From: Desulfurococcales archaeon
GTDB taxonomy: Archaea; Thermoproteota; Thermoprotei_A; Sulfolobales; AG1
Reading direction: 5' to 3'
NCBI GenBank assembly: GCA_009903825.1
Contig: WYEN01000081.1
Span: 1 to 39,274, forward strand
DNA: 39,274 nt
Positions within the stretch are counted from its first letter, which is position 1. Every line of letters starts with the position of its first letter. Shown piece by piece: positions 1-39,274 of the stretch. The position numbers and the translations under genes were made by a program. Under the pieces are notes generated by a model. That model was not told the DNA's origin. It saw only the letters and a list, made by a program, of their open reading frames with translations, and searched no databases.

Positions 1-197
1 TTATTGTGGGCACAGTGGCAAACATATGTGTGCTACATACAGCGGCAAGCGCAGCCTTAAGATGGTATAAGATATATGTTCCTATAGATGGTATAAGTGC
101 TTTAAATGATTTTGATCTTTATACAACACTTAGACAGATATCGTTTCTCTACAAAGGAGTGATCGTTAGATCAGTAGATGACATAGTCTTCATATAA
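1..197 (+). CDS. Isochorismatase-fold cysteine hydrolase, C-terminal end (partial)
   Basis: The reading frame is open from the window edge and ends in TAA at 195-197, so only about the last 64 residues are present. The stretch GTVANICVLHTAASAALRWY matches the cis-peptide and nucleophile-cysteine segment of isochorismatase/nicotinamidase-family hydrolases (usual form G..T..CVLHTA...A...GY). It is followed by the expected 'IDGISALNDFD' and a final strand ending VRSVDDIVF. The cysteine in 'ICVLHTA' would be the catalytic nucleophile. The substrate cannot be told from this fragment; nicotinamidase is one option. The polyferredoxin gene starts 15 nt downstream on the same strand, so the two may be co-transcribed. 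Confidence 0.75.
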   Translation, partial: IVGTVANICVLHTAASAALRWYKIYVPIDGISALNDFDLYTTLRQISFLYKGVIVRSVDDIVFI

Positions 198-212
198 AGT
201 CTAAAGAGAATA

Positions 213-1634
213 GTGAAAAAGATGATCCTTGGTAGAGATGTCGTCATAAGCGATCATGATCTTATTGGAGAATGGGAGCTTAAGAGAATAAGTTTTAGAG
301 ATATCGAGGAGCTTATAGATTATATATATATGAATCTTTCCAACAATCCTATTATTATCGCATATAATAATATATGGAGATATACAGATGAGATATTTAA
401 AAGATTACGCGACAGAGGTTTCAACGTCTTCACTATAGATCTTGTCGACATAAATTTTGAGAAGATTTTATCAAAAACATTGAGTATAGAACAGATTATA
501 AAAGCTCGTCTATCTAGAATCAGATATTCTAATGTTGATAAGACGCCTGTCAAGATGTCTCTGAACAAGTCTGTTAGTAGAAAAGATCTTTTGAGAGCTC
601 ATGTCAATGTTTTCTTAGAATATATTTATAAACCTGTTGTAGACGTCGAGACATGTATGATGTTGCCTAGATGTGATTTATGCATCAGATCATGCCCTTC
701 AAAAGCTCTTGATGAAAAGCCTCCTAAAGTTTATTATGACAAATGTATAAACTGTGGAATATGCTACTCTATATGTCCTGTGCAGGCTATTAATCCTCCT
801 CAGATGACCCCTAGATCAGTAGATATGTTTATAAAAACTGTCAGAAGCTTCAGTGAAGAGCCTATGTATATAATTTTCACATTATTTGATAAACTAAAAG
901 ATCTTTACTTCACAGATTTAGACACTGATCATCAGCCGGCCCTTATATTTCCCATTCAGAGTATAAATGATCTTACTCCACTTAATCTTTTAAAATTTTT
1001 ATTCCACGGATTCACGCCTGTGTTGCTAGGAGAATTAGATGTTTATCTGAGAAGAAGTATTAGAGAGCTTCTCAGCCTAAAGATGATCTTAACAGCTGAG
1101 AGACCTGAGGATCTTAAGAACATCCTTAGAAAAAAGATCATTAGTAAATACAAGGGAGCATCTAGAGAGGTTAGAGATTATGTTCTACAGATATTTAACG
1201 AATATGTTGAGAAAGATCTTGTCTTAAGCTTCCCAGGGGTAGGATATGTGTATGTGGATGATGAAAAATGCACATTATGTGAGGCATGTGTAAGATCCTG
1301 CCCAACGAAAGCTCTAAAGATCTTGGAGTATAAAGATGAGATGAGACTGATTCTCTCAATAAACAGATGTATCGGATGTAGAGAATGCGAATATATATGC
1401 CCTGAAAATGCCGTTAAAGTATACTGGTATTATAAGAAGAGCTCTGAAGAGGAAGTTCTCACAAGATCTAATATTGCTAGATGTGTCATATGTGGAGCAC
1501 CTTTAGGGCCTGAGAAAATGATCAGAAGAATAGAAAATAGACTAAGATCTTTAGGAGATCATGAGGCTATTAAATATGTTAGAATATGTGATAAATGTAA
1601 AACAAAACTTTTCTACGAAAAAATCTTTCAATAA
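213..1634 (+). CDS. Polyferredoxin with four [4Fe-4S] motifs and a C-terminal CxxC pair
   Basis: This is a cytoplasmic-looking iron-sulfur protein of 473 residues, presumably an electron carrier or the electron-transfer subunit of an oxidoreductase. Four cysteine clusters are visible in two pairs. The first pair is C148/C154/C157/C161 (with an unusual five-residue first spacing) and C178/C181/C184/C188. The second pair is C353/C356/C359/C363 and C386/C389/C392/C396. All four end in the ferredoxin-type CP. About 165 residues without cysteines separate the pairs. The C-terminus has two further CxxC pairs (C424/C427 and C459/C462), a likely zinc ribbon. The first 140 residues match no domain I recognise. 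The start is GTG at 213; ATG at 222 is an alternative. No catalytic partner is adjacent, so the redox partner is unknown. Confidence 0.8.
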   Translation: MKKMILGRDVVISDHDLIGEWELKRISFRDIEELIDYIYMNLSNNPIIIAYNNIWRYTDEIFKRLRDRGFNVFTIDLVDINFEKILSKTLSIEQIIKARLSRIRYSNVDKTPVKMSLNKSVSRKDLLRAHVNVFLEYIYKPVVDVETCMMLPRCDLCIRSCPSKALDEKPPKVYYDKCINCGICYSICPVQAINPPQMTPRSVDMFIKTVRSFSEEPMYIIFTLFDKLKDLYFTDLDTDHQPALIFPIQSINDLTPLNLLKFLFHGFTPVLLGELDVYLRRSIRELLSLKMILTAERPEDLKNILRKKIISKYKGASREVRDYVLQIFNEYVEKDLVLSFPGVGYVYVDDEKCTLCEACVRSCPTKALKILEYKDEMRLILSINRCIGCRECEYICPENAVKVYWYYKKSSEEEVLTRSNIARCVICGAPLGPEKMIRRIENRLRSLGDHEAIKYVRICDKCKTKLFYEKIFQ

Positions 1635-1981
1635 AATTATTATAGATCCTCTTAAAAAAGCTTTATAGACATCTATTATATACTACGACCGCTCTCTCTG
1701 CCCTAAAGAACGAGGCTTGTCCTGCTGTAGTAAAATAAGTTAAAAAGTTGAAGTAACAGAAAAACATGTTCAATACACAGTTTAAGAAGAAGATTCGAAG
1801 CCTGTTATCTGATAAATTTATCTATGATGAAGCTGATAATTGACGCTATCTTCTTAAAGTTTTCATATTTTTGGCTTTAAACACATAACGATTCTCTAAA
1901 ATAATTTTAAGAAAAACTTTTTAATTAATGTTCTATAAAACCTTATATATCCTTCGGGTAAATATTTAATGGTGATCATTA
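1635..1981. other. Intergenic region with an IS-end-like relic
   Basis: No gene is supported in this 347-bp gap. At 1687-1722, read on the minus strand, there is a degenerate match to the hairpin right end of IS200/IS605-type tnpB elements (on the plus strand GACC, then GCCCTAAAGAACGAGG). No tnpB coding remnant is recognisable beside it. A TATA-like TTATATAT at 1943-1950 and an SD at 1971-1977 serve the next gene. Confidence 0.4.
1971..1977 (+). promoter_or_regulatory. Strong Shine-Dalgarno GGTGATC
   Basis: GGTGATC is complementary to the 3' end of crenarchaeal 16S rRNA (anti-SD GATCACCTCC). It lies 4 nt before the GTG at 1982 and fixes that GTG as the start. Confidence 0.75.
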
Positions 1982-2476
1982 GTGAATGAGACAATATTTA
2001 CTACGATCAGTATAATAGCTACTGTTGTCACATCAATAGCTTCTCTAGGCTATTGGTTGGGAAAGAAATTTGCCATCATAGATGAGAGATTCAATAGAAT
2101 AGATGAGAGAATTAATAGGCTTGAGAAGGCTTTTACACAGTTTTCTGAGACTCTTATAATGGTTTTAGAATATAAAGGTGTGTTCACCTCTATAGAGGCT
2201 GCAAGTTTTAGAGGTCTAATAAAGGCTCTTTTACCGTCTCCCAGTTCAAAATATTATACGAGAGAGGTTTATGAGAGATTGAAACAGCTCTTAGATAAGG
2301 ATCCTAATGAATATACTATGGCGGATATTGATGAGATGAATAAGATAGCAGATCTAATAGAGAAAGAGGGTAGGGCATCTAATAGAGAGGATCTGATAGA
2401 TTATTCATATAAACTGAGATTTTATGCTATGATAGCAAAAGTAGTTTATATATATCCAAAACTGAGAAAAACCTAA
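1982..2476 (+). CDS. Membrane-anchored coiled-coil protein of unknown function
   Basis: A protein of 164 residues. Residues 5-27 form one hydrophobic segment. A short amphipathic coiled coil with repeated IDERxNRxxER spacing follows at about 32-50, then a helical soluble domain to the C-terminus. Small proteins of this layout (N-terminal helix, heptad repeat, helical tail) are common in Desulfurococcales, but I know of no assigned function. The GTG start is supported by the SD directly upstream. The gene stands alone between the polyferredoxin and a convergent aspartic protease gene. Confidence 0.65.
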   Translation: MNETIFTTISIIATVVTSIASLGYWLGKKFAIIDERFNRIDERINRLEKAFTQFSETLIMVLEYKGVFTSIEAASFRGLIKALLPSPSSKYYTREVYERLKQLLDKDPNEYTMADIDEMNKIADLIEKEGRASNREDLIDYSYKLRFYAMIAKVVYIYPKLRKT

Positions 2477-2530
2477 GCTTATTTATTAGAATTTATATCT
2501 TAACATCTGGTGTTATGAATAGAGAAATTT

Positions 2531-2887
2531 TTAAAGAGCTAGATGCCAAACATATCTAAGTTTTCCAGTGACCGGATCCACCTCAAATCCTAATGTCTCA
2601 AGAGCTGTCACTCCCAACACCTGAGCATCATCTTTCTCAGCAAAGACAACCTCGACATCGCCTTCAAAATCCTCGTATTTTATTGTTGCAATCCCAACTT
2701 CTCTAGTTATGATTCTTCCATCAATAGTTTTAAAATGTCTCACTCTTCTAGGTCTTATGTTAAGCTCTTTAAGAACATCTCTGCTGATCCAAGTGAATAT
2801 AGAGCCTGTGTCAACAATAAGATCAATTTCTCTGAAGATCTCTGCCTCAGGATTTTTAATAACAACTCTCACTCTAGTTAAACCCAT
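2531..2887 (-). CDS. Retropepsin-like (clan AA) aspartic protease
   Basis: A single-domain aspartic protease fold of about 118 residues. The catalytic motif is VDTGS in 'LIVDTGSIFTWI', and the C-terminal psi-loop half carries LGVTALETLGFEVDPVTGKL, the typical ending of archaeal clan AA proteins. Such proteins act as homodimers, each chain giving one catalytic Asp. The substrate is unknown. An ATG lies five codons upstream (2902), but the sequence between the two ATGs contains GGTGAT, an SD placed correctly for the ATG at 2887, so I chose the shorter form. A broken relative lies at 4172-4540. The PIN/AbrB pair is on the other side, so this is a neighbourhood of small accessory genes. Confidence 0.8.
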   Translation of the reverse strand: MGLTRVRVVIKNPEAEIFREIDLIVDTGSIFTWISRDVLKELNIRPRRVRHFKTIDGRIITREVGIATIKYEDFEGDVEVVFAEKDDAQVLGVTALETLGFEVDPVTGKLRYVWHLAL

Positions 2888-3069
2888 ATCATCACCTGAC
2901 ACACGTCCAGAATCTATTTAATTAAAAACATATAATCATTTAATACTGAGGTGGTTTGCCACAGCAATATTAAGTTTATCGAAATTCTTCTTTTCGCCAC
3001 ATATTGTTTGAAAACAATAAGATTAAGTTTATATCTGCAAGTTAAATTATGTTATTGGGTTTAACTGTT

Positions 3070-3327
3070 ATGAGTTCTAAACCTGTATTTGAAGTTAAGA
3101 TTTCTAAAAAGAGACTTATCTCTATACCTAAGGCGGTGGCTGATATGCTCGGTATAGTAGAAGGTATGAAACTTAAGGTATATGTTGAGGATAATAAAAT
3201 AATATTAGAGCCTGTCAGAGATGCCTTATGGTATGCGATATATGGTCCAAAAATAGGTTTTATAAGCTTCAAAGAGATAGAGGAGGAGAGCATATTTGAA
3301 CAAGAAAGATTATCAGATACTTCTTGA
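3070..3327 (+). CDS. AbrB/SpoVT-type antitoxin (VapB-like)
   Basis: A small DNA-binding swapped-hairpin protein of about 85 residues. The segment VFEVKISKKRLISIPKAVAD is the AbrB fold (KISKKRLISIPKAV, then LGIVEGMKLKVYV), followed by an acidic tail that would bind the toxin. Its 3' end overlaps the PIN gene by 32 nt, the usual arrangement for vapBC. An in-frame ATG at 3049 is possible. However, the TATA box TTTATAT at 3028-3034 predicts a transcription start near 3057, so the ATG at 3070 is preferred. The pair is probably autoregulated, as is usual for the family. Confidence 0.8.
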   Translation: MSSKPVFEVKISKKRLISIPKAVADMLGIVEGMKLKVYVEDNKIILEPVRDALWYAIYGPKIGFISFKEIEEESIFEQERLSDTS

Positions 3328-3727
3328 CACCTCATTTCTGCTACCGTTTCTAGGATTTAAAACTGATGACATTATTATAAACACATTGCCGAAGTTGAGA
3401 AGGTATTATCTATATTATAGCGACTTAAGTCTTCTCGAGGCTTTATGGAAGATATCTAAGATCGTAAAGAAGGAGAATTTAGAGATTATCATAGAAGGCA
3501 TAAGACTTATTAAAAAAGATCTTTATCATATTAGACTTGATGAGAGGGCAATCGAGATCGCAATCAATCTTTATATGTTGGGACACAAAGATCTTATAGA
3601 CGATCTATTATATGGTATAGCTATCTCTCAAGATCTTATGTTTCTCTCAATAGACAGATCATTAGAAAGCTTCATCAAAGAACACGGATACGAGAATGTT
3701 TTTATACATCCTGAGGAGATAGAATAG
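3296..3727 (+). CDS. PIN-domain ribonuclease toxin (VapC-like)
   Basis: A PIN domain of 143 residues. The acidic metal-binding positions are visible: the Asp in 'QILLDTSFLLPF' near the N-terminus, the Glu in 'SLLEALWKI', the Asp cluster in 'GHKDLIDDLLYGIA', and a final Asp in 'LSIDRSLESF'. The family cuts RNA with Mg2+ and is held inactive by the partner encoded just upstream. The start is TTG at 3296, supported by AGGAGGAG at 3281-3288 inside the end of the antitoxin gene. The domain appears complete. Confidence 0.82.
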   Translation: MNKKDYQILLDTSFLLPFLGFKTDDIIINTLPKLRRYYLYYSDLSLLEALWKISKIVKKENLEIIIEGIRLIKKDLYHIRLDERAIEIAINLYMLGHKDLIDDLLYGIAISQDLMFLSIDRSLESFIKEHGYENVFIHPEEIE

Positions 3728-4171
3728 GGTATTCAAAAGATCAAATGATGTCATCCCAGATTTTCATCTTTATATATACAGATCTCAGCAGACTGATCTA
3801 TATGACATTAATAGTATAAATAGTTAATATAGATAAGGATGGCTAAGAATAAAACCATAAGATCTTTATAATTAAAAACCTTGATGACATCACTCAACTA
3901 CTTTTAATATTTTCTCATCTCACTAGTAAAGTTTTGCAATGAAATACACTTTATTATTTTCAAGAATAATGATCCTCAGCAGTGATCTATGACTAGTTAG
4001 AGATGTGAATTTAGAGATCCCTGGGCAAGCATATAAATATTCACAAATTTGTCTAGCGAAAATAAACAATTAGCGATCCTTGGCTTATGTTATCGAAAAT
4101 TTTAACCTCTACATCTTCTCTCTGCTTAGTTTATTAACTTCTTATGAAGTATGATAGTAGAAAAGTCTGTC
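3728..4171. other. Non-coding stretch, no recognisable gene
   Basis: No frame of useful length and no recognisable protein similarity on either strand. The sequence is AT-rich with scattered GATC sites. It lies between the PIN gene and a decayed protease gene, so it may be old decayed coding sequence. Confidence 0.4.
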
Positions 4172-4540
4172 ATGGGCTATGTTAGAGCTCATATAATAAT
4201 AGGCGATATCTATAGGAGAAGAGTAAAAGAGGTTCACTCTTAATTTATGTAGGAACTTTATTTCCTGTTATACCATTTAGCTTAGCTAAAAAGCTTAGTA
4301 TAAAGTCTTTGGCTAAAACAAAGATTTTATTAGCAGATAAAAGAGAGATCACTGTTGATCTCTCCTCAGATTATTTTAGGGCTCCGGATAGAGAAGACGT
4401 GTTTCTAATAGTCTTAATGGGCTCTCCCAGCTCTTGTTAAGAACAATAGTTCTAGAAGGTCTGGGAATAAAAGTTGATCCTGCCACAGCAGACTAAAGCA
4501 TTCAAGACCTTACGGATCAGCTTTGCTGACACTTTTATGA
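4172..4540 (+). pseudogene. Decayed clan AA aspartic protease
   Basis: Translation starts at ATG 4172 (MGYVRAHIIIGDIYRRRVKE), then runs into a stop after 23 codons. After a shift of frame the homology continues (LIYVGTLFPVIPFSLAKKLS, then LADKREITVDLSSDYFRAPD). A third frame gives TIVLEGLGIKVDPATAD, and a fourth ends RLKHSRPYGSALLTLL and a stop at 4538-4540. The order matches the family: N-terminal strands, DTG region, LGxxxLExLGxxVDPxTG region, then the C-terminal tail. The catalytic DTG reads YVG here, so the active site is lost as well as the frame. At least three frameshifts mark it as an old pseudogene. Confidence 0.75.
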
Positions 4541-4921
4541 TATATCTATCACCATTAAAAGTAGCTAGAATCTAAGGATCGATTAGTTTAAAATTATAGA
4601 TTATGATGTAGAGAGCTATTTAATAGCTTTCTAGAGTATATTTAGATTGCTACATCTATGTCCTTAATATTTTAATTAGAGTTCCTTGAGAATAATCACT
4701 ATTTCTATTGAAGCCCCGATCCGTATTTGACAGGTCGTCTACAAAGGTATAAAACAGATCTTCACGGCTACTGCACATAGCATGTTTCACAAGCTAATAA
4801 CTATGATGCTATATAATTTTTCAAATCGATTGATTGTTGTGTAGATCTACTTTTGGTATAATATCTAGTCTAAACTCAATATTAATATGGTTAAAAAGAT
4901 CATTATGGAGATTTTATTCTA
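4541..4921. other. Non-coding stretch with one palindrome
   Basis: No gene is visible. The only structure noted is the 15-bp palindrome AGCTATTTAATAGCT at 4614-4628. The remainder is AT-rich and lies downstream of both flanking gene units. Confidence 0.35.
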
Positions 4922-4935
4922 AATATGAGTTAGGT

Positions 4936-5922
4936 TTAGGAGTTTAATAGAAGACGTTTTCTAATAGTGAAATAGCCTAGTAGAGTAGCTAATATAACTA
5001 CTATTGCCAATATATATATCTTATAACTCGGCTCAGATCCTTGGCCGTAGTCTATTGTCGATGTAGACGTTCCAGTTATTATGAGTGGAAGTGGTGTAAT
5101 TACTGGTGGAGAACCTTCGTAGACTATTGCAAACAATTTGCATTTTGAGATGTTTCTTACAGCTTTTGCGATTTGAAGACCAAGCTCGACTACTTGATTT
5201 ATGGAGAGATCTTCTTTATAATCTAAGGGGTATATTAATATTATTGGTAAACTACCGCGGGTAATTCCAATAGCTTTGCCTAACTCTCTTCCTATTTTAC
5301 TACTATATTCTCTTAACACGCTCTCAATAGCTCTATCATGTTCATCACTCCATCTTATAAATCTATCTATATCAAATGTTTCAGGTGATACAGCCCTAAT
5401 AAATAGCTTAGAATTATATCTCGAAATATTCACACTTAAACCTTTACTTATACCCAGAATTTTCTCTGAATCTTCAATTGAAATTATTGCTTCTAGAAGA
5501 TAACCTCCTGTTTGAGGTGTCGGAATATAGTTAATAGTCTTATAAGTTATATTTGCATTGTAGAAGATCCTCTTTATATCATTAATGATCTGTGAAGCAC
5601 TGATAATAGTAGCATTTATGTGAACAGGTCTACCGCCTTTACTCATTTCTTCAAGAGCTTTCCCGAAAGCTTCTTCATACGGATCTGTGAAGCCTCTGTA
5701 TGGTGCTAAACGATAATGATATATTGGCACATATCCACATTCATCTTTATAAACAGCTATGGGCTCAGGATCAATATAAAAGTAGATACTAGGAGCAATC
5801 TCCATAACAACTCCGCGAGTAAGTCCTGTGTTCAGAGCATGTATCTCCTGATATATAGGTGTTATCTGTAGCGTTATCAATGTTAGGAAGAGAACTATGA
5901 TCATATTGTTAAAAGAGCTCAT
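4936..5922 (-). CDS. Secreted, C-terminally anchored partner of the upstream protease
   Basis: About 328 residues: a signal peptide (hydrophobic stretch from about residue 8 to 25), an ectodomain of about 270 residues with several N-glycosylation sequons, a Pro/Ser/Thr-rich linker (GSPPVITPLPLIITGTSTST), one transmembrane helix and a short basic tail (RKRLLLNS). It would sit outside the cell, held in the membrane. The chosen start is ATG at 5922. A GTG at 5931 overlaps the sequence AGGTGATC, which serves as SD for the ATG and also contains the stop codon of the upstream protease, so translation is probably coupled. The gene at 9476-10492 has the same layout and the same position behind a protease fragment. 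Function unknown; no catalytic motif is seen. Confidence 0.6.
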   Translation of the reverse strand: MSSFNNMIIVLFLTLITLQITPIYQEIHALNTGLTRGVVMEIAPSIYFYIDPEPIAVYKDECGYVPIYHYRLAPYRGFTDPYEEAFGKALEEMSKGGRPVHINATIISASQIINDIKRIFYNANITYKTINYIPTPQTGGYLLEAIISIEDSEKILGISKGLSVNISRYNSKLFIRAVSPETFDIDRFIRWSDEHDRAIESVLREYSSKIGRELGKAIGITRGSLPIILIYPLDYKEDLSINQVVELGLQIAKAVRNISKCKLFAIVYEGSPPVITPLPLIITGTSTSTIDYGQGSEPSYKIYILAIVVILATLLGYFTIRKRLLLNS

Positions 5923-5927
5923 AAAGA

Positions 5928-6762
5928 TCACCTTGTGAAAAACACTTTATCTGATCCTCCTCCTTCTGTAAGAGGTACAAAACTTAGATAATAATAAAGA
6001 CCATCTATAGACGTCGTATAGACTCCATCAGAGGTTGCCCCCCAAATTACTCCTGCTGCTCTAACATCAGGTTCAAAAGCTACGCATTGTCCTGCATACG
6101 GATCCTCATAAACTGGTGCTCCGCTGTCTCCTGGAGCGGCTCTCATATCTCTAACAAAAAGCTGATAGTAGTAAGTTACAGAACCTACACTTAGATTTCT
6201 ATAAACCCCATATATATAACCAGAAGTCTCATTAGTTGTCGCTCCATATTTAGATACACGAATCATCTCACCTCTTCCCAGCCTAATTTCTGCTTCAATA
6301 AAGGTTAATGAACCAGCTACGCGTGCATAACCTGTTGATGAACACTTAAGAACCTTGTTAGTAATATTGACATTGCTTGTATTTCTCGCATATAATCCGT
6401 CTATGTTGCTAACATCAACTCTGTATACTGTAGCTATATGATTACTAGAGCTCACACGAGGTTGATATATATTGTCCAACAGATCCGCAGTGTCCCGCAG
6501 TTGTTATTCCGTAAGACACTATCCTAAGATCCTGTGATAATTCATAGCCTGTTAAACCCAGAGTACATACATTGATTATCCCGGAAGATGATTGAAGCTC
6601 TATTCTTGCTCCGCCAACCAAAGGTCTATATGTCGCACCAGGATCAGGACATTGAGCAAGAGATATATTTATTATAAGAAGAAAATATAGGATCGTTACA
6701 ATTATGAGGCCCTTATATATCTTAGACAATATTAAAATCATCATTTTACCTATAAAGATCAT
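5928..6762 (-). pseudogene. Secreted trypsin-like serine protease, frameshifted at an AT repeat
   Basis: Two overlapping frames together form one chymotrypsin-fold protease of about 275 residues. The first frame (from 6762) has a signal peptide ending near 'NISLAQ' and the catalytic-His motif ITTAGHCG. It stops shortly after 'VGQYIS'. The second frame (to 5928) continues 'YQPRVSSSNHIATVYRVD' and carries the catalytic-Ser motif APGDSGAPVY; the Asp may be in 'SNIDGLYAR'. The switch is a single frame change at the minus-strand run CAATATATATC near 6461-6475, where one AT unit more (or one base less) restores the full protein. This could be a recent mutation, a phase-variable tract, programmed frameshifting or a sequencing error. 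The membrane-protein gene follows directly. Confidence 0.7.
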
Positions 6763-6879
6763 TCTTTGAGAAAATAAAAACTTTTGTCTCGATATTTACC
6801 TTATAGATCCTATGTATTATCTGAGCACTCTTGTGAACCTCCAGAAAAAATATAAATAGATCTTAGAGAGCCTTCAGAG

Positions 6880-7490
6880 GAAGTACTTATCACCTAGATA
6901 CTCAGCTTTGAAGAGAAGAAGAGGATATTGTATAGAATTAGATCCTATCATGTGAAGGCCAGAAACACCCTGGAGGACTAGGCTAGAAGGGAGCTGCATA
7001 AGCCTGTGAGGTCAGCAGTCAAACTTCAATACGCTGTTGGTAGAGAAGATCTAACAGGCTTGATTCAAGTCCTCAGGAAGTTATTAAGGATCACAAGGCA
7101 AAGCTGATCATCATGGGGATATATTCAAGGCTTGAGAAGTAGATAAACTGACATGCTATAAAGCACCGAGCGTCGTTAGTAATAGTAAATCCAAGTGGCA
7201 CATCAAGTGAATGTAAACAATGCAATGCAGAAATGATCGAAAATGGATATAGAAGGCTTAGATGCCCAGATGTTGCTTCGAAGCAGTTAGAGACGTTGTT
7301 GAAAAGCTAAACATCAGGAAGAGGTCTCTAAAAACGCTAAGGATCAAAGCAGATCTTGAGAGGACTCCAGCCCCTCGCAACCTCTCAGATGATAGATGTA
7401 TACCCGAATAGATGAGGAGAACCGATGAACCACCCCAAAGGGAGCCATCGCTCTTAAAGGCGTGGAGAGGCAGAGGGGTGAGTATTATAT
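6880..7490 (+). pseudogene. tnpB: Decayed tnpB (RNA-guided nuclease of IS200/IS605-type element), C-terminal half
   Basis: Translated in shifting frames, this shows the ordered C-terminal half of TnpB. The RuvC-II glutamate region is QYAVGREDLTGLIQVLRK, then RLEK and HAIKHR. The zinc finger half is LVIVNPSGTSSECKQCNAEM with NGYRRLRCP, and after a +1 shift CFEAVRDVVEKLNIRKR. The typical tail follows (QMIDVYPNR, GEPMNHPKGSHR). The N-terminal half is missing or unrecognisable, and several stops and frameshifts are present. A degenerate right end follows at 7512-7545. In intact elements this protein is an RNA-guided endonuclease that helps keep the element; this copy is dead. Confidence 0.8.
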
Positions 7491-7511
7491 TGTTTATCAT
7501 CTTAAAGCTGA

Positions 7512-7545
7512 AGGTCTCGACCTTTTAATGCGTAGAGGAGGTTAG
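7512..7545 (+). mobile_element. Degenerate right end of the tnpB element
   Basis: GGTCTCGACCTTTTAATGCG then TAGAGGAGGTTAG aligns with the usual end of these elements (form CCTCGCCC-TTT-AGGGCGGGGAGGAGGTCAG), with a decayed hairpin. It sits immediately after the tnpB tail in the same orientation. It overlaps the stop codon of the HEPN gene on the other strand, so the insertion may define that gene's present 3' end. Confidence 0.6.
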
Positions 7546-7973
7546 TTTTTAGCCGTTATTTCTTGAAGAAGTTTTTCTACATGCTCTAACACTTTCTTGG
7601 CCATATTTAATGCCTGTTCAGCATCATATCTAGTGTATAATTCCTCTGGAGGTATACCTGCCTCTTCATCACCATACATTGCTAATTCTCTTTCTTTTCT
7701 CAGGGATCGTGATATTGATGCAAATTCATCTATGTGTTCTCTGAACCATTCTGGGAATCTATTTCTTTCTCTTCTTAACACAGGCCCTGGATCATGCCAT
7801 TTAGAAGGTTCGATCCCTACTAATCTTAAAGCGGCTTTTAGCGATAATTCAATAGTCTCTTGACATTGTCTCACTATATACGGATAGTTTCCTGACCTTA
7901 ATTCTTCTTCTGCATGTTTTAATCTGTCTCGTGCTTGTCTGAGATTAGATTTTGCTAATACAATATTATTCAA
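7542..7973 (-). CDS. HEPN-domain protein (toxin partner of MNT)
   Basis: A four-helix HEPN protein of 143 residues. Recognisable features are the helix-1 motif 'VRQCQETIELSLKAALRLVG', then the segment RSLRKERELAMYGDEEAGIP, typical of the archaeal HEPN family with the 'YGDE..G.PP' ending. In this family HEPN proteins are RNase-like toxins or minimal nucleotidyltransferase partners. The gene overlaps the upstream nucleotidyltransferase by 8 nt. The stop codon falls inside the right end of the tnpB relic (7512-7545), so the last residues may have been replaced by the insertion. Confidence 0.8.
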   Translation of the reverse strand: MNNIVLAKSNLRQARDRLKHAEEELRSGNYPYIVRQCQETIELSLKAALRLVGIEPSKWHDPGPVLRRERNRFPEWFREHIDEFASISRSLRKERELAMYGDEEAGIPPEELYTRYDAEQALNMAKKVLEHVEKLLQEITAKN

Positions 7974-8481
7974 TTACTATCACATCTCCATATTTCGCAT
8001 CTTCTTTAAGTATCCAGTACCATTTCTTTCCTATATAGATCCTTTTGGCGCCTAACTTCTTTAATTTCTCGGATAAATATATCAATATTCTCTCGAAGAA
8101 GTCGTCTTTGTCATATGCTATTACTGCATCCTCAACCATGTCTAGATACAAAGGTGATATTTTCTCAGCCTCCTCTCTAGTCTTAAGGATCGGCGATATA
8201 GATACTAAATATCCGTCTTCATACAACTCCTCTAGTAATGGATCAATTCTTCTCTCAGCCTCAAGATATCTTTCGATCCTTTTGAGACGAGACTTCGGCA
8301 GATTATCTACAACAATCAATAGATCAAGATCACTATCTCTTCTAGCATCACCTCTAGCCACACTGCCATAAACCACTACAGAAACTAGATCTGAGCCAAA
8401 AACATTGATAAGTTCATCAACAAGATTCTTCACAACAGATCTATACGGCTCAGCAATATATTGAATACCTTTCTTAAACAA
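7966..8481 (-). CDS. MNT-type minimal nucleotidyltransferase (antitoxin of HEPN/MNT pair)
   Basis: A protein of 171 residues with the DNA polymerase beta-like nucleotidyltransferase signature GSVARGDARRDSDLDLLIVV (GSxARG...DSDxDL), giving the two metal-binding aspartates near residue 55. A third acidic strand follows in 'VSISPILKTREEAE'. In MNT/HEPN modules this enzyme modifies and neutralises the HEPN toxin. The C-terminal region (IYIGKKWYWILKEDAKYGDV) is characteristic of archaeal members. The start is TTG at 8481. It lies 5' of the HEPN gene in one operon. Confidence 0.82.
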   Translation of the reverse strand: MFKKGIQYIAEPYRSVVKNLVDELINVFGSDLVSVVVYGSVARGDARRDSDLDLLIVVDNLPKSRLKRIERYLEAERRIDPLLEELYEDGYLVSISPILKTREEAEKISPLYLDMVEDAVIAYDKDDFFERILIYLSEKLKKLGAKRIYIGKKWYWILKEDAKYGDVIVIE

Positions 8482-8815
8482 TCTCAGTTCATCTCTAATA
8501 AATCATTATCAAAACAATATTATATTCCCGACCTTCTCCTCATCTTAAAAGAGCTGAAAGCTCAGCTCTCTTGCCAGCAGGTCATTAGTTCCTCTCATCT
8601 ATTCAGGTTTACACCTGAAAGTCTCGTCCTGAAGAGTGGAGATGGCTATGGCCTATAAGCTCTGTATCTTCTATTATTCTCTATAATGATATCGATGCAT
8701 ATAAGTCTCGAAGGGCCGCTCCTTAGCAATATGCTATAGACATGTTAAGCCACGAGACTAAATCTACGTCTTCAAGGTTATGTAAGAAACATTTTCTATA
8801 GAATTGAGAGAAGGA

Positions 8816-8945
8816 TCAGAAAAGATATAACTCAACTTTCTCTAATTTTTGAGTTCTTGTGTCTATCCTAAACCGTTTCTCAGCAGATGGTGGTTCATCG
8901 CCTTTCATGTTCAATGATTTCATGGCTCTCCACCATCTGCCTCTC
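8816..8945 (-). pseudogene. Probable C-terminal remnant of a second tnpB
   Basis: The minus-strand frame ending at the TGA at 8816-8818 reads RWWRAMKSLNMKGDEPPSAE, then KRFRIDTRTQKLEKVE. The pattern 'KGDEPPSAEK' resembles the proline-rich tail after the zinc finger of archaeal TnpB proteins. Nothing of the catalytic domain is recognisable upstream. The right-end-like hairpin at 8525-8570 lies downstream in the same orientation, which supports the assignment, but the similarity is short. Confidence 0.4.
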
Positions 8946-9296
8946 AACGGTCTCCCCGAGCCCCCTCACCGCAGAAGCTCACCACCAGTCACCTGATGAC
9001 TCATAGCCCTACGGATCTCGGAAACCCGAGGTCACCAATAGATATATATCTCTGAGGTTTATAAACATCAGCATATCTCATAACGTTAAGAGGTCTCAGA
9101 AATCAATGAATATGAGTGCTACAAATGATTATGAAGGCCGAAACAGCCCACCTCCAGGTCTGTGCAATTCCACATCAACAACTACAGATCCCGTAAAACA
9201 CATCATGCTAATCTTTTCCTCAAGAAATTTAAACATTATGCTATAAATTACTATTTCAACATATTAAGCTTGTTTAACTATTTCACAACCAAAAGC

Positions 9297-9324
9297 CTCA
9301 TCCCCTAGGGCGGGAGGAGGTCAG
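9297..9324 (+). mobile_element. IS200/IS605-type right-end remnant
   Basis: CCTCATCCCCTAGGGCGGGA followed by GGAGGTCAG matches the right-end hairpin and terminal GGAGGAGGTCAG of archaeal tnpB elements. No tnpB is recognisable immediately upstream in this orientation, so this is a solo end. Confidence 0.55.
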
Positions 9325-9475
9325 CTGATTGTAGTTCGTCGTGTTGTTTCTTAGAAAATCTCCATGCGAATTTAATTTGAGTTCAATAAAAACGCTGCAT
9401 CTATCAACCAACATGCCTTGTCATTATTTAACAAATAAAGCAACACTTGATGTATAGTCATAACCTAAAAAATAA

Positions 9476-10492
9476 CTATTTTATTTTTATTGATCTTATT
9501 CTCCATAACGCAAGTGTTATAGCAACTGCTACAACAATTACTGAAATGATAAAGATCTGTTGTGATAGGTCGGGTGGTGGTAGGTCGGATAGTGTCTGCG
9601 ATATTTCTACGGCCTCTGTATGCTCTATCCTCTCGACAGGTTTAGGTCCAGAAGGTAGAGGTATGGCTGGTGATGGAGGCTGTGCAACCAGTACCACGAT
9701 ATTCTGGTAAGGTAGATACTTCCTTATTAATGGGTCTAGAGCCTTCACGGAGTTGGCAACATCCTCTACCGCCTCATTGAAGCTTCTATTAGTTGCAATA
9801 GCTAACTCCTTAATACATGAAATGTTAAACCATATATCGACTCCATAGAACGATTCTCCCACGCTAACGAAGCAAGAGATCTTTTCCAGATTCTCATAGA
9901 GATCTCGAGCGTCAAAGTATGAGGGTATTCCAAAACCCATAGTCTCGATAACAACAACCTTATGACTCATAGCAATATCTGAGAGCTTCTTAGCAATCTT
10001 CTCAACATCGATGCCATTCTCTGTTACAACATCAATTCTGATCACTTTTCCTTCAAGGAACCAGACCAGCGCTTCACGAGCTCTCGATATATTGAGCATC
10101 TGCATGATCGCATTCATAATCTTATCGTTTGGCGCATCTGAAGCATTCAAAATGTCGATAGTCTTTACAGTTCTATAACCATCAACAGTCATGGTAATAT
10201 GTAGTTTTGAATAGAATGCTCTAGGGCCTATGAATTTATCAATTATTTCATTAACAAGTTCTGCCGAAAACGTTACTGCATCCATGTTTGGTAACACTAA
10301 GAGCCAATAACCATTACCTAAATATGTGAGAGCAGATCTATTTATGGCAGCTATCACGAGGTTACCGTAGTCATATATAATGTATAAGTTATGTATAGTA
10401 TATATTTGTATATTAATATCAGCTAACGCCATGGGAATGCCATACACTATGACCAACATAAACATTATTATTAACGTCCCAACCCTCATCAT
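9476..10492 (-). CDS. Secreted, C-terminally anchored partner of the protease (second copy)
   Basis: 338 residues with a signal peptide at residues 1-24 (ending near 'MALA'), an ectodomain of about 260 residues, a Pro-rich linker (VAQPPSPAIPLPSGPKPVER), one transmembrane helix (IISVIVVAVAITLAL) and a short basic tail (RIRSIKIK). Layout and gene order match 4936-5922; the linker is similar (PPVITPLPLI against PPSPAIPLPSGP), but elsewhere I see only faint similarity. The start is the first ATG, in an ATGA overlap with the stop of the protease fragment upstream, or the next codon. The frame is intact although the protease partner is truncated, so the gene may still be selected for. Function unknown. 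Confidence 0.6.
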   Translation of the reverse strand: MMRVGTLIIMFMLVIVYGIPMALADINIQIYTIHNLYIIYDYGNLVIAAINRSALTYLGNGYWLLVLPNMDAVTFSAELVNEIIDKFIGPRAFYSKLHITMTVDGYRTVKTIDILNASDAPNDKIMNAIMQMLNISRAREALVWFLEGKVIRIDVVTENGIDVEKIAKKLSDIAMSHKVVVIETMGFGIPSYFDARDLYENLEKISCFVSVGESFYGVDIWFNISCIKELAIATNRSFNEAVEDVANSVKALDPLIRKYLPYQNIVVLVAQPPSPAIPLPSGPKPVERIEHTEAVEISQTLSDLPPPDLSQQIFIISVIVVAVAITLALWRIRSIKIK

Positions 10493-10803
10493 AGTCTACA
10501 CCCAGTTATAACATTACATATTGTAGCTCCGAATATATTGCGTATGGCCCGAGCAGAGACAAAAATAGTTCTTGGACATAAATATGCGAGTTCACCATTA
10601 ACTATCGCAAGCCTGCAGTTTTCACCTCTTGATAAATGACCTAGGATATATGTAGCAAGAGATCTACCACCAGGCATCACATGATAGTACGACGGTGAGC
10701 CACTATCACCACTAGCAGTAGTAATATTAGTTATTATAGCATCGAGAAGATTGTTGTAGGGATTCATATACATTCTCAGTACTTTTAGTACTTTAATTAT
10801 ACT
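10489..10803 (-). pseudogene. Serine protease fragment truncated at its 5' end next to an IS end
   Basis: The fragment reads NNLLDAIITNITTASGDSGS and continues to 'FGATICNVITGCRL'. The motif ASGDSGSP is the catalytic-Ser motif of a trypsin-like protease, but the catalytic-His and Asp parts are gone. The frame runs on upstream to 10911, but its first 35 or so codons come from an IS right end (10804-10840) and flanking sequence, so I end the homology at about 10803. The insertion, or a later rearrangement, removed the N-terminal half. It overlaps the partner gene by 4 nt (ATGA), matching the close coupling at 5928. Confidence 0.65.
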
Positions 10804-10840
10804 CTGACCTCCTCCCCGCCCTGAAGGGCGAGGGTTCCCC
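10804..10840 (-). mobile_element. Well-preserved IS200/IS605-type right end
   Basis: On the minus strand GAACCCTCGCCC-TTC-AGGGCGGGGAGGAGGTCAG is a near-perfect example of the terminal hairpin and end of archaeal tnpB elements. It is preceded by GTGCCCACAAAGAGGG, also typical of the guide-RNA scaffold next to the end. No tnpB lies upstream (10841-11060). It abuts the protease fragment exactly, marking the insertion point. Confidence 0.7.
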
Positions 10841-10993
10841 TCTTTGTGGGCACAACCATATGAATGGCTGATGAATAACTGATATGAATGGGATCCAGAA
10901 TCCATATCCATCTCTATGCTTGCTTCTATATCGTGGCAGTTTGATATGAAAACCGATATGGAATCAGGATCAAAGGGATCGGATCTTTAAGAA

Positions 10994-11025
10994 GATCCCG
11001 AGGATCAAAGAGGATCCCGAGGATC
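10994..11025. repeat. Short tandem repeat of GATCCCGAGGATC
   Basis: GATCCCGAGGATC occurs at 10994-11006 and 11013-11025, with a 19-bp period (linker AAAGAG). The unit is nearly palindromic. It lies about 40 bp beyond the 3' end of the tRNA-Val gene. Confidence 0.6.
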
Positions 11026-11063
11026 GTCGATTTACAAATGAGGATCTATAACTGTGAAGATCT

Positions 11064-11141
11064 TGGTGGGCCCGCGGGGATTTGAACCCCGGACCTCCGC
11101 CTCGTAAGGGCGGCGTCCTAACCGGGCTAGACGACGGGCCC
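11064..11141 (-). tRNA. tRNA-Val (anticodon TAC), CCA encoded
   Basis: The minus strand from 11141 folds as a complete cloverleaf: acceptor GGGCCCG/CGGGCCC, D-stem GTCT/GGAC, anticodon stem CCGCC/GGCGG with loop CTTACGA (anticodon TAC), T-stem CGGGG/CCCCG with loop TTCAAAT, discriminator A, and an encoded CCA at 11064-11066. There is no intron. The very high GC content of the stems against AT-rich surroundings is typical of hyperthermophiles. An A/T-rich box near 11165, about 26 bp upstream, is a plausible promoter. The debris region begins just past its 3' end. Confidence 0.95.
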
Positions 11142-11210
11142 GCGCAGGTTTCTCCCTCTCAATTTATTTTTTATGATTTTAAAAACATTTGCTTCTGAGA
11201 TAGGATCTTG

Positions 11211-11999
11211 TTATATGAGTGCTCCTCTGATCATTATGATCATTAGTGTTAATAATGGCGTGATTATGTTGATAAGTGTTTTATAAATCTCTTTACTTAT
11301 TTTTCTTTCTATGACTCTTATGGTTATCTCACTTAATAAGATAGTTAGAGACAACACGTGTTCTCCTATGTATAGTGTCCAAAAGAATATTATTATCAAA
11401 AGGATCTTGCTCAAATAGATCATTCTTATAGAAAATGTGTCTACATCTATAGCAAGGATCTTGTATATATCAGTTAGAAAATAAAGATCTTTTTTTATTA
11501 AAAGTGTCAGAAGATAATAGATCAATAGAGAGATTAGTATTGATACTACGAAAACCTCCTCTCTGCTGTAGCCGTATAAAAAGTTGATAATGTTTACAAA
11601 ACTTATCACATAGACAGGTATAAAGATCGTTATAACAATCGGGAGGATTACATCCTTATATCTCACGATACTTCTCTCGAAACTACGAACTCTTATATAA
11701 TCTATAATCAAATAGATCATGTATATCACGAATATTATAAAGAAATTTGTCGACAAAAGATCTGGCCTGTCCCACAGTAGATAAATAGCTACGAGAGAGA
11801 TCATAAGAAACGAGTATGGGAAAAGATCTTTTCTAACAAATGTTGATGTTAATAGAAAAGATGTCATTATGAGAAAACTTATAACAAAAAGATCTATAGA
11901 TCTTGATATGACAAACGAGACGATAAGATATAAAATTGTTGTTGAAAGACTTGAGAAAATATTTCTTGTGTAAATCTTGATCATATCAGATCTTCTCAA
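11211..11999 (-). CDS. Multi-pass membrane protein of the MoxR operon
   Basis: About 262 residues, almost entirely hydrophobic, with roughly seven to eight predicted transmembrane segments and no recognisable catalytic motif. It is the last gene of the MoxR/DUF58 operon and overlaps the end of the DUF58 gene. TTG at 11999 or ATG at 11984 may be the start; the ATG sits right at the upstream stop codon. Membrane proteins of no sequence-defined family are often found in such operons, where they may form part of an envelope complex. Its role is not known. Confidence 0.65.
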   Translation of the reverse strand: MRRSDMIKIYTRNIFSSLSTTILYLIVSFVISRSIDLFVISFLIMTSFLLTSTFVRKDLFPYSFLMISLVAIYLLWDRPDLLSTNFFIIFVIYMIYLIIDYIRVRSFERSIVRYKDVILPIVITIFIPVYVISFVNIINFLYGYSREEVFVVSILISLLIYYLLTLLIKKDLYFLTDIYKILAIDVDTFSIRMIYLSKILLIIIFFWTLYIGEHVLSLTILLSEITIRVIERKISKEIYKTLINIITPLLTLMIIMIRGALI

Positions 12000-13206
12000 A
12001 ACTTTCTTCAGTGATCAAAACATCAGACCCTAATTTGCTGAAGAATTTTATTATAATGTCTCTAGTCATCGGCCCGATATCTTTATCATAATCTCTATTC
12101 GGCATTATTATCATTCCTCTGAAACCATTCTGTTTTAAATATAATGATATAGATGATCTGTCTGTCGAGAAAATGTCTGGAGGAGTTGCCGCTAGAATCT
12201 TTATGTCATATCTAGACAGATCTATTCTATAAAGATTTAAAAGAAGGATCCCTATAGATCCGCATCCTCCTCCAAATGATATGTCATCAAATATAACATA
12301 TATTCTCTCTCTATTAGATGAAGTGATCTCTCGAAAAATCTTTACTATAGCATCTGTACATATCATTATGTCAATAATTGAATAAGCGTCTAAAAAGGAT
12401 TCAAGTAATGATCTGAATAATCTCAGAAGAGACTCAGCATAGGTGTTCCCCTCAGATCCTATGAGCCACGAATATTTTGTAAGACCTAACATGATCAATA
12501 CTCTCCCTCTCGACTCTCCAATATCTTCTCTAACCATCAGCCTCCCAGTTCTGGCAAAACCTTTCCAATAGATTCTTCTCACATCATCGCCAGATACATA
12601 ATCTCTAAACCCCCAAAGATCATAAGATCCTCCCAGAGAGGCTCCTCGAATTTTTATCCCAGGATATACAGATCTGATCTTTGGATAGACGTCTATTTTT
12701 ATATAGATTGGTGTGACAGTTATATAAGAATATTGCTCATAGATCTTTTCTTCAGAGAAGATCCCGAGAGGATCTTGAAAAACAAGTTTTATACTCCTAA
12801 GATCATGTCTTCCAACTCTCTCTCCTCTAACGCTATAAACATTCTCAACATAAGATCTTGGTGGAATAGATAGGCGTGCAACATCAGATCCTTTTGAGAC
12901 AACTAGTTCCCTCGGAACATCATCTTTAACAATTACAAGAGGGATCCTATGATCAGTCTCATTAAAAATTTTTATTACAACATCTGTCTCATAGCCTTCT
13001 ACAACTCTGTTTTTCTCAACAATTCTCTCGACATAGATCTTGTCTATGACATATAAAAGATCTTTCATCTGCTGTCTAGACCATAGTATTATGACGACGC
13101 CTGCCACAGCCAGTGAGATTAATATTGGAGACATAGAATATATAGAGAATATGATCATCAGAATATTAATTGATAAAAAGACAAAGCCTTTAGAAGTGAT
13201 TTTCAG
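11986..13206 (-). CDS. DUF58 protein (vWA-like partner of MoxR ATPase), probable CTG start
   Basis: Two N-terminal hydrophobic segments, then a beta-sandwich region and the DUF58 core. The signature is 'LWGFRDYVSGDDVRRIYWK', then 'FARTGRLMVREDIGES', ahead of a vWA-like fold. The first ATG is at 13158, but homology to the usual DUF58 start (form 'lTrkGfvfL') continues upstream as LKITSKGFVFLSINIL. No ATG, GTG or TTG exists in that stretch; a CTG at 13206 does. It forms a CTGA overlap with the MoxR stop codon, like the ATGA overlaps elsewhere in this operon. I therefore extend the gene to 13206 (406 residues); the shorter form would be 390. MoxR and DUF58 are thought to act together in protein or complex maturation. 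Confidence 0.8.
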   Translation of the reverse strand: MKITSKGFVFLSINILMIIFSIYSMSPILISLAVAGVVIILWSRQQMKDLLYVIDKIYVERIVEKNRVVEGYETDVVIKIFNETDHRIPLVIVKDDVPRELVVSKGSDVARLSIPPRSYVENVYSVRGERVGRHDLRSIKLVFQDPLGIFSEEKIYEQYSYITVTPIYIKIDVYPKIRSVYPGIKIRGASLGGSYDLWGFRDYVSGDDVRRIYWKGFARTGRLMVREDIGESRGRVLIMLGLTKYSWLIGSEGNTYAESLLRLFRSLLESFLDAYSIIDIMICTDAIVKIFREITSSNRERIYVIFDDISFGGGCGSIGILLLNLYRIDLSRYDIKILAATPPDIFSTDRSSISLYLKQNGFRGMIIMPNRDYDKDIGPMTRDIIIKFFSKLGSDVLITEESFEKI

Positions 13207-14153
13207 GGCACATCAGTCCTCGACAAGATCTCTTCAATAATCTTCTCACTCTTAACACCACTCAAAACAGCCTCAGGCTTCAGAATTATTCTGTGGCTTA
13301 ATGCTGCCTGAGCCACATATTTTACGTCGTCTGGTGTCACAAAATCTCTTCCTCTGATCAATGCGACAGCCTTTGACAAAAGATATAATGCTATCGCCCC
13401 TCTAGGTGATGCTCCTAATCTCACCATAGGATGATTTCTCGTGGCCTGAACAATAAGAGAGATATATCTGAGTATGTTCTCATCTGTATACACTTTTCTG
13501 ACAACATCAAAAGCTTTTATGAAATCTTCTTTCGAAACCACGGGGCTGATACTTCTCTCAGTTATGTCATAATATCTTCTCATTATCTCAATAGTCTCAT
13601 CAACATCTGGATAATCAATGACCACACGAGCTAAAAAACGATCTGTCTGAGCCTCTGATAACGGAAAAACCCCTTCGATCTCGATAGGATTCATTGTTGC
13701 AATAACCATGAAAGGTCTCGGCAGTCTATATGTCACTCCTTCGACAGACACTTGTCTCTCTTGCATAGCCTCTAGAAGAGCACTCTGAGTCTTAGGAGGT
13801 GTTCTATTTATCTCATCGATCATCAGTATATTTGAGAATATAGGGCCCTCTCTAAATTTAAAAGATCCTGTCTTAGGATCATATATGTTGACACCTATAA
13901 CATCTGATGGAAGAAGATCTGGAGTCCCCTGAATTCTTTTAAAAGATAATCCGAAGACGCCTGCGACAGTCTTAGCCAACAAAGTCTTGGCCACACCAGG
14001 CACTCCCTCGAGTATCACGTGACCCTCTGTGAGAAGTGTCGCCAGTATAAGCTCTATCTCTCTCTTTTTCCCAACGACAATCTCAGAGATCTTTTCAACA
14101 GCTTTTGTAAATATATTATGAAAAATCTTCAGCTCCTGCTCTTCTGAAGCCAT
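13203..14153 (-). CDS. MoxR-family AAA+ ATPase
   Basis: 316 residues. Walker A is GVPGVAKT at 50-57 and Walker B is ILMIDEIN at 109-116. Also visible are the MoxR box 'RIQGTPDLLPSDVIGV', sensor 1 'FMVIATMNPIE' and the arginine region 'SEAQTDRFLARV'. The C-terminal lid (RLGASPRGAIALYLLSKAVA) is typical. The enzyme is a chaperone-like ATPase that with DUF58/vWA proteins matures or remodels other complexes. It overlaps the DUF4350 gene by 25 nt. All five genes 11211-15600 run the same way with overlaps, so one transcript from near 15620 is likely. Confidence 0.93.
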   Translation of the reverse strand: MASEEQELKIFHNIFTKAVEKISEIVVGKKREIELILATLLTEGHVILEGVPGVAKTLLAKTVAGVFGLSFKRIQGTPDLLPSDVIGVNIYDPKTGSFKFREGPIFSNILMIDEINRTPPKTQSALLEAMQERQVSVEGVTYRLPRPFMVIATMNPIEIEGVFPLSEAQTDRFLARVVIDYPDVDETIEIMRRYYDITERSISPVVSKEDFIKAFDVVRKVYTDENILRYISLIVQATRNHPMVRLGASPRGAIALYLLSKAVALIRGRDFVTPDDVKYVAQAALSHRIILKPEAVLSGVKSEKIIEEILSRTDVP

Positions 14154-15082
14154 TCTCTATATCTCCTGACAACGTATTTCTTATCTTCTTTAAAATTGTT
14201 TATAGATCTTGTCTGAGAAAATGTTTTCACAGCACCCGTCTCTTCTCTGAAATATATTAATGTTGCAAATATCGTTACAAAGCTTATTATTGACAGCGTG
14301 ATCAAAGGATCTTTACTCATCATCATGCCAATGCTGTTAGAAAAGATCCTTATCATCGAACCAAGCCCCATGACAATCTGATCCATTCTAATAATTTTGA
14401 AAACTCTATTACCCTCATAAAATATTATCTCTCTATCCCCCACAAAGTCTCTGAATAAAACTATGTTTTCACTGACGCTTTTTCTATATATCATATTGTT
14501 TATGAATAAACTTGAGTCTCCTATGAAAAAAAGTTCCCCAGACCCGATCTTTTTAAGAAAACCTACGTAGCCTCCACTCTCTAAACATGTGCCTATATAG
14601 GAGGTATTCTCAGGATCTTTTATATGAATATATGAGTATTTGTTGAGAAATATCTCATAAGTCTTGTTGTTAATAACACATTTTGCATATGCCACAGTGC
14701 CTATTAAAGACCCGTAGTATACATCTACTTTTCTCAATAGATTATCTAAAGATCCTATCTCGTCTAGAGCCAACACAAATCCTCCTCTAGAGATCCATAT
14801 GATGATCTTCTCAGAATCTTCTTGAGAGATAGGCGTGTCTGGGCTGGCTATTATTAAAACACTTGTCTCAGGATCTATTTTAGAAAGATCCTCCATACTG
14901 TATATGACATCAGTCTTGTACCCACTTCTGATCAGTAGTGTATAAAATATGTAGTAGCCTCCGCCTCCAGTATTGAATATTGACGGAGGATCATACTCTT
15001 GCGACAATATGATCGGGATCTTATCTACAAAACCTATCAACAAGATCATTAGAAACAAAATTATTATAATCTCTCTGATCAT
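14129..15082 (-). CDS. DUF4350 membrane-anchored protein
   Basis: 317 residues: an N-terminal transmembrane segment (IIIILFLMILLIGFV), then the DUF4350 alpha/beta domain. The domain starts 'YDPPSIFNTGGGGYYIFYTL', with strands 'SVLIIASPDTP' and 'GGFVLALDEIGS', the 'GSGELFFIGDSSLFIN' motif, and a second transmembrane segment near 265-285. DUF4350 proteins occur with MoxR, DUF58 and DUF4129 in bacteria and archaea; they resemble GATase-like or BatA-like extracytoplasmic sensors, but the function is not established. It starts with an ATGA overlap on the DUF4129 gene. Confidence 0.8.
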   Translation of the reverse strand: MIREIIIILFLMILLIGFVDKIPIILSQEYDPPSIFNTGGGGYYIFYTLLIRSGYKTDVIYSMEDLSKIDPETSVLIIASPDTPISQEDSEKIIIWISRGGFVLALDEIGSLDNLLRKVDVYYGSLIGTVAYAKCVINNKTYEIFLNKYSYIHIKDPENTSYIGTCLESGGYVGFLKKIGSGELFFIGDSSLFINNMIYRKSVSENIVLFRDFVGDREIIFYEGNRVFKIIRMDQIVMGLGSMIRIFSNSIGMMMSKDPLITLSIISFVTIFATLIYFREETGAVKTFSQTRSINNFKEDKKYVVRRYREWLQKSRS

Positions 15083-15600
15083 TCAGACCACTCACGAATT
15101 CTCTCAAGATCATCTTTCGAAAGATCTTTTCTGCCATATACAGCTTTCTCATATATATCAGCGAAAGCCTTCAGATCTATCTTCTCATGATTTTTCAGAC
15201 TGATCTCTCTAGGAGTACAATATATACACCTAAGATCTTCTCTTATTCTAAGAAATATTTTTCTCAAGACCTCTCTAACTCCATCATATATATACATAAG
15301 GATCTTTTCTTCTCTCTCTTTTTCTCTAAATCCTCTTCTTATAAACATAGATTCTCTCTCTAAAGACATGATCTGTGGAGAGATCGTTATGAAGACGAGC
15401 GTTATCATAAATATCAATATAAATATTATAAGAATATATGTAAGCTCCTGAGGAATAAGAGGTTGTGAAGATTGTTGAGCTTCTACAACGCCTCTGGTTG
15501 CTGTATATGTGGCATTTCTCTGTCTCAAGATCTCTATCAGCTGATTCGTTGAAATGTTCTCATCACGGATCACAATATATCTCTGAGGAATATAACTCAT
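15079..15600 (-). CDS. DUF4129 protein, first gene of the MoxR operon
   Basis: 173 residues: a short extracytoplasmic part, one transmembrane helix at about 52-74, then a cytoplasmic DUF4129 C-terminal domain with 'CTPREIS' and 'FADIYEKAVYGRKDLS', the family's TPxEl...f..iYE.arYg pattern. In larger relatives this domain follows a transglutaminase-like region, which is absent here. The gene opens the operon. Its ATG at 15600 lies opposite the Nudix gene, with a 53-bp shared promoter region between. Confidence 0.75.
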   Translation of the reverse strand: MSYIPQRYIVIRDENISTNQLIEILRQRNATYTATRGVVEAQQSSQPLIPQELTYILIIFILIFMITLVFITISPQIMSLERESMFIRRGFREKEREEKILMYIYDGVREVLRKIFLRIREDLRCIYCTPREISLKNHEKIDLKAFADIYEKAVYGRKDLSKDDLERIREWSE

Positions 15601-15653
15601 GACCTGTCTATGATTAAATACTTATAAACATTATATATTTCTAAGAATTATAC
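15601..15653. promoter_or_regulatory. Divergent promoter region
   Basis: The 53-bp gap between the MoxR operon and the Nudix gene contains TTATAAA near 15621-15628, about 28 bp before the ATG at 15654. The Nudix mRNA is therefore probably leaderless. AT-rich sequence on the other strand could serve the MoxR operon. Confidence 0.5.
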
Positions 15654-16235
15654 ATGTTCGTGAAGAATAAATTGAGTCTTGAGAAGAGCCCTCTTAAAAA
15701 AATTGATGTGAAAGAGATCTGTAGAGGGAGAAGAGTTGTTCTTCTTCAGAAAATTTTTGAGACACATGATGGAGAGAAGATTTTTAAAGATGTGATAAAT
15801 TTTGGAGAGGCCGTGGCGATCATCCCAATGATTGATGATGATCATGTTGTCTTGATAAGACAGTATAGAGCTCCTATTGAGAGATGGATTCATGAGATAC
15901 CTGCTGGCAAAGTTGAGAGTGGTGAAGATATTATAGATGCTGTTAAAAGAGAGTTGATTGAGGAGACAGGCTATATGCCCAAAGAGATCATATATTTAAA
16001 ATCTATATACACCGCTCCCGGCTATAGTGATGAGATTATTCATATTTTTATTGCAAAAGATCTTGTCTACGTAGGTTCTAAACCTGAGAAGGGAGAGATT
16101 ATCGAGACAAAGATCTATAGACTCTCAGATGCTATAAACATAGTGTTGAAAGAGGATCCTTCGGATGTGAAGACTTTAGTAGGCCTCTTGCTGGCTAAAG
16201 AGAATCTCAAGAGGATTATAGATGACAAGTCTTGA
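15654..16235 (+). CDS. Nudix hydrolase, ADP-ribose pyrophosphatase type
   Basis: 193 residues with a complete Nudix box starting at G85 (GX5EX7REUXEEXGU: G85, E91, R99, E100, E103, E104, G106). The preceding 'LIRQYRAPIERWIHEIPAG' is the ADP-ribose/NDP-sugar pyrophosphatase form, as is 'PGYSDEIIHIFIA' after it. The enzyme splits ADP-ribose or related nucleoside diphosphate sugars with Mg2+. The start is the ATG at 15654, placed for a leaderless message. The 3' end overlaps the EamA transporter by 14 nt, so the two form an operon. Confidence 0.9.
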   Translation: MFVKNKLSLEKSPLKKIDVKEICRGRRVVLLQKIFETHDGEKIFKDVINFGEAVAIIPMIDDDHVVLIRQYRAPIERWIHEIPAGKVESGEDIIDAVKRELIEETGYMPKEIIYLKSIYTAPGYSDEIIHIFIAKDLVYVGSKPEKGEIIETKIYRLSDAINIVLKEDPSDVKTLVGLLLAKENLKRIIDDKS

Positions 16236-17118
16236 GAAGATTAAGCTTGTCATAATAGGTATAGTAATTGTGATCTCTGTCTCATCAGCTTCTCTATTTG
16301 TTAAACTCACCTCATCCGCACCTTCTGTAGTAGGCTTCTGGAGATTATTTATAACATTGCTTATACTAGGATCTTATTATAATTTTAAGGAGCCTGAGAT
16401 ATGGAGAAAGATCTATAGATTGTCTAAGAAGATCCTTTATCTAAGTTTTTTATCAGGCTTTTTTCTTGCTCTACATTTCTATACATGGATCTGGAGTCTC
16501 AGGCTGACACCTGTCTATGTGGGAACCACTCTAGTAGATCTTTATCCGCTCTTCGCAACTTTAATGGCAATATTCTTTCTAAATGAATATCCTTCTAAAA
16601 AAGTTGTTCTAGGAGTGTTTCTAGGGATCTTTGGAATTATTCTCATAGGAGTTTCACAAGGAATTAATGAAATAGAGATCTCAAGAAACATGATAATAGG
16701 ATCTTTGTTAGCAATATTCGGAGGATTCTCTGCGGGAGTATATGTTGTTATAGGAAGATATGTTCGCACCAGAATAGACTCTTTGGCTATATACGTGATC
16801 CCTGTATATGTATCCACAACATTGACACTTCTATTCTTATCATATATTGATCAACAGAATATTCTAATGATCAGATATGAGGAGATCCCATGGCTAATTC
16901 TTCTAGCTGTGGGACCAATGATCGGTGGGCACACAATGCTTAATTATATACTTAGATTCGTCAAAGCATCAATAGCCTCGCTACTAATAATATTAGAGCC
17001 TGTGGGAGCCGCCATATTAGCCTTCATATTCTTAGGCGAGAAAGTTCCTTTGATAGGCGTCTTCGGAATGATAATGGCTGTATCAGGAGTCATGATAGCT
17101 TCTCTAGAGAGAGAATAG
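16222..17118 (+). CDS. EamA/DMT-family transporter
   Basis: 298 residues with about ten transmembrane helices and an internal duplication typical of EamA (drug/metabolite transporter) proteins. The first repeat has 'SASLFVKLTSSAPSVVGFWR' and 'TPVYVGTTLVDLYPLFATLM'. The second has 'GGHTMLNYILRFVKASIASL' and 'LEPVGAAILAFIFLGE'. Substrates in this family range from amino acids to nucleotides and sugars and cannot be told here. It is translated with the Nudix gene. The next genes converge on it. Confidence 0.85.
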   Translation: MTSLEKIKLVIIGIVIVISVSSASLFVKLTSSAPSVVGFWRLFITLLILGSYYNFKEPEIWRKIYRLSKKILYLSFLSGFFLALHFYTWIWSLRLTPVYVGTTLVDLYPLFATLMAIFFLNEYPSKKVVLGVFLGIFGIILIGVSQGINEIEISRNMIIGSLLAIFGGFSAGVYVVIGRYVRTRIDSLAIYVIPVYVSTTLTLLFLSYIDQQNILMIRYEEIPWLILLAVGPMIGGHTMLNYILRFVKASIASLLIILEPVGAAILAFIFLGEKVPLIGVFGMIMAVSGVMIASLERE

Positions 17119-17120
17119 GA

Positions 17121-17399
17121 TCAGCCTATGTCAATCCCAAGATCTTTCAAAAGATCTTTTAAATCTCTTATTCTCTTAAGTAGAACAAGTCCTTTATCAG
17201 TGATCTTAACTCTTCTACTTCTCTCATCAACAATCATATGAACAATATTTTTATCGTTAAGCTCATCCAAGATCTTGACAAGCCTGTCGTAAGCCAGTCC
17301 AGTTGCTGTGGCAAGTCTCGTGGCCAAAACTTCTCCTCCCTCTCTCTCTATGTAGCTTAATATATCGTATATGATAGATATTCTGCTTCTCTTCTTCAT
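17121..17399 (-). CDS. Winged-helix transcription regulator (HTH_45-like)
   Basis: 92 residues forming one compact winged helix: 'ISIIYDILSYIEREGG', then recognition region 'LATRLATATGLAYDRLVKIL', wing 'IVHMIVDERSRRVKITDKGL' and a C-terminal helix rich in Leu/Lys for dimerisation. This is the small archaeal PadR/HTH_45 class. It overlaps the upstream membrane protein gene by 4 nt (ATGA), a frequent arrangement in Crenarchaeota in which the membrane partner may pass a signal to the regulator. The target is unknown. Confidence 0.8.
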   Translation of the reverse strand: MKKRSRISIIYDILSYIEREGGEVLATRLATATGLAYDRLVKILDELNDKNIVHMIVDERSRRVKITDKGLVLLKRIRDLKDLLKDLGIDIG

Positions 17400-17953
17400 C
17401 TAATGATCCTCCTGACATAAACAAGACTCATGAGAAGAGCTCCAGAGACTCTGATAAACTCTGAGAGTATAAGTATATAAATAAGTTGTAAAGGATCTGG
17501 AGTAAGGATCCAGAGGCCTCTCAATAGATAAGATGCTGAGAACATTAGAAGACCTATTCTCACAAATCCTCTGAAGCCTGATTGAGATAATATAAGAAAT
17601 AATGTTGTTATAAAATCTAATGTCGAGGGCATCAAAAGATATATCGGCGGGATCATAAGATAGACAGATGTCTTCTCAAAAGATCTTTTCGAAGACCATA
17701 TTAAATAAGATGCTGACAAAGCTGATGCAGGAGACAGAGTATAGAGAGAATATGATATGCTCGGCTCCTGAACAAGAATGCTTAATATCATTATCAACTG
17801 ACTTATTGAAAACATAAGATACCCCAGAAAAAGTCTCATCCAGATCTGGTCGGAATATAATCTGTACATCCTCAGAAAAACTATTGATAAAATAAGAAAA
17901 AGAGCTGAAGAAAACAAACTTAAAGACGCTATCACATAAAATATCTCGATCAT
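17396..17953 (-). CDS. Integral membrane protein paired with the winged-helix regulator
   Basis: About 185 residues with five to six transmembrane helices, a charged loop in 'YRLYSDQIWMRL' and a basic C-terminus (VRRIIR). No enzymatic motif. A TTG at 17962 is in frame, but the ATG at 17953 fits a TATA-like element (TATATATTTTTATC on the minus strand, near 17990-18003) better, allowing a nearly leaderless start. Function inferred only from its pairing with a small DNA-binding protein: possibly a membrane sensor. Confidence 0.65.
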   Translation of the reverse strand: MIEIFYVIASLSLFSSALFLILSIVFLRMYRLYSDQIWMRLFLGYLMFSISQLIMILSILVQEPSISYSLYTLSPASALSASYLIWSSKRSFEKTSVYLMIPPIYLLMPSTLDFITTLFLILSQSGFRGFVRIGLLMFSASYLLRGLWILTPDPLQLIYILILSEFIRVSGALLMSLVYVRRIIR

Positions 17954-17962
17954 TACAGCCAA

Positions 17963-18243
17963 CGGCCTCGTTACATATTAAACTGAGAGATAAAAATATA
18001 TAACCCAAGATCAAAAGTTTAACGAAAAATAGATGAACAAATAAGAAATAACAGATCGAGCAGATATATCATACAGCATCTGACAGATGAGATAAATTAA
18101 AAAGACAACACATCATACAACAAGATCTTTATAATACTATTCGACACTAAAGATCTTATGATCTATTTATAAACCCTTTAATTTAACATCTGAGCAAAAA
18201 AAAGCTTTTATACAAATAATATTAATGATGAAGGTGTCAAATT
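17963..18243. other. Divergent intergenic region
   Basis: 281 bp with no gene. It holds the promoter of the minus-strand membrane/regulator pair and, on the plus side, CTTTTATACAAA near 18206-18218, about 26 bp before a probable start close to the ATG at 18244. Confidence 0.45.
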
Positions 18244-18939
18244 ATGAGATATAAAAAACTTATATTAACATTGATAGTATCATCAATAATAATATCGATA
18301 TCAATCATCTCCATATTATATTCCACAACCTCTGCTAACCCATTTAATAAAAACAGTTCTACGAGAGTTTCAGAGGTAGCCTTTTCAGTGCTTAAAGACT
18401 ATGATCTTATGTTCGTCGGCGAATCTGATAATGAATGGTTTAATAGTCTCCGGAGAGAGCTTAAAACATATAATATAAGCATCTCCGAGTTTAAAGATCT
18501 TGAGGATATTTTAGCTAAGCCTGAGAAGCTTAGAACTAATGCCATAGGAGTTTTAATAATATTCAGCGGTGATTATCTAGATAAAAACCTGAATAATACT
18601 AAATTTATCAACAGCCTTAGAATGATCCATGAATTATGTGGAGAGGGGAGATGTTTCTATGTAGCTGTCGGAGGAAAAACATCGAGACTATTTGATGTTC
18701 TAGACAAAGCAGGGATATATTCAGTTTACCAACCGACATCCAGAGGATTCACATATGTTAATCCAGCCAATGATAATCCTAAGGCCGCCGGATTACATCT
18801 CGAAGTTTGCACCCATGAATCAAAGAAATGGATCGTACCTGGAGTCTTCGGAACCAACGCGAGTTCTGTTGAAAGCCTTGTTGAAGGATTAGCATACTGG
18901 CTTCTAAGGGAGAGAGAAAGTCCTTGTGTAATTAAATAG
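18244..18939 (+). CDS. Secreted protein of unknown function (first of a four-gene secreted island)
   Basis: 231 residues. Residues 6-28 form a signal peptide or anchor. The exported part has an alternating alpha/beta look: 'YDLMFVGESDNEWFNSL', 'AIGVLIIFSGDYL', 'CFYVAVGGKTSRLFDVL', then 'LAYWLLRERE'. Four cysteines (two in 'CGEGRC', one in 'LEVCTHES', one near the end) could make disulfides. I do not recognise the family. The next secreted gene starts 12 nt after its stop, so they are probably one operon. Confidence 0.65.
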   Translation: MRYKKLILTLIVSSIIISISIISILYSTTSANPFNKNSSTRVSEVAFSVLKDYDLMFVGESDNEWFNSLRRELKTYNISISEFKDLEDILAKPEKLRTNAIGVLIIFSGDYLDKNLNNTKFINSLRMIHELCGEGRCFYVAVGGKTSRLFDVLDKAGIYSVYQPTSRGFTYVNPANDNPKAAGLHLEVCTHESKKWIVPGVFGTNASSVESLVEGLAYWLLRERESPCVIK

Positions 18940-18951
18940 AGGGAGAAGATT

Positions 18952-19719
18952 ATGAGATTAATTTTGATCAAGATCTTTATGTTGACGCTATCATTAATAT
19001 TAATATCTCTTATACCTCACATTAACGTATATGCAGATGCGCCATATCTGACTAAAGTTGGTTATTATTATCTCCCTCAGTTGATAGATTCTAATCCGCA
19101 TGGTAGACTAAATCTTTATGTGGTTATTTACCGGTTGATGAATGATGGCAATCCTAATTACGACTGGTATTACTATTTTATTCAAATACAAACTGTTCCT
19201 GGAAAAGTTGCTTATAACAGTGATTGGGTTACAGCTGATCATACAGCAGAACACACCTTAGCCAGTTTTGATGCTGGTACAAATAACTGGTTTGTTGATT
19301 ATGATCCAACAACTTTCTATGGCTATTATAGTGCTAGTACGTCTGTCATAGTGCGTTTAACTGCTGGATATATATTCACATATAAATATGATATATCATA
19401 TGTTAAAGTTATTGACTTAAGCGATTATTCACAATATAGAATTAAATGGATTCATGACTTTAATGAACAGGGGGCTCCTCCAGGCTCGTCTCCAGATAGC
19501 ATATATAATGCGAAGCCTAGTTTTGTGGTATTAGCTAAATATGTGTCTATGTGTGATGGAGTTCTTGGATACTGTTGGAGTGGCACATTCGCGCACGTTG
19601 TAGCTAGTTATAGAGTGACTTTCGGCCATCAATTATGTTGGTTAGGAATATGGTGCTGGTGGGAGTATAAAACATTTGATTCAGATGTGCTCTATCTTTA
19701 TGTATCCACCAGTTATTAA
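18952..19719 (+). CDS. Secreted aromatic-rich beta protein of unknown function
   Basis: 255 residues with a clear signal peptide (residues 4-28, ending near 'NVYADA'). The mature part is rich in Tyr and Trp, with short alternating strands ('YYYLPQLIDSN', 'YDWYYYFIQIQTVPG'). The C-terminus has four cysteines in two pairs ('CDGVLGYC' and 'CWLGIWC'), suggesting two disulfides that stiffen a beta-sandwich. No family is recognised. GATC sites are sparser here than in the metabolic genes nearby (I count four in the gene), suggesting a different history. It lies directly behind the 231-residue secreted protein with an SD-like GGGAGAAG. Confidence 0.65.
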   Translation: MRLILIKIFMLTLSLILISLIPHINVYADAPYLTKVGYYYLPQLIDSNPHGRLNLYVVIYRLMNDGNPNYDWYYYFIQIQTVPGKVAYNSDWVTADHTAEHTLASFDAGTNNWFVDYDPTTFYGYYSASTSVIVRLTAGYIFTYKYDISYVKVIDLSDYSQYRIKWIHDFNEQGAPPGSSPDSIYNAKPSFVVLAKYVSMCDGVLGYCWSGTFAHVVASYRVTFGHQLCWLGIWCWWEYKTFDSDVLYLYVSTSY

Positions 19720-19780
19720 ATAGATTTCTTTTAAACATCCTAATTTAATTAAAAACCTTATATGATTATGCTATTATGCT

Positions 19781-19940
19781 ATTGATATTTTGATAACCTA
19801 GTATTAATTAAATAATGTCTATCTTAGGGATCCTTGGATAAATTTATTTAGATGAGGAAGACACATTAAGGATCTTATTATTGATCTATTGATAACTAAT
19901 GTATTTAATAATAGGATCCTCACATAATTTATTTAGATGA
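19781..19940 (+). repeat. Imperfect tandem duplication in the intergenic region
   Basis: Two similar units lie at 19781-19855 and 19880-19940. Each starts ATTGAT..(T/A)TTGATAAC, continues AT-rich, then has GGATCCT and ends with the exact 15-mer AATTTATTTAGATGA (19841-19855 and 19926-19940). The units differ by small indels. They lie between the second and third secreted genes, just upstream of a TATA box (TTTATAAATA at 19977-19986), so they could be operator copies. Confidence 0.65.
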
Positions 19941-20004
19941 TGAAATAGATCATGAATTCACTTTTTGTGAGCAGAGTTTATAAATATGTTAGCAACTAGG
20001 TAGA

Positions 20005-20556
20005 ATGATGAGAACAATGTATAGACTAGATAAATCAAAAATATTTATAGCATTGCTTGTGTTAGCAGTGATAGCAGCAGGACTTACATATGTAGTCTAT
20101 GCCAAAAATATAAATGCTGCTGCAACGAATAATACAACAACTTCAACAGCTCAGAATCTATCAGCCAACCACTGTGTATGTATATGTGAAAAAGATGGCA
20201 AACATGTTAAGAATAAGAATGTTAATGAACATAAGGAGGAGAGAGGAGCTGGTCATCTCTATAATTTGACTACGTTGGAGGGTGTCGTGGTCAATAAGAG
20301 TGTTCATCCATTTAGTCTGACTCTGTCTGTAAACAATGTTAATTATACAATGATATTTATGAGATTTTATGTTAGAGAGAGCGATGGAGCGCTTGTTTAC
20401 GGCCCATGGATCTTTAATAATGTTCATGTGGGAGATACTGTAACTGTCAAAACTGTTGTTGCGGCTAACAAGACTGTTGCTCCAATACTTTCAATAACAG
20501 TTGGAGGACAAAACTATACTACGCCATATCTATATAGTTTTCTGTTGAGACATTAG
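20005..20556 (+). CDS. Secreted protein with Cys motif and beta domain, unknown function
   Basis: 183 residues. A signal peptide or anchor covers about 12-33, then a Thr/Asn-rich linker (NNTTTSTAQN), the motif 'HCVCICEKDGKHV', a basic/acidic stretch, and a C-terminal beta domain ('TTLEGVVVNKSVHPFSLTLS', 'VNNVNYTMIFMRFYV', 'VHVGDTVTVKTVV'). This domain may be OB-like. Several NxT/S sequons suggest glycosylation. The TATA box TTTATAAATA at 19977-19986 predicts a start at about 20005-20008, so the mRNA is leaderless. A related domain style is seen in the next gene. Function unknown. Confidence 0.65.
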   Translation: MMRTMYRLDKSKIFIALLVLAVIAAGLTYVVYAKNINAAATNNTTTSTAQNLSANHCVCICEKDGKHVKNKNVNEHKEERGAGHLYNLTTLEGVVVNKSVHPFSLTLSVNNVNYTMIFMRFYVRESDGALVYGPWIFNNVHVGDTVTVKTVVAANKTVAPILSITVGGQNYTTPYLYSFLLRH

Positions 20557-20647
20557 ATGGAGAATGTATTATGAATATTAAAACAGTTTATTTTTTAATT
20601 TTTAATAACATCTTATTAATCGAGACATCTGTTTCGAGGTGAATATT

Positions 20648-21160
20648 TTGAAGAGATATATTGACATGATCTTTGCAATTATTTTTCCTCTCATAATATT
20701 TCTCATAGCATTATCTATCTACCCGATCGAGGCTGGTGAGGCGAGCGTTCTTAACGAGATCGCTGGGTCTCAGACTAACATCAGCATAGAATATCCTGCC
20801 TATGTATCTGCGTTAATTCCTGTCTCAGGATATAAAGGTGTTGTGAAAGGAGAGGGAGTTATAAAAGATGTCAGACTAAGATTTTTTGATAAAAAATCTT
20901 TTCTTGAGATATATATTACGATTGATGATGAAGAGGCTCGTATCATTATTATTAATCCGAATATAACTTCTGCAGAGATTAGCAAGCTTGTTGGCGCAAA
21001 AACTTATTTCATCGGTAAAATGATCAAGATAAAAGGAAAAGATTATATACTCACGGCAGAAGCCATGATCTATGAGAAAGATACAAAATCTTTTATAAAG
21101 ATCGTCTCTATGAGAGAATGGTTTAGAAAAGATCTTGGAGATAAGAAAGGACATGATTAA
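20648..21160 (+). CDS. Secreted/anchored small beta-domain protein
   Basis: About 170 residues: an N-terminal hydrophobic segment (IFAIIFPLIIFLIALSIYP), then a soluble domain with alternating strands ('GVVKGEGVIKDVRLRFF', 'FLEIYITIDDEEARIIIINP', 'TYFIGKMIKIKGKDYILTAE'), compatible with an OB-like barrel. A GTG at 20639 is in frame but is part of GAGGTGA (20635-20641), a strong SD, which correctly spaces the TTG at 20648; I use that start. Fourth gene of the secreted island. No family recognised. Confidence 0.65.
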   Translation: MKRYIDMIFAIIFPLIIFLIALSIYPIEAGEASVLNEIAGSQTNISIEYPAYVSALIPVSGYKGVVKGEGVIKDVRLRFFDKKSFLEIYITIDDEEARIIIINPNITSAEISKLVGAKTYFIGKMIKIKGKDYILTAEAMIYEKDTKSFIKIVSMREWFRKDLGDKKGHD

Positions 21161-21242
21161 TAATCATCAGATGTTCCAGCCATCATCATATATCAGAAGA
21201 CCCTCTTTTCATCCTCTAAATAAATAAATATTCTTCCAGTAA

Positions 21243-21251
21243 AAATTTTAA
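21243..21251 (+). promoter_or_regulatory. TATA-like element of the incomplete tRNA gene
   Basis: AAATTTTAA at 21243-21251 lies about 28-30 bp before the first tRNA-like base (21279), close to the usual distance in archaeal tRNA genes. Confidence 0.5.
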
Positions 21252-21278
21252 TCTCTGAACAATATTATTATATTGAGT

Positions 21279-21340
21279 AGCCGGGTCGTCTAGCGGCCAA
21301 GGATGCGGGGCTCTGGACCGCCACCGTCTCTCCCGGGTTC
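21279..21340 (+). tRNA. Incomplete tRNA-Gln(CTG)-like gene: possible 5' half of a split tRNA, or a pseudo-tRNA
   Basis: Visible parts are acceptor 5' strand AGCCGGG (21279-21285), D-arm GTCT...GGAT with GG in the loop, 26G, anticodon stem 5' strand CGGGG, and loop CTCTGGA (anticodon CTG at 21313-21315). Up to about 21319 the sequence looks like a normal crenarchaeal tRNA-Gln. After that the 3' anticodon strand should be CCCCG but reads CCGCC. Only the beginning of a T-arm (CCCGGGTTC, 21332-21340) follows; the T-stem 3' strand and acceptor 3' strand are absent, and ATCAATCTGATTTTTT takes their place. A TATA box and a T-run frame the unit. Either it is a 5' half with a GC-rich trailer for trans-splicing, or a decayed or recombined tRNA. 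Confidence 0.5.
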
Positions 21341-21341
21341 A

Positions 21342-21620
21342 TCAATCTGATTTTTTCTCACATCTCTCTAGATAATCATTGATACAGTCATAATAATTAG
21401 CTAGATAATGATATCCCTCTGAGATCTTTTCTAACACCTCTGTACATGGAAGATTATATTCTTTTGATATTCTAATTGTTTTTCTAAGAATCTTCATTCC
21501 CTCACTTGTTGGAATAAGATTTTTATCAAGATATTCTCTAGATATACCTATCATACTTAGAAACCTCAGTACCTCATTAAATTTCTCACATAAAGTCTCT
21601 AACTCAACATCTCTCTTCAA
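21342..21620 (-). CDS. Small helical protein of unknown function
   Basis: 92 residues, all helical in appearance, with three cysteines. No domain is recognised. The TTG start at 21620 has GTGAT a few bases upstream. The gene ends directly at the tRNA-like unit, so the two transcripts converge and overlap. The protein could be real or a chance frame; its charged, helix-forming composition favours real. Confidence 0.5.
   Translation of the reverse strand: MKRDVELETLCEKFNEVLRFLSMIGISREYLDKNLIPTSEGMKILRKTIRISKEYNLPCTEVLEKISEGYHYLANYYDCINDYLERCEKKSD
21350..21356 (+). terminator. T-run after the tRNA-like unit
   Basis: GATTTTTTC at 21349-21357 would end a short RNA of about 75 nt. The same bases encode lysine codons of the small convergent gene, so they may instead simply be coding. 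Confidence 0.35.
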
Positions 21621-21675
21621 ATATCACATCCATTATAAAGTTGTTTATTATTTAAATAATCTTTAGGGACAACTG

Positions 21676-22431
21676 ATGACTTTATATGATCTTAGAGATA
21701 AAGTTGCTATCATTACAGGATCTGGTAGAGGAATTGGTAGAGCAATTGCTATTAGACTTGCTATGGAGAAGACTAAAGTTGTTATTAATGCTAAAAGAGG
21801 AGTTGAAGAAGCTGTTGAGACTGTTGAGAGAATAAAACAGATCGGTGGCGAAGCTATATATGTCATAAGCGATGTCTCAACAAGAGAAGGTTGCAAAAAA
21901 CTTGTTGATAAAGCTTTTGAGGTTTTTGGAAGAATAGATATCTTAGTTAATAATGCTGGCGTAGGTTTATACGCGCTTTTTAAAGATTTAGATGAACAGT
22001 TATTAGAGAAACAGATCTCAGCTGACTTCAGATCTGTTGTATATTGTTCTCAAGAGGCTTTGAGATATATGAGAGAAGATAGTGTTATAGTTAATATAGC
22101 CTCTCTAGCAGGAATAAAACCTTTGTATGGGACATCTATATATAATGCTATGAAGGCGGCGGTTATTCAATTAACCAAAAGTATGGCTCTTGAACTTGCT
22201 GAGAGAAGAGTAAGAGTATTCAGCGTGGCTCCCGGTTTCGTAAGAACTAAAATGGGTTTAAGTTATTTCAAGGTTCTGAATATAGATCCTGATGAATGGG
22301 CTGAGAAACATACTTTAATAAAAAGATTAATAGATCCTGAGGAGGTGGCAGAGCTGGTTGTGTCTCTGATAAAGATACCATCTTTTGTTGGAGAGACTGT
22401 GATAATAGATGGAGGAGCATCTCTGATCTAA
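21676..22431 (+). CDS. Short-chain dehydrogenase/reductase (FabG-like)
   Basis: 251 residues, a classical SDR: cofactor motif TGSGRGIG at 14-21, NNAG at 92-95, catalytic Ser143 in 'IASLAG', and YNAMK with Tyr156 and Lys160. The C-terminus 'SFVGETVIIDGGASLI' is standard. The second glycine-rich strand is followed by 'NAKRG', which favours NADP over NAD. The likely role is 3-oxoacyl or hydroxyacyl reduction, suggested by the thiolase and DUF35 genes downstream on the same strand (56-bp gap). Confidence 0.9.
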   Translation: MTLYDLRDKVAIITGSGRGIGRAIAIRLAMEKTKVVINAKRGVEEAVETVERIKQIGGEAIYVISDVSTREGCKKLVDKAFEVFGRIDILVNNAGVGLYALFKDLDEQLLEKQISADFRSVVYCSQEALRYMREDSVIVNIASLAGIKPLYGTSIYNAMKAAVIQLTKSMALELAERRVRVFSVAPGFVRTKMGLSYFKVLNIDPDEWAEKHTLIKRLIDPEEVAELVVSLIKIPSFVGETVIIDGGASLI

Positions 22432-22487
22432 TAGATGAACATTTGATTTATAAGATCTGTTGATAAAAATATATTGAGGGATGTTTC

Positions 22488-23678
22488 TTGAGAAGAAAAG
22501 TGGCCATCGTTGGGACAGGACATTCTATATATGGTGTTAGAAATGATGTTAATCTTCCTGAGCTGGCGTATGAATCTATTAAAGAGGCTGTTGATGAAGC
22601 TAAGATAGGGTTAGACGATATAGATCTTGTTGTTGTAGGAAATGTTGGAGGCTGGAGTAGTGAATATCTGCCTGCGATAGTGATTAATGAATATGCTGAT
22701 TTAGCTGGAAAATCTACTTTCAGAATCGAGGCTGCATGTGCCACAGGAAGCGCTGCCATCAAAACCGCTGTGGATGCTATAGCATCTGGAGAGGCTGATA
22801 TCGCATTAGTTGTAGGTGTTGAGAAGATGAATGAGAGTCTCACGCCAGTTGTCGTAGAGTTTATAGGTAGATCAGGAAATTACTTCTGGGAGTTTCAGAA
22901 TTTCGGCCTCACATTCCCCGGCTATTATGCTCTCTACGCAACTTACTACATGTTTAACTACGGCGTTAAAGAAGAAGATCTATGTTTAATAGCTGTTAAA
23001 AATCATCATTATGCAAGTATGAATCCTAAGGCTCATTTCCAGAGAAAAATAACAGTTGATGAATGTATGAAAAGCAGATATATCGCATGGCCTCTGAAAC
23101 TATACGACTCATGTCCTATATCAGATGGTTCTGCAAGCATAATTTTAGCAAGCGAGGAGATTGCCACGAAAATCACTGATACTCCTATATGGATAGAGGC
23201 AATAGGCTCCGCAAGTGATACTAGCAATATAACTCGAAGAAAAGATTTCACAGGATTATATGCAGCAAGAAAAGCTGCCTCAGAAGCATATAAAAAAGCT
23301 AGGCTTGATCCAGGCGAAATAACTCGTCATCTAGATCTTGCGGAAGTTCACGATTGTTTCACAATAGCTGAGATAATGGCTTACGAAGATCTTGGTTTTG
23401 CTAAAAGAGGTGAAGGAGTCAAACTAATAAGAGAAGGTCAGACATATATTGGAGGTTTAATACCTGTTAACTTGAGCGGCGGCTTAAAAGCTAAAGGTCA
23501 TCCTATAGCTGCAACAGGAGTAGGTATGGCTGTTGAAATAGCTAGACAGCTATGGAACAAAATAGAGAGAGGTAGACAGGCTCCGATAAAAAATGGTAGA
23601 GGACTTGCTCATAATGTTGGTGGGACGGGACATTATGCATATGTTACAATATATAGTTTGACAAAGCCTAGAGGATGA
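22488..23678 (+). CDS. Thiolase-family acetyl-CoA C-acetyltransferase (SCP-x type)
   Basis: 396 residues. Nucleophile Cys84 is in 'IEAACATGSAA', His288 in 'AEVHDCF', and His338 in 'LKAKGHPIAATGV'; these are the thiolase active-site positions of the archaeal/SCP-x group. In archaea such enzymes condense or cleave acetyl-CoA units and form a complex with a DUF35 protein, which is encoded 4 nt downstream. The start is TTG at 22488 (protein begins LRRKVAIVG), with a GAGGGATG SD. It may work in acyl-CoA breakdown together with the SDR, or in acetoacetyl-CoA formation. Confidence 0.92.
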   Translation: MRRKVAIVGTGHSIYGVRNDVNLPELAYESIKEAVDEAKIGLDDIDLVVVGNVGGWSSEYLPAIVINEYADLAGKSTFRIEAACATGSAAIKTAVDAIASGEADIALVVGVEKMNESLTPVVVEFIGRSGNYFWEFQNFGLTFPGYYALYATYYMFNYGVKEEDLCLIAVKNHHYASMNPKAHFQRKITVDECMKSRYIAWPLKLYDSCPISDGSASIILASEEIATKITDTPIWIEAIGSASDTSNITRRKDFTGLYAARKAASEAYKKARLDPGEITRHLDLAEVHDCFTIAEIMAYEDLGFAKRGEGVKLIREGQTYIGGLIPVNLSGGLKAKGHPIAATGVGMAVEIARQLWNKIERGRQAPIKNGRGLAHNVGGTGHYAYVTIYSLTKPRG

Positions 23679-23682
23679 GATC

Positions 23683-24228
23683 ATGAGTCAGAAGATTGAG
23701 TTTGAGAATATATTAAGAAGAATTGAAGAGATCTCTGAGAATTCTAAAAAGATATATGGAGCACCTTTAATAATAGATCCTAAGACAGGAGTGGCTACAT
23801 GGTATGATCAGAGAGAGATTAAAATAAGATTTTTAATCAGCATTGAAAAGATCAAGAGATTTTTCGAGGCTCTTAGCCGTGGCAAGATCTTGGCGACAAA
23901 ATGTGTGAATACTGGTGAAATAATGTTTCCTCCTCAAATAAACTGTCCAAGAGATCCTAAGAATCAGATTGAATGGGTCGAGATACCTAATGAGGGAGAG
24001 CTTGTGACATGGACAATAATAAAAGTCAAGCCATATAGCTTTAGTCATCATGACGACTATATAGTTGGAATCGCAAAAATCTCTAATCTTAACATCAACA
24101 TATTAGCATGGGTCAAATGCAAAGATCCTAACAAGCTGAGGCCAGGTCTCAGGGTCAGATTAAATATCGTGAAAAGAGAACCTGAGAATTATCTTATATA
24201 TCAGTTAGAGCCTTTAGAAGAATGCTGA
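23683..24228 (+). CDS. DUF35 OB-fold partner of the thiolase, degenerate zinc ribbon
   Basis: 181 residues: an N-terminal helical arm of about 60, then a rubredoxin-like zinc-ribbon position, then an OB fold ('LVTWTIIKVKPYSF', 'YIVGIAKISNLNINILAWVK', 'LRPGLRVRLNIVK'). The ribbon normally has four cysteines (CxxC...CxxC). Here it reads 'KCVNTGEIMFPPQINCPRDP', so two of four are missing and zinc binding is doubtful. The family bridges thiolase and HMG-CoA synthase in archaea and helps to bind CoA. It is translated with the thiolase gene. Confidence 0.85.
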   Translation: MSQKIEFENILRRIEEISENSKKIYGAPLIIDPKTGVATWYDQREIKIRFLISIEKIKRFFEALSRGKILATKCVNTGEIMFPPQINCPRDPKNQIEWVEIPNEGELVTWTIIKVKPYSFSHHDDYIVGIAKISNLNINILAWVKCKDPNKLRPGLRVRLNIVKREPENYLIYQLEPLEEC

Positions 24229-24254
24229 TCAATAAAATCAATTAAAATAAAAAA

Positions 24255-24602
24255 TTAAGATCTTATCATCTTAAGTCTGATAAAAGATGTTATGAAAGCT
24301 ATTATCATACATGATATAGAGTAGTATAGAAAAGGCAATAACAATCCTATGATGCCTAAAAGCTCTTTATATACCATGAATCCTAGAATACCTCCTCCGC
24401 TTAATATATAAAGTGTCAAATATCCTAGAGCTCCGGAGAATAATCCTATTAATGATGCTGTTCTCACTCTATTTATAAATAACCCAGATATGAAGCCGCC
24501 TAATAATATGCCGACGATGATCCCTGTCGGAGGCTCTATAAATGTTACTGAAACAACAATGGTTAATAAACTTATTATAAAGATGGCTATAACACGGATC
24601 AT
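24255..24602 (-). CDS. Small glycine-rich membrane protein
   Basis: 115 residues with about four transmembrane helices, several with glycine zippers ('GIIVGILLGGFISGLF', 'IGLFSGALGYLTLYILSGGG'). It ends with a short basic tail. No family with a known role is recognised; DUF5518-like small membrane proteins look similar. It is convergent with the DUF35 gene and divergent from the acylase gene, so it stands alone. Confidence 0.65.
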   Translation of the reverse strand: MIRVIAIFIISLLTIVVSVTFIEPPTGIIVGILLGGFISGLFINRVRTASLIGLFSGALGYLTLYILSGGGILGFMVYKELLGIIGLLLPFLYYSISCMIIAFITSFIRLKMIRS

Positions 24603-24672
24603 TCTCTATCTCTCTCATTAAAATATAAATTTTATAAACTTAAAAAATAATATTCTTCAGTGGCGATTGTTT

Positions 24673-27195
24673 ATGAATTTAAAAGAGGTTTTTTACATAG
24701 GATCTACATCTACGGTCTTAATAATTTTAATGATGATCTCTGTAATTTATCCGTCAATAAATGTTATTCTAGATCCTATTCATGGTGTTGCAAATAAAGG
24801 AGCCAGTGATCTTCCGAAAGGATCTATAGATGCTCCTGGCATCCCAGGAGAAGCTGTAGTCATATGGGATCCTGAGGGCGTGCCTCATATATATGCTACA
24901 ACTGATGAAATAGGTTTTTATGCCATCGGATATATAACTGCCTCTCTAAGACTTTTTCAAATGGATCTTTTCAGAAGAATTCCTCAAGGAACATTGGCAG
25001 AACTTGTGGGCTCTGCAGGTCTGAGTAGTGATATATTAATAAAAACTTTGGGCATTCATGAAGCAATTAAAAAATCTTGGACTCTCATATCCGAGAACAC
25101 AGATCCTGATCTCAGAAGATTCTCTGAACTTGTGAGATATTATGTGAGAGGAATAAACGATTATATAGCAAGAATCGACACAGCATCTCTACCGCCTGAA
25201 TATAGACTTTTAGGTCTTAAGCCGGAGATGTGGAAACCTGAAGATGTTATAGCTATAGAAAAGCTTCTCACAATGATGTTAGCATGGGACACAGATGATC
25301 TTGTTTTAAACGAGTTGGTCAGAAGATGGGGTCTGGAGATATTAATAGATCTTGACATTATTAATAGAAGCAGAACAACTCCTCAAGCATATTGTTCAGA
25401 AGCTGTTAGATGGGGAGATGTGACAGGTTTTGAAGCTTATCAATATTTAAAAGAGGATGAGCATAAGATCACATATCTTCAGAGTCCAAGCTCCAAAAGC
25501 ATTCTAAAGATCTTTTCAAACACTTTCTTTTATAACATTTTACAGGCATCAAATAATTTTATCATCAAAGGATCTTATACCACATCAGGAAAACCTATCG
25601 TAGCCAATGATCCTCATCTAGCTCTTATAGCTCCTAGCCTCTGGATGCTTATTCATATAGATACACCTTCTATAAAGTCGGCCGGCGTTACTATACCAGG
25701 ATCTCCTCTTGTAATTATTGGTAGAAACAAAGATATCGCCTGGGGCTTCACAAATGTCATGGGAGACTTCGTAGATTTCTATTACTATAAGTGGGATGGA
25801 AACAAATATTTCTATAAAGATAAATGGCTTGAGCCAAAGATCAGGAGAGAAATTATTAAAATATGGGATCCTTTTAAAAGAAGTTTTAATGTTACAGAAC
25901 TAAAGGTTTTAGAGACGATTCATGGGCCAGTATTAGAGAAAGATGGAGAAAAATTTGCAGTATCATTCACAGGTTCCGAGCCTAGTATAGAAGTAGTTTT
26001 TATATGGAAGATCAATAGAGCTAAAAATGTTGTTGATGCTTTAAAAGCTCAAGCCTATTTTACAGCACCTGTTCAAAATTTTGTTGTAGCAGACTCACAG
26101 GGGAACATTGCTTATTCTCCGATAGGCGCATATCCTATCAGAACTAATCTGCCGATTTATAAGTTGGGAGATGTCAAAATAGTTAACAGAGGTTTTCTAC
26201 CTTTCAATGGAAGTGCTGGCGAAGGCGAGTGGAGGGGTTATATTAATTATTCTCAGCTTCCTATATTATATAATCCTCCTAGGCCATTTATTGCGACAGC
26301 AAACTCGAAACCATTTGATGGAGAATGTGGTCTACATATTGGATGGAACTGGGCTGATAGATTTAGAGAAGAAAGAATCATAAGTTTATTAGATGACATG
26401 ATCAAGTCCAAAGAAAAAATTGATGTGAAAGATGTTATGAAGATACAGACCGATAATAATGTTGATCTGGGTATTATAAGTGTTATGAACATCTTGATCA
26501 ATTTAATCAGAGAGACATATTTTGAACAGAAAGATCTTGTTAATGAACTTGAGAAATGGATTAAGGAGGAGGCTCCTATGAGAACAGATAGATGGGAGCC
26601 TTCAATAGCATTGACATGGTCATATCTATTTCATAGAGAGATCTGGAGAAAACTTTATGGAGAAGAGAGCGAGGCAGGTTTTCTACGGATCGAGTATTTA
26701 GAGAATTTATTGAAACTTTATCTAAATAAAGATCCTAGGGCATATAGATATTTTGCTAAAGATGAGGTTGAAAATATAGCGAAAGAAACGCTCTCAAAGG
26801 CTTTAGATATTTTGAGGTCTTATTATAAGAGTGATGATTACAAGAGTTGGCTATACGGAAAATATCATTATTATGATCCTGAGCATCCAATATTAAAATC
26901 TTATAGTTATGACAAGATCGAGGCTGGCGGAGGGCCTTACAGCATTAATCCTGCAATGCCTGCTGAAATAGGATCTTTAGGAGCTCCTGTGAGAGGAGGC
27001 GCGAGCGTGAGACTTATATCAGATCTTGCAACAAGTAAAATATATGTGGCGCTTCCAGGCGGAAATAATGGGAATCCTTATAGCGAATATTATGAGAATC
27101 ATTATAAGAAATATTGGGTTAAAAAAGATTATTATGTTATAGACTTAGAGACCAAGCCTGAGACGTTATATCAGTTGATAATAAGAGGAAAATAA
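24673..27195 (+). CDS. Penicillin acylase-type Ntn hydrolase, membrane-anchored
   Basis: About 840 residues. The N-terminal transmembrane anchor (STSTVLIILMMISVIYPSIN) places the enzyme outside the cell. The alpha-chain start 'VIWDPEGVPHIYATTD' with 'RLFQMDLFRRIPQGTLAELVG' is typical. The autoproteolysis site is 'NILQA|SNNFIIKGSYTTSG', so Ser at about 293 becomes the N-terminal nucleophile of the beta chain, followed by 'KPIVANDPHL'. The normal SNNW is SNNF here. The C-terminus keeps 'LPGGNNGNP'. The family cleaves amide bonds of acylated compounds such as penicillins and acyl-homoserine lactones. The ATG at 24673 is preferred to the TTG at 24667 because GGCGAT (24662-24667) serves as its SD. 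The natural substrate is unknown. Confidence 0.92.
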   Translation: MNLKEVFYIGSTSTVLIILMMISVIYPSINVILDPIHGVANKGASDLPKGSIDAPGIPGEAVVIWDPEGVPHIYATTDEIGFYAIGYITASLRLFQMDLFRRIPQGTLAELVGSAGLSSDILIKTLGIHEAIKKSWTLISENTDPDLRRFSELVRYYVRGINDYIARIDTASLPPEYRLLGLKPEMWKPEDVIAIEKLLTMMLAWDTDDLVLNELVRRWGLEILIDLDIINRSRTTPQAYCSEAVRWGDVTGFEAYQYLKEDEHKITYLQSPSSKSILKIFSNTFFYNILQASNNFIIKGSYTTSGKPIVANDPHLALIAPSLWMLIHIDTPSIKSAGVTIPGSPLVIIGRNKDIAWGFTNVMGDFVDFYYYKWDGNKYFYKDKWLEPKIRREIIKIWDPFKRSFNVTELKVLETIHGPVLEKDGEKFAVSFTGSEPSIEVVFIWKINRAKNVVDALKAQAYFTAPVQNFVVADSQGNIAYSPIGAYPIRTNLPIYKLGDVKIVNRGFLPFNGSAGEGEWRGYINYSQLPILYNPPRPFIATANSKPFDGECGLHIGWNWADRFREERIISLLDDMIKSKEKIDVKDVMKIQTDNNVDLGIISVMNILINLIRETYFEQKDLVNELEKWIKEEAPMRTDRWEPSIALTWSYLFHREIWRKLYGEESEAGFLRIEYLENLLKLYLNKDPRAYRYFAKDEVENIAKETLSKALDILRSYYKSDDYKSWLYGKYHYYDPEHPILKSYSYDKIEAGGGPYSINPAMPAEIGSLGAPVRGGASVRLISDLATSKIYVALPGGNNGNPYSEYYENHYKKYWVKKDYYVIDLETKPETLYQLIIRGK

Positions 27196-27217
27196 ATGAT
27201 TAATTAAAAAAATATTT

Positions 27218-28273
27218 TTAGAACTCGATCACCTGTCTATACATAACCTCTCCTCTAGCAAGTCTCTCTATAGCATTATTTATATCTTCTAGTTTTATTT
27301 TCTCTACAATATCTTTATAATTAATCATTTTTCTTCTAGCAAGATCTATTAATGTCTCAAGTTCTCTATATGAGCTGTAGAAAACAGTTTTAATAGATAT
27401 TTCGTTAACAACCATCTTTCGTATAGGGATCAACGATTGGTCGCTTCCTAATCCCACTATAACATATGTCCCCATAGGAGACAAAAGATCTATGTATGTC
27501 TCAATAGTTTTTTCGCTACCTACAAAATCTAACACAGCCTTTACAGTTCTTCCTCCAGTTGCCTCATATATAGATCTTCGCACATCAACTTGTGAAGCAT
27601 CTATCAAAACATCATAATCACTTAGTTTAACAATTTTCCAGGCTCTCTCAATCTTCTCTTTTTTAACATCTATACCTATGATCCTTGCTCCAGTAAGAAT
27701 TCTCACAAGTTGTAATGCTAAAATACCTAAGCCTCCTAAGCCTATAATGACCACATACTCATCTTCATCAACTTCATTAATGATCTTTTTAACAGATCTC
27801 ATCGCAGTAGCTCCCGCACATGATAACACTGAGGCTGCCGCAAGATCTTCTAAACCTTCTGCTGAGATTAAATATCTATAATGTGGCACAAGCATATATT
27901 CTGCAAAGCCGCCGTTATAATAAGCTATTCCGGCAGGCGCTCTGAGAGAACATAATTGATATAATCCTTTCAAAGCGTATTTATCATCCTGTTCACAATA
28001 TGCCCAGTAGACTATTACTTTAGACCCCGGCTTTATATGAGGCGGAACATATTCGCCAGTCTCCTCAACTACTCCTGAGACTTCATGACCTAAGATCAGT
28101 GGAAAAGTTGGAGGAGCTATATCTTTCAGCTCTCCTCTCCATAAATGAAGATCGCTGTGACAAACTCCTGCACCAGCAACTTTAATCAACACCTCATAAC
28201 CTTTAGGCACAGGTTTAGGAACATCCTCAATTTTAAATGGCTGATTATAGCCGTAGAGTACCGCAGCCTTCAA
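27218..28273 (-). CDS. Zinc-dependent medium-chain alcohol dehydrogenase
   Basis: 351 residues. Catalytic zinc ligands are Cys38 ('GAGVCHSDLH'), His63 and Glu64 ('GHEVSG') and Cys152 ('SCAGATAM'). The Rossmann motif is 'VVIIGLGGLGILALQLV' with 'IIGIDVKKEK', whose Asp favours NAD. The structural zinc lobe, normally four Cys close together, has only Cys93 and Cys108 here, so this second zinc is probably absent. The 3' end of the SCP2-like gene is 3 nt upstream. Likely an alcohol/aldehyde step in the acyl-compound pathway. Confidence 0.9.
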   Translation of the reverse strand: MKAAVLYGYNQPFKIEDVPKPVPKGYEVLIKVAGAGVCHSDLHLWRGELKDIAPPTFPLILGHEVSGVVEETGEYVPPHIKPGSKVIVYWAYCEQDDKYALKGLYQLCSLRAPAGIAYYNGGFAEYMLVPHYRYLISAEGLEDLAAASVLSCAGATAMRSVKKIINEVDEDEYVVIIGLGGLGILALQLVRILTGARIIGIDVKKEKIERAWKIVKLSDYDVLIDASQVDVRRSIYEATGGRTVKAVLDFVGSEKTIETYIDLLSPMGTYVIVGLGSDQSLIPIRKMVVNEISIKTVFYSSYRELETLIDLARRKMINYKDIVEKIKLEDINNAIERLARGEVMYRQVIEF

Positions 28274-28276
28274 AAT

Positions 28277-28702
28277 CTATACACCTCCTACACTCTGAGC
28301 TGTCTTAACCATCTCAATAGCAGCGTTAACATATCTTAAGATCGCGCTCATGTCTCCTTTGACTAAAACAAGTTTTCTTTTGAGAAATGCTGATAGAGGA
28401 CTCTCTCTACCTTGTATAACATCTACCCAATCTCTGAATCTGGCAATTATTACGAAGGGAGCGTCAGCTTTTGAAGAGTCCTCAAAGAATCTTGATTCTC
28501 GACATTCGCCATTATATAGATCCAGTATAAAACCTGGTTTATCAGATGGATATAAATTTCTTAAGTTTTCTGGAAGATCTGTTGTTATAAAAAGAATAGG
28601 CCAGACCCATCCTCTCCCAGCCTCTCTATACTCTTTAGAGTTGTTTAAAGCCTCACAAAACTTTTTAGCCCACTCAGGACTTGGGAATATGAAAGTGTTC
28701 AA
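28277..28702 (-). CDS. SCP2 sterol-transfer-like protein
   Basis: 141 residues. The opening 'FPSPEWAKKFCEALNNSKEY' and the following beta strands ('WVWPILFIT', 'PGFILDLYNGEC', 'PFVIIARFRDWVDVIQG'), with the closing helical 'LVLVKGDMSAILRYVNA', match archaeal SCP2 domain proteins, which bind lipids or acyl chains in a hydrophobic tunnel. The start is TTG with GGAGTG upstream. It sits between the acyl-CoA synthetase (22-bp gap) and the dehydrogenase (3-bp gap), so it probably presents acyl substrates to them. Confidence 0.7.
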   Translation of the reverse strand: MNTFIFPSPEWAKKFCEALNNSKEYREAGRGWVWPILFITTDLPENLRNLYPSDKPGFILDLYNGECRESRFFEDSSKADAPFVIIARFRDWVDVIQGRESPLSAFLKRKLVLVKGDMSAILRYVNAAIEMVKTAQSVGGV

Positions 28703-28725
28703 GCGAACACTCCTCTCAGATCTTT

Positions 28726-30381
28726 TTAATCTATCTCTATATTTTTATATTGTTCTCTTAAGACTCTTTTGGCAATTTTTCCTACACTTGTCAATGGAAG
28801 GCTCTCCACCTCGATCACAAGATCTGGTAGCCACCACCTCGGCATCAGACCTTTTGAGACGAATTTCTCCTCTAGATATCTTCTGATCTCTTCTAAACTG
28901 ATCTTGCCTTTCCACTCTGGTTTTGGAACTATCAGTGCGGCCGGTCTTTCACCCCATTTTCTACTTTTTACAGCAATTACTGCAACCTGACTTACACCTG
29001 GGTGTGTGCTTATAGCGTCTTCTAGTCTTACACTACTTATCCACTCTCCTCCACTTTTGATCACATCTTTATCTCTATCTTGTATCAAAACAGAGCCGTC
29101 TTCAAACCATACAGCAATGTCTCCTGTGTGAAACCAATCGTCTCTCCAGGCATTCATAGTCTTCTCAGGATCTTTATAATATTCTGGTGTGATCCATGGA
29201 GCTCTCACAATGATCTCGCCCATGGTCTTCCCATCTTTGGGAACAGGTCTCCCCTCAGGGTCCACCACTTGAAGTTCTACAAGTGGTATTGTCCAGCCAG
29301 TTCTTAACACAAGATCTTCTGTGTCAGCTTTCTCCAGCAATTTCACTGGAGGAGAAGCTATGGTTAGAACTGGCGATGTCTCTGTCAATCCGTAGCCTAC
29401 AACAACTTTTATACCTCTCTTTCTCGCAAGATCAGCAAGTCCCTTGGGCAGAGCAGCACCACCATTTATATAAACTAGACCTCTAAGATCATATTTGAGG
29501 CTCTCAGGATCTGTTAAAAGCATATATAATACTGTGGGAACTCCTGCTGTATGTGTAACTCTCTCGCTTGTGATAAGCTCTAGAAGAACTTTTGGTATCA
29601 ACTTATTAGGATAGACTTGTTTAGCTGTTATAAGAGCTGACACGTAAGGAAGTCCCCATGAGAACACATGAAACATTGGAACAACATGCAACATGGTAGA
29701 GTCTTCGCCAAGTCTGATCAATGGTGAGGCAGATGCGAATAGAGCTACTGACAATGCATGTAAAACAATCATTCTATGTGTGAAATAAGTGCCTTTAGGC
29801 ATTCCAGTTGTGCCGCTAGTATAACACATTGCCGCCACATCATTCTCATTTAATCTAGGCCATTCATAATTTCCTTTATAAGATCTTATTAAATCCTCAT
29901 AATGATATGTAGGTATACCTCCTATCTTCTCAGGAACATAATCACTATCGACCACTATAATAGCTTTCAAACTTTTAACTTCAGAAGCCACTGTCTCTAT
30001 AAGTTTCATAAAATCTCTGTGTACTATAACAACTTTGTCTTCAGCATGATTCATTATATACTCGATCTCATATGAAGATAATCTCACATTTATAGTATGT
30101 AACACAGCTCCCATCATAGGGATCGTGAAATAAGCCTCGTAATGCCAGTGAGTATTCCAGTCTAATGTAGCAACTCTATCTCCAGGTTTAACATCTAAAG
30201 CTTCTAAAGCTCTTGCAAGAGCATTTATTCTATTAAACATGATTCTAAAATTATATCTCTCGATCTTATCACCGCCGGTAGTCACTCTATAAACAATCTC
30301 TCTATCAGGATCTCTTGAGAGAGCTGTTTTAATTATCTTATCAACAGTAAGATCATAACCCGGCCTCCATATAGTCTTCAT
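28726..30381 (-). CDS. Acyl-CoA synthetase (fatty-acid--CoA ligase family)
   Basis: About 551 residues of the ANL superfamily. P-loop-like motif YTSGTTGMPKG lies at about 190-200; A5 motif 'VVGYGLTETSPV', 'DWFHTGDIAVWFEDGSVLIQ' (A7) and 'RDKDVIKSGGEWISSVRLED' (A8) follow; the C-terminal catalytic lysine is in 'SVGKIAKRVL'. It activates a carboxylic acid as acyl-AMP, then acyl-CoA. The ATG at 30381 is preferred; the in-frame GTG at 30390 is part of GGTGATATTT, an SD for it. First gene of the operon with the SCP2-like protein and the alcohol dehydrogenase. Confidence 0.92.
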   Translation of the reverse strand: MKTIWRPGYDLTVDKIIKTALSRDPDREIVYRVTTGGDKIERYNFRIMFNRINALARALEALDVKPGDRVATLDWNTHWHYEAYFTIPMMGAVLHTINVRLSSYEIEYIMNHAEDKVVIVHRDFMKLIETVASEVKSLKAIIVVDSDYVPEKIGGIPTYHYEDLIRSYKGNYEWPRLNENDVAAMCYTSGTTGMPKGTYFTHRMIVLHALSVALFASASPLIRLGEDSTMLHVVPMFHVFSWGLPYVSALITAKQVYPNKLIPKVLLELITSERVTHTAGVPTVLYMLLTDPESLKYDLRGLVYINGGAALPKGLADLARKRGIKVVVGYGLTETSPVLTIASPPVKLLEKADTEDLVLRTGWTIPLVELQVVDPEGRPVPKDGKTMGEIIVRAPWITPEYYKDPEKTMNAWRDDWFHTGDIAVWFEDGSVLIQDRDKDVIKSGGEWISSVRLEDAISTHPGVSQVAVIAVKSRKWGERPAALIVPKPEWKGKISLEEIRRYLEEKFVSKGLMPRWWLPDLVIEVESLPLTSVGKIAKRVLREQYKNIEID

Positions 30382-30590
30382 AAATATCACCGTTACTTAT
30401 ATACTTATCAATATTAAAAAATATAAAAGATCTTGATAAATGATATAGAGATATGATTAACAAGTTTTAAATATAAAAATATCGCATTAATAGCGTGTCA
30501 TATAGTCTTATAATTTAATAATAATAAATTTATAATACAAGATAAGATGATACATGATCTGAGAATCAATTAGATCTTATTACAAGATGA

Positions 30591-31001
30591 TTATTCTCCT
30601 AATACTTGAACCATAATTCTTCTCTCTCTAGGGCCGTCTAACTCTATCAACATGATCTCTTGCCAAGTGCCTCTCACAAGAGATCTTTTTGATACTGGAA
30701 GGATCCTTCCCGACCCTATCATGCTGGATGCTAGATGAGCATGTGCATTATCATCTATCTCATCATGTCTCCAACCTCCTCCAGGCCTGAATATCTCTGT
30801 GATCCATTTTATATAGTCTTCAACTATTCTCGGCTCATACTCATTTATTATTATTGCGGCTGTGGCGTGAGGTGTAAATATGTGGCAAATACCTTCGTTA
30901 ATATTGCTCTTCTCAACTATCTTCTCAACATACTCAGTCACTTTAATAACTTGTATTCTTCTGCTTGTCTTTATCGTGAAAGTCTCTGTATAAATCTTCA
31001 A
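30591..31001 (-). CDS. YjbQ (UPF0047) family protein
   Basis: 136 residues, the full length of the family. Metal-site histidines are in 'ICHIFTPHATAAIIINEYEP' and 'DDNAHAHLASSMIGSG'; the C-terminal 'GTWQEIMLIELDGPRERRIM' is diagnostic. Members rescue thiamine-phosphate synthase mutants in E. coli, but the natural role is not settled. The start is TTG at 31001 behind a good SD (GGAGGATAG). The gene stands alone on the minus strand. Confidence 0.9.
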   Translation of the reverse strand: MKIYTETFTIKTSRRIQVIKVTEYVEKIVEKSNINEGICHIFTPHATAAIIINEYEPRIVEDYIKWITEIFRPGGGWRHDEIDDNAHAHLASSMIGSGRILPVSKRSLVRGTWQEIMLIELDGPRERRIMVQVLGE

Positions 31002-31054
31002 GACTATCCTCCGAAAAATAATGTCTCAAAAAAATAAACGTTTTTAATCCTAGA

Positions 31055-32383
31055 TCAAATGATTTTTTCAAGAGGCTTCTTAGCTGTCTCCACACCTCTT
31101 ATGTACCATGTTAAAGATGCTATAAATCCTATCAGCCATAAAAATGTTGTGAGATATAAATATGTTGTTGAAGAAATCATCTCTTCAACAAGTATTATCA
31201 ATGTATTGAAAAACCATGCAAGACCTGTGTTAAGACCTATGACAGAAGCTCTTACACCTGTCGGAAAAAGCTCGCTCTCAAGACTACTTAATGATGCCCA
31301 AGCCCATTCTGCAAAAATCATGTTGATAAACAATGTAGTGAGAAATATATTATATGCTTGAGACGCGACAAAATATACTGTTAATATTGATAAAGCTGTG
31401 ACAAATCCTCCTAGATAAGATAGTGTTGTTGAGAATCTTCTGCTCCAATCTATCAATGGGATCAATATGAAAGCACCTACAGAAGCTCCTAAATTAGATA
31501 TGAATATTATCGTAGGAGCCTCAGAGGCTCCATATATAAAATCTTTTGAATAAGGTAGATAATAAGCGATCATATTATAAGTAAGTAGTTGTGTAGCTGT
31601 TATTATCACAAGAATTAATAATCTGAATAAATATGTTCTTCTGGTAGCCACCTCTCTGAGACCTATCTCGTGAGAAGGTCTTTTCTTCTCTGAGAAATCC
31701 TTAATGATAAAATCTTTGATCCCAACAAATCTTTTCACAATATCTAATGCCTCATTAACTCTGTTCTTCTCAACAAGCCATCTAGGAGACTCTGGTATAT
31801 GAATTCTTACTAAAGCAACTACAAGACCTAATAATGCCGCGGTGAGAACTAGATATCTAAACTGAGTCTCTAGATCAGTATATATCTCGGCATATATGAG
31901 TGCCAGACCGGCTATAATAGCTGCACCAATATTCCAGAAGTTTGCTGACAACATTATAGCTTTGCCTCTGTCTCTCGCAGGGATCATCTCGGCAATAGCT
32001 GAATAAGCTGCGCCGACCTCGCCGCCTACGCCGAAGTTTATTAGAGACGTAGATAGATATATTAGCAGAAGACTTCCTGTGGAAAACAGAAAAAGTATTG
32101 AGCCTGATAGATAGATGCTTAATGTTGTTATTAAAAGAACTCTTCTCCCAAAAAGATCTGCTAATCTTCCTAGAAAAACAGATCCTAACATAAAAGCGAT
32201 CGAGTTTATCGCCATGATATATATCGCATGATCAGGAGAGATTATGTATAATGTCGCTGGAACAATAGAGAACAAAACGCCGTTTAATGTAAATGATAAA
32301 GAGATTATCACAAAAAGCTTCCAATGATCTTTTCTCCACTCTGATCCGTCTAGCAGCTCTTGAATTCTCTCTAACAAACTCAT
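31055..32383 (-). CDS. MFS transporter (sugar/organic-anion porter type)
   Basis: About 442 residues and 12 transmembrane helices. The signature between helices 2 and 3 is 'GRLADLFGRRVLL', the helix-4 motif is 'INFGVGGEVGAAYSAIAEMI' with 'RDRGKAIML', and 'PESPRWLVEKNRVNEALDIV' precedes the central loop. This places it in the sugar/metabolite:H+ symporter type. An in-frame start at 32479 would add 32 unlikely residues and overlap the neighbour; GAGGAGC just before the ATG at 32383 supports the shorter form. The substrate is unknown. Confidence 0.9.
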   Translation of the reverse strand: MSLLERIQELLDGSEWRKDHWKLFVIISLSFTLNGVLFSIVPATLYIISPDHAIYIMAINSIAFMLGSVFLGRLADLFGRRVLLITTLSIYLSGSILFLFSTGSLLLIYLSTSLINFGVGGEVGAAYSAIAEMIPARDRGKAIMLSANFWNIGAAIIAGLALIYAEIYTDLETQFRYLVLTAALLGLVVALVRIHIPESPRWLVEKNRVNEALDIVKRFVGIKDFIIKDFSEKKRPSHEIGLREVATRRTYLFRLLILVIITATQLLTYNMIAYYLPYSKDFIYGASEAPTIIFISNLGASVGAFILIPLIDWSRRFSTTLSYLGGFVTALSILTVYFVASQAYNIFLTTLFINMIFAEWAWASLSSLESELFPTGVRASVIGLNTGLAWFFNTLIILVEEMISSTTYLYLTTFLWLIGFIASLTWYIRGVETAKKPLEKII

Positions 32384-32453
32384 GAGATGCTCCTCAGATA
32401 AAAAGAATATAATAATATTATAAATATTGTATAACCAGCCTATAGAGGAACAA

Positions 32454-33020
32454 TTACTCTGAGAAATATATTTTATCAAGGATCATGATATCATGATCAA
32501 CATTTCTCATATGTCTATAATACTCTTTATACAGTCTCATCATAAAGATCATTTTTGTAACAACATCTTTAATAAAAAAGAATAGAGGTTTTGAGACGAC
32601 ATGTCTTCTATATACATGTCTATAGATCTTCTCAATGTCTTCTGATATGAAACCATCTCTTATACATATATATTTTTCATCGCTAAGATCTATATATGTG
32701 TCAATTATCTTCTCTATAAAATATGTCTCCCAACGATCTTTTTTATATATAGAGAGAGCCTCGTATATATTCTTATCTATAAGACTGATCGCTATTCCTC
32801 TCAAGATCTCTATAGAATCTTTCTCTGAGAAAAGATCGTTTCTAATCTCGATCTCAAAGAAATCTGCAATAAAACCTCTGCTGTATATAAGAAGATATTT
32901 AATAGGCTTGTCATAAAGATCAATCCATTTATCTTTTTTTAACAACGTCTTTAGAAGAAGATCTTTCATAAAAGATCTTGAGAACGAGACCTTCTTCACA
33001 GGCTTAACATAATTACTCAT
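32454..33020 (-). CDS. Hypothetical helical protein
   Basis: 188 residues, charged and mainly helical, rich in Lys, Ile and Asp, with no signal peptide. No motif is recognised. A hydrophobic C-terminal helix ('KPLFFFIKDVVTKMIFMMRL') may contact the membrane or a partner. It lies between the MFS gene and the ABC-transporter scar, same strand. The composition looks like a real protein, not a chance frame. Confidence 0.6.
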   Translation of the reverse strand: MSNYVKPVKKVSFSRSFMKDLLLKTLLKKDKWIDLYDKPIKYLLIYSRGFIADFFEIEIRNDLFSEKDSIEILRGIAISLIDKNIYEALSIYKKDRWETYFIEKIIDTYIDLSDEKYICIRDGFISEDIEKIYRHVYRRHVVSKPLFFFIKDVVTKMIFMMRLYKEYYRHMRNVDHDIMILDKIYFSE

Positions 33021-33084
33021 ATCTCATCCATATATTCTTGCTGAGAAAAAGAAAAAGAAATTAAATATTTATCCTAAAAATCTT

Positions 33085-33657
33085 TTAAATTCCTAAGAAT
33101 GTTCTGCCAAGCTCCTCTGAAGACAATAATTTTTTGCTTTCATCTATCAACACTATTCTACCACTTCTCATTAGAACTCCTCTATCAGAATTCTCAAGAG
33201 CCTTTTTAGCCAGCTGCTCAATTAATATGATCGTTTTTCCCATTTCTCTAATCTTTTTTATTACATCAAAGATTGCGACAACAATTTTTGGGGCAAGTCC
33301 TGCAGAAGGCTCATCAAATATGATCAGCTTAGGATCGCTCATTAAAACTCTTCCTATAGCAAGCATCTGTCTCTCACCTCCACTTAAAGATCCTGCTAAT
33401 AATCTTCTTCTCTCTTTTAGAAGAGGAAACAGCTCATATACTCTATTTATTCTATCTCTAATCTCATTTTTAGCAAGATGATATCCTCCTAACTCAAGAT
33501 TTTCCTCTACAGTAAGATCTGGAAAGATGTTGTTAAGCTGTGGCAGATATCCTATTCCTCTTAGAATCCTCTTCTCAGGAGGCTCATGAGATATATCATT
33601 TTCATCAAAAATTATTCTGCCATTATGAAGACTTGCTACTCTAACGATGATCTTCAT
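33085..33657 (-). pseudogene. livF: LivF-type ABC ATPase, 5'-truncated
   Basis: 190 residues corresponding to a LivF-like ATPase from just after the Walker A motif. Present are 'RGIGYLPQLNNIFPDLTVEE' (Q-loop region), the signature 'LAGSLSGGERQMLAIGRVLM', Walker B 'PKLIIFDEPSAGLAP', and the H-loop region reading 'IILIEQLAKKALENSDRG', where the family usually has EQ. The first residues MKIIVRVASLHNGRI correspond to the stretch right after GKST in intact proteins. The P-loop is missing, so it cannot bind ATP normally. It directly follows a LivH fragment at 33712, with a 54-bp junction, so an internal deletion removed the operon's middle. Confidence 0.82.
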
Positions 33658-33711
33658 GAGAGTATAGGCTGACGTGAATATGCAGAGTATAGAAACAAAA
33701 GATCTTTCATA

Positions 33712-34035
33712 TCAGCATATATTGACAATCGATGCTACAAAAAGTTGTAGAGATGTCGCACCTCTTCTATAAAGAGGTTTATAAAATAATTCATCAATTA
33801 TTATAGCAATAGATCCTATGATCAATGCAGAGACTAATAGACTTAACAAAGGATCTATATATATCAATGTTAAATAAGCAGCTACATAAGATCCTATGAC
33901 AATATACTCAGCATGAGCCAGATTAGCTATTTTAGTCACTTTAAAACTTAAAGTCAGACCTAAGGCAGCTAATGCATATAAAGCTGATACTAATATTGAG
34001 GACATTACTTCTCTTAACAACTCATCTATAATCAA
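33712..34035 (-). pseudogene. livH: LivH-type ABC permease, N-terminal fragment
   Basis: 107 residues matching only the first third of a LivH permease (normally near 290): 'LVSALYALAALGLTLSFKVT', 'IANLAHAEYIVIGSYVAAYL', then 'YKPLYRRGATSLQLFVASI', after which the frame ends at 'VNIC'. In intact proteins several more transmembrane helices follow. The rest of livH, livM, livG and the start of livF are missing. The start may be TTG at 34035. Branched-chain amino-acid-type uptake must be non-functional from this locus. Confidence 0.82.
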
Positions 34036-34151
34036 TCAGGATAACCATTAAAAACTATTAACCTTTATATTTAAAATTATAACTACACCAATGTAGATAA
34101 CAAGAAAATACGTAACAAGTCGTTTATCTTGAAGTATTCAAATCAAATATT

Positions 34152-35384
34152 ATGGGGACTATTATGAAGATGAGTATTATAATGATCTTGATGTTGATCA
34201 TAGGAGTTGTAATCGGCTATATAGCCACAGCCTCTTTCTACAGCTACGCGCTGACGCCTCGGACTGAGACGATGATTTTATATCATGAAAAGACTTACAC
34301 ATCAACTATGACAACCGTCTCTATATATACAAACACTTTGTATGTTACACAGATTTATAACTATACTAGTTATGTCACGAGAGTTTTTAATAATACTCAG
34401 ACTTTTATTGTGACAACTGTACCAAAGATTGGAGCAGGTGATCAGATGGTTATCGCATGGATGTTGTCTACATGCAACAGATCTTATAAAGATCTTATAC
34501 TTAGATACAGAGGCGTCATAGACGTTGTCTCACCAGACTGGTATTATTTATCCGAAGATCTTGGTGTGGGAGCTTATACGTCTAGATGCGCCGAGGATCA
34601 GTCTTTTATCAATGATCTGAGGAGCAACAACATTAGTCTTATGCCTATGGTTGTTTCTGCAAATGCTGATCGTGTTAGAAGTTTAATAACTGATCTATCA
34701 AAAATCTATAGATTCGCAAACATATTGATCGATAAAGCAAAGAGATTTGGATACATAGGTTATAACATTGATTTCGAGGTCTCACTACCAGATAACTCAG
34801 GAGACTTTGCATATTTTATAGATGTCTTATCAAAGTTAATGCATGAGAATAATCTGATTCTTACAGTAGATGTTCCTGGGAAGAGAACTGAGTGGCCCTC
34901 CTCATATACTATGACTTATGATTATGAGAAGCTTGGCAAAACATCTGTTGACGCAATAATATTGATGGCATATGATTTCTATGAGTGGAGCGGCGTCCCA
35001 AAGCCTATTGCACCCATATGGTGGGTTAAAGATGTGGTTGATTATGCTCTCAAATATATTCCTAAAGAGAAGCTTGTTCTAGGAATACCTAATTATGGTA
35101 GTATATGGAGTTCGGCAGGATCAAGAGTCAAATGGCTTTTATATCAAGATTGGAAAGATCTTTCCTCCAAATATGGTTACACAACTGATGAAAGTGTGAT
35201 GGAGAGAAAAATAGTTCTTCCAGACGGCTCAGTAGCTTATTATGTAGATGGAGAGATGACATTCTACAGAGCATTAATAGCTGTGGACAAAAAGATCAAG
35301 GGAGTAGCTGTTTGGAGACTCGATGAAGGAGACCCCTCTACATGGAGATATATATCAATAGCATTAGGAAAAACATGTTCCTAG
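34152..35384 (+). CDS. GH18-type glycoside hydrolase, membrane-anchored
   Basis: 410 residues. An N-terminal anchor (residues 6-30) is followed by a Thr/Tyr-rich, sequon-rich linker (about 45-92) and a TIM-barrel domain. The catalytic strand reads 'GYIGYNIDFEV', with Asp207 and putative acid Glu209 (usual form DGxxxDxE; the first Asp is not conserved). 'ILMAYDFYEWSGVPKPIAP' and 'VLGIPNYGSIW' with a late 'GVAVWRLDEGD' are typical GH18 elements. It probably cuts beta-1,4-linked N-acetylglucosamine polymers or glycans outside the cell. The TATA-like TTTATCTT near 34122 fits a leaderless ATG at 34152. GH84 and AnmK-like genes follow. Confidence 0.85.
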   Translation: MGTIMKMSIIMILMLIIGVVIGYIATASFYSYALTPRTETMILYHEKTYTSTMTTVSIYTNTLYVTQIYNYTSYVTRVFNNTQTFIVTTVPKIGAGDQMVIAWMLSTCNRSYKDLILRYRGVIDVVSPDWYYLSEDLGVGAYTSRCAEDQSFINDLRSNNISLMPMVVSANADRVRSLITDLSKIYRFANILIDKAKRFGYIGYNIDFEVSLPDNSGDFAYFIDVLSKLMHENNLILTVDVPGKRTEWPSSYTMTYDYEKLGKTSVDAIILMAYDFYEWSGVPKPIAPIWWVKDVVDYALKYIPKEKLVLGIPNYGSIWSSAGSRVKWLLYQDWKDLSSKYGYTTDESVMERKIVLPDGSVAYYVDGEMTFYRALIAVDKKIKGVAVWRLDEGDPSTWRYISIALGKTCS

Positions 35385-36575
35385 CTAATCTTCTCTATAC
35401 CACCAGGGTTTGACATAAACGTCTTCTCTGCCAAACAATTCTAAAACTCTCTCAGGTCTTGTAAACGGCTTATAAAGTCCTGCAGCATATACATTTGTCT
35501 TCATAATCTTATCACCACTCTTGATCTTTATCCCAAGCTCTTTGAGAAAAACAAGCACATCTCTCATCTCGTTAAACATCTTTTTATTTCTAATGTTCCT
35601 CTCTAGATACTCAGATAATTTAATAAGTTTGTCACCATCATCAGGAGAGGGGATTATATCGGCATAAGGATCCAAGATGCTAGACCTGTTAAATAATATG
35701 AACATGATAATTTCCTCAAACAGATCGTCCTCCACATATCTGTCTACATATTCAATAACGTCTTTCATACTTGTTCTATATCCTTTCAAAAGTTTTGAGA
35801 TGCTGTATAAAGATATTTTAGAAAGCTCAGCCTCATTCATAGGGTTGGAGACATAGCCATCTATATAATTAATGATTTCAGGATCTCTACCTTTTATATA
35901 ATCTAGATGAAGTCTTTTAACACCTCTTACAGTGAAAAAATCATTCACAGGATAATTATCCCATATAAAAGGTTTTCTACCCACAATCTCTTTGAAAATC
36001 TCAAGATCTTCTCTTGTAATCTTTGGAGAAATAACTGCTCTGCCTGTCCACATCACATGTATCTTGCTCTCTAACTCTCTAAGTTTCTCAAGATACTCTT
36101 TTTTAAAACCCCAGTAATGTGTTGGACAAAAGATCATTTCTCTCGGAGATAACTCTCTAAAAATTTTATTAAGAAATCTGACCTGTTTATCAGCTAGTTT
36201 AACAGGATCTTCTTTTTCAGCCGGTATATCATCAAGAAATATAGAGACGATGTCAGAGCCTAGATCTATGAATCTCGCGATCTTATCAATTAACAACTTA
36301 AGATCTTTATCAGATTCATAGTTTATATCAAGACCTGGTGATAACGCGATTGAGAAATCTATGTTATATCTCTCTGCATAATCAATTAACATTTTAAATC
36401 TCTCCATATCTTTATCTGGATAATTCTCTCTCCATCTAACTCTATGATAAGGATCATCTTTCGGACCATATATATAGATGTTAAGATCATTTTTATACAT
36501 GAAGTCTATCACACTGATCCTGTCTTCAAAACTCCAGAAAGATCCGTAGAACCCTTCTACAACTCCTTTCAACAT
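35385..36575 (-). CDS. GH84-type beta-N-acetylglucosaminidase (O-GlcNAcase/hyaluronidase-like)
   Basis: About 396 residues. The N-terminal 'GVVEGFYGSFWSFEDRISVI' and 'LNIYIYGPKDDPYHRVRWRE' with 'YPDKDMERFKMLI' are strong GH84 signatures. The catalytic Asp pair is in 'IVSIFLDDIPAE' (about 115-116). GH84 uses substrate-assisted catalysis via the N-acetyl group and releases GlcNAc. There is no signal peptide, so it acts in the cytoplasm. The ATG at 36575 is fixed by a full SD, GGAGGTGAT (36580-36588), rather than the GTG upstream. It is divergent from the AnmK-like gene across 70 bp. Confidence 0.88.
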   Translation of the reverse strand: MLKGVVEGFYGSFWSFEDRISVIDFMYKNDLNIYIYGPKDDPYHRVRWRENYPDKDMERFKMLIDYAERYNIDFSIALSPGLDINYESDKDLKLLIDKIARFIDLGSDIVSIFLDDIPAEKEDPVKLADKQVRFLNKIFRELSPREMIFCPTHYWGFKKEYLEKLRELESKIHVMWTGRAVISPKITREDLEIFKEIVGRKPFIWDNYPVNDFFTVRGVKRLHLDYIKGRDPEIINYIDGYVSNPMNEAELSKISLYSISKLLKGYRTSMKDVIEYVDRYVEDDLFEEIIMFILFNRSSILDPYADIIPSPDDGDKLIKLSEYLERNIRNKKMFNEMRDVLVFLKELGIKIKSGDKIMKTNVYAAGLYKPFTRPERVLELFGREDVYVKPWWYRED

Positions 36576-36579
36576 ATGA

Positions 36580-36588
36580 ATCACCTCC
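36580..36588 (-). promoter_or_regulatory. Full-length Shine-Dalgarno GGAGGTGAT
   Basis: Complementary to nine bases of the 16S rRNA 3' end, 4 nt before the ATG at 36575. It rules out the GTG at 36584, which is part of the SD itself, as the start of the GH84 gene. Confidence 0.8.
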
Positions 36589-36645
36589 TAAGATATTGTT
36601 CCATTATTAAAAACTCTATAAAATAAAGATTTCTAAGGAAACATC

Positions 36646-37848
36646 ATGAGCACGCCAGTTGCCAAAAGACTTGTAGATACTATTCTCAAAGATGAGAGAA
36701 TAGTAGTTGGACTAATGTCAGGCACCTCAGCTGATGGAGTAGACATTGTCGCTGTAGAGCTGAAAGGTCATGAGAAAAATATTAAACACAAGATTCTTCA
36801 TAAAGACGTTGTCCCTTACCATCCTGAGTTGAGAAGTTATATTCTTCAGACATTAGAGAGAGGAGTTGTCAAAGACGTGTGTCTACTAAATTTTCTTGTT
36901 GCAGAGTTTTTCTCAAAAGCTTTGAAAGATTCTTTGGAGAATTCTTCAATAAAGATTTCTGAGATAGATCTTATAGGATCTCATGGTCAGACTATTTATC
37001 ATTTTCCAGAATACTTCTCTATAAAAGATCTTTCCAGCAGATGTACTCTTCAAATAGGGTCTACACAGGTTATCGCGGAGAGAACCGGAAGAATTGTGGT
37101 GGGAAACTTCAGGATCAGAGATATCGCCGCAGGTGGTCAGGGAGCTCCTATAATAGCATATGTAGATTACGTGTTATTATCAGATCCTAAGAAGGGAAGA
37201 ATCATTCAGAATATAGGAGGAATAGCTAATGCCACAGTAATTCCGGCCAACGCCTCGAGAGATGAAATATATGCTTTTGACACCGGCCCTGGAAACAGTC
37301 TTATTGATTACGTGGTGTCGCTACTCTATCCAGGACTGAACTATGATCCTGATGGAGAGATCGGTAGAAGAGGCTCTGTAGATCATGATTTATTAAAAGA
37401 TCTTTTGAGACACGAGTTTATAACCAGACCTCCTCCAAAGACAACTGGTAGAGAAGTCTTTGGGATAGAAATGGCTAGAGATATTATTAAGAGAGGATTT
37501 GAGAAAAAACTTTCTAAAGAAGATATCGTAGCAACAGTCACAGCATTCACTGTCTATAGCATCATCAAAAACTATGATCTTTTCATATTAAATAGATATA
37601 AAATAGATGAGGTTGTTCTAGGTGGAGGAGGCGTTAGAAACAGATTTCTTATGGAGATGCTTGAGAGAGAGCTTAGAGAGAGAAGACTTAAAATATTGTT
37701 TCATGAAGATCTTGGGATAGATTCAAAGATTAAAGAGGCTCTGGGAATAGCTGTTCTTGCTCATGAGACTCTAAGTGGAGTGCCTAACAATATTGTAGGT
37801 GCCACTGGAGCACATAGATATGTTGTTATGGGAGAGATAATACCCTGA
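36646..37848 (+). CDS. anmK: Anhydro-N-acetylmuramic acid kinase (AnmK) family sugar kinase
   Basis: 400 residues (E. coli AnmK has 369). All family motifs are present: 'GLMSGTSADGVDIV' at 22-35, 'GSHGQTIYH' at 111-119, 'AAGGQGAPI' near 161-169, 'NIGGIAN' at 189-195, 'FDTGPGN' at 211-217, and 'VVLGGGGVRNRFLM' near the C-terminus. Bacterial AnmK opens and phosphorylates anhydroMurNAc from peptidoglycan. Archaea lack murein, so the natural substrate here is probably another 1,6-anhydro- or N-acetylamino sugar. A TATA-like CTATAAAATA near 36614-36624 fits a leaderless ATG at 36646. Its neighbours GH18 and GH84 supply amino sugars. Confidence 0.9.
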   Translation: MSTPVAKRLVDTILKDERIVVGLMSGTSADGVDIVAVELKGHEKNIKHKILHKDVVPYHPELRSYILQTLERGVVKDVCLLNFLVAEFFSKALKDSLENSSIKISEIDLIGSHGQTIYHFPEYFSIKDLSSRCTLQIGSTQVIAERTGRIVVGNFRIRDIAAGGQGAPIIAYVDYVLLSDPKKGRIIQNIGGIANATVIPANASRDEIYAFDTGPGNSLIDYVVSLLYPGLNYDPDGEIGRRGSVDHDLLKDLLRHEFITRPPPKTTGREVFGIEMARDIIKRGFEKKLSKEDIVATVTAFTVYSIIKNYDLFILNRYKIDEVVLGGGGVRNRFLMEMLERELRERRLKILFHEDLGIDSKIKEALGIAVLAHETLSGVPNNIVGATGAHRYVVMGEIIP

Positions 37849-37850
37849 AA

Positions 37851-38780
37851 TCACATCTCTTTTTTCTCTTCTCTCTGAGAGCTGATCTCTTTTTTTATAA
37901 TAGCTATCTCAAGAAGACTCTCTATATTATTGATCAAGCCCTCGACCTCTATAACTACCGGAAGAATAGACTGAGGTATTCTCGTGATATCTCTTCTTAA
38001 TCTAGCTCTTAAAATATTAAGATCTTTGAAATATTCGCTTAGATCATTACTCTCACATTTATATCTGATACAACTAATGATCTCATGAGAAATATCTTTA
38101 AGACTTCTTATTATGTCTCTTATATCTTCTGAATAAGTTTTTGTCTCATAGATCCTCCAGATGATCCTGTCTATAGAATCGATCACGTCTTCAGATATCT
38201 TGATCAATATGTTATACACTGCATATCTAGCGATATGATCTGTGTCAAGCTCTTTATAAAGTTCTTTTATGAACTCTCTCACATATCTTCTAAAAGATAA
38301 ATAATAGATCATGTCCATCTCAAACTCTATCTCATGAATCTTCTCAGCATAAATGTTCTCCATATTGATCAGAAACTTCTCTAAAGAATCAAATCCTTTC
38401 TCAATAAAATCAAGAGAATGATTCACAAGCTTCTCGTAATCTCCCACTAAACTAGCCATCATATCTCTTATCATATCAATATTATTGATACATAGTGAGC
38501 CTCTGTTAAAAACAAGGTTGCTCAAGATCTCTTTTAAAACTATTCTATCATTCAAAGATTCTATAGACACATTTATACATTTATCCACCTTATCTCTCTT
38601 AGACCTCTTCACAAATCTTTTTGGCACGGGATATAGAGTTATAGATCCGTCTCTATTAAGTGTTAAAAAGATCTTGTCGCCTTTTCTAAGACCTATTCCA
38701 TAAATCCATTTCTTAGGAATCACAACAGCCAAAGATCTTTTGCCGACAGTAATGACATGTCTCACGGCTCCTCTAATCAT
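37851..38780 (-). CDS. AbrB-PhoU fusion regulator
   Basis: 309 residues. An N-terminal AbrB/SpoVT domain ('VITVGKRSLAVVIPKKWIYG', then 'LRKGDKIFLTLNRDGSITLY', about 8-50) is followed by long helical PhoU-like repeats up to about 300. This fusion is a known archaeal family of phosphate-uptake or similar regulators. The PhoU part normally senses the state of the phosphate transporter; the AbrB part binds DNA. No phosphate transporter is seen in the window, but a transporter-like scar follows at 38885. It converges on the AnmK-like gene with 2 bp between. Confidence 0.85.
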   Translation of the reverse strand: MIRGAVRHVITVGKRSLAVVIPKKWIYGIGLRKGDKIFLTLNRDGSITLYPVPKRFVKRSKRDKVDKCINVSIESLNDRIVLKEILSNLVFNRGSLCINNIDMIRDMMASLVGDYEKLVNHSLDFIEKGFDSLEKFLINMENIYAEKIHEIEFEMDMIYYLSFRRYVREFIKELYKELDTDHIARYAVYNILIKISEDVIDSIDRIIWRIYETKTYSEDIRDIIRSLKDISHEIISCIRYKCESNDLSEYFKDLNILRARLRRDITRIPQSILPVVIEVEGLINNIESLLEIAIIKKEISSQREEKKEM

Positions 38781-38824
38781 ATTCTCAATAAAATATTTTT
38801 GAAGAGATAATATATTCGTAAATT

Positions 38825-38834
38825 GTTACGTAAC
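38825..38834. promoter_or_regulatory. Palindrome GTTACGTAAC
   Basis: A perfect 10-bp palindrome in the divergent gap between the AbrB-PhoU gene and the signal-peptide stub. The core TACGTAAC also occurs near 34107-34114, upstream of the GH18 gene. It is a candidate operator; two short matches may also be chance. Confidence 0.3.
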
Positions 38835-38884
38835 TCGCCATTTATTAAAGGTTGCCTACATAATTTTTTGGAGGTTTCTATAAG

Positions 38885-39010
38885 ATGAGGACTAGGAGTC
38901 TTATGTATGTATTATTAAACACCTTGATCCTTTCTATGATAATAGCGTCTATTTTTATCAGTAATGTTGCTGTGACTTATGCTCAGAAGACTAGTAATAA
39001 CTATGTGTAG
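38885..39010 (+). CDS. Signal-peptide stub (41 residues), probably a truncated gene
   Basis: The start is ATG with SD GGAGGT at 38870-38875. The protein has an N-terminal basic MRTR, a hydrophobic core (LLNTLILSMIIASIFISNVA) and a cleavage-like 'VTYAQ', then ends after 'KTSNNYV' with TAG. This is the beginning of a secreted protein, for example a solute-binding protein, but the mature part is missing. A hydrophobic frame follows at once in another phase. Either it is a remnant after deletion, like livH/livF nearby, or a very small secreted peptide. Confidence 0.45.
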   Translation: MRTRSLMYVLLNTLILSMIIASIFISNVAVTYAQKTSNNYV

Positions 39011-39012
39011 AG

Positions 39013-39123
39013 GTGGCTATTCTCTACCCGTCATTATTTATATTGATATACAGCATAGGACTTATAATGATGAGCGAGTCTATATCAACAAGTCTTAAAT
39101 TAGAGAGAGTTGGAGGAGGATAA
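39013..39123 (+). pseudogene. Hydrophobic fragment, possibly the C-terminus of a transporter permease
   Basis: The frame from GTG 39013 reads VAILYPSLFILIYSIGLIMM, then SESISTSLKLERVGGG and TAA at 39121. One transmembrane helix with a short polar end resembles the last helix of an ABC permease subunit, but the match is too short for a family call. It sits 2 nt after the signal-peptide stub, suggesting both are pieces of a deleted multigene unit. Confidence 0.35.
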
Positions 39124-39274
39124 GTTCGAACGTCTATGAGATCATAGGTTTAAAAGATAAAAGATAAAAAATATAATCAGATATAATGTGTTTATCTTGA
39201 ACATTATATAGGAGTATTTCTCATATTTTTTTGACACAAGACTTTTGATGCCTAAGATAATCATGATCAGCAGT
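39124..39274. other. Non-coding end of the window
   Basis: No gene is visible in the last 150 bp. It may hold the promoter of a gene outside the window. Confidence 0.4.

What the first reader, a model, noticed from the sequence alone, without database searches (positions are those of the whole stretch)
21243..21357. Candidate split (trans-spliced) tRNA-Gln(CTG): 5' half with its own promoter and terminator
The tRNA-like sequence is sound from the acceptor 5' strand through the anticodon loop, but the 3' anticodon strand is wrong and no acceptor 3' strand follows. Instead there is a GC-rich trailer (GCCACCGTCTCTCCCGGG) and a T-run. A TATA-like box sits at tRNA-promoter distance. Split tRNAs with GC-rich complementary tails are known in Nanoarchaeum, Caldivirga and some Desulfurococcales. 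The T-arm-like CCCGGGTTC in the trailer is the main argument for a degenerate or recombined tRNA instead.
Basis: partly seen in the sequence, partly recalled or inferred. Interest (0 to 1): 0.75.

Follow-up and report, generated by a model that had tools for sequence, protein, structure and literature searches.

The report
A glutamine tRNA in two pieces
In this heat-loving archaeon one of the two glutamine tRNAs is encoded as two separate half-genes whose tails match each other exactly, so the halves can pair, be cut and be joined; related genomes show that the same tRNA is split in many members of this group.

Summary
Confirmed, and larger than reported. Window 21279-21316 is the 5' half of tRNA-Gln(CTG), with a TATA-like box at -38 and a T-run behind it. 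Its 3' half lies on another contig (C118:29322-29376, minus strand), 11 kb or more from any contig end. The 5' trailer CCGCCACCGTCTCT is perfectly complementary over 14 nt to the 3' leader AGAGACGGTGGCGG. The junction fits a canonical bulge-helix-bulge; cutting at 37/38 gives a 73-nt tRNA-Gln(CTG), which ARAGORN recognises and which differs at 3 positions from the genome's intact tRNA-Gln(TTG). No intact Gln(CTG) was found. A second species of the genus has both halves in related neighbourhoods with a different helix sequence: 8 of 14 pairs changed on both sides, all still Watson-Crick. At least 22 of 214 genomes of the order carry a trans-split tRNA-Gln, always at 37/38, and in twelve of them one 3' half serves both isoacceptors. 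Both splicing-endonuclease subunits and RtcB are present. Split tRNAs are a known kind. Split tRNA-Gln(CUG), its conservation across whole families and its apparent recurrence were not found in the papers held. Expression and splicing remain untested.

The parts
21279..21316 (+). tRNA-Gln(CTG) 5' half, nucleotides 1-37 in tRNA numbering: acceptor 5' strand, D arm, anticodon 5' strand, anticodon CTG
   Evidence: joined to the 3' half it gives a 73-nt tRNA that ARAGORN calls tRNA-Gln(ctg)
21318..21331 (+). trailer CCGCCACCGTCTCT, perfectly complementary to the 3' half's leader (on G000:C118)
   Evidence: 14/14 Watson-Crick pairs; 8 of 14 pairs changed on both sides in the sister species
21311..21317 (+). 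5' strand of the BHB: CTCT (21311-21314) of the central helix and bulge GGA (21315-21317); inferred cut after 21316
   Evidence: canonical BHB in all 35 half pairs examined
21241..21248 (+). TATA-like box AAAAATTT, 38 nt upstream of nucleotide 1
   Evidence: score 6.7 against a mean of 6.3 for the genome's tRNA genes; 4% of random windows reach it
21351..21356 (+). T-run, likely transcription terminator of the 5' half
   Evidence: sequence only
21165..21219 (-). C/D box sRNA gene (sR20/sR3-like), divergent neighbour of the 5' half; the same sRNA sits beside the 5' half in all six genomes of the family
   Evidence: below Rfam gathering scores but E about 1e-5 and boxes conserved

Best explanation
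A split, trans-spliced tRNA-Gln(CUG). The two halves are transcribed from separate loci, each behind its own TATA-like box. The 5' trailer pairs with the 3' leader over 14 bp and, with the anticodon stem, forms a canonical bulge-helix-bulge. The heteromeric (alpha-beta)2 tRNA-splicing endonuclease cuts in both bulges (GG^A and AG^C), and RtcB ligates nucleotides 37 and 38 into a 73-nt tRNA-Gln(CUG). Shown: both halves, complementarity, BHB fit, absence of a detectable intact copy, both enzymes, coevolution in relatives. Inferred: transcription, cleavage, ligation and essentiality.
For: 3' half at G000:C118:29322-29376; joined product folds as tRNA-Gln(ctg); 14/14 complementarity; canonical BHB in 35 of 35 half pairs; no other Gln(CTG) in the genome. 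In the sister species both halves lie in related gene neighbourhoods with a changed but perfectly paired helix. Across 10 genera cognate trailer-leader duplexes average -35.7 kcal/mol against -22.4 for non-cognate ones; 0 of 20000 permutations reach this. Promoter-like boxes before both halves. EndA catalytic and structural subunits and RtcB.
Against: No RNA data. The own genome is in 126 contigs and 95% complete, so an intact copy in a gap is possible, though pattern searches find none in the sister genome (97%) or in two single-contig relatives either. Folded alone, the own junction also has an alternative register about 5 kcal/mol more stable than the canonical BHB, because of the AGAGAG repeat. 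The promoter scores are only modestly above background.
Confidence: 0.95

Rival explanations
1. A decayed or recombined tRNA gene, or the att remnant of an integrated element, without function.
For: The trailer is followed by CCCGGGTTC, like a T arm. The genome has tRNA fragments left by integrating elements (C71, C91, C107, C108).
Against: Those fragments are 3' pieces beside a shared element end, with an integrase gene by the intact tRNA where tested; this one is a 5' piece without these. The 3' half, the exact complementarity and the compensatory changes need selection. No other Gln(CTG) was found.
Confidence: 0.03
2. An intron-containing tRNA broken apart by misassembly of the draft genome.
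For: 126 contigs; many relatives have a short intron at 37/38 of tRNA-Gln.
Against: Both halves lie at least 11 kb inside their contigs. The sister genome shows the same separation in related neighbourhoods. In the single-contig genomes G010 and G012 the halves are about 267 kb and at least 46 kb apart.
Confidence: 0.01
3. The halves have a role other than making tRNA, such as stable tRNA-fragment RNAs or decoy attachment sites.
For: A C/D box sRNA gene is always beside the 5' half in this family; split tRNAs have been proposed to protect tRNA genes from integration (Randau and Soll, as cited in PMC3218864).
Against: The conserved parts are exactly those needed for BHB splicing and for the tRNA.
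Confidence: 0.01

Closest known systems
[quoted passage not shown] 2011, PMC3218864)
   Same: same broad archaeal group; split at 37/38; canonical hBHBh' and, in A. pernix, a 14-bp GC-rich stem; separate promoters
   Different: different tRNA; halves directly adjacent there, on separate contigs here; not conserved across a family there
Split tRNA-Lys(CUU) of Staphylothermus (Chan et al. 2011, PMC3218864)
   Same: two separate halves, conserved in two species of a genus with one pair-preserving change (G-U to G-C)
   Different: joined at 30/31; other isotype; halves about 4.5 kb apart
Split tRNAs of Nanoarchaeum equitans, including tRNA-Gln(UUG) and the two tRNA-Glu that share one 3' half
   Same: trans-splicing of distant halves; sharing of one 3' half by two anticodons, as in relatives G003, G005, G012, G022, G048 and genus g37
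   Different: its tRNA-Gln is UUG and joined at 32/33 (PMC3218864, Table 1); reduced symbiont genome
Split and tri-split tRNAs of Caldivirga maquilingensis
   Same: free-living crenarchaeon; halves shared between isoacceptors
   Different: Gly, Ala and Glu tRNAs (PMC4390854); no Gln

Membership tests
archaeal split (trans-spliced) tRNA | 5' and 3' halves at separate loci that together make a complete tRNA | tested here: met
archaeal split (trans-spliced) tRNA | complementary trailer and leader at the junction | tested here: met
   14/14 bp; covariation in relatives
archaeal split (trans-spliced) tRNA | bulge-helix-bulge at the exon junction | tested here: met
   4-bp helix CTCT/AGAG, bulges GGA and AGC; an alternative register has lower energy in isolation
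archaeal split (trans-spliced) tRNA | no intact gene for the same tRNA | tested here: met
   the draft is 95% complete
archaeal split (trans-spliced) tRNA | own promoter for each half | tested here: met
   TATA-like boxes at -38 and -36; by sequence only, modest scores
archaeal split (trans-spliced) tRNA | heteromeric splicing endonuclease and ligase in the genome | tested here: met
   both EndA subunits; RtcB
archaeal split (trans-spliced) tRNA | half transcripts and spliced mature tRNA detected | not testable with these tools
   needs RNA
element-generated (att) tRNA fragment | 3' tRNA fragment at the end of an integrated element with an integrase | tested here: not met
   the feature is a 5' half next to a C/D sRNA and a conserved small gene; the real att fragments look different
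intron-containing tRNA (cis) | both exons contiguous in one gene | tested here: not met
   different contigs, each half at least 11 kb from contig ends

The most novel reading that the evidence does not exclude
tRNA-Gln is a hot spot of tRNA splitting: across this order it has been broken several times independently at exactly 37/38, and in the window's family the break is tied to a neighbouring C/D box sRNA gene. In G002 and G004 the sRNA directly abuts the 5' trailer on the same strand, so half and sRNA may come from one transcript. An intron that hosted an sRNA gene could thus have been the route from a spliced to a split tRNA.
Probability: 0.15. Interest if true: 0.75.

Novelty: new member of a known kind. 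Interest (0 to 1): 0.6.

Why it matters
A 2014 review (PMC4033280) counts 29 trans-spliced tRNA genes in seven genomes. Here at least 22 more genomes have a split tRNA-Gln, all joined at 37/38. In one family it is in all six genomes held, with most of the pairing helix changed between two species of a genus; in another genus (g8) one of four genomes with readable genes is split while its sisters are intact. That gives what look like old and young splits of the same tRNA in one order, so the route by which a tRNA gene comes apart, long debated, can be followed step by step. The tRNA finders used here miss these genes, so CAG decoding would look incomplete in their annotation.

Tried and rejected
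Search for the predicted leader CCCGGGAGAGACGGTGGC: not present apart from the feature itself, because the helix is displaced. The Rfam tRNA model does not see either half. Reading the T-arm-like CCCGGGTTC as a tRNA remnant: it lies outside the helix, next to the end of a convergent small gene. Element-made tRNA fragments: real in this genome but different. C/D sRNAs inside the near-adjacent tRNA-Gln arrangements of G040, G042, G017 and G067: none found. Synteny of the split G010 halves with the intact genes of its genus: no clear shared neighbours. The window's organism could not be named: records of its own genome may be left out of the named collection.

Full report
What is there. Window 21279-21316 reads AGCCGGGTCGTCTAGCGGCCAAGGATGCGGGGCTCTGG, positions 1 to 37 (tRNA numbering) of a tRNA-Gln with anticodon CTG, followed by ACCGCCACCGTCTCTCCCGGGTTC and a T-run. 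tRNA finders report nothing here. Searching the window's own genome (G000, 126 contigs, 95% complete) with this DNA gave three hits: itself, an intact tRNA-Gln(TTG) on C105, and a match to its trailer on C118.

The missing half. The C118 locus, read on its minus strand (29376 to 29322), is AGAGACGGTGGCGGAGAGAG followed by CCCCCGTGACCGGGGTTCGAATCCCCGCCCGGCTA. Its first 14 nt are the exact reverse complement of the 5' trailer CCGCCACCGTCTCT. Joining G37 to C38 gives a 73-nt tRNA that ARAGORN calls tRNA-Gln(ctg), different from the intact tRNA-Gln(TTG) only at nucleotides 19, 35 (the anticodon base) and 45 of the joined sequence. The junction fits the textbook BHB: CTCT/AGAG flanked by the 3-nt bulges GGA and AGC. 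In isolation a register using the second AGAG is about 5 kcal/mol more stable, a caveat that does not apply to most relatives, whose central strand is GGAG. The genome has no other Gln(CTG) that could be found: 45 tRNA genes or pieces pass the Rfam cut-off, none of them Gln(CTG), and pattern searches for Gln 5' and 3' parts return only the split pair and the TTG gene.

Promoters and enzymes. A motif learned from 39 tRNA upstream regions of this genome finds AAAAATTT at -38 of the 5' half and at -36 of the leader start of the 3' half, at the usual tRNA distance; 4% of random windows reach such a score. The genome encodes the catalytic EndA subunit (C3, 102 bits; best solved relatives 3p1z and 3ajv chain B) and the structural subunit (C99; best 3p1z and 3ajv chain A), so the (alpha-beta)2 type, and RtcB.

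Relatives. In G001, the only other genome of the genus held, both halves exist on different contigs. The 3' halves lie in the same gene order (homologues up to 89% identical), and the 5' halves share part of their neighbourhood, with local rearrangement. The trailer of G001 is TCACAACTGCCCTCCC, its leader GGGAGGGCAGTTGTGA: aligned from the BHB, 8 of 14 pairs have changed on both sides and all remain Watson-Crick. This is the strongest evidence for function.

Survey. The order was scanned for Gln 5' parts (214 genomes), and the context was read in the families other than f5 and f11. Trans-split tRNA-Gln with a verified complementary 3' half occurs in 22 genomes: all 6 of the window's family f1, all 8 of f8, all 7 of genus g37 in f2, and G010 in f6, whose readable congeners G020, G039 and G047 are intact. 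All 35 half pairs fit the 4-bp, 3+3-nt BHB at 37/38. In g37 (7 genomes), G003, G005, G012, G022 and G048 one 3' half serves both the CTG and the TTG 5' half. In G031, G063 and G069 the 3' half that serves TTG has GAAG instead of GGAG or AGAG, matching CUUU of the TTG anticodon loop at least as well. Three of the g37 genomes appear, by identical contig positions, to be the public MAGs CALKCU01, CALJEN01 and JAOAKA01. Near-adjacent halves, about 100-730 nt apart, occur in G042, G017, G067, G040 and G170 and may be long introns or adjacent units such as tRNA-Asp of Aeropyrum. Counts are lower bounds: 5' parts with more than one or two mismatches were not seen, and f5 context was not read systematically. 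That the splits are independent in the different families is inferred from the scattered distribution; no tree was built.

Statistics. With one 5' half per genus (10 genera), cognate trailer-leader duplexes average -35.7 kcal/mol against -22.4 for other-genus pairs; none of 20000 permutations is as good.

Neighbour. An sR20/sR3-like C/D box sRNA (21165-21219, minus) lies beside the 5' half in all six f1 genomes: divergent upstream in G000 and G001, directly abutting the trailer on the same strand in G002 and G004, some 35 nt downstream in G003 and G005. It was not found beside the halves of the other families tested. Whether it is co-transcribed or has anything to do with the split is open.

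Comparison. Split tRNAs are known from Nanoarchaeum, Caldivirga, Aeropyrum, Thermosphaera and Staphylothermus (PMC3218864, PMC4033280, PMC4390854). The only split tRNA-Gln in those papers is Nanoarchaeum tRNA-Gln(UUG), joined at 32/33. Full-text searches found no split tRNA-Gln(CUG) and no family-wide conservation of a split tRNA, but subscription journals and tRNA databases were not available. All sequence-testable membership criteria are met; transcription and splicing are not shown. Hence: a true new member of a known kind, unusual in its breadth.

Noticed in passing
window 21165-21219, minus strand; L086, L089, L091, L093, L095: C/D box sRNA gene (sR20/sR3-like) beside the 5' half in all six family genomes, on different sides and strands; in G002 and G004 it abuts the 5' trailer on the same strand.
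   Followed up: partly
L198 (C71:1-6700), L197 (C91), L199 (C108), L200 (C107): Integrated elements of about 6-15 kb in tRNA-Gly and tRNA-Arg genes: archaeal phage integrase next to the tRNA (C91, C108), 3' tRNA fragment behind a shared ~60-nt element end; the one on C91 carries an N6 DNA methylase/Eco57I-like protein and a helicase.
   Followed up: partly
L087 (G001:C3:50379-50470): tRNA-Gln(TTG) of the sister species has a non-canonical intron in the anticodon arm, whereas the window's genome has it uninterrupted.
   Followed up: no
L114 (G042), L119 (G017), L122 (G067), L120 (G040): tRNA-Gln halves only about 155-730 nt apart in these genomes, with complementary GC-rich ends: long introns or adjacent split units like tRNA-Asp of Aeropyrum.
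   Followed up: partly
window 21342-21620, minus strand: Small conserved gene (92 aa, no Pfam match) convergent with the 5' half; homologues in the 5'-half neighbourhoods of G001 and G002.
   Followed up: partly
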